From the NCBI RefSeq assembly GCF_021278965.1, contig NZ_CP065589.1, forward strand, positions 1,183,001-1,247,000: a DNA stretch of 64,000 bases, in the 5' to 3' direction. This document shows, piece after piece, positions 1 through 64,000 of the stretch. Position numbers and translations under genes: made by a program. The stretch comes from Chryseobacterium capnotolerans. Its GTDB lineage: Bacteria; Bacteroidota; Bacteroidia; Flavobacteriales; Weeksellaceae. The notes under the pieces are model-generated. The model saw nothing but the letters and a program-made list of their open reading frames with translations, did no database searches and was not told the DNA's origin. How positions within the stretch are numbered: position 1 is the first letter of the stretch; the number at the start of each line of letters is the position of its first letter.

Positions 1-3000
1 TATTCACTTGTGGCACCTCAGCCCGCTGGAGTAATTCCTGTATGGAGTGTTACGAATGGTACTATCCAGGGAAGTAATGCAGGTAATAGTGTTACTGTTA
101 TCTTTAATGCGGGAGCACCTTCTTATTCAGTATCTGTTGCTTATAGAACGAATAGCCCGGCAGCTTGTCTGTCTAAGCCAATTTCATTTGATATAAAACC
201 AATGGATATTAATAAAATCTTTATTAAGCCGAATTCAGGACCTTTCTGTCCAAGCAGTACACAGAGCTTTGAAGCTTATTTAGATGATATTGTTCCGGAC
301 TCTATGGAATGGAGTTTTGAAAACCCTAATTTCGGAAGTTTTATATCCGGGCAAGGCACTCCATTTGTGACGGTAAATATTAACGAGGTTGCGGCTAACA
401 TATATTCAACTAACCTGAAACTGGAAGTTGTGGTATGCGGACAGAAAAAGGTATTTTTAATGCCAGTAAGCAAACTGGCTCTTCCTGTAATTAACTTTAC
501 GAACATTGGAAAAATTTGTTTAGGTTCAGATCTTCATTTCACAGTTGATCAGGGAGGAATTACTTCTGCTACAGGGGTAACGTTTACTTTTGCTAATGGG
601 ACTACTCATCCGGCAACATTCAATTCTTCTGGAGTCTATGATTTCCCGAATAACGGATATATTCAGAATAATACAGGAGGTAACGTTTCTCAAATAGTTA
701 CTGTGACTTATACAGGAACGAATGGCTGTGCATATGAGCCAAAAGCAACTGCAAGTTTCATCATTCTTCCTGAAACGATTATTACGGTTTCACCGGTGTA
801 TAATCTTATGGTTTGTGATGATTATCCTTTACAGCCTTATACGCTTACTGCTAACAGCTCTACAGGTCTTACGAATATTGTGGAGTGGCAATGGTTTAAG
901 AATGGGGCTCCAATAGGAGTTACTACTAACTCATATACCTTATCGGGAACCGGCCTGGCAGGAACTTATAAGGTAAGAGCTAAAGATATTAATGGTTGCT
1001 ATGTATATTCACAGGAGATCAAAGTAATCAATTCATGCCCAACAGCTAGTAGTTGTACAACACCTCCTATGGTGAGTTTTACCCCAAAATGGACTGGATG
1101 CAATACAATTACAGTCAATAATTTAAATGTAAGTATTCCTCCAGATGAGATCCAATGGGTATCTAATAGTGTTCTTACGTTGGTAAGTGCTCAGGGACAG
1201 CCTACAGCCACATTCCAAACTAATCTTGCCGGAGCGCATATTGTGAGCGTACGTTTAAGATATGGTACATGTTGGTATTCAACAAGTTTTGAGGTTCGAA
1301 AACTGTATGAGCCTAAGCTTAATATTGGTCAGGTTTGTAGCGGTAACGGATATAATGTTACTTTATATAACTCATCGTCCATATTTGAGGTTAACCCTAG
1401 CTCTATAGAATATAGATTCAGTATGGCAGGACAGCCGGATCAGATTGGGCAAACGGCTACCTATAACAATATGGCGCCAGGTACTTACACCTTTACGATG
1501 AAGGTATCTGTACCATCACAACCATCATTGCCAGCATGTACGATTACGAAAACAATTACACTGGCGCCAGTTCCAAGCACGAATTTCTTGCTTCCATTTA
1601 AGGCATGTAAAGGTGAGGTAATTACCCTTTCACCAAGCTCATATACTTCTGGGAATATCTATACATGGTCTTTTGACGGAACCTCTTATGTGACTTCACA
1701 ACAGAATATGAATGTTACATTCAATACTGCAGGAGTGAAGAGTGTAAGTTTGATGATTAAAACTCCTCAAGGTTGTGAGTATAATTCTATTGTACGTAAC
1801 ATTACTGTCTATGAAGCTAATTTAAATGGAAATCTTACTCCACCAAATGCAGTAGCATGTGAAGGAACTTCTCCATTGATCTCATTTGTGCCTTCAGGTA
1901 CAGTACCTTCAGGTTATATTTGGATGAATGGTAATGTTCAGGTGCCGGGTGCGCCAAACTCAATGAATTTTGTACCAACACAATCAGGGAACTATTGGCC
2001 GATATTGATTTCAGCAGAAGGCTGTATGACTAATGTAATGAGCGTTAAAGCGGTAGGTGTTGCATTTAAAAAACCTCCGTATGTAAATATATCTGGACAA
2101 TCAAATGTTTGTGCTAATAGCCAAATAACGCTTAAAGGTATTTTAACGGATAATACTTTAGAATACAGATGGAAAAGGAATGGAGTTCCATTGTCAACAG
2201 GATGGATTACTGTTCAGCCGGTTACTTATACTGTAAGTGGATTATCAGCAGGTACTTATACCTATACTTTAGAAGCACGTGTGCCAGGAACTACAGACTG
2301 TTCAGGCTCTAAAGATTTTGTTGTTACAGTGAGCAATCCACCGGCAGCTCCTACGGTAACCTATACTCAGATAGGATGCCAGCCTTACAAAATTCAACTT
2401 ACAGCGTCCGGGCCTGCAAATGGTGAATATAACTGGAGTAATGGAATGTCTGGGCAGACCATTACAGTAGATGAAGGAGGAAAATATAAAGTAATCTATA
2501 CCGCACCAAGTGGCTGTAAAGTATTTGGCATGGTAGATGTACCATTGAGCATCGAAAGCCTGATGTGGGTATTCCCTACAGGATGTTACAGCTATTGTAG
2601 AGAAAAAGATCGTTATATTTTAGGACCAAAAGGTAACTTTGATTACCACCAATGGGAAAGATTCGGAGTTAGTTTACAAAATGGGACTAATACTTTCATC
2701 AGCCCATTCAGTTTTATTGATTCACCTGGAACTTACAGGTTGAGAATTGATCAGTCTGCTGGTGGAATGTATTGCAGATATTATTCAGGAGCAATGAACT
2801 ATTATCCTGGAAAAGACTGCGGTATAGAAACACAATGTAACTTTGAAGTTGATATTACTGCATTCAAGTGGGATGGTGATCATTATAATGTTCATGGAAC
2901 AATATTCAATGCAGGCAGCCAACCGGCAATGCTTGATATTTCAAGTCTTAACGGATATGGAACCTATTTTCCATCTATGATTACTATTCCGGCAGGAGGT

Positions 3001-3423
3001 ACCTATGATATGAATGCCAATCCATTGGCCTTCTATCCTAATGCCAGCTTCCCTGGTGGATATGATGCAATCTTATTCTTAGGACAAGATGATTGTAAGT
3101 TTGTGGGTGAACCAAAAATTATAGGTAAATCTGTTTTTGCCAAGACAGGAAACACACCAAGTCTTACTACAGATTCTTCTCTGAAACTGATGCCAAATCC
3201 GGCGAAGGATATCGTGAGGGTTTCGTATGATACCGGTAATGAGAAATTACTGGCAACACAGATCAAGGTTTTTGATACCATGGGGAATATCAAATACCAG
3301 AAAGAACTGAAGTCATCTTCAGGAGAAGTAAGTGTAGACGTTTCCCACTGGCTGCAGAGTACATACATTGTTATTGTGCAGGCAGGAGAAAAATCATTGC
3401 AAGGCAAATTGATTAAAAACTAA
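1..3423 (+). CDS. T9SS-sorted surface protein with Ig/PKD-like repeats (5' partial)
   Basis: The reading frame is already open at the first base, so the true start lies upstream and only the last about 1,140 residues are seen. The protein is a string of Ig/PKD-like modules, rich in Thr, Ser, Asn, Gly and Cys, with recurring segments such as GTYTFTMKVSV and AGTYKVRAKD. The last about 80 residues form a type A sorting domain of the type IX secretion system: a PNPAKD motif, beta strands, and the ending GKLIKN. By family knowledge such proteins are exported by T9SS and anchored on or released from the cell surface. An adhesin or gliding-related role is inference. A strong terminator follows at once, so this is the last gene of its transcript. 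Confidence 0.85.
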   Translation, partial: YSLVAPQPAGVIPVWSVTNGTIQGSNAGNSVTVIFNAGAPSYSVSVAYRTNSPAACLSKPISFDIKPMDINKIFIKPNSGPFCPSSTQSFEAYLDDIVPDSMEWSFENPNFGSFISGQGTPFVTVNINEVAANIYSTNLKLEVVVCGQKKVFLMPVSKLALPVINFTNIGKICLGSDLHFTVDQGGITSATGVTFTFANGTTHPATFNSSGVYDFPNNGYIQNNTGGNVSQIVTVTYTGTNGCAYEPKATASFIILPETIITVSPVYNLMVCDDYPLQPYTLTANSSTGLTNIVEWQWFKNGAPIGVTTNSYTLSGTGLAGTYKVRAKDINGCYVYSQEIKVINSCPTASSCTTPPMVSFTPKWTGCNTITVNNLNVSIPPDEIQWVSNSVLTLVSAQGQPTATFQTNLAGAHIVSVRLRYGTCWYSTSFEVRKLYEPKLNIGQVCSGNGYNVTLYNSSSIFEVNPSSIEYRFSMAGQPDQIGQTATYNNMAPGTYTFTMKVSVPSQPSLPACTITKTITLAPVPSTNFLLPFKACKGEVITLSPSSYTSGNIYTWSFDGTSYVTSQQNMNVTFNTAGVKSVSLMIKTPQGCEYNSIVRNITVYEANLNGNLTPPNAVACEGTSPLISFVPSGTVPSGYIWMNGNVQVPGAPNSMNFVPTQSGNYWPILISAEGCMTNVMSVKAVGVAFKKPPYVNISGQSNVCANSQITLKGILTDNTLEYRWKRNGVPLSTGWITVQPVTYTVSGLSAGTYTYTLEARVPGTTDCSGSKDFVVTVSNPPAAPTVTYTQIGCQPYKIQLTASGPANGEYNWSNGMSGQTITVDEGGKYKVIYTAPSGCKVFGMVDVPLSIESLMWVFPTGCYSYCREKDRYILGPKGNFDYHQWERFGVSLQNGTNTFISPFSFIDSPGTYRLRIDQSAGGMYCRYYSGAMNYYPGKDCGIETQCNFEVDITAFKWDGDHYNVHGTIFNAGSQPAMLDISSLNGYGTYFPSMITIPAGGTYDMNANPLAFYPNASFPGGYDAILFLGQDDCKFVGEPKIIGKSVFAKTGNTPSLTTDSSLKLMPNPAKDIVRVSYDTGNEKLLATQIKVFDTMGNIKYQKELKSSSGEVSVDVSHWLQSTYIVIVQAGEKSLQGKLIKN

Positions 3424-3444
3424 TCCATACTTCATTTTAATAAG

Positions 3445-3475
3445 CAGTGTTCTCTTTGGAGAACACTGTTTTTTT
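3445..3475 (+). terminator. Rho-independent terminator of the T9SS surface protein gene
   Basis: A perfect 10-bp stem (CAGTGTTCTC / GAGAACACTG) with a 4-base loop is followed by seven T, 22 bases after the stop codon. Confidence 0.9.
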
Positions 3476-3486
3476 ATGGAATGATA

Positions 3487-4407
3487 TCAATACATTTCTT
3501 CATTGTAAATTTGTCTTCCAAGATAGAAAAGCTCATGTTTTTTAAGATTCACATTATCTTCAAAAATATCATGAACAAAATGAACCAATTCATTGACTTT
3601 TTCCCTTTGGGTAATTCTGATCCTGGATTCAAAATTAGAAGTAAATCCACTTTTGGTATAATTCAATGAACCTAGATAGGCTACTTTTCTATCAATTATA
3701 TAAATCTTAGAATGCAAGAATTTATTGTCATAACGGTTATTCCTTATGTATTTGAAATTTAAATTTTCAGAATAATGATAAGTGTAAATTTCCATTTTTT
3801 CAATTTCTGTTTTCTTTTCCCAGCATCTGAAAAATCCATACAGAGAGGGAATAGCAATTAAAAGGGCAACCAGATTGTTTGAATTGGTAAGATCATCAAC
3901 AAGATGGATCCCGAAATAAATCAGAGCAAAGATTCCCAGACAGAATAGAATAATAGAAGATAAAAAGAAAAGATTTTTCAGGCTTTCCCTTTTCTCCTTT
4001 TTCTTTACATCTGTCACCCGATTCTGGTGGATCAGCTTTCGTAATACACTTCCGTACTGTTCAGGTCGAAGATCACTGAATGCCAATCTCACATTGATAT
4101 TTCTGTTCTTCAGCATCAGAAGATCATCCACCTTTACTTCATCAATATAGGGAGAGATGATGAGAACTTCTGCTTTTGCATCCAGAATGTCTTTATTTAA
4201 TTGATTTCCTGCATTTTGACCTACGAAGACTTCAACGCCTTCACTGTTTTCAGTATCGATCTTAAAATAATATTTTTTCTTTTCCTTATAATACACGTTT
4301 TCTTTCTTAAATAGTATTGAAATTATATGTTTCCAGATATATCTGTTTTTTAAAGAGATCAGCTCCCGCAGCTGGAGGTTTCGCACAATCCGGATTTTAG
4401 GCGTCAA
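3487..4407 (-). CDS. Phospholipase D-like protein with an internal two-helix membrane hairpin
   Basis: This is a 306-residue protein with one intact HKD motif, HSKIYIID followed by GSLN, at about residues 233-252. The preceding part (EVLIISPYIDEVKVDDLL, about 85-102) looks like the first half of a PLD fold. Between the halves, at about 140-195, sit two hydrophobic segments separated by a short polar turn, so a membrane hairpin appears inserted into the catalytic fold. Single-HKD enzymes of the Nuc type work as dimers; phospholipid or nucleic acid as substrate cannot be decided here. The N-terminal 60 residues are strongly basic. There is no signal peptide, so the catalytic halves probably face the cytoplasm. 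It stands alone, convergent with the upstream surface protein gene. Confidence 0.75.
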   Translation of the reverse strand: MTPKIRIVRNLQLRELISLKNRYIWKHIISILFKKENVYYKEKKKYYFKIDTENSEGVEVFVGQNAGNQLNKDILDAKAEVLIISPYIDEVKVDDLLMLKNRNINVRLAFSDLRPEQYGSVLRKLIHQNRVTDVKKKEKRESLKNLFFLSSIILFCLGIFALIYFGIHLVDDLTNSNNLVALLIAIPSLYGFFRCWEKKTEIEKMEIYTYHYSENLNFKYIRNNRYDNKFLHSKIYIIDRKVAYLGSLNYTKSGFTSNFESRIRITQREKVNELVHFVHDIFEDNVNLKKHELFYLGRQIYNEEMY

Positions 4408-4448
4408 ATTTACGTTTCTTTTTATTCTCTGCTTTATGGAAAAGCATA

Positions 4449-4480
4449 AAAAAAACCTGACATCTTTCTAGTGTCAGGTC
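4449..4480 (-). terminator. Terminator of the first TPR/HTH regulator gene
   Basis: On the minus strand an 8-bp stem ACCTGACA / TGTCAGGT with a 9-base loop is followed by a T run. It lies about 40 bases after the stop at 4518. Confidence 0.8.
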
Positions 4481-4517
4481 CTGAACAATATGGAGTTTTT
4501 TTAAGCTAACTTGAAGA

Positions 4518-6018
4518 TTATTCTTTTTTGTTTTCGAGATCTTCATCATTCTCTAATCTTTCGAAGAAGATCAGAAAATCTTCTTCACTTGGGATATCAA
4601 GCTTTTTTCTTAATCTGTATTTTTTCTGCTGAGCAGATTTGTGTTCAATGGACATATAAGAAGCAATCTGCTTAGAACTGAAATCAAGCTTTATCATAGC
4701 ACATAACGAGAGATCTGCAGAAGAGAGATCGCTATTTCTTTTGAGTAATGCTTCAATGAAATTGGGGTAGAGTTCCTGAAATCGGGTTAAGAATGAAGAA
4801 TCGTTACTTTCTGCCAGCATCATCAGTTCACTATTGTTTTCACTGATTTTATGATTCAAGGTTTCATTTTCATTTTGCAAACGCGTTATATTGTGCTTTA
4901 AGTCAGAGCTTTCATCGATGATCTGTTTTTTAACCCGGTTCAGTTTTTTATATAGCAAAAAGGCAATGAGTATGACTATTAGTAACATCAAGCCTGAAAA
5001 GATAATGGTATTGAATTTAAAAGTCTGTGCAGAGACTTCTTTTTCAGTCAGTAATTTGTCAATAAGCAAATTGACAGTGTTATTCTGATTTTGTGATAAT
5101 TGTTCTTTGGCGTGGGTGAATTTATTATTGAATTCTGCCTCTTTCTCTTGATCTCCCAGGTAGCCATAGGTTTCTGCCATAGCTTCATACATAAAAGGAA
5201 TATTATACACCTTATGAGTTTTGATAAAGATATCCAATCCTTTCTGATAGTATTTTAAAGATAGGGAGTCTTTCTCTTCCGCTTTATAATAATCGCCTAC
5301 AATTCTGTAGATTTGTCCTTTCTGCGAATCTAATATTCTTTTTTTTTAGTGTTAAGAGCAAGTGCCCTGTCGATATAAAATTTTGCAGAATCTATTCGCT
5401 TTGTATAGTATAGATGGTGTTTTGCAATCAAACTGTTGATCAAATCCGTATTGTCAATATTCATTGCTTTATGAAAATACATCAATGCAGAATCATTCTG
5501 CTTGATATCATAAAGGAAATCTGCTCTGTTCGAAAAAACTTTCTGCAGGTTATATTGCTTTTTATCTGTTAAAGAGCATTGGCGGGTATGGTAAAGTGCT
5601 TTAGCATTATATTCAAGAGCTGTTTTGTAAAGTTTGGTTACTTTGCTCATCTGGCCGTATTCCTGAAATAGCCTTGCTTTGAGCGCTTCATTATCAGAGT
5701 TTTTGAGTAATGCTTCTGCCTTTTTAAAAATACCAGTCCTTTTTCATAGTTTCCTACAGTGACAGAAAGATTGGATATGTTCATATAGCAAAGAGCTGCA
5801 CCGTCTGTATAGCCATTTTTTTGTGCCATATGGAGGTACTCTTGGTTAAGCTGTAATGCTTTTTCATAGTTCCCGGAAAGGCGGAGAGCATCACTCTTCT
5901 GAAGCAGCGGATAATCGAAACTTTCTTTTTCCTTATTTTTTGAAGTACAGTTGATGAGTACACTGCAAAGTACAAGTAATGGGAAGAAGTTTCTTTTGAA
6001 GAAATCGATTTTTTTCAT
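4518..6018 (-). pseudogene. TPR-transmembrane-HTH regulator, broken by two homopolymer frameshifts
   Basis: Three reading segments (5647-6018, 5330-5650, 4518-5237) join into one 500-residue protein if one A is restored at each of two A runs (plus-strand T runs 5721-5725 and 5339-5347). The reconstructed order is a lipoprotein-like signal (LVLCSVLINC), TPR repeats to about residue 310, one membrane helix (IIFSGLMLLIVILIAFLLY), a coiled coil, and a C-terminal HTH (SSADLSLCAMIKLDFSSKQI, then KKYRLRKKL). It is a paralogue of the gene at 26718-28144 with the same layout. Such proteins are likely one-component regulators: the TPR part senses outside the inner membrane and the HTH binds DNA. A frame-open stretch bridges the second gap (5238-5340) without further stops. 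True pseudogene versus sequencing error is undecided; error is favoured. Confidence 0.7.
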
Positions 6019-6278
6019 AGGGTAGGATCGATAGCAAACTTAAGAATAAATCAGACAAATTTTATGATAAAGACTAAAGATCTAAGAATAATTCATACGA
6101 ATCAAATAGTTTGTAATAATAAAATGAGTTATTAAATGGAAGATCAACAATAGAGTATATGTTTATTAAAATAGTAGAGATCCTCACAGTGAAAGCACCG
6201 AAGCATTTTTTGTTTTCCGGCGGATGGAATGGGTAATAAAATTGATTCCTTATTTTTGCATGGAATACATCCTAAAAT

Positions 6279-6974
6279 ATGACCAATATATTTTCTGACA
6301 ATCATCAAGTAGATGTGGTTTCTACGTTTGCTGAACTTGTAAATAATAATTTTCAGGGAAATATCAATGCTATGTGCTGGTACAGGAAATTAGATGGAGA
6401 TTTTAAAGAAATTGTTTCCAAACTTCAATTAAAAGATAATATTACTGAAATTTCTACTGAAGATCTTTTAAGATTAGAACTCTCAGAGGAAGGAAATATG
6501 GCCAGAGAGATAATCCTGAATGATTTACAATTATTAACTGATTTCGGAGCGTCACCTTCTCTTAATCTGCTTAAAAATTATGAACGGGATGAAGAATTCA
6601 GTTTTATTTCAACGGATGTTTATTCATATCATGTGGATCGATCACCCATTGGAACAGATACTTTTTTATGTACTTATTTTGGGGCTTCGAGTGACATATT
6701 GCCCAATGAACAGGCTGTACCCAAAATAGATGTTCCTGAAATTCGGGAAAAACTCAAGGAATTACATGATGGACCTGAAGAATTTGAAGACTTTCTAAAG
6801 GACTGTTTTTTTGATCTGCATTATCAGGCTAAACCCAATGCAGAACCTACCAATCTAGGATTAGGACATCTTTGGAGGCTGGCTGTAGATCATCCTGAAC
6901 AAAAAGTTCTGCCTTGTGTACATAGAGCTCCTGTTGAAAACGAAGGTGAATACCGCCTGCTTTTGATTTGTTAA
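6279..6974 (+). CDS. DUF1826 family protein
   Basis: This 231-residue soluble protein resembles the DUF1826 family. The recognised stretch is DVYSYHVDRSPIGTDTFLCT at about residues 112-131, together with the C-terminal PCVHRAPVENEGEYRLLLIC. Conserved His, Cys and Asp residues suggest metal binding. The family is often found near zinc-homeostasis genes of the COG0523 type in other bacteria, but no such gene is seen here, so a zinc role is only inference. A TATTTTTG box at about 6251-6258 resembles the -7 element of Bacteroidota promoters; no good -33 element was seen. Confidence 0.65.
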   Translation: MTNIFSDNHQVDVVSTFAELVNNNFQGNINAMCWYRKLDGDFKEIVSKLQLKDNITEISTEDLLRLELSEEGNMAREIILNDLQLLTDFGASPSLNLLKNYERDEEFSFISTDVYSYHVDRSPIGTDTFLCTYFGASSDILPNEQAVPKIDVPEIREKLKELHDGPEEFEDFLKDCFFDLHYQAKPNAEPTNLGLGHLWRLAVDHPEQKVLPCVHRAPVENEGEYRLLLIC

Positions 6975-7091
6975 ATCATATGGTAGTATTAGGTTTTTCA
7001 TTCAAAAGTAGTATCTTTAAATGATATTATCTTATTTTACGGTCTGTTGGCTGTGGATTAAGATTATAACTGTATTGAATTTTGACGGCTA

Positions 7092-8891
7092 ATGATTAGA
7101 TCGATTGTAATTTTAATTTTCTTTTTGAGTGGTTTTTTCTTTTTAAATGCACAGGAAAAGAAAGATTCACTTTATTATAAAATAGAAGAATTTTCAGATA
7201 AAAGAAAAGTTACCAAATTTCTTCATCGCTTCATATTTCGTAGGGAAGCCGATTCTGCTTCTGTTAAATCCAGAACTGAAAAGCTGCCGCAGGAAGCCTA
7301 TAATAAAAGATACATCCGGAATATCAGGATCGAAACCATTGATCCTTTTGGATATGATTCCAAAGATCAGAAAGAAAAACTGAAATGGTATGACTGGTTT
7401 ACAGACCACCTTCATTCTACAACAAGAACTTCTACCGTTAATAATTATTTGCTTTTTAAAGAAGGGGAGGAGTACAATGCTCAGAAACTCTATGAATCTG
7501 AACGTTTGCTGAGAACAATGCCTTTTATCAACAGAGTGAATATAAGTGTTGCAGATGATGCTTCCAGTAAAGACTCTATTGATGTAGTGGTAAAAGTTCT
7601 TGATTCCTGGAGCTTAAAACCGAGAGTGAGTTATTCAGGAAGTAAAATTGGTCTTGGAGTAACTGAAGAAAATGTACTGGGGCTAGGTCATACATTTGAT
7701 TTTCTTTACAGAAATGATTCCAAAGAAAAACAGGATTATGTTTTGGGAAGCTATACAACCTATAATCTTTTTGGGTCTTATATCAGTGCTCAAATTCTTG
7801 GAGAACGAGATTTTTTGAGAAATGAAAGAATTAATTTTAATGTCAGACGAGACTTCTTCTCCCCATTGACAAAATGGGCTGGTGGTTTTACTTTTGAATA
7901 TTTTATGCGGAATGTTTTGCTACCGATAGAAACAGATGCTGCTTTTCCGGAAGTTCAGATCAAAGTGTACAGTCAGGACTTATGGGGTGGTTATCAGATC
8001 CCGGTTTCATCAAATCCTAAGGAAAAAGTCAGCAGCAATATTGCCATTATAGGGAGATTCCAGAACTATCAGTATAAAGACAGTCCTGGAATTGATCAGT
8101 ATAAGTATTTTAGTTCTTACAACAGTTTTTTGATGTCTGTAGGGCTTATTAACAGACGGTTTTCTGTTCAGAAGAATATTTTTCAATATGATTTGCCGGA
8201 GGATATCGCTTACGGAAACTCTGTGAATCTTATTGCAGGCGGCTTATCGAGAAATAAAGAAGTGAACCCTTATGTAGGAATTTCTGCATCGTATGGCAGT
8301 TTTACAAAGCTGGGATATTTTACCTTGAAAGCCCAATTTGGTAGATTTTTTAATGAAGACAGCCAAAACAGAGAATCTTTCCGTGTAGATGGAACGTATT
8401 TTACCAATCTTATGGACTGGAAGTTTGCTAAGGTAAGACATTTCTTTTCTCCTACGTTAGCGTTGGGAAATCCCCAGCATAATTATTCTTACAAAGACAG
8501 AATTAATCTTTCTTCACCAGATGAGTTTCCCGTTTATAACGGAGATTATATCGGGACTAAAAAAATGGTCTTAAGGTATCAGCTTCAGATGTTTATTCAT
8601 AAAACCTGGAAGAACTTCCATTTCAGTCCGTATTTAACAATGGCAGTAGGATGGTTGGGAATGCCTGATGATAAACTGTTGAGTACCCGTGCCAACACTA
8701 AAATAGGATTAGGCGTTTTAATTAATAATCCGTTTTTGGTCTTCAACAGAATTCAGATTTCCTTTACCTATTATCCACGGGTTCCTTTTGACAATAACTC
8801 TGTTTTTGATTTTAACAGTAACCGAAATAACCTGCTGCCAATGAACAGCTTTGCAACAGAGGTACCGCACTTTGTGAATTTTGGGAATTGA
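7092..8891 (+). CDS. Outer membrane protein with POTRA domain and Omp85-like beta-barrel
   Basis: The 599-residue product has a signal peptide (SIVILIFFLSGFFFLNA, cleaved near residue 21). A region at about 75-170 is shaped like a POTRA domain (RNIRIETIDPFG, then KLYESERLLRTMPFINRVNI and a VVVKVLDSWSLKP strand). The remainder is a long series of alternating amphipathic strands rich in Tyr, Phe and Gly, typical of a 16-strand barrel. POTRA-plus-barrel proteins belong to the Omp85/BamA superfamily and insert or move proteins or lipids across the outer membrane. With one POTRA it is not BamA itself. The residue before the stop is not an aromatic one, unlike many barrels. No partner gene is adjacent. 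Confidence 0.7.
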   Translation: MIRSIVILIFFLSGFFFLNAQEKKDSLYYKIEEFSDKRKVTKFLHRFIFRREADSASVKSRTEKLPQEAYNKRYIRNIRIETIDPFGYDSKDQKEKLKWYDWFTDHLHSTTRTSTVNNYLLFKEGEEYNAQKLYESERLLRTMPFINRVNISVADDASSKDSIDVVVKVLDSWSLKPRVSYSGSKIGLGVTEENVLGLGHTFDFLYRNDSKEKQDYVLGSYTTYNLFGSYISAQILGERDFLRNERINFNVRRDFFSPLTKWAGGFTFEYFMRNVLLPIETDAAFPEVQIKVYSQDLWGGYQIPVSSNPKEKVSSNIAIIGRFQNYQYKDSPGIDQYKYFSSYNSFLMSVGLINRRFSVQKNIFQYDLPEDIAYGNSVNLIAGGLSRNKEVNPYVGISASYGSFTKLGYFTLKAQFGRFFNEDSQNRESFRVDGTYFTNLMDWKFAKVRHFFSPTLALGNPQHNYSYKDRINLSSPDEFPVYNGDYIGTKKMVLRYQLQMFIHKTWKNFHFSPYLTMAVGWLGMPDDKLLSTRANTKIGLGVLINNPFLVFNRIQISFTYYPRVPFDNNSVFDFNSNRNNLLPMNSFATEVPHFVNFGN

Positions 8892-9184
8892 TGAATGTTT
8901 GAATTATTGTCTTCTAATATTAATTGATGTAGATAACAATAAAAAAATCTGTTTATTTCCCGATATAAAATATGAATTATTCTGAAAGTCAGGAGTTTAA
9001 TTTGTTATGAGTATAATCATAAGGATATGTTACTATATACTATACCTTTGAAGAAACATAATAGTTGTAGTCAATCTCTACACATTCTACAACCTTACCC
9101 TTCTTAATTGAGGGGTTTTAATTTTATAGTGGAGCATCATGAATACTATTCTACTGGTCTTACAATTTTAGAACTGATATTTTA

Positions 9185-9754
9185 TTACAATGCCTTACTA
9201 TTAAGTCCAATGTCAGCAATTTTACTCAGTGTTTTATCACATTTTTTTTCTTCATTTAGGGTTGCTAAAAGATTTTTTAAACATACATTTTCCTTAAGAA
9301 CTTTTGCATAGGCAGCGAGTGTCCCGTACGTTGAAATCTCATAATGTTCTACTTTCTGTGCAGCAGCTATTATGCCTGCATCCCTTACAGTGCCAGGTTT
9401 AGTTTCTTCTATGATACTCTTTCCTTCATCAAGAAGTCCTTGCATAGCATCACATTTTTTCGCCTGAGCCTTCTTTTTTAACGATTTAAAACACTCTTCA
9501 AGTCTTTTTACGTGGACTTCAGTTTCTAGCAGGTGGTTTTCAATAGCGAGCTTAAGCTTTTTATCTGTTGCATTTTTATACATTTTAGGTAAGTTTTTTA
9601 CCAATGCCTTCTCTGCCCAATAGATGTCTTTTAACCCATCTTCAAACAGATCTTTCAATCCTTTAGACGCCGTTTTTTTTGCTGGTGTTTTTCCTCCCTT
9701 TATAGTTGAGGCTGATTTTGAAGATGTTTTTTTTGATACGGTTTTAGTTGCCAT
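9185..9754 (-). CDS. DUF892 / YciE-YciF ferritin-like protein with Lys/Ala-rich tail
   Basis: The 189-residue protein has an N-terminal basic extension rich in Lys, Ser, Thr and Ala (about residues 1-32), then a four-helix ferritin-like DUF892 domain. Typical segments are LKDLFEDGLKDIYWAEKAL, HLLETEVHVKRLEECF and AAAQKVEHYEISTYGTLAAY, which carry the Glu/His residues expected for a di-iron site. Proteins of this family are induced by osmotic, oxidative and stationary-phase stress. The basic tail resembles histone-like tails and could bind DNA; this is inference. The gene is monocistronic. Confidence 0.88.
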   Translation of the reverse strand: MATKTVSKKTSSKSASTIKGGKTPAKKTASKGLKDLFEDGLKDIYWAEKALVKNLPKMYKNATDKKLKLAIENHLLETEVHVKRLEECFKSLKKKAQAKKCDAMQGLLDEGKSIIEETKPGTVRDAGIIAAAQKVEHYEISTYGTLAAYAKVLKENVCLKNLLATLNEEKKCDKTLSKIADIGLNSKAL

Positions 9755-9970
9755 AATATTAGATTTAGTGTGATAATCTTAACTGTTGCAATTCTAAGGC
9801 CATTTGTGTCTTAATATGACCCAGCTCATAAAGCTCATAAATTGATAACAGACAGATCAAATACATTAGAATAAAAAATGTTACGTTATGAAAAGAAATT
9901 TATTTAACAGGTTTGCGGATTAGGTGGTTTGCTTTACAGGGTAATGCAGGGCTTTTATATCCTGAATAAA

Positions 9971-10951
9971 TCAATTATTTTGTGAATCGCCTCTTTTGAG
10001 CTCCCTTTCAATTTCGTCGATTTCTGGTAGCGGTAGAAGGTAGCTTTCTCTAATATAATTTAATATACTTTCATTTGTTTTATTGTTTATTTTTCTGATG
10101 AAAAGCTGGTTACCAGATTTGAGAGATGCTATTAAATCTTCAGCATATAGATCTTTGTTAAAAAAAGCTTTTTCAATTATTGCTCTTTTGTCATCGTTGA
10201 TAATAATATCACTAAAGTCCGTATTCATAAAAACGGTCTGGAAAAATGATTCAGCTGGTAAAAGAGTATGCAGGTAATAGTCTTCAAAATCCATTACCCG
10301 TTTGTTGTTGGTCATAAAGACACATGTTTCTCTTGTTAGAATAAACCATTTTCCACCAATATAGGGTATAACACCTTTCATAAATTCTCTTTTATAAATA
10401 AATGAAGATATTTTATGGGTCAGCTCTGTAAAATGATTTTGTATCCTTTGAAGTGTATCAGGCCTGTAAAATTTCTGATCATAATAAAAAAGATAATTTC
10501 TTCCGTTATTAACGGTAAGGAATTGACGGATAATGTTTTGTGATTTTAGTGGGGAGTCTTCACCACTCAGGTTAATAAAATAATCCCAGTCATGGCTTAC
10601 ATTCAAAAGATATTCCATCGCATTAAGTTCAGCCTGGATCATACTAAATCCTCCGGATACAATATTCATGCTTTCCAAAATATACACATTGGGAAAGTGT
10701 ATTAAATATAATTGTATTTCTTCTGTAAATTCTGCTTTTGCTTTCCGGTCAATGTGAATAAGATAAAATTGATCTCTTGTATAAATCTTCTGAAACATCT
10801 CTTTAAATGCATCAGGTCTATGATGGATGATAATAAAGTAAGCAATCGTAACCTGCGGGGCTGAGTGCAGATCTGAAGTTTGGGAATGGGGGTGAGTTAT
10901 GGGAAATGAAGTTTGCATGGGGCTGAAATTTAAAATCATCCGCACAGGCAA
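9971..10951 (-). CDS. GT14-like (core-2/I-branching type) glycosyltransferase
   Basis: This is a 326-residue protein of the GT14 branching beta-1,6-GlcNAc transferase-like family. Recognised elements are the N-terminal strand VTIAYFIIIHHRP, HIDRKAK (bacterial equivalent of the HVDxK motif), SGGFSMIQAELNAMEYLL, the DWDYFINLSGEDSPLKS motif and GGKWFILTRE. It probably transfers a sugar to a cell-surface glycan. The residue-12 Met (MQTSFPITHPHS) is a better start than the first Met, giving about 10918 as the start. There is no signal peptide. No other polysaccharide genes are adjacent, so the acceptor is unknown. Confidence 0.75.
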   Translation of the reverse strand: MPVRMILNFSPMQTSFPITHPHSQTSDLHSAPQVTIAYFIIIHHRPDAFKEMFQKIYTRDQFYLIHIDRKAKAEFTEEIQLYLIHFPNVYILESMNIVSGGFSMIQAELNAMEYLLNVSHDWDYFINLSGEDSPLKSQNIIRQFLTVNNGRNYLFYYDQKFYRPDTLQRIQNHFTELTHKISSFIYKREFMKGVIPYIGGKWFILTRETCVFMTNNKRVMDFEDYYLHTLLPAESFFQTVFMNTDFSDIIINDDKRAIIEKAFFNKDLYAEDLIASLKSGNQLFIRKINNKTNESILNYIRESYLLPLPEIDEIERELKRGDSQNN

Positions 10952-11028
10952 ACAATTCAGTTTATGTGCGTAAGGTACAAATATATTTTTGATAATCAGT
11001 TAATTAAATTTGATGCTGCCTGATTATT

Positions 11029-11283
11029 TTATGGTACATTTGCAATGCATTTATAAAACAGGTTTCTGCCTTTGCCATTCTGTAATAGTTTAAATTCACC
11101 ATTTTTTCTTTCAGTTTTTGCTTTTTCAGCCGCCCAATTATCAATCGGGTTTCGAATGTGAAAACACTCCATAAGTCTTTTCATCCTAGAATGATACGTT
11201 ATTGCAGGCTCATGAATACTACACAGGTAATTTATCGGAAGTTAAGCAAGTAAAATGATGAAAAGAATTTCTTTGTTCATCAT
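11029..11283 (-). pseudogene. Possible small gene remnant with an in-frame stop
   Basis: In the 398-base space between the GT14 and helicase genes, one minus-strand frame stays open for 70 codons (11029-11241) with protein-like composition (for example NPIDNWAAEKAKTERKNG). Its first in-frame ATG is at 11184, giving 51 residues. One TAA (11242-11244) separates this from an upstream in-frame start at 11283, whose 13 residues (MMNKEILFIILLA) look like a signal peptide start. It may be a small gene with a nonsense mutation, a 51-residue gene, or chance. I do not recognise it. Confidence 0.25.
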
Positions 11284-11349
11284 TATGATACACCAATTCA
11301 AATTCTGAAAAGGGAATTTGCTTACAAAATATCGGGAAGACCGAAAATT

Positions 11350-12471
11350 ATGATGAGTTTCAAAAATTTAAATTTAATCAATCCCATTATCCGTGCTGTA
11401 ACAGAAGCAGGGTATTCTAAGCCAACTGAAATACAGTATACAGCAATACCCCATATTCTTGCCGGAAAAGATATTATAGGATGTGCCCAGACAGGTACAG
11501 GAAAAACGGCAGCATTTGCAATGCCTATTCTTCAGCTTTTAAAAAAATATACCCCTGATCATAAAGAGATCAGAACATTAATACTTACGCCAACCCGGGA
11601 ATTAGCAATACAGATTGAAGAGAATTTTGCTGTGTACAGCAAATATTTACCTTTATCACAGCTTTCTATTTATGGAGGCGTCTCAGCAGGTGGCCAGCTT
11701 GCGGCTCTTAGGAAAAGAGTAGATATTCTGGTGGCTACACCCGGCAGATTACTGGATTTGGTTAATCAAAGACATATTGATCTTTCTAAAATAGAAATAT
11801 TTGTTTTGGATGAAGCAGACAGAATGCTTGATATGGGATTTATCAATGATGTCAAAAAAGTTTTAAAGCTGATTCCCCAGAAAAGGCAGACCTTATTTTT
11901 CTCTGCCACAATGCCTTCAGGTATAAGAAAATTTGCGGAAACAATTTTGAATAATCCGGTAGAGGTTACTGTAACTCCGGTATCTTCAACTGCACAAACA
12001 GTGAAACAATCCGTTTATTTTGTGGAAAAAAGAGATAAAACGGGGTTGTTGATTGATTTATTGCAAAATGAAAATATGAGGCGTTCACTGGTTTTTACCC
12101 GTACTAAGCATGTTGCCAATAAGCTGGTACAGCAATTGGAAGGAGTAGGGATTTTTGCTGCAGCGATTCATGGGAACAAATCCCAGACCGCAAGACAGAA
12201 TGCACTTGATGATTTTAAAAGCAGTAAGATTAAAGTATTGGTAGCTACAGATATTGCCGCCAGAGGAATTGATATTGATGATCTTCCTCATGTAGTAAAC
12301 TATGAGCTTCCCAATATTCCGGAAACGTATGTCCACAGGATCGGAAGAACCGGAAGGGCAGGAACGGAAGGTACCGCTATTTCATTTTGCGATACCGAAG
12401 AGCGCTTAGATCTTAAAAATATTCAAAAACTGATAGGATTCACAATGCCGGTCAGATCATTTTATAAATAA
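11350..12471 (+). CDS. rhlE: DEAD-box RNA helicase, RhlE-like
   Basis: The 373-residue ATP-dependent RNA helicase carries all family motifs in order: Q motif (KPTEIQYTAIP), motif I AQTGTGKT (about 46-53), PTRELA, TPGRLLDL, motif II DEAD (about 154), SAT, VFTRTKH, VATDIAARGIDIDDLPHVVNY and HRIGRTGR. It unwinds short RNA duplexes, and the RhlE branch acts in ribosome assembly or RNA turnover. It lacks the basic C-terminal tail of longer relatives. A cold-shock protein gene follows after 51 bases in the same direction. Since helicase and Csp both melt RNA structure in the cold, co-expression is likely. The start could be either of two adjacent ATG codons. Confidence 0.88.
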   Translation: MMSFKNLNLINPIIRAVTEAGYSKPTEIQYTAIPHILAGKDIIGCAQTGTGKTAAFAMPILQLLKKYTPDHKEIRTLILTPTRELAIQIEENFAVYSKYLPLSQLSIYGGVSAGGQLAALRKRVDILVATPGRLLDLVNQRHIDLSKIEIFVLDEADRMLDMGFINDVKKVLKLIPQKRQTLFFSATMPSGIRKFAETILNNPVEVTVTPVSSTAQTVKQSVYFVEKRDKTGLLIDLLQNENMRRSLVFTRTKHVANKLVQQLEGVGIFAAAIHGNKSQTARQNALDDFKSSKIKVLVATDIAARGIDIDDLPHVVNYELPNIPETYVHRIGRTGRAGTEGTAISFCDTEERLDLKNIQKLIGFTMPVRSFYK

Positions 12472-12522
12472 AATCTGTAGAGTTTACAGAAAACAATAAA
12501 TAATTTTTTAATAATAATTACA

Positions 12523-12717
12523 ATGCAACAAGGCACAGTAAAATTTTTCAATGAAGCAAAAGGCTTCGGATTTATTTCTCCTACAGACGGGAGTAAAGAT
12601 ATATTTGTACATTCTTCAGGATTAGACTCAAGATCAATCCGTGAAAATGATAAAGTCGTTTTCGATGTACAAAAGAGTGATAAAGGTTTAAATGCGGTTA
12701 ATGTAAAACTGGCATAA
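12523..12717 (+). CDS. Cold-shock protein (CspA family)
   Basis: This 64-residue single OB-fold protein has the RNA-binding motifs RNP1 (KGFGFI, 13-18) and RNP2 (DIFVH, 26-30). Its length and start (MQQGTVKFFN) match the family exactly. It acts as a cytoplasmic RNA chaperone. It lies 51 bases after the helicase gene and before a strong terminator, so the two probably form one transcript. The spacer is AT-rich and could also hold its own promoter. Confidence 0.93.
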   Translation: MQQGTVKFFNEAKGFGFISPTDGSKDIFVHSSGLDSRSIRENDKVVFDVQKSDKGLNAVNVKLA

Positions 12718-12884
12718 TTAAGCTTTAATATCATCTGTTTGAAATAAATATTATTTTCAATTTCAGTATCATATTTTTATATTTTTTTACAATTGAAATC
12801 CAAAAACCTTTGGTATCTGGATATATTGTTTGAAAGAACATTAATGTAAGTTAGATTACTTTTTATTTTCATAATGTTCATTTG

Positions 12885-12911
12885 CCTCTCACATAACGTG
12901 AGAGGTTTTTT
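12885..12911 (+). terminator. Terminator of the helicase-csp unit
   Basis: An 8-bp stem CCTCTCAC / GTGAGAGG with a 5-base loop is followed by six T. It lies 168 bases after the csp stop, giving a long AT-rich 3' untranslated region. Confidence 0.85.
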
Positions 12912-12964
12912 CAAGAAAGAACTCCAGTCAGCTTATTATAAAAACAAAGACAATAGATAGAATA

Positions 12965-13419
12965 ATGATCATCAATAATTTTACAGAATATAAAGCTTTG
13001 GAAGGTCAAATGGTCGGGTTTTCTGACTGGCATACCATAGATCAGAATCAAATCAACAGGTTTGCAGAGGCAACCTTAGATGACCAGTGGATTCATATCA
13101 ATGAGGAAAAGGCAAAAAAGAAAGCCCTTTTACATCAACTATTGCTCATGGCTATTTGCTGTTATCGCTGATCCCTTATCTCTGGAAACAAATTGCTGAG
13201 GTGAGAAATGTAAAAATGGAAATCAATTATGGGATTGAGAATCTTAAATTTGGCCAGGCTGTTCCTGTAAATAGCGATGTGAAACTACAGGCTACTGTGA
13301 AATCGGTGACAGACCTCAGAGGAACTATAAAAGTAGTGGTGGAAGCTAAGCTTCTTATAAGAAATCATGCGAAACCTGCCTATACAGGGGATGTAATTTT
13401 TCTATATCATTTTTTATAA
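12965..13419 (+). pseudogene. MaoC-like hotdog hydratase, single homopolymer frameshift
   Basis: Two overlapping reading segments (12965-13171 and 13156-13419) form one 151-residue MaoC-type dehydratase if one A is added to the A6 run at 13114-13119. The join then reads KKESPFTSTIAHGYLLLSL, the hallmark active-site region of MaoC/R-hydratases (the HG pair and the upstream Asp in the FAEATLDDQWIHI helix). The enzyme would hydrate short enoyl-CoA thioesters. Upstream helix residues and the C-terminal strand are intact, and no other mutation is visible, so sequencing error is more likely than decay. Confidence 0.75.
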
Positions 13420-13510
13420 TAAGAAGCCAGATTAAAAAGATTAAAATACGGGAAGTCCCCAATATCTTACTGTTTGGATTATGATTCTAACATTTGATTA
13501 AATAACTTTT

Positions 13511-13774
13511 TCATATAAAATCATAGTGATCCAGTCTTATCACAAAATAATGTTCAATTGTTTTTTGAGCTTTTTTGCACATTGATAAAAGATCATTTCC
13601 TGATGTATTGTCAAAACTAAAGTCATCATGGGTTTTTACGACATATTCGGTTACTATTTCAATATTCATTAAATCAATTTCCGTTACATCGGTTTTCAAC
13701 CTATGTTCTTCTTTGAAGAAAGGAATTTTACGGAAAATAGAATCGTTAAACCGAAAGAGGTGTATTGTTTTCAT
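13511..13774 (-). CDS. Unknown 87-residue protein, copy 1
   Basis: I do not recognise this family. It begins MKTIHLFRFNDSIFRK and is a paralogue of the plus-strand gene at 20912-21181: shared features are the MKTIHLF start, PFFKEE, a D-L-M-N block, HDDF, DLLSMC, IEHYFV, and an ending of Asp-Tyr-Asp plus two residues. It has one conserved Cys in LSMC, many acidic and aromatic residues, no signal peptide and no membrane segment. Two diverged copies about 7 kb apart and full conservation of length argue that it is a real gene. Confidence 0.6.
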   Translation of the reverse strand: MKTIHLFRFNDSIFRKIPFFKEEHRLKTDVTEIDLMNIEIVTEYVVKTHDDFSFDNTSGNDLLSMCKKAQKTIEHYFVIRLDHYDFI

Positions 13775-13913
13775 TGCAAAAATATTTAATAAGATAAAAA
13801 ATTTAGATTGAGGTTCATTAAGAAAGCTTACCTTTCATTTTCCTGTTGATACCTCTTTTGGATAAGATACGGTCTTATGGTTATGGATGTATCTGCCTGA
13901 AAGTATATCCAGA

Positions 13914-14270
13914 TTATTCATAGCCGCTTTTTATTATCGTTACGATCATCTTAAAGCGCTTATTTCCTTTTATAGAATGAGATTTTTGGGCAGGAATGAT
14001 AATGCATTCACCCTCTTCCATAAAATAAGACGCTCCGTCTATAATGATTTCAGCTTTACCTTCAATAATCTGTGCAACAGTATCAAAAGGAGAAATCTTT
14101 TCAGATAACCCTTCTTTGTCATCAAAAGATAAAATACTGATATTACCGGTCAGTTTTTCCAGTATATTTTTACTCACTACAGAATTTGGGATGTAATCTA
14201 CAATCTGGCTTGTAATATATACTTTCGATTTTTCAAGTTCTCTATGATTCATCACTGTGGTTTTAAACAT
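13914..14270 (-). CDS. Cupin-domain protein
   Basis: The 118-residue protein is almost wholly one small cupin barrel. The two cupin motifs are recognisable as the strand pair around AQIIEGKAEIIIDGASYFMEEGECIIIPAQKSHSI: the second motif keeps the P and H of the GDxxxxPxxxxH pattern. The first motif lacks its usual His pair, so metal binding may be weak. The start may be the residue-7 Met (MNHRELEKSKVY). Function is unknown; small single cupins often bind or isomerise small molecules. Confidence 0.72.
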   Translation of the reverse strand: MFKTTVMNHRELEKSKVYITSQIVDYIPNSVVSKNILEKLTGNISILSFDDKEGLSEKISPFDTVAQIIEGKAEIIIDGASYFMEEGECIIIPAQKSHSIKGNKRFKMIVTIIKSGYE

Positions 14271-14392
14271 AAAAAGAGCAAATGGTATTGTAAATAAAAG
14301 GGACAGAACTGTCTAATATCCCATCCCTTTTTCCAGTGAAAGCTTTTGATAAATATATCTTTTCATTGGCCTTAACTGTCCTTGAAAACAAT

Positions 14393-14611
14393 TTATGAAA
14401 GATTGATTTCTTTGATAATATTGAGAACTTCTTCACGGTTTTTTCTTAATCTGTTTCCGATTCTTTCCAGCATTTCCCTTTCTTTCCCTTCTTCAAGTTT
14501 CAGATCGTGGTCCGTTAATGTTGAAAATTTTTCTTTCAGTTGTTTTGACTGCTCAATCCAGGCTCCAGGAGTTTTGAAAAATTTGTCGCCTTTGTTTTGG
14601 TTTGTGTCCAT
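14393..14611 (-). CDS. Small CsbD-like stress protein
   Basis: This is a 72-residue, highly charged helical protein. The core (SKQLKEKFSTLTDHDLKLEEG, about 22-42, then KEREMLERIGNRLRKNREEV) follows the CsbD pattern of W/LxQxKGKxKxxWGxLTDDDL-EGK. CsbD-like proteins are general stress proteins of unknown mechanism. It sits among other stress-type genes (DUF892, cold shock). The assignment rests on pattern recognition only. Confidence 0.6.
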   Translation of the reverse strand: MDTNQNKGDKFFKTPGAWIEQSKQLKEKFSTLTDHDLKLEEGKEREMLERIGNRLRKNREEVLNIIKEINLS

Positions 14612-15074
14612 AAGGTGGATTTTAGTGTAACTTCATTGCTACAGTACAAAGTTGGGTGTTTAATAATCTATTATATTACAGATTGTTTCTTTAATGTTGC
14701 ACATATCACACTTTTGCAAAATTCCAGTTTATTTTTAAGCATCTGTAAGACGGGTGATCATAAAAACAGTGGCTTTGATGACTATTCATGAAGTAATGGA
14801 GATTATTGGGCCTTAAGACATGATTACAAACCTAAAATACTACTATATAATTCCTAATAAGTGATTAATTAATCGTATCTTGCTGATTCACTACATTGAA
14901 CTGATGATCCGGACCCTAAGTTCCGATCTATTCACTTTTTCATTATTTGATATTTCCAGTATAATCTCTTTAGTCTGCTTCAAATCATTTATAGAAACTG
15001 TTTTGAAAAAGAGAATATAAATCTTGTGATTTTCTCCAAAGGACAATTCAATTGTAAAAATTATTAATGCTTTT
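14612..15074. other. 463-base intergenic region
   Basis: No convincing gene is visible. A minus-strand frame ending at 14891 stays open for about 56 codons with plausible composition but has no ATG start and runs into the start of the antiporter gene; it may be chance. The sequence just before 15075 is AT-rich and probably holds the antiporter promoter. Confidence 0.4.
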
Positions 15075-16172
15075 ATGTATATAAAAAAATATTTATGGAT
15101 GTGGACGTTTTTGGTTCCTATTCTGGCGTGGTTATCTTATGTTGGCAATTTTGTTTTTTCATCAGGGTATTACTCTGTGATTCTTGCTTTATTTTTGATG
15201 GGGAGTGTTTTGGCAGCGGTGTATCACTCCGAAGTTATTGCCCATCGTTTGGGAGAGCCATTTGGAACTTTGCTTTTGGCATTTGCTATTACGGTCATAG
15301 AAGTAGGACTTATTATTTCTATTATGATGGGAGCAAAAGGCTTAGAAACCATTACCCTTGCCAGAGATACGGTTTTTGCTGCCGTAATGATAATCCTTAC
15401 CGGAATCATTGGGAGCTGTATTGTGATAGGTTCCTTAAGATACAGAGAACAGAGCTTTACATTACAGGGGGTAAGTACGGCACTCATTACGCTCACGTCA
15501 GTGATTATTTTTGTGCTTATTCTGCCTAATTATACGGTGAGTCATCTCGGAGGCGAATATACATCCTTTCAATTGCTTTTTATCGCCTTGATTTCTTTAG
15601 GACTTTATCTTGGATTTACTATGATCCAAACATTTAGACATCGAAGCTTTTTCATTTCTCCAGAGAACAAACTATCCAAAAATCAGCCTGTACAAGACAA
15701 TCATGAACTGATTTCCCGAAAACAATTGTATATCAGTTGTATATTGTTACTATTATCCCTGGGAATAGTCGTTTTACTGGCAAAGCTTCTTTCAAAGGAT
15801 GTTGAGCATATAGTGGTTTCCGCAGGTGCCCCAAAATCTCTTGTAGGGATCATTATTGCAGGTATTGTTCTGCTTCCGGAAGGACTGGCTGCATTCAGAG
15901 CTGCAAAAAGTGATCAGATCCAAACCTCATTAAATCTGGCATTTGGTTCTGCTTTGGCCAGCATCGGACTCAGTATTCCGGCCATAGCCATTATATCTGT
16001 AATGACCGGTATAAGAATGACATTAGGGATAGATATTAAGTCAACAATACTTTTGGGACTATCTCTTTTTATTATAACTGTTTCACTGGCAACAGGCAGA
16101 ACTAATATCATGCAGGGGATTGTACTGATCGCTATATTTTTAATTTATCTTTTTATTACAATCGTACCATAA
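15075..16172 (+). CDS. chaA: Calcium/sodium:proton antiporter, ChaA-like
   Basis: The 365-residue inner membrane protein has about eleven hydrophobic segments and the CaCA family repeats. The first alpha repeat contains HRLGEPFGTLLLAFAITVIE (about 57-76), essentially the ChaA signature. The second is GIIIAGIVLLPEGLAAFRAA (about 260-279), with the key acidic residues Glu76 and Glu271 in these blocks. It exports Ca2+ or Na+ in exchange for protons and helps in salt and alkaline tolerance. It is convergent with the glycosyltransferase gene that follows, with only 30 bases between. Confidence 0.88.
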   Translation: MYIKKYLWMWTFLVPILAWLSYVGNFVFSSGYYSVILALFLMGSVLAAVYHSEVIAHRLGEPFGTLLLAFAITVIEVGLIISIMMGAKGLETITLARDTVFAAVMIILTGIIGSCIVIGSLRYREQSFTLQGVSTALITLTSVIIFVLILPNYTVSHLGGEYTSFQLLFIALISLGLYLGFTMIQTFRHRSFFISPENKLSKNQPVQDNHELISRKQLYISCILLLLSLGIVVLLAKLLSKDVEHIVVSAGAPKSLVGIIIAGIVLLPEGLAAFRAAKSDQIQTSLNLAFGSALASIGLSIPAIAIISVMTGIRMTLGIDIKSTILLGLSLFIITVSLATGRTNIMQGIVLIAIFLIYLFITIVP

Positions 16173-16202
16173 ACTTACTTAAGATAGCTTAATTAAATCT
16201 TA

Positions 16203-18497
16203 TTATTTTGGAAAACAGAGCCTTGCCATAAGATAGCTTACCGTGGATTCTGCTCCCTGATTGAGATTAACATTTTTCTCTTCAAGCCCATCATAACATC
16301 CGCCTGTTGCAGGGTTATAAATAATCTGATGTAAATGATTCTTTCCTAAAAACCAACTAAAAGCATTTCTCATCATCTGCAAGTATTTTTCATCCTTAAA
16401 AACCTTATAGAATGTGGATAATGCCAATATGGTATAAGCGACATCAATAGGCTGTTCACCACCAATTGATTCAGCACTTTTAATCGTTTCTTTTTGCAGC
16501 CATCCTTTGTTGGATATTACTTTAATGGCTCCCTTACTAAATGTTTTAGAAAGCAAAAACTTGAATGATTCAATGGCAACCTGTTTATACATTTCGTCCT
16601 GGGTTGTAATCCAGGCACACAATAAAGCTTCAGGGAGTACACTGTTTCCATAGGTCAGGTAGCTTTCAAACCAGTGCCAGTCTTTATGTTTCTCATGCTG
16701 ATACATTTTTACCAGTCGATTGGCAAGTTTTTTCAATAATGGAATATTGTTTTCAGAGTTTTGATAATGCAATCCCTTTATAATAAAAGCCATTGCACGG
16801 GTAGAATGAATTTTATCAATAGACGGAAGACTTTTTTCAATGATGGACTCTGCTTCATCAGAAAACAGTTGTGGTAAGATTGCTTTTATAGAAAGAAGGT
16901 ACCCCAGTGCCCAGATTGCCCTACCATTGGAATCTTCAAGGTTGGTTTCGTAGTTCTGTTGTGCAAATTCCTTGTCTTGATTTACATAGTTGAGAAAACT
17001 ACCATCTGGTTGTTGACAAAACTTTATTACATTCAGGTAGGTTGAGATCAAGTCAAGATCAGATTCATCTCTGCTTACTTCATAATGTCTGCAGGCTACA
17101 ATCAAAGCACGGGCATTATCGTCCAAAGTATACCCGGAATTGATATCAGGTTTGTTGATTTTAGAAAATTGGATCATTCCAAAATCCGTTGTCATATTTT
17201 TGATATGGCTAAGATTAATGTTGGGGAATGTATAGTGTAATGTCATTTTGTATTTATTGTATTGTTGAAATAATAAGGCGTGTGAAATAGAAGAATTCTC
17301 CCAGGCTGTGGAAGCCATTTTTTCCAGACTATTTGATCGTAATTTTTCCTGAGCAGTTTCATTTTTCAGTAATGTATTCACGGCAGCAGCAAGCTGTTCC
17401 GGAGCTTCAAAATCAATAATGATTCCCAGGTCTTCATTTAAGACTTCCAAAGCATGAGGAATAGGGGTGGAAACAATAGGGCATCCACAGCTGATGGCAT
17501 AGGAAAAAGTACCGCTTACTGCCTGATTTCTGTCTTTTGAAGTGAAAAGATAGATATTGGTAAGCTGAAGATAATCTAGCAACTCATTCAAAGGCAGATA
17601 TTGGTTGATAAAGTACGTATGTTTTTCCAGATGAAGCCTCTTAATGGTATCCTGTAAAAAATCACGGTACTTTTCTCCTTCATATTTAATGATTCCGGGA
17701 TGTGTCTTTCCGATAATCAGGAACATTACATCCGGATTTTGGGAAACGATTTCAGGCAGAGCTTCTAAAGTGGTTTCAATATTTTTCCCAGCACCCAGTA
17801 AACCAAACGTTGAAAGTACCTTTTTATCTTTAAATCCGTATTTTGTTTTCAGTGAAATTTTGTCGATAAATGGTAGCAGGTGAGTACCATGGGGGATTAC
17901 TTTAATTTTATCAGAGGGAATATCATAATCAGCAGAAAGGATGTCTGCAGAAATACCTGTCATCACAATAATAGATTTGCAGAAACTGCTGATTTCTTTT
18001 ACTTTTTCTTTTAATTCTCGATCCGGTTTCGGCAAAACGGTGTGAAAAGTAATGATGAGGTCTTTCTCTAAGTTTTGAAGAAAAAGCAGTAACCCGTTTT
18101 TAGCTTCAGTGAAAAATCCAAATTCATGCTGGAGCATAACCAGTTGAATCCTGTCATTTTTGTTGATTTTATCAGCCAGCTCTAAATAAGATATGGCATC
18201 GGATGTATTTAAGCGATATTCTGGATCTTTTTCATATTGATAATGCTCATCCCCAGTTTCCATCGGGCAGATGATGATGGTAAATGATTCATTGAACTTT
18301 ATCTGAAGAGATTGTATTAAATCCTGGCAATAGGTTGCAATACCGCACACCTTAGGAGGAAAAGTGCTTATAAAGATAATTTCAGGCTTATGATGAATTG
18401 TGTTTTTTTTACTTTGTACAGATCGTCTTTTTGTCTTTTCCCCCACGTCTGATTTTATATTTTTATTCATGATGATATCTGTTTTAAAGTCTGACAT
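16203..18497 (-). CDS. GT4 glycosyltransferase fused to a C-terminal alpha/alpha-barrel domain
   Basis: This 764-residue two-domain protein has an N-terminal GT-B fold (about 35-430): FISTFPPKVCGIATYCQDLI, the acceptor loop, KVLSTFGLLGAGKNIETTLE, and the donor-binding region SKDRNQAVSGTFSYAISCGC ending in PIVSTPIPHALEVL. The C-terminal part (about 440-764) is rich in helices and His/Trp/Asp, with YTLDDNARALIVACRHYE and EDSNGRAIWALGYLL typical of an alpha/alpha toroid as in glycan-processing enzymes. It lies 18 bases after the GH130 gene and is surely co-transcribed. The pair probably makes and trims a mannose-type glycan or storage oligosaccharide; the sugar is inference. Confidence 0.78.
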   Translation of the reverse strand: MSDFKTDIIMNKNIKSDVGEKTKRRSVQSKKNTIHHKPEIIFISTFPPKVCGIATYCQDLIQSLQIKFNESFTIIICPMETGDEHYQYEKDPEYRLNTSDAISYLELADKINKNDRIQLVMLQHEFGFFTEAKNGLLLFLQNLEKDLIITFHTVLPKPDRELKEKVKEISSFCKSIIVMTGISADILSADYDIPSDKIKVIPHGTHLLPFIDKISLKTKYGFKDKKVLSTFGLLGAGKNIETTLEALPEIVSQNPDVMFLIIGKTHPGIIKYEGEKYRDFLQDTIKRLHLEKHTYFINQYLPLNELLDYLQLTNIYLFTSKDRNQAVSGTFSYAISCGCPIVSTPIPHALEVLNEDLGIIIDFEAPEQLAAAVNTLLKNETAQEKLRSNSLEKMASTAWENSSISHALLFQQYNKYKMTLHYTFPNINLSHIKNMTTDFGMIQFSKINKPDINSGYTLDDNARALIVACRHYEVSRDESDLDLISTYLNVIKFCQQPDGSFLNYVNQDKEFAQQNYETNLEDSNGRAIWALGYLLSIKAILPQLFSDEAESIIEKSLPSIDKIHSTRAMAFIIKGLHYQNSENNIPLLKKLANRLVKMYQHEKHKDWHWFESYLTYGNSVLPEALLCAWITTQDEMYKQVAIESFKFLLSKTFSKGAIKVISNKGWLQKETIKSAESIGGEQPIDVAYTILALSTFYKVFKDEKYLQMMRNAFSWFLGKNHLHQIIYNPATGGCYDGLEEKNVNLNQGAESTVSYLMARLCFPK

Positions 18498-18515
18498 TCT
18501 GTATTGAATAGTCAG

Positions 18516-19544
18516 TTATGATATGTACCGTAGTAATTCTTTCAGTAATTCTGAAAGACTTAAAGAGGCAACTGCAATTCTTTTATCCGCTGCTCCATAG
18601 TAAACATGGATTGTATCTCCTTCTACGATGGCTCCGGTAGGGAAGCAGACATTGTTTACTTCTCCCTTCTGTTCCCATTCTTCTTCAGGTTTGAAAAGAG
18701 GGTAAGGAAGTCTTGAAATTTCCTTTTTGGGATTATCAAGATCCAGTAAAGCAGCACATGCACTGTAAACATATCCTTCAATAGTATCATGTACCCCATG
18801 GTATATCAAAAGCCATCCATGCTTGGTTTCTATAGGGGGACATCCTCCGCCAATATAGCTTACCTCGTGTTCATATTTAGGAGATAATACAATATGTTCT
18901 TTAAAGTGAAGGAAGTAATCTTTCCAGAAATCAGGATTCAGATCTTCAATGTTTTCTATACTTGTAATTTGGATATCAGGTCTTATGCGATGAAGAAAAT
19001 AAAGCTTACCGTTAATTCTTCTTGGGAAAAATATGACATTTTTATCCCAAAGGAAGATCTCTTTATCCTTTTTATGAGCAGGCGGGAGTTTGTTGAAGCG
19101 TCTGTACTTTTCCCCTATTTCACCTTGGGATTCTGTCAAAAATTTAAACTTTTTGTACAGAATTTTTGGGACAATAATCCCTACTTTTTCCCATGATATA
19201 AGATCCTTCGATATGGCAAGTGTTCCCAATGCGTTAATTCCGTCATAACTGGTATAGGTAAGATAAAATAATTGATCGATTTTTACGATTCTTGGATCTT
19301 CAACACCATGTTTTTCATATTCAAACTCGGGGATGATAACCGGATTGTTCAGCCGGGTTTCTATAGTCTTATAATCTGATAATATACAGTATCCGATAGT
19401 GGAGAAATTATTCTTTGCAAGAGCCCTGTACAATAAATGTATTTTTCCATTATCATGAATAACTGCTGGATTTAAAACACCCTCACTCTCAAAATCTAAT
19501 GTCGTTTTTCTGAGTATAATTCCGTCTTTTTTCAGAGCTACCAT
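18516..19544 (-). CDS. Glycoside hydrolase family 130 protein (mannoside phosphorylase-like)
   Basis: The 342-residue five-bladed propeller has GH130 marks: GVEDPRIVKIDQLFYLTYTS (about 80-99) with the catalytic Asp, GGGCPPIETKHGWLLIYHGV (about 232-251), and HVYYGAADKRIAVASLSL near the end. GH130 enzymes mostly phosphorolyse beta-mannosides. Database entries of this subgroup are sometimes mislabelled as a Cry7Aa pesticidal protein; nothing here resembles a toxin. The ATG follows directly on the stop of the 43-residue gene upstream (TAAATG), pointing to translational coupling. The GT4 fusion gene follows. Confidence 0.85.
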   Translation of the reverse strand: MVALKKDGIILRKTTLDFESEGVLNPAVIHDNGKIHLLYRALAKNNFSTIGYCILSDYKTIETRLNNPVIIPEFEYEKHGVEDPRIVKIDQLFYLTYTSYDGINALGTLAISKDLISWEKVGIIVPKILYKKFKFLTESQGEIGEKYRRFNKLPPAHKKDKEIFLWDKNVIFFPRRINGKLYFLHRIRPDIQITSIENIEDLNPDFWKDYFLHFKEHIVLSPKYEHEVSYIGGGCPPIETKHGWLLIYHGVHDTIEGYVYSACAALLDLDNPKKEISRLPYPLFKPEEEWEQKGEVNNVCFPTGAIVEGDTIHVYYGAADKRIAVASLSLSELLKELLRYIS

Positions 19545-19676
19545 TTAGCTGCTGGTATTTCGGGCTTCATTTTCCCTGTATTTTCTTTTGTTCATTTTAT
19601 CCTCCCGTTTCTCTTTTGCGGATTTTGCGGGTGGAGTTTTATCTGATTTCTTTTTTCCGTCCTTTTCTTTTGACAT
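19545..19676 (-). CDS. 43-residue basic protein, first gene of the GH130-GT4 operon
   Basis: This short gene encodes 43 residues, almost all Lys, Glu, Arg, Asp, Ser and Pro (start MSKEKDGKKKSDKTPPAKSA). Its stop codon abuts the GH130 start, which argues for real translation. It is a soluble, probably disordered, strongly basic peptide. I do not know its function. It could be a nucleic-acid or polyanion binder, or simply a translated leader that sets GH130 expression. Confidence 0.5.
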   Translation of the reverse strand: MSKEKDGKKKSDKTPPAKSAKEKREDKMNKRKYRENEARNTSS

Positions 19677-19841
19677 TGTGAAATATTTTTTGTTACCTGT
19701 AAATTTCAATCATTAAAAAAGGAAAGCTTTGCAATTGTCTTTTAATTTGTTGTATAAATCATAGATATTTCCGATTGAATAGACTAACTTTGGATAAATA
19801 GCTGTTAATGAAATAATTGACAGGTATAAATCGTAAGGGAG

Positions 19842-20402
19842 ATGAAGTTGTATATAAAATATATGGTAAGTTTGCGCTGCAAAATGGTTGTCCATCAGGA
19901 ATTGGAAAAACTGGGCATCAAAAATGCTGTCGTCGATTTGGGAACAGTAGAATTATTGGATGATATTAGCTCAGAACAAAGACAAATCCTTAAAGAAAAT
20001 TTACTTAAAACAGGGCTTGAAGTATTAGATGATAAAAAAAGTATCCTGATAGAGAAAATAAAGAATGTAGTGATCGAAATGATTCATTATTCAGATGAGC
20101 TTCCAAAAGAAAATTTCTCAGATTATATAAGTGAAAAATTAGGATATGACTATACTTATCTTGCGAATACCTTTTCTGAAGTGAAAGGAATGACACTCCA
20201 GCATTTTATCATTATTAATAAAGTAGAAAAGGTAAAAGAACTGCTGTTGTATGATGAACTGAATCTTACAGAAATTTCTTATAAACTCAACTACAGCAGT
20301 GTGGCCCACCTTTCTAACCAGTTTAAAAAGATCACAGGGCTTTCTCCTTCATTTTATAAGCAGTTGAAACAAAGACGCCTTGGCAATCTGGAAGATTTAT
20401 AA
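19842..20402 (+). CDS. AraC-family regulator with an HMA-like N-terminal domain
   Basis: The 186-residue protein has an N-terminal part (about 1-75, starting MKLYIKYMVSLRCKMVVHQE) with a beta-alpha-beta pattern like a ferredoxin/heavy-metal-associated fold but without a CxxC metal motif. The C-terminal 100 residues hold the two HTH motifs of AraC/XylS regulators: DYISEKLGYDYTYLANTFSE and LTEISYKLNYSSVAHLSNQF, followed by KKITGLSPSFYKQ. It is probably a small DNA-binding regulator, divergent from the 43-residue/GH130/GT4 operon (about 165 bases between starts), and may control it; that link is inference. Confidence 0.8.
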   Translation: MKLYIKYMVSLRCKMVVHQELEKLGIKNAVVDLGTVELLDDISSEQRQILKENLLKTGLEVLDDKKSILIEKIKNVVIEMIHYSDELPKENFSDYISEKLGYDYTYLANTFSEVKGMTLQHFIIINKVEKVKELLLYDELNLTEISYKLNYSSVAHLSNQFKKITGLSPSFYKQLKQRRLGNLEDL

Positions 20403-20911
20403 AAGGTGTGATATATGTAAGATTATTTCGGATATATATAGCGTAGTCTATATTGAAACGGCCATCTTTGTAATATAATAATCAGGAATTTATCAGATCC
20501 ATTAAAGTTTATATCACCATAAATAATGCAAATTTTAGACTGGAAAATATAGCGAGCAGTTGAAAGTATACATCATACAAAATGCTGGTCTCCCCTATTT
20601 GAAAACATTGTAGTAGTAAAAAAAGATTGGGAAAAGCGAATATACACCATGATAAAATTAATAGACTTAGGGATTCTCAATTTTAATAATGAGCTTATTA
20701 AAATCTCTATAAAATAGGTAAATCTGTTTTCAGAAGGTTTTAATTAATTAAGGATAGGAACCTCTGGTTTCTATCCTTTTTAACCCTATTGATATATAAT
20801 ATATTGCATCCACTGAATCAACAAAAAGAAATCTGTTTGAACATCAATGAATAAACAACGTTTTTATATACAAAACAGGCTTTTCTTATTATCACCCTAA
20901 CGCTGGAAGTC
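20403..20911. other. 509-base AT-rich intergenic region with a terminator and a 22-codon frame
   Basis: No normal gene is seen. A 22-residue frame (20649-20717, MIKLIDLGILNFNNELIKIS and two more residues) ends 33 bases before an intrinsic terminator (20751-20781). The terminator is 349 bases after the AraC-type gene, so it may end that gene or a separate short transcript. Confidence 0.4.
20751..20781 (+). terminator. Intrinsic terminator in the 20.4-20.9 kb gap
   Basis: An 11-bp stem GGATAGGAACC / GGTTTCTATCC (one G-T pair) with a short loop is followed by TTTTT. Confidence 0.75.
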
Positions 20912-21181
20912 ATGAAAACAATACATCTTTTTCAATTTAAGAATTCCATTTCCCGAAAACATCCTTTTTTTAAGGAAGAATGCAGATTAGATAATTTAAA
21001 TGATTTAATGGCTTATGATCTTATGAACACTGAAAAAGTAACTGAGTTCATTATTGAGGTTCATGATGATTTTATTTTTGAAGATATGACCAGAGAAGAT
21101 CTTTTATCAATGTGCAGCAATGCCAAGGAAATGATTGAGCATTATTTTGTAACAACCATGAATGACTATGACGTTATCTGA
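20912..21181 (+). CDS. Unknown 89-residue protein, copy 2
   Basis: Paralogue of the minus-strand gene at 13511-13774. Conserved blocks are MKTIHLF, PFFKEE, VHDDF, EDLLSMC and IEHYFV. It is acidic, soluble and without known motifs. The copy differs from the first by small insertions in the middle (DNLNDLMAYDLMNTEKVTEF). Function is unknown. It is followed after 56 bases by the CinA-like gene, possibly in one transcript. Confidence 0.6.
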   Translation: MKTIHLFQFKNSISRKHPFFKEECRLDNLNDLMAYDLMNTEKVTEFIIEVHDDFIFEDMTREDLLSMCSNAKEMIEHYFVTTMNDYDVI

Positions 21182-21237
21182 ACATTGATTTCAGCAGCGT
21201 AAAAAGCTTTTTAGATTAACATTAAATTTTAGATGCC

Positions 21238-21732
21238 ATGAAATTTCAGCAAAGTTTACTTGATTATCTCAGTACTTCACTCATTACAATGAATGAAACG
21301 GTTTCTATAGCAGAAAGTGTAACCTCGGGGCTAATACAGCTGGCTTTTTCCCAAATGCCCAATGCAAAACTGTTTTACAAAGGAGGAATAACAACTTTTA
21401 CCTTACCTGAAAAAATTAACTTTTTAGATATCAATAGGATTGAAGTTGAGGAAAATGGCTTTGAGACCCAAAAAATGGCAAATACAATGGCTGTAAAGGT
21501 TGCTGAATCATTTGGAACAGATTGGGGTATTTCTTCTACGGGATATGCTGCATCTGTAAGAAATTCAGGGTTTAAAGTGTATTCATTCTGCTCATTCAGT
21601 TATAAGGGGGAGATTGTGCTTTCCAAACGCATAGAACTTCATGATAAGACTCAGGCATTAGATGCGCAGTTATATTATACGGAATTTATTTTAGGATGTT
21701 ATAAAAGTGCACTTAATCAGATCTTAATTTAA
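21238..21732 (+). CDS. CinA C-terminal domain (PncC-like) protein, divergent
   Basis: The 164-residue protein is one CinA_C domain. The AES-x-T-x-G motif is present as SIAESVTSGLIQLAFSQMPN (about 23-42), followed by YKGGITTFTLPEKINFLDI. PncC enzymes deamidate nicotinamide mononucleotide in NAD recycling. Here the usual AESCTGG is AESVTSG and the TGIAGP loop is TGYAAS, so key active-site loops are altered and activity is doubtful. No N-terminal MoCF domain is present. Confidence 0.72.
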   Translation: MKFQQSLLDYLSTSLITMNETVSIAESVTSGLIQLAFSQMPNAKLFYKGGITTFTLPEKINFLDINRIEVEENGFETQKMANTMAVKVAESFGTDWGISSTGYAASVRNSGFKVYSFCSFSYKGEIVLSKRIELHDKTQALDAQLYYTEFILGCYKSALNQILI

Positions 21733-21761
21733 TCTCAGTTCAGAATAAAAATTACAGGTTT

Positions 21762-21803
21762 GAAGCCAGGAGATGGAAGCCAGAAGTTGGAAGCCAGAAG
21801 TTA
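21762..21803. repeat. Three tandem copies of a 14-base unit
   Basis: Units are GAAGCCAGGAGATG, GAAGCCAGAAGTTG and GAAGCCAGAAGTTA, directly joined. Purine-rich repeats of this kind occur between genes in this group of bacteria. Confidence 0.8.
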
Positions 21804-22064
21804 TGAAAACTATCATTTTAATTTTCTTACGGACTCAGGTTTTCAAGATTCAACACTCTTAATGAGGCATTTAAAAAAGTTGATAAAAAGCCCTAAAGAA
21901 TTATATTTGAATAAATAGCAACTGGTTTATTTATAATGTGATAGTATCTGTTAACTGCAGTGAATTAACCTATAAAATCTTGAAGTTTTTACTTTAGAAT
22001 TGAGGAATAAAACTGGGGACAAATTCAAGTAATTTAAAACGTTAATTTCTTTATTTAAAATACG

Positions 22065-22089
22065 TAAAGCGCTGTAAAATAGCGCTTTA
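22065..22089 (-). terminator. Hairpin after mnmE, possible terminator
   Basis: A 9-bp perfect stem TAAAGCGCT / AGCGCTTTA with a 7-base loop lies 65 bases beyond the mnmE stop. The T run after it on the minus strand is interrupted, so termination strength is uncertain. Confidence 0.45.
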
Positions 22090-22153
22090 TGTGATATTTT
22101 CTAAATTTCATTAATTTTAATGCAAGTTGTTGGTTTTCAATGGTTTGTTCTGG

Positions 22154-23539
22154 TTATTTCCCGATACAAAACTTAGAGAAAATATTTCCCAGCACTTCAT
22201 CATTTGTAACCTCACCAGATATCTCCCCAAGATGTTCCAAAGCATTTCTCAGTTCATAAGCCAGTAACTCTGTAGAAATCTGGAAGGAAATTGCCTCTTT
22301 TACCTTGTTTACGGCATCCAAAGACTTTTGTAAAGCTTCGAAGTGGCGCTGGTTAGTGATAACCACATTATTCTCTTGTGATTTTAGCTGTTCAACGTAA
22401 GAAGATAATTCATTCTTAAGATCCTGAATGTTTTGATTCTCAACAGCAGATATTTTGATAAAATCAAATTCATGCGAAATTGCTTTTCTGAAAATATCTT
22501 CCACTGTTTCGTATTTTGTTGGAGTAACTTCGTCAATTTTGGTTGCGCAGATAATTAATTTCAGATCTTCTCTCAATAAAGATTGGATCATTTCAATATC
22601 TTCGGAGAAATCTTCAGTAGCAGCATCAGTCAAATAAACTAAAATATTGGCATTTTCTACCTTTTCCTTAGCTTTTTTCACACCAATGGCTTCAATTTCA
22701 TCCACTGTTTCGCGTAATCCTGCAGTGTCAATTAAGCGGAAGGCATGGCCTTTAATATGAAGAACCTCTTCAATCGTATCTCTTGTGGTTCCTGCGATAT
22801 TACTTACAATCGCTCTTTCCTCTTTCAGTAAAGCATTGAGTAGGGTAGATTTCCCTGCATTAGGTTTTCCGATAATCGCAACGGCAGTACCATTTTTAAT
22901 GGCATTTCCATATTGAAAACTCTCGATTAGGGAATTTAATTTTAAATCAATTTTATCCAATAATCCGCTTAAAGCAGTTCTGTCAGCAAATTCTACATCT
23001 TCTTCAGCAAAATCCAGTTCCAATTCGATAAGAGAAACAAAGTTCAGAAGATCAGTTCTTAATAACGATATTTCGTTGGTGATTCCACCTTTTAGCTGGT
23101 TGATGGCTACTTTTCTGGAGGCTTCATTTTCAGAAGCAATTACATCTGCAATCGCTTCTGCCTGAGAAAGGTCAATCCTTCCATTGATGAATGCACGAAG
23201 CGTAAATTCTCCGGCTTTGGCCATTCTTGCTCCATTTTTTATAAGAGTTTCAAGAATACGTTTTCCGATATGTGGAGAGCCGTGAAAGGCAATTTCTACA
23301 GAATTTTCTGTAGTGAAACTTTTTGGTGCCAGGAAAATAGAAAGCATGATTTCATCAATAGCTTCTTCACCGTCCATAAAATACCCGTAGTGAATAGTAT
23401 GGGATTTCTGTTTCTCCAGCTTTTTTGCAGGAAAACTTTTCTGAACTATGGGTAAAACATCATTTCCGGAAACTCTGATAATGCCTAAAGCACCTATTCC
23501 ATTGGCTGTAGCCAGTGCACAAATAGTATCGTTATTCAT
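22154..23539 (-). CDS. mnmE: tRNA uridine-5-carboxymethylaminomethyl modification GTPase MnmE
   Basis: The 461-residue protein has the full MnmE layout: N-terminal tetrahydrofolate-binding domain (TICALATANGIGALGIIRVS), central helical domain, inserted Ras-like G domain with P-loop GKPNAGKSTLLNALL (about 222-236), GTTRDT, DTAGLRET and TKIDE, and the C-terminal FCIGK with the catalytic Cys. With MnmG it modifies the wobble uridine of tRNAs. The length matches the family. It is a single gene here. Confidence 0.96.
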   Translation of the reverse strand: MNNDTICALATANGIGALGIIRVSGNDVLPIVQKSFPAKKLEKQKSHTIHYGYFMDGEEAIDEIMLSIFLAPKSFTTENSVEIAFHGSPHIGKRILETLIKNGARMAKAGEFTLRAFINGRIDLSQAEAIADVIASENEASRKVAINQLKGGITNEISLLRTDLLNFVSLIELELDFAEEDVEFADRTALSGLLDKIDLKLNSLIESFQYGNAIKNGTAVAIIGKPNAGKSTLLNALLKEERAIVSNIAGTTRDTIEEVLHIKGHAFRLIDTAGLRETVDEIEAIGVKKAKEKVENANILVYLTDAATEDFSEDIEMIQSLLREDLKLIICATKIDEVTPTKYETVEDIFRKAISHEFDFIKISAVENQNIQDLKNELSSYVEQLKSQENNVVITNQRHFEALQKSLDAVNKVKEAISFQISTELLAYELRNALEHLGEISGEVTNDEVLGNIFSKFCIGK

Positions 23540-24290
23540 GGTGCAAATTTACGGTTTTTAATGCAAATTTTACAGCAGTACCATATGTATTGTCTATACT
23601 TTATATTGGGAGAGGTTGCTGAGGAATGTCATTGTGTTTTCTGGATGTTATGTTTGAAACATACAAAATACGGTGATGGTAAATTTTAAAGTTAAATAGG
23701 ATTGTGATTTTCAAAAACATCCATTGGTATTAATTGGATACTTGCTGCTCTTACTTTTTGTGATAATATCTTTAGATGATACCAGAAAAAGAAGCCCACT
23801 GTTGATATCGTTAGAAGTTGCTTTGATAGATAAATTTTATAATATCAATTTTTTGTGTTTTAACATCTAAAAAGTATGGATTATAGAATGATTGAAGTGT
23901 TTTTTGGACTGATAATATAATGTATTTCATAAATCGTACAATATTGATACATATTGTTTTATGTTTTTCAAAATTTACCTTTTTTGAAGGTAATAAGCCA
24001 ATACATACTTGTGATAATATTGAATTTTTAAATAATCTAAAAAGATTTCTTAAATATATGTAGTTTTAAGTTGTGTAAAATGTTGTTTTTCAGTGGTTTG
24101 TTTTTGTTTTTAAATTAAACATTACAAAATATATTTTTTGTTTAAACAAAATCGGCATGGTATTCTATTGGTATTTAGAATAATAATTGAAGTTTGGTAT
24201 ATTAATTGTTGGGTAGGGATTCGATGATGTAAAAAAAACACATATTTTTTCTTAAAATATGAATAATCTGTTAATTTAGCATAAATACAT
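23540..24290. other. 751-base AT-rich intergenic region
   Basis: No coding frame or clear RNA is seen. It is divergent space between mnmE and the secreted protein gene and must hold both promoters. A TAATTTAG box about 15 bases before the 24291 start resembles the -7 element. The length is unusual for this window. Confidence 0.5.
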
Positions 24291-25346
24291 ATGAACTACT
24301 TAAATTTTTTCGATTTTAATAAAAAAATCGTTTTTTTATTAATGACTGCCTTCTACAGTCTGGTATATGCTCAGACATGTACACCTTATACGGGGCAAGT
24401 CATGACAGCTGGAAGTACTTATTGTATTGATGGTGGATATACTACATTAAGTGTTGTTACTATTCCTAATGGTGCTACGCTTATTGTAAAATCCGGACAG
24501 TTTCAGGTTTCAGGTATTCAGGTAATGGGAAATCTGGAAATTGGGGATGGAGCCAGTGTAAAATCTAATGGATCTATTCAGATTGGAACCCATGGTTCTC
24601 AGCAAAATTCAAAAGTTACACTGGGAACAAAATCATTTCTTTCTCTTACAGGATCAGTTACTCAGGGAGATCCAACTTTTGGAGGTTTTTTTCCGGGGAC
24701 AACGTCTATGATAGAAATGGGAACAAGCAGTGTAGTGGAGATATGCGGAACATTTACCCAGCAGTCAAAAACTTATCCATCTGTTAAGTATGTAGGGGTT
24801 CCTACTGGAAAAGCGTATTGTATTGCAAAAGCACAAGTAAATGGTGTTGGTGATGGTGCAGTTATCAGTAATGATAGCCAGATTGTAGCTATTGCTATGG
24901 GAAGTGTTACAGATCTTGGTGCTGGCGGAGCAAGTTTCTGTGGTCCTAATGCTACTTCTGCTACATGTCCGTCACTTTGGCCAAATGGTTTGTCTAACGA
25001 TCCTAACAGTTGTGGCAACGCACCTACAATTATTGATGATATGGATGATTTCTGTACAAAACCTGGTGCAGCAGGAGCACCTGATGGATTTACGAAATTC
25101 GGAATTACCATTCAGCAAAAAAACAGTGCATGGCCGGAAAATATTCCTAATGGTTTCGTTGCTATGGAAGCAAAAAACAAAGGTTTTGTGATTACAAGAG
25201 TTCAGCACGTAAGTCAGACACCACAATCAGGAGATGCTATTGCTGATCCGAAAGAAGGAATGTTGGTATACGATCTTCAGGATAAATGTGTGAAGTTATA
25301 TAATGGCGCTGAATGGAAATGTATAGAAAGAAGCTGTAATGATTAA
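24291..25346 (+). CDS. Secreted protein of unknown function with beta-helix-like repeats
   Basis: The 351-residue protein has a signal peptide (IVFLLMTAFYSLVYA, cleaved near residue 27). Its N-terminal half is a ladder of short strands such as NGATLIVKSGQFQVSGIQVM and GDGASVKSNGSIQIG, as in beta-helix surface proteins. It has paired Cys residues. The C-terminal 50 residues carry the motif GMLVYDLQDKCVKLYNGAEW, which also occurs in the next gene. There is no T9SS sorting domain. It is probably exported and forms an operon with the next gene (17-base gap). Function is unknown. Confidence 0.65.
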   Translation: MNYLNFFDFNKKIVFLLMTAFYSLVYAQTCTPYTGQVMTAGSTYCIDGGYTTLSVVTIPNGATLIVKSGQFQVSGIQVMGNLEIGDGASVKSNGSIQIGTHGSQQNSKVTLGTKSFLSLTGSVTQGDPTFGGFFPGTTSMIEMGTSSVVEICGTFTQQSKTYPSVKYVGVPTGKAYCIAKAQVNGVGDGAVISNDSQIVAIAMGSVTDLGAGGASFCGPNATSATCPSLWPNGLSNDPNSCGNAPTIIDDMDDFCTKPGAAGAPDGFTKFGITIQQKNSAWPENIPNGFVAMEAKNKGFVITRVQHVSQTPQSGDAIADPKEGMLVYDLQDKCVKLYNGAEWKCIERSCND

Positions 25347-25363
25347 TTTAAGAATTTAAAAGG

Positions 25364-25879
25364 ATGAAAAATATAAAAAATATAAGCATAGCAGCCGCTC
25401 TTGTTGTTTTTAATCTTTCTGTTGCACAGGTAGCAATAGGAAAGCAGGCAGTAGATGGAAACAGTACAGTTCTGGATTTCGATAACGTATCCGGAAATAC
25501 AAAAGGATTGATCCTTCCTGCTACTTCTGGCCTTCCAACCGGATCTCTGGTAAATGGAACATTTGTTTTTGATGTCAATGATAAAAAAGTAAAGGTTTAC
25601 GAGAATGATGTATGGAAGCCTTTATCTGATGCTGGCAGCTCAAGTGCTGTTGTTGCGAACAATTCTGCTGAGGTGGGGCAAGGAGTGATTATTGGAGCAA
25701 CCTCCAGTACAGCAGACGGAGTATTGATATTGGAATCTCCTGATAAAGCAATGATTCTTCCTCAGGTTGCAGTTCCTCATGTTAATGTAAAAAGCCCATA
25801 TCCAGGAATGATGTGTTATGATACAGCTAGCAAAACATTAGCAGTATTTGACGGATCAGTCTGGAATTATTGGAAATAA
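25364..25879 (+). CDS. Secreted protein with two VYDG-x-W motifs, partner of the preceding gene
   Basis: The 171-residue protein has a signal peptide (SIAAALVVFNLSVAQ). Two segments, TFVFDVNDKKVKVYENDVWK (about 66-85) and MMCYDTASKTLAVFDGSVWN (about 150-169), match the C-terminal motif of the preceding protein. Blocks of the type GLILPATSGLP and AMILPQVAVPHV precede them. This resembles the short repeated C-terminal elements of many Flavobacteria surface proteins whose role is not known. A strong terminator follows. Confidence 0.65.
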   Translation: MKNIKNISIAAALVVFNLSVAQVAIGKQAVDGNSTVLDFDNVSGNTKGLILPATSGLPTGSLVNGTFVFDVNDKKVKVYENDVWKPLSDAGSSSAVVANNSAEVGQGVIIGATSSTADGVLILESPDKAMILPQVAVPHVNVKSPYPGMMCYDTASKTLAVFDGSVWNYWK

Positions 25880-25940
25880 AATATAGAATAGCAATTATTT
25901 TCCGGGAAACCGGTATATATAAGTTTATAATGTGTATTGA

Positions 25941-25974
25941 AGCAGTGGTATAGATCTATGCCACTGCTTTTTTT
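25941..25974 (+). terminator. Terminator of the secreted-protein pair
   Basis: A 14-bp stem AGCAGTGGTATAGA / TCTATGCCACTGCT with almost no loop is followed by seven T. Confidence 0.88.
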
Positions 25975-25987
25975 ATGATGTTTTTAT

Positions 25988-26026
25988 AAAAAAAGAGAGA
26001 TTACGAACTTTCAAGTGTAATCTCTC
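25988..26026 (-). terminator. Intrinsic terminator on the minus strand with no gene before it
   Basis: Read on the minus strand, a 10-bp stem GAGAGATTAC / GTAATCTCTC with a 12-base loop is followed by seven T. The nearest minus-strand gene ends about 690 bases away, so it probably ends the separate short transcript described at 25988-26350. Confidence 0.8.
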
Positions 26027-26350
26027 AATTAAACAAATAATATAAGTTGTAATATTCTCAGCTTTCTATGAAAAGATGGATCATTATTCTGAGATATTGT
26101 TTCATCATAGGTTGTTGTGTTAATAGGCCTCTTTTTATTTGTGTTTTTAGTTAATATTATTTGTTTAGTTTTTAAAATAAATCCCACCCCTCTAGATTTT
26201 CATCGTTTGTGTTTGTCATTTGTGTTCTTAATACTTTTATTAGATTAAAGTTAAAAGTGTTGCAGAGGGGGAGGGTATTATAATAATTCTTTTAAATTGT
26301 ATACTTTAATTTATATTTATTCTTTAATGGTGCTTATTAATATTTTTCAC
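25988..26350 (-). ncRNA. Putative orphan small RNA or small-peptide transcript
   Basis: A promoter-like pair (CAAA 26384-26387 and CAAACATA 26355-26362 on the plus strand, that is TTTG-N21-TATGTTTG on the minus strand) points to a start near 26348, and a strong terminator ends at 25988: about 360 bases. Inside, a C-rich stretch (26264-26275) can pair with a G-rich stretch (26183-26193; CCCCTCT/AGAGGGG plus CCC/GGG), a GC-rich stem in very AT-rich DNA. A 15-residue frame (26172-26219, MTNTNDENLEGWDLF) lies across the G-rich arm. It is not RNase P, tmRNA or SRP RNA by eye. Confidence 0.4.
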
Positions 26351-26354
26351 ATGG

Positions 26355-26387
26355 CAAACATATTCAATAATGATAAATATTTCCAAA
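26355..26387 (-). promoter_or_regulatory. Bacteroidota-type promoter before the orphan transcript
   Basis: On the minus strand TTTG, 21 bases, then TATGTTTG, close to the TTTG-N19-TAnnTTTG consensus. Confidence 0.5.
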
Positions 26388-26717
26388 AAATTGCATACGA
26401 CATAGCTACACTATAGCTACTACCAGTTATTTAATGTATTGATTTATAGTATTTTAAAAGATGATGGTTAAAGTCTGAATATTGGTTTTTATAAAATAAA
26501 AACTAAAAACTCTTCACGGAAAAAACATTTTTTTGATCTTAACTTCTGTTGTTTTTTAATAAAAAGAATCTTTAAAATGGAAATTTTATAGGGTGTGTTA
26601 TGCGATGAATATTATTAAAAAGGCAGGCTTAAATGAATTATCATGTAAGCTTCATAAAAAAAATCTGCCATTGGGTATTGGTGGGAAATATATTGTGTAA
26701 ATAATAGTGTTTCAAAA

Positions 26718-28144
26718 TTATAAGGAAGTAAAAAAGCTGTAAAGATCTGTTTCGGAAGGAATATAAAGTTTTTTTCTAAGCCTGCCTTTTTTGTTTGTAC
26801 AGATCTGTGCTGTATAAAAGTAAAATCTGCAATGTCTTTTGATGAAAAGCCAAGCCAGATCATGGCGCATAAAGACAACTCCGATTTTGTAAGCTGTGGA
26901 TTGATTTTTAAAATATTCTGAATTAAAGCTGGATTGATCTCTTCAAATCTCTTAATGAACTTTAGATCATTGCTCTTGGCAAGATCCAATAATTCTGCAA
27001 AATCTTCCTTAGAAATTCTTTCCTTTGCAGCGAAAGTTATGGTATTTGATTTTTCAGGGTGTTTATTTTGTTTCTTATATTTTCTTTTTCTGATCACTAG
27101 AAATAAAATAGTAGCAGCAATAAGGATAAATGCACCAATGGATATAAAAATGATATTATTGTTATCCTTGTTTTTTTGTTCAATAATTTCGCTTAGTGAA
27201 AGGTCAATGGCTTCATTTCCAGATACTTTTAGTTTGTGGTCCAGTTCCTCAGCTTTAGAGGCGTAAGAGTCTTGCATTGCCTTGTTATTGAGATTTTTAT
27301 ATACAAAAGAGATCTCTTGGTAAAGGTCTGGTAATTTGTTGATTCTTTTTGTTTTAATTAAAATATCCGCCGCCTTTTCATAGAACGATAATGCTTTTTC
27401 ATATTGTTTTTTTTCAGAAAGGAGATCTGCATAAAAAGAGTAAATGATTCCCTGTCTTACAGTTCCATATTCGGAATCTTTAAGAAGAGATAATGCTTTG
27501 TCATTATAAAAAGTCGCAGAATCAAGATTTTTGGTCTGTTGTAAGTGATAATTCCCAATCAGGGAAGCATTAAGAGCAGAAGGATCCATACTGAAGCCTA
27601 TGTGGCGGTAGATTAATGCTGAGTCTTTATAGGTAGAAGAAATAAAATCAGCTCTTTGCTCATACGTATTTCCTAGCAGCCAGCCTTTTTCATTGAGTTT
27701 TTTACCGTAATGAATGGCTTTGGCATTATAACTTAATGCCGTATTAACCAATCCGGTTACATAATTAAGCTGGCCATACTCATGGTAGAGTTTAGCATAA
27801 AGAAAATTATCATTAAGCCGGGTCGTGATTTTTTCTGCCGATTTCAGGTATTCATGACTGGCTTTATATTTTCCCAACATGCCATATGTATTGGCGAGAT
27901 TAATATATCCTAAAGCTTCTCCTTTTGAATATCCGTTTTCTTTTGACTGTTGGATGATTTCATTATTCAGAGCAATAAGTTCTGTATCTTTTCCTTCAAG
28001 CCTTAGTTGTTCATTTTTTTTCAGTAAAGCATTGTCGATCTCCCGAACATCAATTTTTTTATCACAGCTTCCCAATGAAATTGCAATAAAAATAAATAAA
28101 AATATAGGGTGATTTTTTAAATTGATATCATTGATGTGGTTCAT
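26718..28144 (-). pseudogene. TPR-transmembrane-HTH regulator, paralogue 2, single homopolymer frameshift
   Basis: As read, the frame runs on to 26615, but its last about 60 residues are out of frame. Adding one A to the A6 run (plus-strand T run 26787-26792) gives KKGRLRKKLYIPSETDLYSF and a stop at 26718, ending just like the paralogue at 4518-6018; the result is 475 residues. Layout: lipoprotein-like signal (FIFIAISLGSC), TPR repeats to about 310, one membrane helix (IIFISIGAFILIAATILFLV), then a C-terminal HTH (KSELSLCAMIWLGFSSKDIA). It is probably a transmembrane one-component transcription regulator. Only the final HTH helix is affected by the shift. Confidence 0.75.
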
Positions 28145-28512
28145 AAATTTTTATGATTTGTAATCATTGATGAAATGAAAAAAATAATCTCAATACTAAG
28201 TCTGAAAAAAGATGTCATCTTCTTTTCAAAAATTTGCCGTTTTCAGTTTTAATGTAGAATAAAACTGTATTGGATTTCTTTATATTGGTAGGCGCTGATT
28301 GGTAATGCAGTGCCAGACAACTTATCACAGTTGCCGGGATTAATAAATTTAACGATCATCATCTTTTTTGTTGTTTAATAAAATCTGTTTTTTCCGTAGA
28401 CAGATTTGAAGAGCCAAATTAGTGAAAAATATGCAAAAGACCAATATTTAGTTGTTTAGATGAAAGCTGTAGGATTGGAATGATATTTTTTAATTTGCAG
28501 GTTTATATCGGT
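28145..28512. other. 368-base intergenic region
   Basis: No recognised gene. A 37-residue minus-strand frame (28249-28362, starting MMIVKFINPGNCDKLSG) follows a purine-rich stretch and could be a small peptide gene, but there is no supporting context. Confidence 0.3.
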
Positions 28513-28983
28513 TTATACAATTTGAGCACTTTCTTTAATGCTGCTCATTACAAAAATACTTTTAGTCTGGCCAATACCTTCAATTTCTGATAACTTATTG
28601 ATGAAAAACTCATGGAACTCATCCATATTGGGAGCTAAAATTTTAAGCATAAAATCAAAATCACCACTGATATTATAAAATTCTACCACTTCTTTCAATT
28701 TGCCTACTTCTTCAATGAATTTCCCTGCCGTTTTTTTATTATGAACATTCAAGGCGATCATACAGATAACCATCATTCCTTTATTCACCTTTTTACGGTC
28801 TACTACAGCAGTATATTCTTTGATGATTCCCTGTTTTTCCATTCGTTTAATGCGCTCATGGGTAGGAGTGGGGCTAAGGTTGATTCTTGCTGAAATATCA
28901 CGGACACTCATCTTGGCATCTTTCTGAAGAAGCCGCAGGATGGAAAGGTCTTTTTCGTCGGGAGTGTAATTTTCTGTTGCCAT
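28513..28983 (-). CDS. Lrp/AsnC-family transcription regulator
   Basis: The 156-residue protein has an N-terminal winged HTH (LSILRLLQKDAKMSVRDISA, RINLSPTPTHERIKRMEKQG) and a C-terminal AsnC/RAM ligand-binding domain (GDFDFMLKILAPNMDEFHEF). Such regulators sense amino acids and act as octamers. It is divergent from the MFS exporter gene, 142 bases apart, the usual layout for a local regulator of an exporter. The ligand is unknown. Confidence 0.92.
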   Translation of the reverse strand: MATENYTPDEKDLSILRLLQKDAKMSVRDISARINLSPTPTHERIKRMEKQGIIKEYTAVVDRKKVNKGMMVICMIALNVHNKKTAGKFIEEVGKLKEVVEFYNISGDFDFMLKILAPNMDEFHEFFINKLSEIEGIGQTKSIFVMSSIKESAQIV

Positions 28984-29101
28984 TTGTTCTGTTTTGTAGG
29001 ATTAATTTCTTTGTTTTAGTTATTTTGTTCTTTTTATTATGATTATTTAGTTTTTTTGTTCCAAATTTAGTGTTTAATTTTTAATTACGTTCTGTTAATT
29101 T

Positions 29102-29109
29102 TAATTTTG
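29102..29109 (+). promoter_or_regulatory. -7 box of the MFS exporter gene
   Basis: TAATTTTG matches TAnnTTTG and lies 17 bases before the ATG. No clear -33 TTTG at the expected distance was seen. Confidence 0.4.
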
Positions 29110-29125
29110 CAGGAAATTTGAATAT

Positions 29126-30514
29126 ATGGATACAAGGAGAAATTTAATATTAATTTTAGCATCGGTGGGAACTTTTGTAGAGGCTTTGGATATTGCCATT
29201 ATTAATTTAACCATTCCTTCTATTCAGGAGCAGTTTCACATCGGAGCGGGAACTGTTCAATGGTTGCAAACACTATATGTGTTGTTTTTCGGAGGTTTTC
29301 TGATTATCGGCGGAAAGCTTTCCGATCAGATAGGAAGAAAGAAAATTTTCTTATTGGGAGCTTTAATTTTTATGTTAACTTCATTAGGAGCTGGGCTTTC
29401 CGAAAGTTTCAATATGTTAGCCATATTCCGTGCCCTTCAGGGGCTAGGAGCTGCATTTGTGATGCCGGCAGCTTTGTCTATTGTCACCAATACTTTCAGG
29501 GAAGAGCAGGAAAGAAACCGCGCGATTGGGATCTTTAGTTCTTTTGCTGCGATTGGTTCCGGGAGTGGTCTTTCGGTAGGAGGAATTATCAGTACATATC
29601 TGAGCTGGCATTGGGTTTTCCTTATTAATGTTCCAATTCTTTTAATCACACTTATCTTATCCTATTATTATTTGCCAGCGGATGAGAAAAATGAAACTGC
29701 ACAAAAAACAGATGTTATTTCCGGGATATTAATGGTGCTTGGGCTTTTAAGTCTTACCTACGGAACACATGAGCTGGTTCATATCAAAGAACAGCCTTTT
29801 CTTGTAGTAGGTTCATTGGTCGTAGCTGTATTGCTTTTAGTAATGGTATTTTTCAGACTAAGAACCGTTTCAGAGCCTTTATTTGATCTGAATTTATTCA
29901 GACATGGTTCATTGGTGGTTTCCAATGCGGCTTTCTTTACTTTGGGAGCATTTTTTATTGGGTTTTTATTCCTGATATCTTTAATGCTTCAGAAAGATAT
30001 GGGCTATAGTGCAGCTGCTTCCGGATTGATGCTTGTTCCGTTTAGTGTGCTGTCAGCGCTAACAGCTAAATTCATTTTACCTCACATTTCAAAAAGATTG
30101 AGTTCATCACAAATGGGAGTGTTAGGATGGTCTTTTATGCTTACAGGAGGATTGTTATTGTTAATTTCAGTGTATACAGAACATCCGCTAGCCGTAGTTT
30201 TATTAGGAGCGGCATGCATCTCAGGAATAGGAATGACTTTCTGTTTTACGGCACTTTCTGTAATGGGAATTCAGGATGTTGAACCTTCCAATTACGGATT
30301 GGCATCAAGTTTGAGTTCTACAAGTTACTTCCTGGGAGCTGGGATAGGGTTGTCATTCATGACATTAATGAGCCAGGTTTTTCCTTCAGAATTTGCAGTG
30401 GGGAGCCTGAATCTGATTGTACTGATTGGCTATGCTCTTTTAGCCCTTGGAATGTTATTATATTTTATATTGAAAAGCTTAAGAATGAAGCAGGCTGAAG
30501 TCGCTGTTTCGTGA
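29126..30514 (+). CDS. MFS drug exporter, DHA2-type
   Basis: The 462-residue inner membrane protein has 14 hydrophobic segments. Motif A is GGKLSDQIGRKKIFLLGALI (about 62-81) and the DHA2-typical start is FVEALDIAIINLTIPSIQEQ. Motif C-like GSGSGLSVGGIIS is present near 148-160. It exports hydrophobic compounds against proton entry. Divergent from the Lrp-type regulator, which probably controls it. Confidence 0.88.
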   Translation: MDTRRNLILILASVGTFVEALDIAIINLTIPSIQEQFHIGAGTVQWLQTLYVLFFGGFLIIGGKLSDQIGRKKIFLLGALIFMLTSLGAGLSESFNMLAIFRALQGLGAAFVMPAALSIVTNTFREEQERNRAIGIFSSFAAIGSGSGLSVGGIISTYLSWHWVFLINVPILLITLILSYYYLPADEKNETAQKTDVISGILMVLGLLSLTYGTHELVHIKEQPFLVVGSLVVAVLLLVMVFFRLRTVSEPLFDLNLFRHGSLVVSNAAFFTLGAFFIGFLFLISLMLQKDMGYSAAASGLMLVPFSVLSALTAKFILPHISKRLSSSQMGVLGWSFMLTGGLLLLISVYTEHPLAVVLLGAACISGIGMTFCFTALSVMGIQDVEPSNYGLASSLSSTSYFLGAGIGLSFMTLMSQVFPSEFAVGSLNLIVLIGYALLALGMLLYFILKSLRMKQAEVAVS

Positions 30515-30548
30515 TAAGCGACCTTAAAATTACACAAACTATATGAGT

Positions 30549-30590
30549 AAGGAATTGGTGTTTAGGCATCGGTTCCTTTTTGTTTTTTTT
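30549..30590 (+). terminator. Terminator of the MFS gene
   Basis: A 12-bp stem AAGGAATTGGTG / CATCGGTTCCTT (with wobble pairs) and a 6-base loop is followed by a T-rich tract. Confidence 0.8.
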
Positions 30591-30622
30591 AGATATTCAT
30601 ACCTCTTCATTACTTTTGTGTC

Positions 30623-31402
30623 ATGAGAATACAAATCATTAGTGACCTTCATCAGGAATTTGGAAGAACGGAATTATGCTTTGACAATGCAGACGTTGTT
30701 GTGTTGGCTGGTGATGTCAACTTAGGAACGAAAGGAGTTGAATGGATCAAACAAACTATCCCTGATAAACCAGTCATCTATGTTCTGGGAAATCATGAAT
30801 ATTATAAAGGTTCGTATCCCAAAACGCTTCATAAAATAAAAGATTCAGCAGAAAATTCTAATGTTTTTGTGCTTGAAAATTCTTTTGTAGACATGGAAGG
30901 TATTCATTTTCATGGGGTTACCTTATGGACTGATTTTTCAATCTTTGGCAATCCAATGGAATACGGAATGATCTGTCAGCCGAAGATGAATGACTATAAA
31001 AAAATCAAACGTGATCCATCTTACTCAAAACTGAGAACGATAGACACTTTCAAAATTCATCAGCTTTCAAAAGTATGGCTGCAGGAAAGTCTGGAATCAT
31101 CTAAAGAATTTAAAAATATAGTGGTTACCCACCATGCGCCAGGTATTCAGTCTGTACCGGAACACTATAAAGAAGATCCGCTATCTTCCGCTTATGCTTC
31201 TAATCTGGAAAATATGATTCTTGAACATCAGCCGTTATATTGGATTCATGGTCATATTCATACTCCATGCAGATATACTATCGGGAACACTGAAGTTATC
31301 TGTAATCCTCATGGGTATATTGATGAAAAGTATAATGGTTATGATAAGGAATTGATTGTTGAGATAAAAAATAATGAAAAGAGAGCAATCGGTATAGGTT
31401 AA
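30623..31402 (+). CDS. Calcineurin-like metallophosphoesterase
   Basis: The 259-residue cytoplasmic protein has the five metallophosphoesterase motifs: SDLHQEFG (about 7-14), LAGDVNLG, LGNHEYY, VTHHAPG and HGHIHTP. These bind two metal ions and hydrolyse phosphodiesters; the substrate is unknown. A TACTTTTG box ends only five bases before the ATG, so the transcript may be nearly leaderless, or this box is chance. Confidence 0.88.
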   Translation: MRIQIISDLHQEFGRTELCFDNADVVVLAGDVNLGTKGVEWIKQTIPDKPVIYVLGNHEYYKGSYPKTLHKIKDSAENSNVFVLENSFVDMEGIHFHGVTLWTDFSIFGNPMEYGMICQPKMNDYKKIKRDPSYSKLRTIDTFKIHQLSKVWLQESLESSKEFKNIVVTHHAPGIQSVPEHYKEDPLSSAYASNLENMILEHQPLYWIHGHIHTPCRYTIGNTEVICNPHGYIDEKYNGYDKELIVEIKNNEKRAIGIG

Positions 31403-31416
31403 TTTCCTCTGCTCTC
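31381..31416 (-). terminator. Possible terminator of the PLD/coiled-coil/vWA operon
   Basis: A 7-bp stem GAGAGCA / TGCTCTC, then TTTTC and further T on the minus strand. It overlaps the end of the convergent phosphoesterase gene and has a long loop, so it is uncertain. Confidence 0.35.
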
Positions 31417-31442
31417 TTGGCTTCATTTACAATTTCATTCAC

Positions 31443-32423
31443 TTAAATACTATCCATTAATTTTTTCAACGCTTCATAAGCTTCTGTTTTTTGAGAGAAG
31501 GCAGGATAAATCTTAACCTTTGAAGCTCCGGAAGCTTTAAGCCATTGTGACCAGAGAATTTTCATGATTTCAAAGTCTGTTGGTTGTATAGTGCTGGCTC
31601 CGTTTTTGTCTAAAGATCGGTCTGTCATTTCCAGGATCAGAACAGAGGTGTTCTTTAAAGGGGTAAAGGTTTTTCTTATATGATATTCAGGCTTTGATAG
31701 GATGAATTTTTCCAGATCGTTATTTCCGCTTGCCAAAAAATGATCCCTTATATTTCTGATGGATTTTTGATCAAGAACATATCCGGATGTAGTATTGGTG
31801 CTTTCAATGTACCCATCTGTTAATAGAACAACAATATTTCTGGTTCCTTTAATGATAAACTGGTTATCACTAATTGCAATTTTTGTATCAGGAGTAGTAA
31901 TAAGAGAATTACTTATGGTTTGGTTGAAATAATTCCAAACGTCGGAGCCTGATAAATTCTGTAGAGAGTAGGTGTAAATTTTGGAAAGATTATTTTTTAA
32001 CGAAGGGATATCTGACTTGAGCTGTCCTCTTTTATATTCTGAAGACTCTCGTTGATCATCTTTGAACGTTCTGAAATTAATTTCTAATTTTTGAGCATCT
32101 GCAATATTCTGATTTAGGATTCCCCGGTTGATGAAATCAATTTTATAAGTATCCAACTGATTCATTTGCCTATTTTTAGTTTTCAGAAGGTTTTCTATAT
32201 TATCAGCAATATTGTTGATGAGTACAGTGTCGTGTAATGGCTTGGGATGAATTTCAGAGTTGATTCTGTTAGATAGATCCGGAATAATGAGGACATTATA
32301 ATCATAGATTTTAGGAATGTCTGATGATGAATCAGTAGAAGAGGTATCTTTCTTTTTACAACAATTTGAAAGTATAGAAACAGATAATAGGGTAATGAAG
32401 CTTACTATAAGTTGTTTTTTCAT
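31443..32423 (-). CDS. Lipoprotein with a von Willebrand A-like domain
   Basis: The 326-residue protein has a lipoprotein signal (FITLLSVSILSNCC, lipid Cys near residue 21) and a Ser/Asp-rich linker. Then comes a Rossmann-like vWA pattern: first strand YDYNVLIIPDLSNRI with a D-x-S metal-site-like motif (about 41-55), and a later strand RNIVVLLTDGYI (about 197-208), the typical fourth-strand LLTDG. A MIDAS-type metal-binding, protein-binding role outside the inner membrane is likely. It is the third gene of a unit with the coiled-coil membrane protein and the PLD-like protein; the gap to the former is 11 bases. I know no named family for it. Confidence 0.65.
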   Translation of the reverse strand: MKKQLIVSFITLLSVSILSNCCKKKDTSSTDSSSDIPKIYDYNVLIIPDLSNRINSEIHPKPLHDTVLINNIADNIENLLKTKNRQMNQLDTYKIDFINRGILNQNIADAQKLEINFRTFKDDQRESSEYKRGQLKSDIPSLKNNLSKIYTYSLQNLSGSDVWNYFNQTISNSLITTPDTKIAISDNQFIIKGTRNIVVLLTDGYIESTNTTSGYVLDQKSIRNIRDHFLASGNNDLEKFILSKPEYHIRKTFTPLKNTSVLILEMTDRSLDKNGASTIQPTDFEIMKILWSQWLKASGASKVKIYPAFSQKTEAYEALKKLMDSI

Positions 32424-32434
32424 CTTAATTAAGA

Positions 32435-33694
32435 TTAATTTTGAGCGAATTCTGAAGTGAATTGTTCGTGAAATGCAATGACATTAAGCCAATTTTCACA
32501 TTCTCTGATAGCTTCAGTAGTTTTAACTTCTGCTTTATTGACAGAGTAAATTTCATATAAATATTTACTCCAGCCTTCCATGAAAATATTTACTCTGTTT
32601 TCCATTTCCGTTTTTGATATTGGGAGCCTGTCATTATCAACCTGGCTTTTATAGATCTGAGCTAGATTTTCTACTTTCTCTTTGAAGGTTAGGAGAAGCT
32701 GCTTGAGGTTGTTTACTTTTGTATTGGTTACAACAGGAAGCTCCTGAAGTTGTTTGCTTAAAGTGGCTTTATTTCTTTCCAATCCTTGGTTATCACCGTT
32801 TAATTGGCTGTTTTCTTCTTTGAAAGCATTGATTTTCAGCTGGTACTGTTCTTTTTCCTCTTCCAGTTTTTTTACAATAAATTCTGTTTTCTCCTGATGA
32901 TGGGTTTTTGTTCGCTTGTGATGAGAATGATAAAGTTTATTGATAACCAAACTGAAAAGATAAACCCCTAAGGTTCCTAAGGTAAAGACAAGAAGGAAAT
33001 TTTGGGAAAATACAATTTCAGAAAATGAAGACTTCTTATCTGTCTGATTGGTAAGATATTCTATATCATTGATGTTTTTAGCAACCTTGTAGGCAATGAA
33101 GCAGTCTACCAGGAAAATTAATATCAGACCTTTGTTCTCTTGTATGGTTTTGTTGATTTTTAAAAGTAGGGTTTGAGGTTGGTTCGCTATTTCAAAAGGT
33201 GTTTTGTCAGGCTTAATTAACTTCAGCATACCCAATGCTAATGGAATGCTTACAAAAAGAAAGAGAAACATAATCCCACCCACTCCTTTATTCCAAATTT
33301 TGGTAATGGCATGTGCGTTGAAAACTTCTGGTATTTCTGTAACGATTCCTTTTCTGAGTTCAGAGAGAATATCTTCTTTTGAAAAGATAAAAATATAGGC
33401 TACAGAAGAGTAAAAAACAAAAATATACAAGATGAGCATTACAGTAATGAAGCTTAAAAGAGAGGTTAAAGGCCAGTTGATCGGAGGCATAACAAAATCT
33501 ACTTTTAACTCATTGATCTTTTTTATCAAAACATCAATTTTATCCTGTATAAAGGGAATTTTAATAGATGTATTGGTTTCTATGCGGTGTTTTCTATCCT
33601 CAATTTCCTTTTCTGTAGTACGGATTGTATTTTCTATATTTTGGGTCTCGGAGTTAAGGTTGTACTGCAATGTATCGATTTCATTCTGAGTTTT
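32435..33694 (-). CDS. Coiled-coil membrane protein of the PLD/vWA operon
   Basis: From the ATG at 33694 the protein has about 420 residues. An N-terminal coiled coil (ENTIRTTEKEIEDRKHRIET) is followed by four or so membrane helices (SLLSFITVMLILYIFVFYSS, GIMFLFLFVSIPLALGMLKL, LILIFLVDCFIAYKVAKNI, FLLVFTLGTLGVYLFSLVI). Then come a basic stretch (HSHHKRTKTHHQEK), a long second coiled coil, and a C-terminal helical part. The same frame is open upstream through the end of the PLD-like gene. Removing one A from an A8 run (33754-33761) would fuse both into a 687-residue protein with a continuous coiled coil. Fusion or two coupled genes cannot be settled by reading. Confidence 0.65.
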   Translation of the reverse strand, partial: KTQNEIDTLQYNLNSETQNIENTIRTTEKEIEDRKHRIETNTSIKIPFIQDKIDVLIKKINELKVDFVMPPINWPLTSLLSFITVMLILYIFVFYSSVAYIFIFSKEDILSELRKGIVTEIPEVFNAHAITKIWNKGVGGIMFLFLFVSIPLALGMLKLIKPDKTPFEIANQPQTLLLKINKTIQENKGLILIFLVDCFIAYKVAKNINDIEYLTNQTDKKSSFSEIVFSQNFLLVFTLGTLGVYLFSLVINKLYHSHHKRTKTHHQEKTEFIVKKLEEEKEQYQLKINAFKEENSQLNGDNQGLERNKATLSKQLQELPVVTNTKVNNLKQLLLTFKEKVENLAQIYKSQVDNDRLPISKTEMENRVNIFMEGWSKYLYEIYSVNKAEVKTTEAIRECENWLNVIAFHEQFTSEFAQN

Positions 33695-33731
33695 CATTTC
33701 TACATTACTGATACTTACTTTAAGTTGCTCT

Positions 33732-34499
33732 TCAATCCTGTTTTTCAATCTTGTTTTTTTTCTCAGTAATCACTTCAATTTCATTAATGAAATTCGAATA
33801 AAGGCTGTCCATTGCTTGTGGTAGCACCTGATGATCTCCCTGATTTTCAAACGCTCGCTGGTAAGCATTCTCTTTCAGAAGGCTTTTGTCAAAGGAGCCC
33901 ACTTCGGTGGCAATGATGTTGTCCAGAACATCTTTAAATTCCTTTAATGACTGTTCCTGAAAATTAAGTGGCTGGGCTTTTGCTTCATTGGGTAGTTTAT
34001 TCATTGCTGGTTTCTCAAATGCCTTTTCTTCAATTTCTATTTCTTCAATACTGAGTCCGCTGTTTAGTTTCTCAATTCTATTTTTGATGGTGAAAAAACT
34101 GTCTGTAAGTTCATTGATTGTTTTGGGGTAGTTGGTAATTAAAACCTGTTCATGATTATTTTTGGCGTTATTTGACCAATTGTATGAACCGGAAATTGCT
34201 AAGGTGCGGTCAATCACGCAAAACTTAAGATTCATCATTCCATAGCCTACGTTTTTTATTTTTGTGAAATTCAATCCCAACTCGACAAGCAAATCGAAAT
34301 CAAGCTTTTCATTGTCTGGCTGATCAGAAAGAATAAGCGATACTTTTACATTTTCTTTAAGCTTATCGCGGATGATATGATATAAATCCTGATTGGTAAA
34401 CCAGGCCATTGCAATCAGAATTTCTGATTTTGCACTACGCAATTCTGATTTGATCCTTTCCAGAATCTCGTCAGTATTAGAAATTGAGTCTTGAATCAT
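33732..34499 (-). CDS. PLD-like protein with a degenerate HKD motif
   Basis: From the ATG at 34499 (MIQDSISNTDEIL) the protein has 255 residues. The first half of a PLD fold (KSEILIAMAWFTNQDLYHII) is followed by the catalytic segment NLKFCVIDRTLAISGSYNWS (about 105-124). The Lys, Asp and GSxN remain but the catalytic His of HxK is Asn, so a nuclease/lipase activity is doubtful. The C-terminal about 110 residues are acidic and helical. The start is supported by a TACTTTTG box at 34541-34548 on the minus strand, about 42 bases upstream. It is the first gene of the operon; the next frame overlaps or follows it closely. Confidence 0.72.
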   Translation of the reverse strand: MIQDSISNTDEILERIKSELRSAKSEILIAMAWFTNQDLYHIIRDKLKENVKVSLILSDQPDNEKLDFDLLVELGLNFTKIKNVGYGMMNLKFCVIDRTLAISGSYNWSNNAKNNHEQVLITNYPKTINELTDSFFTIKNRIEKLNSGLSIEEIEIEEKAFEKPAMNKLPNEAKAQPLNFQEQSLKEFKDVLDNIIATEVGSFDKSLLKENAYQRAFENQGDHQVLPQAMDSLYSNFINEIEVITEKKNKIEKQD

Positions 34500-34540
34500 G
34501 GTATTTATAATTAGTTTTTTATAAAAGGTGATTAACGGTT

Positions 34541-34548
34541 CAAAAGTA
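34541..34548 (-). promoter_or_regulatory. -7 box of the PLD/coiled-coil/vWA operon
   Basis: TACTTTTG on the minus strand fits TAnnTTTG; the expected -33 TTTG is not clear. Confidence 0.4.
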
Positions 34549-34710
34549 TAAACATTCAAATTGGATTCTTTACGGTTTTCCGTAAATAGAGAAAAGCAAA
34601 ATATGATGCATTATATCATCTATAACCGGCTGCTTTGTCTGTTTCATTGTTTTGTACCTTTCCATAGGTTAGCCTTTTTCACTACCTTCGTACCTCATAA
34701 TCCATTTCCT

Positions 34711-35637
34711 ATGGCTAAAAAATCCTATAAAGAACCTTTCAAAGAACCTGATTTTGTTTCACAGCTGGCTTTTGATGAAGTTTTACAGCAAGTAGGATTT
34801 GATCTCAGGATTAAGGAATTTGTGGTGATGGATATAGATAAGGCAAATTATATCATAAAGCCGGATATCCCTTACCGTTCAGACTATTTCTGTATTTTTC
34901 TAGTGCAGGATGGAAGTGTTGGGTTCAGATTAGATGATAAAAGTTATGAAGTGTTTAAGGGAGATTCCATTTTCTGTCCTATGTTGGAGACTTTTTGGGT
35001 AGAAAATATCGCGGAAGATTATAAAGCAACTTATATTTTCTTTTCGGTTGATTTTATTTCTCAGGCTGGTTTCAATTATAAGTCTAATAATGTCCTGAAG
35101 AGTCTTTCATCGGATCCTACCCATATTATCAGGAATGAACCGGATTTGTTCAGAAAATTGAATTTTCACCTCGATGAATTAAAGCAGCTGAATAATAAGG
35201 AGAAAGATAATTATTATTTTAACGAAATGATCTGGCATCACTTTTCACTGGTGATTTATGAAATAGACAACTATTTCAAGAAAATTGAAAAACCTCATAC
35301 CGTTACTCCTAGGGAAGATGAACTTACGACTAGTTTTTTTAAGCTTGTACAGCAGTATTTCAAAGAAGAACATAATGTTCAGTTTTATGCAGACAGGTTA
35401 TTTATTAGTAGGAAATATCTGACTAAGGTGATCAATAAAACAATGTTTAAAACACCTCGGGATATTATCCATCATGTATTGGCCGTAGAAGCAAGATTAT
35501 TGCTTAAAAATCCCAATCTTAATGTAAGTGAGGTCGCTTCTCAGCTTAAATTTTCCGATCAGGCGTCTTTTAGTAAATTTTTTAAAAAACATACGGGAAG
35601 AGCTCCCTTGGAATACAGAAAAGATGATTTGTATTGA
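34711..35637 (+). CDS. AraC-family regulator, probable regulator of the RND operon
   Basis: An in-frame extension reaches 34561, but the ATG at 34711 (MAKKSYKEPF) is the likely start because the extension lacks family character. The 308-residue protein has a cupin-like sensor domain (about 30-160, with SVGFRLDDKSYEVFKGDSIF) and a C-terminal AraC HTH pair: NVQFYADRLFISRKYLTKVI and NVSEVASQLKFSDQASFSKF, then KKHTGRAPLEYRK. It stands 200 bases before the RND efflux operon in the same direction and is probably its regulator. Confidence 0.88.
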   Translation: MAKKSYKEPFKEPDFVSQLAFDEVLQQVGFDLRIKEFVVMDIDKANYIIKPDIPYRSDYFCIFLVQDGSVGFRLDDKSYEVFKGDSIFCPMLETFWVENIAEDYKATYIFFSVDFISQAGFNYKSNNVLKSLSSDPTHIIRNEPDLFRKLNFHLDELKQLNNKEKDNYYFNEMIWHHFSLVIYEIDNYFKKIEKPHTVTPREDELTTSFFKLVQQYFKEEHNVQFYADRLFISRKYLTKVINKTMFKTPRDIIHHVLAVEARLLLKNPNLNVSEVASQLKFSDQASFSKFFKKHTGRAPLEYRKDDLY

Positions 35638-35839
35638 TAATGAGTGAGTTGTGGTTTTGATGTCTTTTTGATAAATAAAGCCATATTTTTGATTTGTTTT
35701 TTAGAAATATATCATTTAATTTGTCTATGAATGATATTTCTCATGTTTTGAAAAATAAGGAGTCTTTTTGACAAAACAAGGGGTTTTTTGACTAATTCTA
35801 TTGAATTTTTTTCGTTCGAATTTTGCAAGGAAAATTTAA

Positions 35840-36997
35840 ATGACTAGAGTTATGCAAAGATTTTTTGTTCAAAAATCAACCCTACTTTTTCTTTCGCTCA
35901 TCGCTTTGACGGGATGTAAGAAGAGTGATCAAAACCAGGCTTACCAACAGCAGGCGCCAGAACTTCCTGTAGAAATAGTAAAACAGGGAGACGCTTCTGT
36001 TTCAAGAGAATATGCAGCATCCGTTGAGGGAATTTCTAATGTAGAAATCAGACCTCAGGTAACCGGATATTTAAGCAAAATTTTTGTTGATGAAGGAGAT
36101 TATGTGAGAGCCGGCCAGCCTTTGTTTAAAATCGAAGACAGAATATTTGCTGAGCAGCTAAAAAGTGCACAGGCAGCATTCATTACAGCGCAGGCTAATC
36201 TTTCCACTTCAAAAATTGACTTGGACAGAAAGAAGGAACTATTCAAAAATAAAATGGTGTCCGAAATTCAGGTGAAAGAAGCAGAGGCGGCTTATAATGC
36301 TGCAAGAGGAGCCGTAAGCCAATCAACATCTTCCATTGAATCAGCGAAGATTAATCTTAATTTTTCTACGATTAAAGCTCCGGTAAGCGGATTTATCGGA
36401 AGATTCAACTATCGTTTGGGAAGTTTGATGACCCCGGGCAATCAGGAACCGATTACCTTATTATCAGATATCCATGAGGTATATACTTATTTCAGCTTAA
36501 GTGAAAATGACTTTAATAATTTCCAGAAGCAATATGTGGGAAACAGTATTGATGAGATTATTAAAAATACACCAGCAGTATCTCTATTGCTTTCCGGTGG
36601 TGAAAAATATACTGAAACGGGAAGAATTGATGCTGTTGAAGGACAGTTCAACAAAACGACTGGCTCTATTACCTTAAGAGCAAAATTCAACAACCCGAAT
36701 AATACTTTAAGAAGTGGAAATACAGGAAAGATCCTATTGGATCAGTTCTATAGCAATGTTGTGCTGCTTCCGATTGCATCTACCAGAACCATTCAGGATA
36801 AAGTTTTTGTGTTTACCATCAAAAATGGAAAAGCAGAAATGCTTCCTGTAGAAGTGAATGGAAAAGCGGGTGATCATTTCATAGTTTCCAAAGGCTTGAA
36901 GGCTGGAGATCAGTATATCGTTTCCGGTTTCGACAGATTACAGCCGGGGACTCCTGTAGTGGCACAAAAGAAAAATGCTCAACAGAAAAAATCGTAA
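35840..36997 (+). CDS. RND efflux periplasmic adaptor (AcrA/MexA-like lipoprotein)
   Basis: The 385-residue membrane fusion protein has a lipobox (LSLIALTGC, lipid Cys near 27). Lipoyl halves are VEIRPQVTGYLSKIFVDEGDYV (split around the hairpin) and TIKAPVSGFIG; an alpha-helical hairpin (about 105-165) and beta-barrel domains follow. It links the inner membrane pump to the TolC-type channel. It is the first gene of a three-gene operon; the pump gene begins nine bases after it. Met5 is an alternative start. Confidence 0.93.
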   Translation: MTRVMQRFFVQKSTLLFLSLIALTGCKKSDQNQAYQQQAPELPVEIVKQGDASVSREYAASVEGISNVEIRPQVTGYLSKIFVDEGDYVRAGQPLFKIEDRIFAEQLKSAQAAFITAQANLSTSKIDLDRKKELFKNKMVSEIQVKEAEAAYNAARGAVSQSTSSIESAKINLNFSTIKAPVSGFIGRFNYRLGSLMTPGNQEPITLLSDIHEVYTYFSLSENDFNNFQKQYVGNSIDEIIKNTPAVSLLLSGGEKYTETGRIDAVEGQFNKTTGSITLRAKFNNPNNTLRSGNTGKILLDQFYSNVVLLPIASTRTIQDKVFVFTIKNGKAEMLPVEVNGKAGDHFIVSKGLKAGDQYIVSGFDRLQPGTPVVAQKKNAQQKKS

Positions 36998-37006
36998 GAA
37001 GAAATC

Positions 37007-40000
37007 ATGTTAAAGAAAATTATAAAAAGACCCGTACTGGCAACGGTTATTTCCGTATTGCTTGTTATTCTCGGGATCGTCGGTATGGTCAGCCTGCCGA
37101 TTACAAAATTCCCGGATATTGCTCCGCCTACTGTTATGGTAACGGCTGCTTATCCCGGAGCCAATGCTGAAACAATTGCAAGATCTGTAGCTCCGCCATT
37201 GGAAAATGCCATCAATGGAGTAGAAAATATGGATTACATTACTTCTACAGCGAGTAATGATGGAACGCTGAGTATCACCGTTATCTTTAAGCTGGGTACA
37301 GATCCTGATCAGGCAGCCATTAACGTTCAGAACAGGGTGGCTCAGGTAACCAACCAGCTTCCTGCTGAAGTGATCCAGGCCGGAATTACCACTGTCAAGA
37401 GACAAAATAGTATGATTGCAATGGTTTCTCTAACCAGTAAAGATGGCTCAATGAGTGATCTTTTCCTTGAAAACTATGCGAAAATTAATATTGTACCGGA
37501 ATTAAAAAGAGTAAAAGGAGTGGGAGATGCAATGGTATACGGTAACAAAGATTACTCTATGCGTGTATGGCTTGATCCGAATAAACTGGCTTCCTATAAT
37601 CTTACTCCATCAGAGGTTTCCCGTGCTATTCAGACCCAAAACCTGGAAGCAGCACCCGGAAGATTAGGAGAGAGAAGTAAGGAAGTGATGGAATATGTTC
37701 TCCGATATAAAGGAAAATTTACTGAGCCTGAGCAATATGAAAATATTACCATAAAAGCTTTAAGTGATGGTTCTGTTTTGAAATTAAAAGATGTTGCCAG
37801 AGTAGAATTTGGAGCTTACAGTTATACGGTTTCCTCTAACTTTAATAAAAAGGCTTCTGTTACGATGGCGATCTTCCAGATGGCAGGTTCCAATGCGAAC
37901 GAGGTTCAGATCGCCCTGCAGGAAAGAATGAAAGAGCTTGAAAAATCTTTCCCGGCTGGAATGGATTACGAAATTCCATATGCCACTAAAGAAGCGTTGG
38001 ATCAGTCTATTGAACAGGTTATTCATACGTTGATTGAAGCATTTATCCTTGTATTTATCGTGGTGTATATTTTCCTTCAGGACTTTAGATCAACATTAAT
38101 TCCGGCCATTGCTGTACCGGTTTCGATTGTAGGAACATTCTTCTTCATGAAGATTTTTGGGTTCTCCATCAACATTCTTACATTGTTTGCCCTGGTACTC
38201 GCCATTGGTATTGTGGTGGATGATGCCATTGTAGTGGTAGAAGCAGTTCATGCTAAAATGGAGCATAAAAAACTGAATCCGAGAGCTGCAACCATGTCTG
38301 CGATGAGTGAGATTACAGGAGCTATTGTTTCCATTACCTTAATTATGTCTGCGGTATTCGTTCCGGTGGCATTTATGAGTGGTTCCACGGGGTTGTTCTA
38401 TCAGCAGTTTGCTTTAACATTAGCGATTGCTATTGTGATTTCTGCGATTAATGCGTTGACACTGAGCCCTGCTTTATGTGCTTTGTTTCTTAAGCAGCAT
38501 CATGGAGGAGCTCATGAGAAAATGAACTTTAAAGACCGGTTTTTTGCCGGATTTAATGCCAGTTTCAATAAGCTGACATTCCGCTATGGAAAAGCAGTAT
38601 TATTCCTTTTAAAGAAAAAATGGATTGCAGTGGCTATAATCCTTGCTTTTGGAGGATTGTTTGCATGGATGTCTATGACGACTCCAAAAGGATTTATTCC
38701 TGATGAAGACCAGAGTTTTATTATTGTAACGGCTAATCTTGCCCCGGGAGCATCCAAAGACAGAACGTCTAAAGTAGTTTCGGATACGGAAGATCTTTTG
38801 ATGAAAAATCCTGCGGTAGATAAAGTGATTTCAGTAGATGGACTGAATTTATTCAGTGGATCGATGTCTTCTTCTGCGGCTTCTATTTTCGTGAAGTTAA
38901 AAAACTCAGGAGAAAGAGGAGCGGTTAACAATATCAATGATATTATCGGACAAACGCAAGGAATGCTTTCCAAAGATAAAAGAGCGAATTTCCTTGTAAT
39001 CAATACACCAACGGTAGATGGTTTTGGAAATACCAGTGGAATGGAACTTGTGCTTCAGGACCGTACCAACGGCGAGCTTCAGAACCTTGGAAATATTTCC
39101 TACGGAATGATGGGAGCCTTGATGCAGAGACCGGAAGTGGCGGTAGCATTTACCACTTTTGATGTTACTTATCCTCAATTTGAAGTGCTTGTAGATGAAG
39201 TGAAATCAGCTCAGCTTGGAGTGAATGTTTCTGATGTATTGGGAGTGATGCAGGGATATTATGGAAGTATTCAGGCTTCTGATTTCAACAGATTTGGGAA
39301 ATACTATAGAGTTTTAGTGCAGTCTACTCCGGAAACAAGACAGGATAAGGAGTCTTTGAACGGGTTATTTGTTAAGAATAATCTTGGTCAAATGGTTCCT
39401 ATCACTACTTTGGTGAGCTTAAAACAAACCACAGGAGCTGAGGTAGTAGACCGTTTCAATCTTTTCAACTCATCTAATTTAACAGTAATGGCTGCTCCGG
39501 GTTACAGTACAGGTCAGGCAATGGCTGCGGTAGAAGAAGTAAGCAAGCAGGTGCTCCCTCCGGGATATACTTATGATTATAAAGGGATGAGTCGTGAAGA
39601 AGCTGGTTCCAGCTCGCAATCGGTAATGATTTTCGGATTGTGTATTGTGTTTGTGTTCTTCCTGTTATCGGCACAGTATGAAAGTTATATCCTGCCATGG
39701 GCGGTGTTGATTGCTATTCCGGTAGGATTATCAGGTGTTTTTGTAGGGATTACTTTTGCAGAACTGTCTAATAATATTTATGTTCAGATTGCTCTGGTTA
39801 TGTTGATTGGATTGTTGGCGAAGAACGGTATTCTGATCGTAGAATTTGCTATTCAGAGACGAAGAGCAGGGAAAAGTCTTATTGCTTCAGCAGTGGAAGG
39901 AGCGAAAGCTCGTTTACGTCCGATTCTGATGACCTCTCTGGCATTTATTACGGGGTTACTTCCATTGATTTTTGTAGTAGGGCCGTCTGCAATGGGTAAC

Positions 40001-40147
40001 CATTCAATTGGATACGCTGCTATTTCAGGAATGCTTTTCGGAACGATCTTAGGGATTTTTGTAGTTCCTGTACTTTTTGTGATGTTCCAGGCTTTGCATG
40101 AGAAGATCAATGGGAAAGTAGTAACAGATGCGGACTGGGAGTATTAA
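37007..40147 (+). CDS. RND multidrug efflux pump, HAE1 family (AcrB/MexB-like)
   Basis: The 1046-residue inner membrane protein has the full length and 12-helix, two-periplasmic-loop layout of AcrB. Recognised parts are the start KRPVLATVISVLLVILGIVG, the porter domain PGANAETIARSVAPPLENAI, the TM4 proton relay LVLAIGIVVDDAIVVVEAVH with its Asp pair, TPKGFIPDEDQ after TM7, and KNGILIVEFA near TM10. It uses proton entry to push drugs or other amphiphiles into the TolC-type channel. The adaptor and channel genes flank it. Confidence 0.96.
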   Translation: MLKKIIKRPVLATVISVLLVILGIVGMVSLPITKFPDIAPPTVMVTAAYPGANAETIARSVAPPLENAINGVENMDYITSTASNDGTLSITVIFKLGTDPDQAAINVQNRVAQVTNQLPAEVIQAGITTVKRQNSMIAMVSLTSKDGSMSDLFLENYAKINIVPELKRVKGVGDAMVYGNKDYSMRVWLDPNKLASYNLTPSEVSRAIQTQNLEAAPGRLGERSKEVMEYVLRYKGKFTEPEQYENITIKALSDGSVLKLKDVARVEFGAYSYTVSSNFNKKASVTMAIFQMAGSNANEVQIALQERMKELEKSFPAGMDYEIPYATKEALDQSIEQVIHTLIEAFILVFIVVYIFLQDFRSTLIPAIAVPVSIVGTFFFMKIFGFSINILTLFALVLAIGIVVDDAIVVVEAVHAKMEHKKLNPRAATMSAMSEITGAIVSITLIMSAVFVPVAFMSGSTGLFYQQFALTLAIAIVISAINALTLSPALCALFLKQHHGGAHEKMNFKDRFFAGFNASFNKLTFRYGKAVLFLLKKKWIAVAIILAFGGLFAWMSMTTPKGFIPDEDQSFIIVTANLAPGASKDRTSKVVSDTEDLLMKNPAVDKVISVDGLNLFSGSMSSSAASIFVKLKNSGERGAVNNINDIIGQTQGMLSKDKRANFLVINTPTVDGFGNTSGMELVLQDRTNGELQNLGNISYGMMGALMQRPEVAVAFTTFDVTYPQFEVLVDEVKSAQLGVNVSDVLGVMQGYYGSIQASDFNRFGKYYRVLVQSTPETRQDKESLNGLFVKNNLGQMVPITTLVSLKQTTGAEVVDRFNLFNSSNLTVMAAPGYSTGQAMAAVEEVSKQVLPPGYTYDYKGMSREEAGSSSQSVMIFGLCIVFVFFLLSAQYESYILPWAVLIAIPVGLSGVFVGITFAELSNNIYVQIALVMLIGLLAKNGILIVEFAIQRRRAGKSLIASAVEGAKARLRPILMTSLAFITGLLPLIFVVGPSAMGNHSIGYAAISGMLFGTILGIFVVPVLFVMFQALHEKINGKVVTDADWEY

Positions 40148-40164
40148 TTCAAATGATTTTAACA

Positions 40165-41577
40165 ATGAAAATTAAAAATATAGCGTATATCGCATTCATT
40201 TCAGGAACAGCTGTTTCATGCGGAGTTCAGAAGTATAAACAGCCGGAAGTGAAGATGCCTGATGCTTTCAGAAGTGACAGTGTTGTGGTAGAGCAGAATG
40301 AGAATGTCGCAAAAATCGGTTACAAAGATTTTTTCAAAGATCCGGTTCTGATAGGGCTCATTGATAAAGCGATGGTTCAGAATAATGATCTGCAGGTCGC
40401 TTTAAAACAAATAGAATTTGCTTCATTAGCATACGATCAAAGCAAGTGGGGGAATATTCCTACCATCAATGCTACTGCCAATGCTAATATCAGCAGGTCA
40501 TCTGACAATAGCATGAACGGAATGATGGGCAGACAGTTTATGGGAAAAAGGTATACAGAAGATTATACAGCAGCACTTAATTTTTCGTGGGAAGCTGATA
40601 TCTGGGGAAAGATTAAAGGAAGAAAGGAGCAGGCATTGGCAGACTATCTTAAAACCCAGGAGGCAGCAAAGGCGGTAAAGACACAAGTGGTAGCTGCTGT
40701 AGTTCAGGGGTATTATAATCTTTTGATGCTGGATACTCAGTTGGAAATTACAAAGTCTAATCTGACGTATGCTGATAATACCTTGAAATTCTTGGTGAAA
40801 CAACAGGAGTTGGGATTAACAACAGCCTTAGCGGTACAACAGCAGGAAATTGTAAAAGATCAGATTCTGAAAACGATTCCGGCGATTGAAAGTTCTGTGG
40901 CTACACAGGAAAATGCATTAAGTATTTTAACGGGTTCTATGCCTGGGAAAATTGAGAGAAGTGCAAGCCTGAATAATGTACAGTCTCCGGATCATATTTC
41001 GGCAGGAATTCCATCGGAATTATTGAGCTACAGACCTGATATAAAAACTGCTGAGTTGGAAGTGAGGAAAAGTGCAGCGGCAATTCATGTTGCTAAAATG
41101 AGCATGTATCCATCTTTGAATATTACAGCTCAGGGCGGAGTGAATGCCTTTCAGATCAGCAAATGGTTCAGTATTCCGGGGTCTCTTTTCGGAATGGCTG
41201 CCGGAGCTATTGCTCAGCCTATTTTAAACGGAAAACAGCTGAAAACCCAGTACGAACAGTCTAAAGTATTGGCTGACCAGGCGGAAATAGGTTTTAAACA
41301 ATCGGTATTGAAGGCGGTAGGAGAGGTTTCTGATGCGTTAGTACAGATTCAAAAGCTGGAAGAACAGCAGAAAATTGCTGAAGGGCTGGTCGTGAAATCT
41401 AATGAGGCGGTGAAAAAAGCTGATGTGTTATTCAAATACAATTCAGCAACGTATGTAGAAGTGATCATGGCTCAAACCAATAAGCTTACTGCTGAATTGG
41501 AACTGGCTTCTCTGAAAGCTCAACGATTGAATGCAATCACTGCGCTGTATCGCTCCGTAGGTGGCGGATGGCAATAA
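40165..41577 (+). CDS. Outer membrane efflux channel (TolC/NodT-like lipoprotein)
   Basis: From the ATG at 40165 the protein has 470 residues. It has a lipobox (AFISGTAVSC), two repeats of the OEP helical fold with long coiled-coil segments, and the NodT-type motif SYRPDIKTAELEVRKSAAAI followed by SMYPSLNITAQGG. It forms the trimeric outer membrane exit duct of the RND pump. An in-frame ATG at 40153 is less likely because it precedes the signal by four residues. A terminator follows ten bases later, closing the three-gene operon. Confidence 0.92.
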   Translation: MKIKNIAYIAFISGTAVSCGVQKYKQPEVKMPDAFRSDSVVVEQNENVAKIGYKDFFKDPVLIGLIDKAMVQNNDLQVALKQIEFASLAYDQSKWGNIPTINATANANISRSSDNSMNGMMGRQFMGKRYTEDYTAALNFSWEADIWGKIKGRKEQALADYLKTQEAAKAVKTQVVAAVVQGYYNLLMLDTQLEITKSNLTYADNTLKFLVKQQELGLTTALAVQQQEIVKDQILKTIPAIESSVATQENALSILTGSMPGKIERSASLNNVQSPDHISAGIPSELLSYRPDIKTAELEVRKSAAAIHVAKMSMYPSLNITAQGGVNAFQISKWFSIPGSLFGMAAGAIAQPILNGKQLKTQYEQSKVLADQAEIGFKQSVLKAVGEVSDALVQIQKLEEQQKIAEGLVVKSNEAVKKADVLFKYNSATYVEVIMAQTNKLTAELELASLKAQRLNAITALYRSVGGGWQ

Positions 41578-41586
41578 AGTAAAATT

Positions 41587-41620
41587 AAACCTGCTTCGTC
41601 TTTAGATGCAGCAGGTTTTT
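41587..41620 (+). terminator. Terminator of the RND operon
   Basis: A 9-bp stem AAACCTGCT / AGCAGGTTT is followed by a T run. Confidence 0.78.
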
Positions 41621-41634
41621 AATCCAAGATCATT

Positions 41635-42189
41635 ATGAAGAATACAGGTATACAGGAGGGAATCATTTTAATTCCGGATTTCAGCGGATTTACCGAATTT
41701 GTGTTCAATACCAAACTTTATACAGGAGAATATATTGTAAGACAACTACTATCTACGCTGATTGATGTGAACGATCAGTACTTTGAAATTTCTGAAATTG
41801 AAGGGGATGCTATTTTGTTTTATCGTTATGACGAAAACCCATCATATCACAGTATTTCCAAGATGCTATGGAAAATGCGTAATGCATTCAATGGAAAAAT
41901 AAAAGAATTGAGTAAAAATTTAAGTACGACAATAGATTTGTCACTGAAGTTTATTGTTCACTATGGGGCTTTTTCGCAATATAATATCGGGAATTTCAGA
42001 AAGTTGTATGGTAAACCTATTGTGGAGGCTCATCAGCTCTTGAAAAATGGCTGGGCAGAGAAGCCTTCGTATGCATTATTCAGTAATTCTTTTTTAGAAA
42101 ATACAAATAATGAGGAAGCTGATTTTAATAAAGACCAACTTCACCTGCCAGAGGTGGGTATGATTCATTATTTTGAAAATACAATCTAG
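41635..42189 (+). CDS. DUF2652 protein (cyclase-like fold)
   Basis: The 184-residue protein matches the DUF2652 pattern: GIILIPDFSGFTEFVFNTKL (about 9-28), YFEISEIEGDAILFYRYDEN (about 52-71). The fold resembles adenylate/guanylate cyclase domains, in which IPDFSGFT and EGDA correspond to the metal-binding Asp regions. Second-messenger synthesis has not been shown for the family to my knowledge. It follows the RND terminator and is a separate unit with its own terminator. Confidence 0.8.
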   Translation: MKNTGIQEGIILIPDFSGFTEFVFNTKLYTGEYIVRQLLSTLIDVNDQYFEISEIEGDAILFYRYDENPSYHSISKMLWKMRNAFNGKIKELSKNLSTTIDLSLKFIVHYGAFSQYNIGNFRKLYGKPIVEAHQLLKNGWAEKPSYALFSNSFLENTNNEEADFNKDQLHLPEVGMIHYFENTI

Positions 42190-42233
42190 CATATTTTTAT
42201 TTTTTAATCCTTGTAAATTTGCTATTGCTAGCG

Positions 42234-42258
42234 GCCCGGGTAAGATCCGGGCTTTTTT
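42234..42258 (+). terminator. Terminator after the DUF2652 gene
   Basis: A 6-bp GC stem GCCCGG / CCGGGC with a 7-base loop is followed by six T. Confidence 0.8.
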
Positions 42259-42511
42259 ATGGGTAAAATAAAAATAAATATGTTAAAGTTTGGTTAATGA
42301 AAATTATTATCACTGTGAATTTATTGTATATATGTTTGTGATAAGATGTTTTGGTTGTTTATTTTGTATTTATAGTTGATGTTTTTTAAATTATTTCTAA
42401 AATTGAATCTTGTAAACTGTTAAAATCTAGAGGTTTATTTCGTTTCTTAATTTTTTTTGATGTAACAAATGTTACGGTATAGTGGTCTTATAGATAAAAC
42501 TAAGATTTCAC

Positions 42512-44696
42512 ATGAAAAGAATATTATTTTCTATAGCAGCATTAACAGGTTCTCTGGCGCTGGCTCAGACACAGGCACCAGATCCGGCTGCTAAGGATAC
42601 TGTAAAGGGAAATGCAAAAGAGATAGAGGCGGTTACCATTGTGGCAAGAAAACCAACCGTAGAGTCTAAAGTAGACCGAACTGTTTTTAATGTGGCCAAC
42701 AGTGCTATTGTAGCTGGAAATACAACTTGGGATGTTTTGAGAATGACCCCTCTGGTAAGTATTGATAATAGTGATGCTATAAAGGCGGAAGGACAGTCGG
42801 TAACCGTATATATCAATGATAGAAAATCAGTTTTTACAGGAAAAGAATTAAAGGAATATCTTAAAACCATTCCGGCAGATAATCTACTGAAGATTGAAGT
42901 TATTACCAGCCCGTCTTCAAGATACGAAGCTACCGGTTCCGTGATCAATATTGTATTGAAGAAACGTGATGATGAAGGATTGAAAGGAAGTATTTCGCTA
43001 AGTAACAGAATTGGTACAAAAAATACACAGTATTCTAATTTTAACCTGAATTATCATAAGAAGAAATTTACTCAGACCCTGATTGGCAGTTATGCCAATA
43101 ATAATTACGTACAAAAAGGTTCCAGTAATCTGGTATTTTATGCTGATAATACCTTGAACAGAGATCTAAGCTATGAAACCATTTCCAAAAGTGAAACTCC
43201 CTCGCTTTCCTCTACTTCTGAATTTGAACTGAATGATAAAAATAATATCGGACTTGTTATGGAGCTTTTTCAGAGCCGAAACTTATCATGGTCCAATACG
43301 GATGGAAAAGAGTATGATTATGATAAAAAAAAATTTATAGATTATCATCAGGCCCAAAATGCTAACGGCTTTTATCGTAACCTGGGAACCAATGTTTTTT
43401 ATAAGTATTATGACAAAGAAAAAAACAGAATTCTGGATATTAATCTAGGGACTAATTATTCCGGAAACGATAACAATGAACTCATCAATAAAACCATTGT
43501 GGATGATTCTAAGATTAAGGAAATAGGATCCATAAACAATGCCCAGATGCGTAATTATTATCTGAAGGTAGACTACACCCAGCCATTAGGAAAATCCTGG
43601 GGTACTATTGAAGTTGGAGCAAAGACAGAACTTAACAACCACATTATTCCTAATAATCTTTATGGATACAGTCTGGGAACTGCTGAATATACAGACCTTT
43701 CTACAAAAGATAAGTTCCATTATGAAGATAATATCACTTCGGTATATGCCAACTACAGTAAAACGTTTTTCAAGAAGTTGGAAACCAGAATAGGGCTTCG
43801 ATATGAATATATTGATTTTAGAGTAAGACAGGATGTAGCAGGAACCGAAAGAAAAGATGGTTATGGTACTTTTCTTCCTAACTTATTACTGAAATATAGT
43901 TTCTCAGATAAATATGATCTGAGCCTTACTTATGACCGCAAAATATGGAGACCCTGGTATTCTGAGTTCAATCCTTTTTTAACTCCATCCATTGACGGAA
44001 CCTATTCCAGAGGAAATATGGATTTGAACCCAAACCCAAACGACAGGCTTTATCTGAAGTTTGGAATCCTGAAAAAAGTATTTTATCTCTGCAAGATATA
44101 TGCACACCAACCAGGATTATTGGACCACGTACACAAGCGAAGGCGGAAGAAACGTATCTTATCCTGGCAACTTCAATGGTAGAGTTGAAAAGTATTATAT
44201 TTTTGCCAATACCAATCAGAATTTTCTTAAAAATAAGCTAAATCTGAACGTTGGGTTTGGTTGGTACTATATTGATAATCATGATTTTAATTTGAAAAAT
44301 GATATCGGAGGGAGAGCATATATCAATTATTGGGGCGGTTCTGCCAATCTTTCTTATACGAACTTGTTCAATAAGAATGTTAACGTGAGTGCCTGGATGG
44401 AAATTTCCAATCAGAATAACGGAAATACACAGGCAAATAATACCAATGTATTCCATAATATTTCCATCACCAAAATATTCCCTAAAACTCAAATGGAAGC
44501 CAGTATACAGCTGATGAATATTTTTAAAAGACCTTATTCTGATGATATTACTTACAATCAGGGCGGAACGGTCAGAAGATATGAATTATGGGATTGGTAT
44601 GGAGTGAATGTTACTTTTGTAAAGCGTTTCGGAAACCAGAAGGTGAAGGAAAATACCAAAACAGATGTTGAGAAAAATGCCGGAGGAGCAAAATAA
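42512..44696 (+). pseudogene. Outer membrane beta-barrel (TonB receptor-like) protein, single frameshift
   Basis: Two frames (42512-44182 and 44100-44696) form one 727-residue protein if one A is removed from the A6 run at 44072-44077; the join then reads LKKYFISARYMHTNQDYW. The signal peptide is SIAALTGSLALAQ. A plug domain follows (about 40-150: VDRTVFNVANSAIVAGNTTW, IEVITSPSSRYEATGSVINI), then a long barrel of the OMP_b-brl_3 type seen in Bacteroidota. It lacks a TonB box that I can name. Substrate is unknown. The rest of the gene is intact, so a sequencing insertion is likely. Confidence 0.78.
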
Positions 44697-44714
44697 AAAG
44701 TTAGTTCAATAAAA

Positions 44715-44747
44715 AATAAAGGTTTCAATTTGAAACCTTTATTTTTT
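44715..44747 (+). terminator. Terminator of the outer membrane protein gene
   Basis: A long stem AATAAAGGTTTC / GAAACCTTTATT is followed by six T. Confidence 0.8.
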
Positions 44748-44759
44748 ATTTTCAATGCT

Positions 44760-45066
44760 GTATTTTTTATAATCACATAGGGGCATAGAGAAAAAATCTG
44801 CGTAATTTGTGAAATCTGTGGGAGATCTTTTAAAGACTTGCTTATTAATTTTTTTTAACGCAAAGATCTAAAATATTCTGATGTCATATTGTAAGGAAGC
44901 GAAGAGAAAATTAATTTCATTGATTCTTTCTAAGCGCATGATTAATCATACTGCTTCATCAGCGACTTGTCGCACTTCTTAGCTTCCTTTGAATAAAGCG
45001 GTTCAACAAAATTTCTTTACGTTTTATCTGAAAAATCTGCGTGATCAGCTTGATCTGCGAGAGAAA
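44760..45066. repeat. Intergenic region with a degenerate direct repeat
   Basis: No gene. The phrase AAAAATCTGCGTAATTTGTG with its ATCTGTGGGAG end (about 44792-44825) recurs as AAAAATCTGCGTGATCAGCT with ATCTGCGAGAG (about 45030-45063). Such repeated intergenic text is common in Flavobacteria genomes; its role is unknown. Confidence 0.5.
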
Positions 45067-45099
45067 CAAAAAAAGCAGGCTTCAAAAAAGAAACCTGCT
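45067..45099 (-). terminator. Terminator of the GH3 gene
   Basis: On the minus strand a 10-bp stem (one mismatch, AGCAGGTTTC / GAAGCCTGCT) is followed by an eight-base T run. Confidence 0.8.
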
Positions 45100-45182
45100 C
45101 AAAATTCTACAAAATTAATTAGATAGATGAGTTGGCGTCAAATAGTAACTTCCATCTTCATGTTTCCATCTTCCATCGTTTA

Positions 45183-47440
45183 CTATTTCAACGTAAACTT
45201 TATTTTTGTTTTGATGGCATCCGAAGAATTTCCTATTTGAGCTTCAAAATCACCGGGTTCAGCTACCCAGTCGTGTTTTTGGGCATCAAAGAAACTTAAT
45301 GCAGACTTATCAATGGTAAAGGTTACTTCTTTTTCCTCTCCGGGATTTAAAAATACTTTTTCAAACCCTTTCAATTCTTTGGCAGGGCGTGGTACAGATG
45401 ATTTTAAATCAGAGATGTAAAGCTGGGCAACTTCTGCTCCGGCTTTTTTCCTGTATTTTTAACTGTTACCGTAAAAGTGATGGTATCGTTTAGTGATAAG
45501 GTGTTTTTATCTGCTTTAGCTTTTCCGAACTCAAAAGTTGTGTAGCTTAATCCATGCCCGAAGCTGAAAAGAGGTTTGATGTTTTTGGTATCATGCCAGC
45601 GGTATCCTACAAATATCCCTTCGTTGTAAGTGATATTGATCGGGTTTTTCTGATCTTTTCCTTTCCCTGCGGCCAATTCATCTTTCTGACCAGGATATTC
45701 TCCAAGCTGATGGGCAGAATTATCTTCAAGCTTTACAGGGAACGTAAACGGAAGTTTTCCTGATGGGTTGGCATCACCGGCTAAAACAGAAGCAATGGAA
45801 TTCCCGGCTTCAGAACCTAGATACCATGATTGTAAAACGGTTGGTACTTCTTTGATCCAAGGCATCGCTACAGCATTTCCGGAAACCAGAACTACAGCCA
45901 GATTTTTATTTGCTTTGGCTAAAGCTCTAATGACGTTATCCTGATTATATGGTAATCCATAGCTTTTTCTGTCGTTTCCTTCACTGTCCTGAAAGTCGGC
46001 TTTATTCAATCCGCCCACGAAAATGACATAGTCGGATTTTTTGGCTAATGCTACAGCTTCATTTAGAAGTTCAGCTTCAGAACGGGTATCTTTCAAGTCC
46101 TGTCCGGATTTTACTCCGTTATATTCACCACCTATGTCTCCTACATATCCTCTGGCATACTGGACATCAGATTGTTTTCCAAATCTTGATTTTATTCCGT
46201 CTAAAGGAAGGGTTTCATATTTTACTTTTAATGAAGATGAGCCACCGCCCACAGTCATAATCTTGATGGCATTTTCACCAATAACAGCAATTTTTTTAGC
46301 CTTGTTAAGATCAATAGGAAGTACATTTCCTTGATTCTTTAACAAAACAATTCCTTCTTCTCCAATTTCCTTAGCTACTGCTTTATGCTCCTCAGAAGCT
46401 ACATTTCCGAAAGGCTTGTTTCTGTTCATAGTGGTTTTATAAGCAAGGCGAAGCAGTCTGGTTACCTTATCATCAAGCTCTTTAGTTCCCACTTTTCCTG
46501 CTTTAATCAGGTCAAGGTATGGTTTTGCCAGATAATAATTATCATAGGCATTTTTAGTTCCGGCAGAAAGGCCATTGGTCCAGGATCCGAATTCAAGATC
46601 CAAGCCGTTATGGATAGCCTGTTCAGTATTGTTAACCGCTCCCCAGTCTGAAACTACCACACCTTTATAATTCCATTCTTTTTTCAGAATATCATTTAAA
46701 AGATATTGATTCTGGCTGGCATACTGACCTTTGTACATATCATAAGCCCCCATAATTGTCCACGAATCTCCTTCTGTCACTGCTGCTTTGAATGGAGGCA
46801 GGTAAATTTCATATAATGTTCTGTCATCCACATTTACATTGCTGGTATGGCGGAACATTTCCTGATTGTTCAGAGCAAAATGTTTTACAGAAGTCGCTAC
46901 CCCATTAGATTGTACCCCTTTGATATAAGGAACAACCATCTTTGAAGTCAGATAAGGATCTTCTCCCATATATTCAAAGTTTCTCCCATTCAGAGGGGTT
47001 CTGTAGATATTTACTCCAGGTCCTAAAAGAATATCTTTCTTTCTATATCGGGCTTCTTCTCCTAATGCTTTACCGTAGTTCCAGGACATTTTCTTATTCC
47101 AGGTAGCAGACAAAGCAGTCAGGGCAGGGTAGGCGATAATGGAATCATTGGTCCATCCGGCTTGATCCCATTCGTCCCACATTACTTCAGGACGTACCCC
47201 ATGCGGACCGTCAGTGGTCCAGAATTCCGGAATTCCTAATCTTGGAACACCGGGTGAACTGAATTTTGACTGTGCGTGAAGCATTGCTACTTTTTCCTCC
47301 AGAGTCATTCTGGAAAGGGCATCCTGAATACGTTGTTCTACAGGTTTTGATTCATCTAAATAAACGGGAGTATTGTTCTGAGCCATATAAGAAACAGAAA
47401 TAAGGGTGAATAAACTTACAATGGCGGTTTTCTTTAACAT
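45183..47440 (-). pseudogene. bglX: GH3 beta-glucosidase (BglX-like), single homopolymer frameshift
   Basis: Two frames (45404-47440 and 45183-45374) form a 752-residue enzyme, the normal BglX length, if one A is added to an A6 run (plus-strand T run 45444-45449). The join then reads NTGKKAGAEVAQLYISDL, a typical fibronectin-III-like C-terminal domain. The signal peptide is AIVSLFTLISVSYMAQ. Barrel domain motifs are GIPEFWTTDGPHGVRP and VATSVKHFALNNQ; the nucleophile Asp lies in YKGVVVSDWGAV (about residue 257), and the acid/base domain follows. It is periplasmic and hydrolyses beta-glucosides from plant or microbial glycans. Only the last domain is split from the rest. Confidence 0.85.
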
Positions 47441-47777
47441 ATTGCCTTTTTATTGGATTGAAGCAAAAATAAGCAAAAATTTTATATTATCTCAAATTGA
47501 GAAAATAAATTTTAAGGCATAAAAAAACTGCCTACAGATTTGTGACAGATTTTTTAGAAGGTAGAACTGTGGAGAGAGATTAAAAGAGAATAGACGAAGA
47601 GATGATAGACTAATAGATGGGAGACAAGCGGTATAGAAGCATTATATGTCAATAATCAATTTTGCTTCGCAAATGAATCGTCAATCAGGAATGAAGGGAT
47701 AATAACTTTGAACATTAAATCTTAAACTTTGAACTCAGAGTCCCGAAACTCTCATACTCTCCCACACTCAAACATGA
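47441..47777. other. 337-base intergenic region
   Basis: No gene. It has an AT-rich GH3 leader and a purine-rich low-complexity stretch (about 47555-47630). A short palindromic patch TTTGCTTCGCAAA lies near 47662-47674. Confidence 0.5.
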
Positions 47778-48584
47778 TTACCATCCTTTCACAGCTCCTC
47801 CCTGAAAAACTTCAAGGGCTTTCTTTTCCACTTCATCAGACTGGTAAGCTTTAACGAAGGTTTTTACTTTCTGGCTGTTTTTGTTATCCTGTCTTGCTAC
47901 GACAAGGTTAACATAGGGTGAATCTTTATCTTCTTTGAATATTCCTTGCTTTTCCGAATCCAATCCGGCCTGTGCCGCGAAATTATTGTTGATGATCCCT
48001 ACTACAACATCTCTGTCATCCAAAACCCTTGGGATCTGTGCCCCTTCAATCTCCATAATTTTTAACTGTTTCGGATTCTCTATGATGTCAGTAACCTTTG
48101 GAAGTAGCCCAACTCCTGCTTTTAGTTTGAGGAGTCCGTTTTTCTGCAATAGAAGTAAAGAACGCCCCCCATTGGTAGGGTCATTAGGAATTACAATTGT
48201 GCTCTCATTTTGAAGCTGACTGATATTTTGGATCTTCTTTGAATACGCCACAATAGGGTAGACAAATGTATTTCCTACGATTGCAAGATTGTATCCTCTT
48301 TGCTTTGACTGCTCTGTTAAATAAGGGGCATGTTGAAAAGCATTTGCATCAATGTCTCCATTCACCAAAGCTTCATTGGGAACTACATAATCATTGAAAG
48401 GAATAAGTTCTACTTCAAGGTTATATTTTTCCTTCGCTACCTTTTTAGCTACTTCAGCTACTTCCTGCTCTGGTCCGTAAGTAATTCCAACCCTGATAAA
48501 ATTAGGATCATCCTTTCTCCCTGAACAAGCACTAAAAAGCAGTACTCCCGCAGCAATTAAACCTAAAATCTTTATTTTTTTCAT
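47778..48584 (-). CDS. metQ: Methionine ABC transporter substrate-binding lipoprotein MetQ
   Basis: The start at 48584 (MKKIKILGLIAAGVLLFSAC) gives a clean lipoprotein signal; 13 upstream in-frame residues lack it. The 268-residue NlpA-family protein has RVGITYGPEQEVAEVAKKVA, NGDIDANAFQHAPYL and the end VFQGGAVKGW. It binds D- and L-methionine outside the inner membrane and feeds MetI/MetN. It is the last gene of the operon, 91 bases after metI. Confidence 0.92.
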   Translation of the reverse strand: MKKIKILGLIAAGVLLFSACSGRKDDPNFIRVGITYGPEQEVAEVAKKVAKEKYNLEVELIPFNDYVVPNEALVNGDIDANAFQHAPYLTEQSKQRGYNLAIVGNTFVYPIVAYSKKIQNISQLQNESTIVIPNDPTNGGRSLLLLQKNGLLKLKAGVGLLPKVTDIIENPKQLKIMEIEGAQIPRVLDDRDVVVGIINNNFAAQAGLDSEKQGIFKEDKDSPYVNLVVARQDNKNSQKVKTFVKAYQSDEVEKKALEVFQGGAVKGW

Positions 48585-48675
48585 TCTATTCTTTTTAATT
48601 TGTAAAGGAGTTAAAATAGTCAAATCACAAAAGCAAAACCATCTCTCTTACTCTAAAACTCTATAACCCTCAAAC

Positions 48676-49332
48676 TCATCTATGGTCAAACCTCTTAGAA
48701 AGTCTGTCTCCCATAAACTGGATAATAAACACCAAAAGCACCAATAAGATCAGTACTGTATTCATGATGACAATATCATACCCGATATATCCATACTGAT
48801 ATCCAACCTGGCCTAATCCACCGGCACCTACGGCACCTCCCATTGCAGAGTAACCTACTAATGTGATCAAAGTAATGGTAGCATTATTAATTAATGAAGG
48901 AAGCGCTTCCGGAAGTAAAACTTTTCTAATGATCTGAAAAGGGGAAGCTCCTAATGCTCTTGCTGTTTCTATTAATCCGTGAGGAACTTCGATAAGGCTG
49001 TTTTCAACCAATCTTGCAATAAAAGGAGCAGCACCTACACTTAATGGAACCAATGCGGCATTCACTCCAATAGATGTTCCGGCCAAAATCCTTGTGAAAG
49101 GAATCATCCACACAATTAAAATAATGAAAGGGATCGCACGGAAAATATTCACGATAATGGATAATGCTCTGTAATAGGTTACATTTTCCAACAGTTGCCC
49201 TTTTCTTGTTAAAAATAGCAGAATCCCCACCGGAAGCCCTAAAACAAATCCAAAAAATCCGGACACAAATGTCATATAAACCGTTTCCCAGGTTCCTTTT
49301 GCCAAAAGGGCAAGTACCGCATCACTAAGCAT
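48676..49332 (-). CDS. metI: Methionine ABC transporter permease MetI
   Basis: The 218-residue inner membrane protein has five helices and the BPD_transp motif ENSLIEVPHGLIETARALGA with SPFQIIRKVLLPEA (about 110-145), the coupling helix to MetN. Its start overlaps the metN stop by eight bases, which indicates translational coupling. Confidence 0.94.
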   Translation of the reverse strand: MLSDAVLALLAKGTWETVYMTFVSGFFGFVLGLPVGILLFLTRKGQLLENVTYYRALSIIVNIFRAIPFIILIVWMIPFTRILAGTSIGVNAALVPLSVGAAPFIARLVENSLIEVPHGLIETARALGASPFQIIRKVLLPEALPSLINNATITLITLVGYSAMGGAVGAGGLGQVGYQYGYIGYDIVIMNTVLILLVLLVFIIQFMGDRLSKRFDHR

Positions 49333-50353
49333 ATCCTTTTATTGTATTTTGAATTTTATTCTGATTAAAATAATAAATGGCTTTTTGGTTTTCCTCAGCC
49401 TCTCCTTGAAGTTGCAAAAGTAGTTTACCAAAATTAGAATTCCCAAAATATTCTACATCTGCTTTCAAAAGTTTGTATGGGATTTTATGCTCATTGTATA
49501 ATGCCGAAAGAATCTGTTCAACACTAATATTTTCGCTAAGTTCTATTTCGACCAGTGGAAATAAGCCATCTTTTGGCTCTTTCTGTAGTCTGATATTGAG
49601 TTCCTGTGGCAGGGTCATGACGTCTGAATTTATAAATTGTTGGATCACCGGATTTTCCCGGTTTGAAATGATCTCACTTAAAGTTCCTTTGGCTAATAGT
49701 TTTCCTTTGTCGATTACGGCAACGTGGTTACAAACTGCTTTAATGACATCCATTTCATGGGTAATCAGAAGGATTGTAATCCCTAATCTCACATTAATAT
49801 CCTTTAGCAGCTGTAAAATAGATTGAGTGGTCACCGGATCCAGTGCACTGGTTGCTTCATCACAAAGCAGCAGGTGAGGATCATTGGCTAGAGCCCTTGC
49901 AATGGCCACTCTTTGTTTCTGGCCTCCGGAAAGACTTTTGGGGTAATCATTAGCTTTATCTTCAAGACCTACAATTTTCAGTAATTCGTTGACTTTTTTA
50001 TTGATTTGATCTTTGCTGATGTGATCCAGCTCCAGGGGAAGTGCTACATTATCAAAAACAGTTCTTGAAGAAAGAAGATTAAAATGCTGGAAGATCATTC
50101 CTATTTTTTTACGTTCGTCAGCAAGCTGTTTTGAACTTAATTGAGTGAAATCTCTTCCATTAATAATGATCTGTCCTTCATCCGGTCTTTCCAGCAGATT
50201 GACGGTACGGATCAGGGTACTTTTTCCGGCACCGGAAAACCCTATAATTCCCACAATATCTCCTTTGTCAATATTAAGGCTTACCTGATCCAATGCCTTG
50301 AAAGCCTGTTTCTTCTGGTAGAATGTTTTTGATATATTTTTGATTTCTATCAT
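49325..50353 (-). CDS. metN: Methionine ABC transporter ATPase MetN
   Basis: The 342-residue ATPase has Walker A GFSGAGKST (38-46), signature LSGGQKQR, Walker B LLLCDEATSALD, and a C-terminal NIL/ACT-like domain (about 265-342) that binds methionine and inhibits transport when the cell is replete. The metI gene overlaps it and the EamA gene lies 18 bases upstream, so the four genes form one operon. Confidence 0.95.
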   Translation of the reverse strand: MIEIKNISKTFYQKKQAFKALDQVSLNIDKGDIVGIIGFSGAGKSTLIRTVNLLERPDEGQIIINGRDFTQLSSKQLADERKKIGMIFQHFNLLSSRTVFDNVALPLELDHISKDQINKKVNELLKIVGLEDKANDYPKSLSGGQKQRVAIARALANDPHLLLCDEATSALDPVTTQSILQLLKDINVRLGITILLITHEMDVIKAVCNHVAVIDKGKLLAKGTLSEIISNRENPVIQQFINSDVMTLPQELNIRLQKEPKDGLFPLVEIELSENISVEQILSALYNEHKIPYKLLKADVEYFGNSNFGKLLLQLQGEAEENQKAIYYFNQNKIQNTIKGYA

Positions 50354-50371
50354 TCTGATGTTTTATACTAT

Positions 50372-51370
50372 TTAAATAGGCTGATATCTCTTGCCTGTCC
50401 TGTTAAAAAATCTTCTCACTCTTCTGATTTTGACCTTAGACCGTTTTGAAAGTTTAAAATACTTGGTCACATTGGTCAGCAATACCCCCAGCAATATGAT
50501 TGCCAAACCATATAACTGGCCTCCATTGATACTTTGATTAGCCACAAGCCATCCGGCAATAACCGTTACAATAGGATTAATATAGGTATGGGTGCTTACC
50601 AATGCAGCGGGTTTCACAGACAACAGCCAAATGTACGACAAATAAGCGACTATCGATCCAAAGAAGATCAAAAACAGAACACCTGCCCATGCCGATACAG
50701 GGACGTTTGAGACCGAAAAATCAGTAAATTCCCCTCTGAATAAAGCGACTAGAAAAGCAGCCGCTCCTGCTACAATAAGTTGTTGGGCAATATTCATAAA
50801 GGTAGATTGTGAGGCAGGATTTTTCTTGGAATATAAAGACCCTAAAACCCATGCAATAGAACTTAATCCCAATACCACAAAAGCAATAATACGAAGTTGA
50901 GGATCAGCAGCGGCATGTGCAGCAGTTGAATGTACACTTCCTTTTAAGAAAAAGATCAATCCTACAAAACCAATTGCTAATCCAATCGGAATAAATTTAT
51001 CTGAGAAATAATATTTCCAGTTTTTTCTGTCAATGGCAATAAACCAGAAAGGTCCGGTTGCTATAGAGATCGCAGCTTCAGAAGCGGTTACATATTGTTC
51101 TCCCCAAGCTACAAGGCCTGTTCCGCCAGTAAGAATAAGAACTCCGGTGATTGCGTTTTTTTTCCAGTTAATCAAGGAATTTGCTTTTTCTCCTTTAGAC
51201 AGAAGATATCCGATCATCAAAATCCCCGCTACCAGAAATCTTAATCCCGAAAGAATGAACGGTGGAAAACCTTTCAAGCCAAATGAAATAGCTAAAAACG
51301 TAATCCCCCATATTACATAGATGTTTGTAAATGCCAATGGAACCAGCCATTTGTTTTTAGAATTGTTCAT
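50372..51370 (-). CDS. EamA-family (DMT) transporter, first gene of the met operon
   Basis: The 332-residue protein has ten membrane helices in two EamA repeats: VIWGITFLAISFGLKGFPPF and the second half VPVSAWAGVLFLIFFGSIVA with LLSVKPAALVSTHTYINPIV. The C-terminus is basic. DMT transporters export amino acids or metabolites. Its place before metNIQ suggests export of methionine or a related compound when the importer is also expressed, but this is inference. The leader peptide and terminator stand before it. Confidence 0.88.
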   Translation of the reverse strand: MNNSKNKWLVPLAFTNIYVIWGITFLAISFGLKGFPPFILSGLRFLVAGILMIGYLLSKGEKANSLINWKKNAITGVLILTGGTGLVAWGEQYVTASEAAISIATGPFWFIAIDRKNWKYYFSDKFIPIGLAIGFVGLIFFLKGSVHSTAAHAAADPQLRIIAFVVLGLSSIAWVLGSLYSKKNPASQSTFMNIAQQLIVAGAAAFLVALFRGEFTDFSVSNVPVSAWAGVLFLIFFGSIVAYLSYIWLLSVKPAALVSTHTYINPIVTVIAGWLVANQSINGGQLYGLAIILLGVLLTNVTKYFKLSKRSKVKIRRVRRFFNRTGKRYQPI

Positions 51371-51403
51371 TTTTATTTTTTTTAATGTTTTGGTTTTTAA
51401 ATA

Positions 51404-51433
51404 TAAAAAGGCCCTACAACTCGGTAGGGCCTT
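51404..51433 (-). terminator. Intrinsic terminator between the Met-rich leader and the eamA-metNIQ operon
   Basis: A perfect 10-bp stem AAGGCCCTAC / GTAGGGCCTT with a 6-base loop is followed by TTTTT on the minus strand. It lies 27 bases after the leader stop and 34 bases before the eamA start, the position expected of an attenuator. Confidence 0.88.
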
Positions 51434-51460
51434 CGAAAGTATGTCATATTAAAAGTAAGG

Positions 51461-51559
51461 TCACCCACAGTATTCTTGATGCACATGCATACACATATTC
51501 TTCATCATGTTTTTAATGATGTGTATATTGGTTGTGGTATTTGTTATTTTTGTGCTCAT
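51461..51559 (-). CDS. 32-residue Met-rich leader peptide
   Basis: The frame starts MSTKITNTTTNIHIIKN and then runs MMKNMCMHVHQEYCG before TGA. Four Met and one Cys fall within seven residues (18-24). AGGAAA lies 12 bases before the ATG, and a TATATTTG promoter box lies 27 bases before it. The terminator follows the stop. This is the layout of a ribosome-mediated attenuator: slow decoding of clustered Met codons under methionine shortage would allow read-through to the methionine importer. It may instead be a small metal-binding peptide (CMHVH). Confidence 0.6.
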   Translation of the reverse strand: MSTKITNTTTNIHIIKNMMKNMCMHVHQEYCG

Positions 51560-51585
51560 TTTATTTTATTTCCTGAATACGTTTG

Positions 51586-51593
51586 CAAATATA
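51586..51593 (-). promoter_or_regulatory. -7 promoter box for the leader and eamA-metNIQ operon
   Basis: TATATTTG on the minus strand matches TAnnTTTG. A weak TTAGTG lies at the distance of the -33 element. Confidence 0.5.
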
Positions 51594-52104
51594 TAATATA
51601 AATTTTATTAGTCCACTAAAAAAGTAGGGTTTTTGAATATTAAATTATTGTTAATGTATTATAGTGTTTGTTTTCAGTGTTTTAAATTTTTATGATTTTA
51701 TATTTTATCATCATTGAAATTTATTTTTCCATTTTTTGATTCATTTTTAAATAAATTTTTGAGTTTTTTATGTTGTGAATAAGGTAAAATAAATTGGATT
51801 TTTTGTGAATTGCGTAATTTTTTTTAATTGAGTTTGAGCGGGAATATTGAGCTTTATCTTTTACTTAGTATTAACCATTTCTAATCTGTATGAATTTATG
51901 ATATATGAATTTTAAAAAAATTATAAGCAGACAGATTAATAGTATAATTTAAATAATTGTTTGTAGTTCCTATTTCAAAATTTCCTTTCGACTATTAGTT
52001 TTCTTGAAACTCGAAAAATAATTGATCAACTTTGAAGTGTGAACTTAATTAGCTAAAGTCAAAAAAAATCCCGATTTTTGCACTCCTTCATTAAACCCGA
52101 GTTC
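51594..52104. other. About 510 bases of very AT-rich divergent intergenic DNA
   Basis: No gene or clear structure. It separates the leader promoter from topB. A GATTTTTG box ends at 52080, 25 bases before the topB ATG, and is a likely -7 element. Confidence 0.45.
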
Positions 52105-54225
52105 ATGAAATTATGTATTGCCGAAAAGCCAAGTGTTGCCAGAGATATTGCCAAAGTGTTAGGTGCTACTGCATCTAAACAGGGCTATATGGAAGGAAAT
52201 GGCTATTGCGTAACATGGACATTCGGGCACCTTTGTACCCTGAAAGAACCTCACGATTACGGACCACAATTCAAATCCTGGAATTTATTTTCACTGCCGA
52301 TTATTCCCAGCAGTTTTGGAATAAAGCTGATCCCGAATAAAGGGGTTGAAAATCAGTTTAAAGTAATTGAAAGATTGGTCGAAGAATGTGATGAGGTCAT
52401 CAACTGCGGGGATGCCGGGCAGGAGGGAGAACTCATCCAGCGTTGGGTATTGCAGAAAGCAAAATGCAACAAACCCGTTCAGCGTTTATGGATCTCTTCT
52501 TTGACGGAAGATGCTATTAAAGAAGGGTTTGCAAGCCTTAAACCGGCAGAAGATTATAAAAATCTATACCTGGCCGGAAATGCCAGAGCAATAGGAGACT
52601 GGCTGTTGGGAATCAATGCGACAAGACTTTTTACCAAGAAATTTGGTGGTAATAAAGCGGTACTTTCCATTGGAAGAGTACAGACACCTACATTGGCCAT
52701 GCTGGTTCAGCGTCAGAAAGAAATTGATGCCTTTACCACAGAAGAATATTGGGAACTGAAAACCAAATACCGTGATGTAATTTTCAATGCGGCGATTGAT
52801 CGTCTTAAAACTTTAGAAAGAGCAGAAAAAGGGCTAGAATACCTTAAAGTAAACCCATTTGAGATTGTTTCTTTCGAAATTAAAGAAGGAAAAGAAAAGA
52901 ATCCAAGGCTTTTTGACCTGACCGGATTGCAGGTTGAAGCCAATAAAAAATATGGGTATTCTGCAGAAAATACCTTGAACTATGTTCAAAGTCTTTATGA
53001 AAAGAAGCATGTAACCTATCCGCGTGTTGATACAACCTACTTATCAGACAGTTTATATCCGAAAATAGAAGGGATTCTAAAAAAAATGTATCCTTATCAG
53101 GAATTGATTGCTCCTTTACTGGAAGCTCCGATTCCAAAATCAAAGGCAGTATTTGACGATACCAAAGTAACCGATCACCATGCGATCATTCCTACGGAAG
53201 TTCCTCCTTCTCAAAATCTGAGCAGGGAAGAAAAGCTGATCTATGACCTGATCGCAAAACGTTTTATTGCTGTTTTCTATCCGGAATGTAAAATTTCAAA
53301 TACTTTAGTAGAAGGTAAAGTAGGAACTATTCCTTTCAAAACCAGCGGAAGACAGATTCTGGAACCGGGATGGAGAACTGTATACGCTAAAGAGCCCAAA
53401 GAAGAATCTACTGATAAAGAAAAAGAAGAGGAACAAACCATTCCTGAATTTGTTGTTGGGGAAACCGGGCCTCACGATCCTATGATTCATCAGGGAAAGA
53501 CCACCCCTCCAAAGCCTTACACTGAAGCAACCTTGCTGAGAGCAATGGAAACTGCCGGAAAACAGGTGGAAGATGAAGAGTTACGTGAAATGCTGAAGAA
53601 TAACGGGATTGGAAGACCATCTACCCGTGCCAACATCATAGAAACCCTTTTCAAAAGAAAATATATTGAAAAGAAACGTAAAAACCTGATTGCCACCCAA
53701 ACAGGTATTCAGCTGATTGATACCATTGAAGACGAACTTTTAAAGAGCCCGGAACTGACCGGTGAATGGGAATCTAAACTTCGTAAAATTGAAAAAGGAG
53801 AGTATGAAGCCAACCTTTTCAAAGAAGAACTGATCCAGATGGTAACAGAACTTACGGATAAAGTTGTTTACGGAAAAGGGAAAGTCATTACCCTGCAGAG
53901 CGAAGAGCAAGAAGAGGTGAAGGAAAAGAAAAAGAGAGAACCTGCCCAGAAAAAAGAACTTCAGTCCTGGGAAGAAACAAAGTGCCCGAAATGCAAGGAA
54001 CATAATCTGATCAAAGGGAAAACTGCAGTGGGATGTTCTGACTTTAAAAATTGTGGGTTTAAGATAACCTTTGAAATCTTTGGCAAAAAGCTTTCAGATA
54101 AACAGCTTTTAGATCTTGTTTTAAAAGGTAAAACGTCTAAATTGAAAGGCTTTAGCACCCATCCGGAAGGACTTACAGAAGGTGTACTTTCTTTACCAGA
54201 TGATTTCCAGGTACAGCTTAGCTGA
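52105..54225 (+). CDS. topB: DNA topoisomerase III, type IA
   Basis: The ATG at 52105 (MKLCIAEKPSVARDIAKVLG) is the family start; the frame extends nine codons upstream only by a TTG. The 706-residue enzyme has a TOPRIM domain (INCGDAGQEGELIQRWVL), the type IA core with SIGRVQTPTLAMLVQRQKEI, and the active-site Tyr in VTYPRVDTTYLSD (about residue 304). GRPSTRANIIETLFKR follows and a C-terminal Cys4-type patch (CPKC ... CSDFKNCGF) ends it. It relaxes or decatenates single-stranded crossings in DNA. In Bacteroidota topB copies also occur on conjugative elements, but no such genes flank this one. Confidence 0.93.
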   Translation: MKLCIAEKPSVARDIAKVLGATASKQGYMEGNGYCVTWTFGHLCTLKEPHDYGPQFKSWNLFSLPIIPSSFGIKLIPNKGVENQFKVIERLVEECDEVINCGDAGQEGELIQRWVLQKAKCNKPVQRLWISSLTEDAIKEGFASLKPAEDYKNLYLAGNARAIGDWLLGINATRLFTKKFGGNKAVLSIGRVQTPTLAMLVQRQKEIDAFTTEEYWELKTKYRDVIFNAAIDRLKTLERAEKGLEYLKVNPFEIVSFEIKEGKEKNPRLFDLTGLQVEANKKYGYSAENTLNYVQSLYEKKHVTYPRVDTTYLSDSLYPKIEGILKKMYPYQELIAPLLEAPIPKSKAVFDDTKVTDHHAIIPTEVPPSQNLSREEKLIYDLIAKRFIAVFYPECKISNTLVEGKVGTIPFKTSGRQILEPGWRTVYAKEPKEESTDKEKEEEQTIPEFVVGETGPHDPMIHQGKTTPPKPYTEATLLRAMETAGKQVEDEELREMLKNNGIGRPSTRANIIETLFKRKYIEKKRKNLIATQTGIQLIDTIEDELLKSPELTGEWESKLRKIEKGEYEANLFKEELIQMVTELTDKVVYGKGKVITLQSEEQEEVKEKKKREPAQKKELQSWEETKCPKCKEHNLIKGKTAVGCSDFKNCGFKITFEIFGKKLSDKQLLDLVLKGKTSKLKGFSTHPEGLTEGVLSLPDDFQVQLS

Positions 54226-54648
54226 TACTGCCAGCTTTATGCTAGACAGAAAAGTTACAAAAGCTTTAACACCTAAGCTACTAGAAGTTATATACTTTGA
54301 GCATATAAAGTTCTCCAGCGTTTTATGAAATTTGATTTTCATATTTTCATCTAAAGTGTACTTATCTCTCCGTATTCAAGTGTCTGTAAGATGATATAAA
54401 GCAATGACACTTTAAGTCTATAAAATCAATTTCAGATTATTTTTTTACCAGAATTTCAGGAGATTATTGTGAATTCATAAAGTTATTTTTTGTTTTTTAG
54501 ATGATTTTTTTCATGCCGCCAAAAGTTGATTTAGAATTTTTTTAATGTTGTTCGTTGATTTGTAGTTGTTTATGTTTTGTTTGATTTTAAGTATATTGAG
54601 AAAATAATAACACTAATTAGAATAATTAAAAATAAAGAAGCCTTTTTC
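54226..54648. other. About 420-base intergenic region
   Basis: No gene or structured RNA seen. It is AT-rich and ends in the promoter of the TonB receptor gene. No classical Fur-box inverted repeat was found by eye. Confidence 0.45.
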
Positions 54649-54679
54649 TTTGGGGATTCATAGGTAACCTTTAATTTTG
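54649..54679 (+). promoter_or_regulatory. Promoter of the TonB receptor/DUF4374 operon
   Basis: TTTG (54649-54652), 19 bases, then TAATTTTG (54672-54679): an exact match to the Bacteroidota TTTG-N19-TAnnTTTG promoter, 22 bases before the ATG. Confidence 0.7.
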
Positions 54680-54701
54680 CTATTTATAATAATTATAAAT
54701 A

Positions 54702-57062
54702 ATGAAATTATATCAACGTATTTTTATCTTTCTCATTTTTACACTTTCCATTTCTCACATCAAAGCACAAGACACTGGTTTTGCAGTTCAGGGAGTTGTA
54801 CAGAATAACATCAAACAAGGATTAGGCGGAGTATCCATCTCTGTAGAAAACACAAAAATTAAAACACAAACCGATCAAAACGGAAATTTCAGGATTAGTT
54901 ATAACAAAGGAGAAGCGATATTGATCTTCAGCCTGGATGGCTATAAAAAGTTCAGAAAGAAAGTAAACTTCAATAGTGAAGTATCTCCGGTAAGCATTTT
55001 ACTGGCAGAGGATCACTCGGTTGTAAAAGAAGTTATAGTACACGGCAAAGGTAAAGTGAAAGCACTGCAGGACGGTGCTTTTACTGTGAATGCTATAGAT
55101 GTAGCCAAATTAGCAAATACCACCGCCGATCTTAATCAGGTTTTGAACAGAACCACCGGAATTAAAGTCCGTCAGCAGGGTGGTGTAGGTTCTGATTATA
55201 ACTTTTCGATCAATGGAATGTCTGGTAAAGCGGTGAAGTTTTTTATCGATGGTGTTCCCCTGGAAATGCTGGGGAAAGGAGTAGACCTGAGTACATTGCC
55301 TGTAAATATGGCCGATCGTGTAGAAATTTATAAAGGAGTGGTTCCTATTCATCTGAGTACTGATGCAATGGGAGGTGCTGTAAATATCATTACGCCTTCC
55401 AGCAGTAAAAATTATCTGGATGCCGGAATAAGTTTAGGGTCTTTCAATACCCAGCGTATCAACTTGAACGGGCAGTTTAAAGATGATAAAACAGGGCTGA
55501 TATTACGCGTCAACAGTTTTTATAACCACTCGGATAACAGCTATCTGATGAAGGATATGAAAATATGGAACGCAGCAAAAAACGAATATGAACTCAGAAA
55601 TCTAAAACGTTTTAACGACCGGTATCAGTCTGTTTTTGGAATGGCTGAAATTGGGTTAGAAAACAAAAGCTGGGCAGATTCCTTCTTTGTTGGTGCATCT
55701 CAATCAGTTTTCGACAAGCAGATACAGACAGGCTCTAATCAGGACGTTGTTTATGGTGGAGTAAAACAAAACGGGGAAGCTCAAAATTACTTTATGAAGT
55801 ATAAAAAAGCGAACCTTTTCAATGATCATCTGGATGTGAATGTGTATGCAGGTTTCTCTAAAAGTGTTCAGAAAGCAACCGATACCCTTATGCGTAAATA
55901 CAGTTGGGATGGTACATATGTAGCTTCCGCTACCAGTGAAAAAGGAGGCAGAAGCATCATCATGCAGCACGAAGACCGTCTTTACTCACAAGTAGGAGCA
56001 ACTTACAGAATCGTTGATCATCATAAGCTTATTTTCAATTATGTACTCGATTATCTTAAGAATACCACGTTCAATCAACTTGAAGAGGAGAAAAAAGATG
56101 TGCCCCCTGCTAAAATGACCAAACAGATTTTGTCTATGGCTTATCAACAGGAATTCTTCAATAAGCACTGGACTAATATTTTCTTTGGTAAATATTACAG
56201 TGTAGGACTTCAGAAAATGGTTTTTGAACCGGTAACGAGAACCGATAATCCGGTAAAGGATAATTTTAGTAATTGGGGCTACGGTTTTGCCACAACAGTG
56301 AAGATTACCCAAGGATTGGGAATAAAAGGATCATTCGAACGTTCTTATCGTTTGGTGGAACCACAAGAAATTTTCGGAGATGGAGTTGCGGTAACCAGTA
56401 ATATGAATCTTAAACCTGAAACTAGTAATAATGTAAATGTAGGGTTGTACTTCAGTCACCATTGGGGGCAGCATGCTTTTCGTATTGAGGGAGCAGGATA
56501 CATCCGTGATACAAAGGATTTTATTTACACTGTTCCTAATTTGTATAACAGTACCTTCAAATATGAAAACCTGTCCAATATTTTTACCCGTGGATTGGAA
56601 GGAGAACTAAGTTATCAATACAAAAGATTCCTGAATGTATTAATGAATGTGAGCTACAACAAATCTTATGACAATACAAAATTTGCTAACAACAGTAATG
56701 ATGTCATTTCAGCAACTTATGAAAAAGATGTCCCGAATCAGCCTTGGCTATTTGGAAATTTGAATGTAAGCATTGGTAAGGATGATTGGTTTCAGAAAGA
56801 AAGCCGTGTAGAGCTTTACTACGGTCTGCAGATGACTGAATGGTTCTACAAAAACTGGAAAACCTATGGAAACCCAAGGAATATTCCGATTATCCCAAGA
56901 CAAACGCTGCATAACATTGGTATCAGCTATTCTATGAAAAGCGGAAGATATAATGTAGCATTCGATGTTACCAACCTTAGCGATGCACTGGCATATGACA
57001 ATTTCAAACTTCAGAAGCAGGGACGTGCTTTCTATATAAAATTCAGATACCTATTTAAGTAA
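54702..57062 (+). CDS. TonB-dependent outer membrane receptor, siderophore type
   Basis: The 786-residue protein has a signal peptide (IFLIFTLSISHIKA), an N-terminal carboxypeptidase-regulatory-like domain (about 27-110, VQGVVQNNIKQGLGGVSISV), a plug (about 115-235, NRTTGIKVRQQGGVGSDYNF, ending PVHLSTDAMGGAVNI-like), and a 22-strand barrel ending IKFRYLFK. With TonB-ExbBD it imports a large ligand across the outer membrane. The DUF4374 lipoprotein gene follows after six bases, a pairing typical of iron-siderophore loci in this phylum; the ligand is inference. Confidence 0.9.
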   Translation: MKLYQRIFIFLIFTLSISHIKAQDTGFAVQGVVQNNIKQGLGGVSISVENTKIKTQTDQNGNFRISYNKGEAILIFSLDGYKKFRKKVNFNSEVSPVSILLAEDHSVVKEVIVHGKGKVKALQDGAFTVNAIDVAKLANTTADLNQVLNRTTGIKVRQQGGVGSDYNFSINGMSGKAVKFFIDGVPLEMLGKGVDLSTLPVNMADRVEIYKGVVPIHLSTDAMGGAVNIITPSSSKNYLDAGISLGSFNTQRINLNGQFKDDKTGLILRVNSFYNHSDNSYLMKDMKIWNAAKNEYELRNLKRFNDRYQSVFGMAEIGLENKSWADSFFVGASQSVFDKQIQTGSNQDVVYGGVKQNGEAQNYFMKYKKANLFNDHLDVNVYAGFSKSVQKATDTLMRKYSWDGTYVASATSEKGGRSIIMQHEDRLYSQVGATYRIVDHHKLIFNYVLDYLKNTTFNQLEEEKKDVPPAKMTKQILSMAYQQEFFNKHWTNIFFGKYYSVGLQKMVFEPVTRTDNPVKDNFSNWGYGFATTVKITQGLGIKGSFERSYRLVEPQEIFGDGVAVTSNMNLKPETSNNVNVGLYFSHHWGQHAFRIEGAGYIRDTKDFIYTVPNLYNSTFKYENLSNIFTRGLEGELSYQYKRFLNVLMNVSYNKSYDNTKFANNSNDVISATYEKDVPNQPWLFGNLNVSIGKDDWFQKESRVELYYGLQMTEWFYKNWKTYGNPRNIPIIPRQTLHNIGISYSMKSGRYNVAFDVTNLSDALAYDNFKLQKQGRAFYIKFRYLFK

Positions 57063-57068
57063 AAGATC

Positions 57069-58270
57069 ATGACACAATATTTCAGAAACAGTATATTTTT
57101 ACTACTCGCATGTTTAACCATTATAAGTTGTGAAAATGAACCAGATTACGGGGATTCCGGAAGTGGTGAAAAAGACTATAAATATTTTCTGCTTTCCGCA
57201 TTAGGAAGCTGGCCTAATACCGTTCACTATATGACGGCTACCAACGACCTTACAAAAGGAGCAATGGATATTACCAAAGAAGGTGACGAGATCAACTCCA
57301 AAGGAACCTACTCCTATATTGTAAAAAACGGTTTTATCTATAACTACAAAACCGATCAGGGAATCTTCAAAAAGTTTAAATATACCAAAGACAGACTCAC
57401 TACAGTAAAAGAAGTTCCTTATACTTATATCAGTGATATTTCCAGTTATGTATGGGTCGATGATAATACTTTGGTTATTGTAGGAGAAACTGGTGATGGT
57501 CAGCATGTCCGCTATAGTGTTTTCAATGCTTCAGATCTTAGTATTATCCGCCAGGGAGAGATTGAAGGATTTGAACCTTTCCCTAATGATTATAATTTCT
57601 ATACTCTAGGTGCTATAACTTATATGGATGGACATATCTATATGCAGTATAGTTTCCGTAACGGAAAATGGATTACACCGGACTATTACAACTTTGCTGT
57701 AATAGATTATAATACCTTCAAAGTAAAACATTCGGTAAAGGATATCCGTAGTTCCGGGACAGCTAACGGTTCTCCTTATTTTAAAACCTCTTTCAGAAAA
57801 GATAATGAAGCCTTTTATTACGCGTGTTATCCACGTGTGGGAGCTGGAACAAGCAAAATACATCTTTTCAGGACTCTTAAGGGAGCTGCTTCGCCTGATG
57901 CAGGGTATGATATCAACCTTACAGATCTTGTGGGAGGTAAAACGCTGGAAACAATGATTGATTATATCGGTAATAATAAGATGGTTGTTCTGTACCGTGA
58001 TCCGGCATTAGGAAATGCTTATAATGGACGTTATGCAATTGTGGATCTTCAGACCAAACAGTTAGTTCGTGTATTGGATGAACTACCGGGTGATGAACCT
58101 TATGAACAAGGTATGTTTGTTCAGGATAAAAAATGTACATTGCTGTAAATGCCAGCCAAGGAGGAAATTATGTATGGATCTACGATCTGCAGACGGATAA
58201 AATAACTAAAGGAATGAAGCTTCCTGATAATATTTCCGGTTTTGCTAGGTTTGATAAGTTTTATGACTAA
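57069..58270 (+). pseudogene. DUF4374 lipoprotein, single homopolymer frameshift near the C-terminus
   Basis: As read, the frame stops at 58148. Adding one A to the A6 run at 58128-58133 extends it to a TAA at 58268-58270 and gives a 400-residue protein ending in DNISGFARFDKFYD, the usual DUF4374 length. It has a lipobox (LLLACLTIISC), then a propeller-like domain (VDDNTLVIVGETGDGQHVRY, DYNFYTLGAITYMDGHIYMQ). DUF4374 proteins sit beside TonB receptors and PepSY proteins in iron uptake loci and probably hold the ligand at the cell surface or in the periplasm. Only the last about 45 residues are affected. Confidence 0.8.
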
Positions 58271-58302
58271 TTAGAGCATCGTAATAGATCATTAGATTTG
58301 AT

Positions 58303-58344
58303 AAAAAAAGCAGTTCTCAATAATTTTGAGAACTGCTTTTTTTT
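58303..58344. terminator. Bidirectional terminator between converging iron-locus operons
   Basis: A 12-bp stem AGCAGTTCTCAA / TTGAGAACTGCT with a 5-base loop is flanked by seven A on the left and eight T on the right, so it can end both the plus-strand (DUF4374) and minus-strand (receptor) transcripts. Confidence 0.9.
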
Positions 58345-58346
58345 GG

Positions 58347-58379
58347 AGCCTTGTCAAGGTTATAAACCCTGACAAGGCT
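58347..58379. repeat. Intergenic inverted repeat
   Basis: AGCCTTGTCA and TGACAAGGCT form a 10-bp stem around a 13-base spacer (with a further GG/CC pair), directly beside the terminator. It is probably one copy of a small dispersed palindrome. Confidence 0.6.
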
Positions 58380-58390
58380 TATAAACAAGA

Positions 58391-60513
58391 CTAAAGTTTG
58401 TAATTGAAAGACAACGTCACCACCCGGCTGTCCAGATTGTATTTTTGGCGAATAGTAGAACTGAAGTTATTTCCGGTAACACGGTAATTATTCGTTTTTA
58501 ATAAATCTGTCACCGCTAATTTTAGAGTAGCTTTATCTTTCCATAATGTTTTTGAAATACCCAATGTTAGGTCAAAATAAGCATCACGGATGTACAGACC
58601 AATGTTTGATTTTGAAAAATATTGGGCATTAGCTTCTGCTTTTAAGCCTTTCATAATACTGAAACTGTTTTGTGCATTCAGGGTAAATGACAGCTGTGAA
58701 CTGTTTACCGAATAATTCTGATAATTCCCTTTATACTCATTGTTGAATATATTAAACATGGAAGTAAGTGACCAGAAACTGAAAAGCTTTGTTGTTGCCG
58801 TGATGTTGGCACCATATACATAAGATTTGTTCAGGTTGTCCTGAGTCTTTACCAGAATTCCTGTGTCCGGCTGGTAGTTGTATACTTCTGTCATGACATC
58901 ATTGGTTACACTAAAATAGGCCGATGCTATAATGTATTTTCCCCATGTATACCCCAATTCTGTTGCATGGGTAAACTCAGGATTAAGATTGGGATTTCCC
59001 TGCCAGTAGTTGAATGGATCATCGTAGAAACGGAAAGGATTCAGATCGAAATGACTCGGCCTGTTGATTCTTTTGCTGTATGATGCATAAAATCCATGCT
59101 GATCATTCACCTGGTATTTTACGGATGCACTTGGAAATAAATTGGTATAATCTCTTTTTCGCTGTTCCTGGGATGTTTTCTGATTGATGTCCGTATGGGT
59201 CATTTCAGTTCTTACCCCTAATTGGAATGTCCATTTTGTTAGATTAAGCTTGTAATTGGCATACAATGCATGTATCTGCTCTTTGTATTCATATTCATTA
59301 CTTGCTTTATCATCATTGATCCATTCTTCACCCTGCTGTACAAGATACTCCGAAGGGTTATTATTAGACTTTATGGTAGATTTCAACCCAGTTTCCAGAC
59401 TATGCTTCTCACTAAAAGGCAATGTAAAGTCAGCCTTAGCATTGAAGACTTTCAGACGGGAGGCAATACTTCCTTTTCTATTGTTAAACTTCTCTGTTCC
59501 CTGGTTGACTAATGCATCCGAAAACTGATTCTGGCGGGAAGAGAAACGGGAAGTTTCATATTCCAGATCCAGATCTACCTTGTAGCCCTTATCGTTGAAG
59601 AGGTGTGTACCCTTTACGTTATAGGTGTAATCGTACCAATTTTCTTTACTCGCATTACCGGAAAGTACATGAGCAAACAGATGGTCTGCAGGTTGAAATA
59701 TTTTGTTTTCGCCATTCGAAAAATCTTCATATCGGCCTATTTTCGCATCAAATAAAGCCCCTATCGTGGTTTTATCACTCAATGCATAATCTGCACCGAA
59801 TTTAAAATTATTAGAGGTTAAAGGCTCATTGGTTGTTGAATTTTGATCTGTCGTCCGAATGATTTGCTGAGGCTGTTTCTCATCAAAGAAAATCTGATTA
59901 AAGTTTCGTCTTTCCTCTTCCCCACGGAAGGTATAGCTGTAATCTCCGTGCAGGGATAGTTTCTTGTGGGTATAATTGAGGCTAAGCCCGGTATTAACTC
60001 TGTTTTTACGGCCTCTTCCGCCATTGAGATAATAGTTACCGCTCATTCCTTCCAGTGAACTTTTTTAAGGACAATGTTGATGATGCCTGCATTTCCGGCA
60101 GCATCATATTTGGAAGAAGGGTTGGCAATAATCTCAATATTCTTCACCAGAGTAGAGTTGGTAGAGCGCAATAAGTTGGCCAATTCCTTGGTGGATAGAG
60201 AACTTAATTTCCCATTAATCATCACGCTTACTCCTTTCTTTCCGCGTAAAGAGAGTTCTCCGTCCTGCGAAACGACTACTCCTGGTGTTTGACCCAGGAC
60301 TTCCAATACAGTAGTACCATCAGACAGCACACTATTTTCTACATTAAAAATCATTTTATCAGCTTTCTGCTGAAAGACTGCTTTGTTACCTTTGAGTACA
60401 ACACTGCTAATCTCTGAAATTTTTTCTGCCTGCAAGGAGTCATTCAGATTTTCGGTTTGCCCGTAGGCGTTCAAGCTCGCCATTAAAGGGAGCCACATAT
60501 AATGCTTCTTCAT
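58391..60513 (-). pseudogene. Outer membrane beta-barrel receptor of the iron locus, single frameshift
   Basis: Two frames (60043-60513 and 58391-60046) form one 707-residue protein if one A is added to an A6 run (plus-strand T run 60061-60066); the join then reads IVLKKSSLEGMSGNYYLNGG. The signal is LPLMASLNAYGQ. The plug (about 30-155) has VLEVLGQTPGVVVSQDGELS and IEIIANPSSKYDAAGNAGII; the barrel is of the OMP_b-brl_3 type and ends TLSFNYKL. It is followed by the PepSY gene upstream in the same direction (11-base gap) and converges with the TonB receptor/DUF4374 operon. It probably serves the same uptake system. Confidence 0.82.
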
Positions 60514-60524
60514 GATAATAGATT

Positions 60525-61733
60525 TTAGGTTGTTGTTTTCTTTTTATTTCTACGTCCCCACCAAATCATAAATCCGGTTATGGGCAGTGAGGCGCAGAAC
60601 AGACTCATGATAAATGCTAATATTTTTCCAGGCATCCCGAAGAAGGCTCCCACATGCAAATCGTAGGTAGCATCTGTAGCTCTTTCAGCCATAGGTTTTT
60701 CTTCGTGTGAACGGTTAAACAGAAGCTTCCCTGAATGTTCATCAAAAATCATCATGGAAGACTCAGCATAAGTAAATTCTTTTTCCTTGATCCAGATGCT
60801 TAAATTCTCATGTTTGTGGTCTGCTTCCGCATGATCTTCCAGATCGACTCCAAAAGAATAAGCTTTTGGATAATGAATTTTTACCTGTTCTATAATGCGG
60901 TCGATAGTTGTTGCTGTTTCAACAGATTCAGGAGCCGTTGTTTTGTATTGGCTGAAATCTGGTGTAGCAGAGGAAAAACCATTAAGTAATACATATACCC
61001 ACATCTGAGTAATACGGAACGAATACATAATCCCGGTAATAGCCACAATAATGGCAAGAAAGGAAGCATAAAAACCAAGGATATTATGTACATCGTAGTT
61101 CTTGCGCCGCCAGCCCTTTACCTTTTCCCATTGGAACCATAGACGCTGTTTACGCATTTTTTTATTCTTCGGCCACCAAAGTATAATCCCGGTAATCAGC
61201 ATAATTACGAAGATAATAGTAGATACTCCCACGATAGTACCACCTACACTATTACTTAGCAGTAGTGAGCGGTGCAGGGCCATACAGATAAAGAAAGGAT
61301 TGTTTTTTACATCATATATGGCAATTACCTTTCCGGTATATTGGTTGACATAAACATTTTTATAGACAATAATACTGTTGAAATGATTCCAGCCGTCAGG
61401 GTTGCCTTTAACTAACCCAAATTGATAAGAACGGGAAGGATCTATAGGAATTGTGACTTCATCTGCTTTTACAATTTCATTTTTCAGTTGCGCATTCACC
61501 AGATCTTTTAACTCGCGTAAAGGAATAGGCTTTTTATGCTGAATGTCTTTTTCTCCATGAAAGATGTCTTCCTTTCGTAAGATAGCGGTAATATCTTCAT
61601 TGAAAACAAAAAAAGCACCTGATAAAGAAACAATTAAGACAATAATCCCGGAAAGCAGTCCAAGCCATAAATGAGCTTTCAGAATATATTTTTTGAAGGT
61701 CCCTTTAGATTTTTTCTTATCAGCTTGTTTCAT
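60525..61733 (-). CDS. PepSY-associated membrane protein (iron-uptake reductase type)
   Basis: The 402-residue inner membrane protein has four helices: AHLWLGLLSGIIVLIVSLSG, a GTIVGVSTIIFVIMLITGII segment, a FYASFLAIIVAITGIMYSF segment, and a C-terminal ILAFIMSLFCASLPITGFMI. PepSY domains lie between, and the motif HRSLLLSNSVGGTIVG carries a conserved His. The family (PiuB/FecR-adjacent type) occurs with siderophore receptors and is thought to reduce or release iron in the periplasm. It is the first gene of a two-gene operon with the outer membrane receptor. Confidence 0.88.
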   Translation of the reverse strand: MKQADKKKSKGTFKKYILKAHLWLGLLSGIIVLIVSLSGAFFVFNEDITAILRKEDIFHGEKDIQHKKPIPLRELKDLVNAQLKNEIVKADEVTIPIDPSRSYQFGLVKGNPDGWNHFNSIIVYKNVYVNQYTGKVIAIYDVKNNPFFICMALHRSLLLSNSVGGTIVGVSTIIFVIMLITGIILWWPKNKKMRKQRLWFQWEKVKGWRRKNYDVHNILGFYASFLAIIVAITGIMYSFRITQMWVYVLLNGFSSATPDFSQYKTTAPESVETATTIDRIIEQVKIHYPKAYSFGVDLEDHAEADHKHENLSIWIKEKEFTYAESSMMIFDEHSGKLLFNRSHEEKPMAERATDATYDLHVGAFFGMPGKILAFIMSLFCASLPITGFMIWWGRRNKKKTTT

Positions 61734-61772
61734 TTTTTATCGTTATTTAGTCTTATTAAAAATAATGAACTG

Positions 61773-61780
61773 CAAATATA
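61773..61780 (-). promoter_or_regulatory. -7 box of the PepSY/receptor operon
   Basis: TATATTTG on the minus strand fits TAnnTTTG, 39 bases before the ATG; the -33 region (TTTAGG) is weak. Confidence 0.45.
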
Positions 61781-61958
61781 ACTTTATTTGTAAGAATTCT
61801 ACCTAAAGAGAACCTTTATTTCATCAGGAAAACCTGATTTTTATTAGGATTTAAAAGAATTGACATCAGATAAAAAAAGAGATTATTAAAAGATTTTATC
61901 CCTGTAATATAGATGTTGGATAATAGAATTCTTTGCCTGAACTTATAAATAGATAAAG

Positions 61959-62011
61959 TGGAGAATACGGGATTCGAACCCGTGACCTTTTGACTGCCAG
62001 TCAAACGTGCT
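61959..62011 (-). pseudogene. 3' fragment of a tRNA gene, probably tRNA-Ala(GGC)
   Basis: The minus strand reads TTTGA-CTGGCAG-TCAAA (anticodon arm, anticodon GGC), a variable loop AGGTC, T arm ACGGG-TTCGAAT-CCCGT, and acceptor ATTCTCC with discriminator A. The 5' acceptor strand and D arm are missing: the sequence before it (AAATGTAAAAACATTT) does not fold as a tRNA. Such 3' fragments are typical att sites left by integrative elements or tRNA remnants. No integrase gene is seen in this window. Confidence 0.65.
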
Positions 62012-62083
62012 AAATGTTTTTACATTTCATCTTTACCTGGCATGAATTTAATTATTTAAATTTACACTAAAATTTCAAAAACA

Positions 62084-62506
62084 ATGACCCTAGAGAAAAA
62101 GAAACTCATGACAGACAGCTTCGGCCGTTCAGAAACTCTGAAATTCTATAAAGCAGAATTGTTGGAAGTAGAAACTGATTTTGTTTCGATTAAAATTCCT
62201 AAAATGGAAATGATGACCAGGAAAGCTGGGATGTTCAATGGGGCAATGATTGCTTCTTTGGTAGATGTTTCCGCAGGATATGCAGCGGTGAGCCATTATC
62301 CGGAAGACTGTTATGTGGTAACAGTTGAATTAAAAGTGAACTATCTTCGTCCAGCTATGGGAGATGCTTTGGTTTCAAAAGCTTATGTTATTAAAGGGGG
62401 CTCCAAGATTAGTGTTATCAGAGTAGAAATCTATGTTCAGAATGAAGACTCTGGCTCAGAGAGTCATGCAGCCACCTCATTAGTCACCATGATGAAGATA
62501 AAATAA
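62084..62506 (+). CDS. PaaI-type hotdog thioesterase
   Basis: The 140-residue protein has the hotdog-fold PaaI pattern: AGMFNGAMIASLVDVSAGYA (about 49-68) with the catalytic-helix Asp, then VVTVELKVNYLRPAMGDALV and a last strand ESHAATSLVTMMKIK. It probably hydrolyses acyl- or aryl-CoA thioesters. The active-site Asn/Gly of classical HGG is FNGA here. It is a single gene near the tRNA fragment. Confidence 0.85.
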   Translation: MTLEKKKLMTDSFGRSETLKFYKAELLEVETDFVSIKIPKMEMMTRKAGMFNGAMIASLVDVSAGYAAVSHYPEDCYVVTVELKVNYLRPAMGDALVSKAYVIKGGSKISVIRVEIYVQNEDSGSESHAATSLVTMMKIK

Positions 62507-62627
62507 TCTTATTTTTTTAACAGAATTAAGCAAAATCTTCCTTGGATAAAGGATTTAAAGAATTTTTTTTCACCAAAATGGAATGGCTTTTGCTCAATTA
62601 TCCCCATAACTATTAAAAAATAACAAA

Positions 62628-62972
62628 ATGAACTTAATTATCCGTTTGTTTGTCACAGCAATAGTGGCATACCTATTAACTAAAATTTTACCAGGGGTGC
62701 AATTTGAAAGCTTTTCAACAGCAATTATCTTTGCCATTGTACTTGGGGTTTTAAACATATTTGTAAAACCTATCCTTAGTCTGTTTGGACTTCCTCTTAC
62801 CATTTTAACTTTAGGATTCTTTGCATTGGTTATTAACGCAGGTATTATCCTGATTGCTGACTATTTCATCGACAGTATGGTAGTAGATGGCTTCTGGTGG
62901 GCTTTTATCTTCAGTATATTATTATCAATCGTAACTTCACTGGCGAATTCAATGTTCTCGGATGGAGACTAA
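62628..62972 (+). CDS. Phage holin family 4-type small membrane protein
   Basis: The 114-residue protein has four hydrophobic helices with the conserved core IIFAIVLGVLNIFVKPILSL and LPLTILTLGFFALVINAGII (about 35-80). This is the YvlD/phage-holin 4 family, which is chromosomal in most bacteria and not phage-linked here. Function is unknown; a membrane-stress role is suspected in some relatives. A terminator follows. Confidence 0.85.
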   Translation: MNLIIRLFVTAIVAYLLTKILPGVQFESFSTAIIFAIVLGVLNIFVKPILSLFGLPLTILTLGFFALVINAGIILIADYFIDSMVVDGFWWAFIFSILLSIVTSLANSMFSDGD

Positions 62973-62993
62973 GTGATTAAAAAATAAGAAGAA

Positions 62994-63026
62994 AAGCCCG
63001 CTGGTATTTTGCCAACGGGCTTTTTT
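62994..63026 (+). terminator. Terminator of the holin-like gene
   Basis: A stem AAGCCCGCTGG / CCAACGGGCTT (one mismatch) with a TATTTTG loop is followed by six T. Confidence 0.85.
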
Positions 63027-63337
63027 ATTGGGGTAGGAGCAGAGATGTTTGAGAGGATTCGAGTGGAATACCCTTTATTTTGTTGAAAATATTATCTGTT
63101 TTTCAATATTTTCCTTTATATCTCCAATTTTAATGTTAATTCTTTCGGTAATTTTTATTTTAAATATTAACTTTGGCAATCTTTGAATTTAATGAAAGGG
63201 TTTGATGAAATCAGTAGGGTTTTACAGATCTGCTAAAAATAAATGAACATATGAAATCGTCATGATCTGCAAATACAAATACTAATGAAGATGATACGAT
63301 TGCATATGACCTTTGAAAAATAAATAATAATCTTCAT
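63027..63337. other. 311-base intergenic region
   Basis: No gene seen. It holds the promoter of the S9 peptidase gene; no convincing box pair was found. Confidence 0.4.
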
Positions 63338-64000
63338 ATGAAACTTAAGTACAGTCTGCTGGCTTTGGCAGCTCCGCTTTTAATGAATGCACAACAAGTA
63401 ATGACGCCTGAAATTCTTTGGACTTTGAAAAAAGTAGGAGTGCAGGCAGTTTCTCCGGATCAGGCATCCCTTATTTATAAAGTAGGACAGGTAGATCTGA
63501 AAACAGAAAAAACAAAAAACGAGAACTATTTTCTGAATGTTCTTAACAATCAGGCTTCCAAAATTGATTTCGGTAAAAAAGCTTTGATCCAATGGGATAA
63601 AAATGGGATCTATGCTCAGGAAGGAGATAAAATCTACCTTTCAAAAGATGCCGGAAAAACATGGGCAGAATTTTATACCATTGGTGAAGCCGATAATATT
63701 GTGATTTCTCCGGATGGAAAAAGAATTGCTTTCAGTAAGCAGGTTTTGGTAGAAAAGCTAATGGGGAAAGATAAATACAATGATACTCCTAAAACAACGG
63801 CTCAGGTATATACAGACCTTAACCACAGACACTGGGATTATTTCAATGAAGGAAAATATAACCATGTATTTGTTGTAAATACTTCAGATAAAGTAGAGGC
63901 AGCTAAAGATCTGTTGGAAGGAAAAACATGGGATTCTCCTCAAAGACCTTTCGGAGGTGCTGAAGATTTTGTTTGGAGCCCGGATTCTGCACAGCTTTTA
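63338..64000 (+). CDS. S9 family peptidase (dipeptidyl peptidase IV type), 3' partial
   Basis: The ATG at 63338 opens a frame that runs off the window (221 codons). It has a signal peptide (YSLLALAAPLLMNAQQ). The rest is the start of a beta-propeller: VGVQAVSPDQASLIYKVGQV, NIVISPDGKRIAFSKQVLVE, HRHWDYFNEGKYNHVFVV and EDFVWSPDSAQLL. These SPDG/SPDS blades and the HRHWDxWxEGKYxH motif are typical of periplasmic S9 peptidases in Bacteroidota, which cleave dipeptides from peptides. The catalytic hydrolase domain lies outside the window. Confidence 0.85.
   Translation, partial: MKLKYSLLALAAPLLMNAQQVMTPEILWTLKKVGVQAVSPDQASLIYKVGQVDLKTEKTKNENYFLNVLNNQASKIDFGKKALIQWDKNGIYAQEGDKIYLSKDAGKTWAEFYTIGEADNIVISPDGKRIAFSKQVLVEKLMGKDKYNDTPKTTAQVYTDLNHRHWDYFNEGKYNHVFVVNTSDKVEAAKDLLEGKTWDSPQRPFGGAEDFVWSPDSAQLL

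Follow-up and report, generated by a model that had tools for sequence, protein, structure and literature searches.

Ribosome-mediated transcription attenuation is classically represented by the leader peptides of the trp, his, leu and ilv operons (PMC2965389, PMC8079986). For methionine uptake, a leader named metL has been predicted before metNIQ in Streptomyces lividans, and is reported to be without a typical Rho-independent terminator (PMC8079986). Cysteine leader peptides are known from Actinobacteria, where they precede cys/cbs operons; no terminator was found there in the mycobacterial regions, and no conserved RNA structure is reported upstream of methionine operons (PMC1262725). In Flavobacterium psychrophilum, too, operons for amino-acid biosynthesis have been suggested to be preceded by leader-peptide attenuators, in a paper whose main text does not contain the word methionine (PMC9723704).

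Here we describe a leader that precedes an eamA-metNIQ operon in Chryseobacterium capnotolerans, located in a stretch of 64,000 nucleotides (contig NZ_CP065589.1, positions 1,183,001 to 1,247,000), hereafter called the window. Based on sequence comparison, we consider it probable, at roughly 0.84, that this leader is a ribosome-mediated transcription attenuator that responds to a shortage of methionine and probably also of cysteine. Like the classical attenuators, it combines a short ORF containing codons of the sensed amino acid with a predicted antiterminator that excludes an intrinsic terminator. Unlike the classical attenuators, its antiterminator arm consists of the leader's final codons together with the stop, and Met and Cys codons are mixed. 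The leader resembles Streptomyces metL (..GARCMCRRMCAF) in its place before metNIQ and in mixing Met and Cys, but metL is actinobacterial, and the likeness is one of description only (PMC8079986). Like the actinobacterial cysteine leaders, which place an ORF bearing consecutive Cys codons ahead of genes for sulfur metabolism, it is a Cys-containing ORF in front of such genes (PMC1262725). The F. psychrophilum leaders likewise come from flavobacteria and are suggested to use the same general mechanism, but they concern biosynthesis operons (PMC9723704). The original prediction, which was made on the window's sequence and had proposed a methionine attenuator, knew of no well-described peptide attenuator for methionine transport in this phylum. 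Nor was an earlier methionine attenuator before metNIQ in Bacteroidota found among the listed matches of a literature search that reached few subscription journals and no supplementary files. The proposed mechanism is of a well-known kind, and its place before metNIQ in Bacteroidota is without earlier description among these matches.

All features of the locus lie on the minus strand, in the order operator-like site, TATATTTG box, ORF, terminator, eamA, metN, metI and metQ. The operator-like site is a palindrome of the form AGTCTAY-N7-RTRGACT with two mismatches, which overlaps the promoter (51608-51630; genome positions 1234608-1234630), and the -7 promoter box TATATTTG, read from the sequence, is located at 51586-51593. 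The leader peptide ORF of 32 codons plus a TGA stop codon (51461-51559), which was taken from the ORF list and followed up by peptide search, profile and pN/pS analysis, encodes MSTKITNTTTNIHIIKNMMKNMCMHVHQEYCG. There are 26 bases between its stop codon and the terminator stem, and 34 bases from the U-run to the eamA start codon (ATG) at 51370. The first gene of the operon codes for an EamA-family transporter (50372-51370; PF00892). It is followed by metN (49325-50353), coding for the methionine ABC transporter ATPase, for which TIGR02314 was the best NCBIfam model, with 442 bits against a cut-off of 500 for that model, and which contains a NIL domain (PF09383). The permease gene metI (48676-49332) scores above the cut-off of the methionine-permease model NF008049, and the putative metQ (47778-48584 when read from an inner ATG, with a TTG at 48623 listed as another start) would code for the substrate-binding lipoprotein, an identity assigned from its position and look. 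The frame, terminator, promoter box and eamA-metNIQ genes of the original prediction were thus all recovered where it had placed them.

A search with the single leader peptide recovered relatives within the same genus. Using a 12-row profile, 166 of the 173 Chryseobacterium genomes were matched at E<=1, a limit that admits chance matches. A 39-row profile, built from 39 of 40 leader peptides (L106 was left out, and four rows were short by two residues at the start), matched 163 of the 173 genomes at E<=0.01 and only 1 of 147 genomes from the family's other genera. Eight of the ten unmatched Chryseobacterium genomes were without MetI, and the other two contained diverged leaders (L206, ..KMYCNMCVFQHYSG; L207, ..RMMMHCCARVYMNFSG). 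Conservation of the leader is genus-wide and follows the presence of metNIQ. A separate collection yielded 26 leader loci, all from Chryseobacterium, which repeat genomes of the same genus. Removal of 12 out of 189 loci (5 with an HMM score <12 and 7 without a listed match) left 177 loci with 144 distinct leaders. At these 177 loci the first gene starts 79-119 bases past the leader stop codon, and codes for EamA in 129 cases and MetN in 46, the rest being one contig end that was fetched twice. Alignment of the upstream regions, which had been suggested as a check, showed that the genus keeps the Met codons, the frame and the terminator, and that many of the remaining codons vary.

In the window, the run of Met and Cys codons claimed for codons 18-24 (51488-51508, minus strand) reads M M K N M C M, with Met at codons 18, 19, 22 and 24 and Cys at codon 23, and it was borne out by the codon table of the 144 leaders. 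The window peptide is in fact a weak example of the family, with Lys at codon 20 and His where Pro is conserved. The core codons of the genus read ATG ATG ATG/AAG x x TGT ATG CCT. Relative to the core Cys (position 0, Cys in 137/144 leaders), Met is found at position -5 in 134, at -4 in 143 and at +1 in 141 of the 144 leaders, and Pro at +2 in 140. A second Cys is present at -1 in 63/144, and the residue at -2 varies freely. The distance from the core Cys to the stop codon is 10 codons in 141 leaders and 11 codons in the remaining 3. To these data we added a pN/pS analysis of the 102 of 144 leaders with the same length (824 close pairs). In the leader frame the ratio was 0.59 for codons 2-16, 0.41 for codons 17-25 and 0.40 for codons 26-32, the last value being also shaped by RNA structure, whereas the other two frames, for the N-terminal part only, gave 0.96 and 0.97. 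Since the ratio in the leader frame is below that of the other frames, this frame is under coding selection, and the leader can be regarded as a conserved ORF with codons for the amino acids of the pathway. Of note, the core codon choice TGT ATG CCT is nearly fixed in the genus; the window reads TGT ATG CAT (51485-51493, minus strand).

An intrinsic terminator is present between the ORF and the first structural gene. Its stem (51434-51407, minus strand) consists of 11 pairs closed by a six-base loop, and a U-rich tail follows; the 5' arm covers 51424-51434, and the 3' arm with the U-run 51405-51417. In the window this terminator has a folding energy of -18.7 kcal/mol (z -5.4 versus shuffles), and 98% of the stem cells are paired across the leaders. 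RNAalifold, run alone on the aligned leaders, predicted the terminator only and no antiterminator.

An antiterminator had been missed in the original prediction. We found that the last codons, the stop codon and the next four bases (GUGGGUGACCUU) can pair with the 5' arm of the terminator. In the window the 5' arm of the antiterminator, GTGGGTGACCTT, consists of the end of codon 31, codon 32, the stop codon and the next four bases (51457-51468, minus strand), and its 3' arm is the terminator 5' arm at 51424-51434, so that both structures share this arm and are predicted to be mutually exclusive. In general terms, the conserved block GUGGx-UGA-CCUU pairs with AAGGCYYUAC, the 5' arm of the terminator, and many leaders extend this pairing to the loop CAC. 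When 41 diverse leaders were folded up to the point before the 3' arm of the terminator is made, the antiterminator pairs had mean probabilities of 0.49-0.75, and apart from these and their neighbour pairs no helix between core and arm exceeded a mean probability of 0.25. A column count showed 91.6% of the antiterminator cells paired, against at most 54.8% in slid versions, with changes on both sides in three pairs. The covariation score of 0.049 was exceeded by two of the slid versions (0.084 at -3 and 0.052 at +2), and the column count alone is not decisive. The pairing register shifts among leaders (GUGGU/ACCAC, GUGGG/CCUAC, GUGGA/UCUAC), and therefore energies were compared in place of columns. 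For 143 of the 144 leaders (L179 was missed by the pattern), which gave 66 unique pairs, native partners had a mean energy of -10.89 kcal/mol versus -9.90 kcal/mol for swapped partners, and none of 2000 swaps did as well. This statistic ignores the tree, the sole guard being the same comparison for 15 segments of the leader. The four segments containing GUGGx gave z-scores of -7.2 to -8.2, and the 11 without it -1.3 to +2.4. Compensatory variants were also found, such as GGAGU/ACUCC, AUGGU/ACCAU and GCGGA/UCUGC. The conserved core UGUAUGCCU can pair with the terminator arm as well, at about -7 kcal/mol; this pairing showed no co-evolution in the swap test (segments at stop-36 and stop-30).

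The antiterminator intermediate of the window by itself reaches -7.9 kcal/mol (z -0.22), which makes it no stabler than shuffled sequences and far less stable than the completed terminator. The switch therefore has to operate while the RNA is still being transcribed. Classical attenuators contain a 1:2 protector or pause hairpin, although not every member does. Here, in contrast, there was no conserved hairpin of this kind in the folded region, from core to arm, of the 41 leaders. The sequence AUGACAUA, located between the antiterminator arms (51440-51447 in the window, minus strand), is strongly conserved in most aligned leaders and is perhaps a pause site or mini-hairpin.

Outside Chryseobacterium, metI was present in 37 of 147 genomes from the family's other genera, and in 6 of 295 genomes drawn from the class, 3 of which belong to the genus itself. 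In genus g28 of the same family, leaders were found in all four metI-bearing genomes (out of six), ending in ..M/IIMCYQMAMPFSIVSGD or ..MIMCLCMAMPCPVVSGD. The arm AUC(G/A)GGUGAUU, which spans the final codons together with the stop, pairs there with AAUCCAC(C/U)GAU of the terminator, and the variable pair is G-C in three genomes and A-U in one. In genus g43 (same family), the one genome that contains metI has eamA-metN arranged as in the window. Its eamA is preceded by the leader MKIPQKHWALDKQIINYKMIMCCHIHLSHCCCN, with the core MIMCC without Pro, and by a terminator, and the arm UUGCUGUAA at the last codons pairs with the terminator 5' arm. In genus g3 of the same order, which is presumably Flavobacterium, 41 of 249 genomes contain metI. 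Of 30 loci examined from these 41 genomes, 27 had a leader, for example MKKENQKMNNYYRYSMMCCVAVMAFIDLA, with MMCC..M and without Pro. In a control for chance, small frames with at least four Met/Cys in eight residues were present in 27 of the 30 real regions upstream of metN in g3, compared to 13 of 1800 dinucleotide-shuffled versions, and a chance ORF was rejected for these regions. The element GAUCUGGCU was kept even in four loci with a changed frame (L263, L266, L275 and L278), in which the peptide ends before most of it. The constraint thus acts on the RNA, since the element persists where the reading frame has changed. In 26 of the 27 loci (L264 was missed by the pattern), GGC pairs with GCC of the terminator with a mean probability of 0.99 in the short folded stretch.

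In f55, a different family, 22 of 151 genomes contain metI, and a leader was found in 2 of the 22 loci; in two others (L283 and L298) there is no more than a small frame, recovered under a less strict limit. One f55 genome (G940, locus L280) contains two leader-terminator units in tandem before a single metN, the first with the core MMAYCCMMMP, and the stop-codon arm of each unit pairs with its own terminator. The fourth g29 genome has MVMNCNGMHSLV (L221). Judged on 300-470 bases upstream of metN, and partly by eye, there was no clear leader in g22 (8 genomes), in three of the four g29 genomes, in one genome each of g41 and g50, in 20 of the 22 f55 loci and in 3 of the 30 g3 loci. Cys codons are found beside Met in all five lineages with a leader. 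Genus g30 has a different structured leader, itself conserved, upstream of metN (L212-L215, L217-L220, L223, L224, L231-L237 and L244), in which a long-range helix, ACACTAT/ATAGTGT, is followed by a terminator. The helix encloses an element resembling GTTTGTTGC, in many cases translated as Cys-Cys, and has compensatory versions in L217 (ACACCAT/ATGGTGT) and L224 (ACATTAT/ATAATGT), and a mismatch in L215.

In the mechanism that we propose, RNA polymerase would transcribe the short ORF with its Met- and Cys-rich core. If charged tRNA is sufficient, the ribosome would arrive at the stop codon and cover GUGGx-(stop)-CCUU, the terminator would form, and transcription would end before eamA. When Met, and probably also Cys, is short, the ribosome would stall on the core and leave the arm free to pair with the terminator 5' arm, so that transcription would run on into the import genes. 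With a ribosome footprint of the usual size, the geometry would fit both states. Ribosome stalling, the signal and the direction of control are what we infer from the features described above. Methionine is the presumed signal because the codons and the methionine-transport genes agree, and the presence of Cys beside Met in five lineages, and likewise in the Streptomyces metL prediction, points to a role for both sulfur amino acids, with their shortage being read together. The conserved Met codons, frame and terminator, and the co-evolving antiterminator, support the methionine attenuator of the original prediction, the methionine response itself being inferred. The Bacteroidota would thereby gain a methionine attenuator that is backed by comparison and whose antiterminator is specified, so that paired mutations can test the mechanism. 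We give even odds to a broader proposal, in which the Bacteroidia have a family of sulfur-amino-acid attenuators that count Met-tRNA and Cys-tRNA with a core like MM-x-CC-M, use an arm of the last codons and stop codon, and are kept before metNIQ in several genera amid drift of sequence and frame, with one genome having a tandem.

A -7 box of the form TA(T/C)(C/A)TT(T/A)GC, which we take to be the promoter type of the phylum, precedes 143 of the 144 leaders. The palindrome in its loose form likewise accompanies 143 of the 144 distinct leaders, 91 of them with the full left arm, and its distance to the -7 box downstream is 16-17 nt in the 142 leaders measured; the left arm in the window is degenerate (ACCCTAC). 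A genome-wide search gave 16 palindrome matches versus 19 for a reversed-pattern control, and because this list of sites is not above chance, the operator claim rests on the genus-wide conservation at the leader promoter. A DNA-binding regulator may act at this promoter as a second layer. It could also be that the ORF is incidental, and that a plain terminator follows a short unregulated transcript that is controlled solely by the DNA operator, which the nearly constant overlap of palindrome and promoter in Chryseobacterium would favor. This is very unlikely, since it leaves the coding selection, the conserved Met and Cys codons and the co-evolving antiterminator without a cause, and none of the 4 g28 and 30 g3 loci, where leaders occur in 4/4 and 27/30, has the palindrome form upstream of metN. 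An alternative RNA-based control, by a SAM riboswitch, a T-box or another known RNA family in place of a leader peptide, might be expected from the three SAM-I riboswitches that scored above the cut-off elsewhere in the same genome (L301, L302 and L303, outside the leader locus). We regard this as even more improbable, given the frame-specific coding selection and the outcome of the Rfam searches, in which one tRNA was the only family at gathering score in the window, and nothing relevant appeared at E<=1 in five leader loci.

Two other explanations assign a role to the peptide itself. In an attenuator that is otherwise the same, a small molecule such as methionine or SAM could cause the nascent chain (MMMxCCMP) to arrest the ribosome, in place of a wait for charged tRNA. 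Consistent with this are the Pro following the last core Met in 140/144 leaders and a core-to-stop distance that hardly varies. On the other hand, core position -2 is free, the MMCC..M of g3 and the MIMCC of g43 are without Pro, and the common part is Met plus Cys, which makes peptide arrest unlikely, though less so than the operator or riboswitch explanations. The original prediction had offered a small metal-binding peptide (CMHVH..C) as a competing idea, prompted by what in the window reads CMHVHQEYC. This fails in the comparison: the first His of CMHVH is replaced by Pro in 140/144 leaders, His is not conserved in the genus (for example, CMPLYRNFSG), one Cys is conserved, and the C-terminal codons carry the antiterminator RNA, so that we find a metal-binding role scarcely credible.

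Several methionine-supply controls can be compared within this one genome, namely the SAM-I riboswitches, the possible DNA operator and the leader. The SAM-I riboswitches precede a MetX-like gene and two TonB-receptor genes. Sites of the form AGTCTAC-N7-GTRGACT occur in the same genome in the gap that separates an Rrf2-family gene from a TauE-type permease gene, before a peroxiredoxin gene and before TonB-receptor genes. These palindrome sites may form a sulfur regulon, and it is a guess that the Rrf2 protein binds the leader palindrome. The palindrome is shared with the window by loci L190, L191, L194, L196, L198, L199 and L202, and its form is also found upstream of metN in L230, L281, L290, L295 and L298. 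At L303, the palindrome precedes the SAM-I riboswitch of a TonB-receptor gene.
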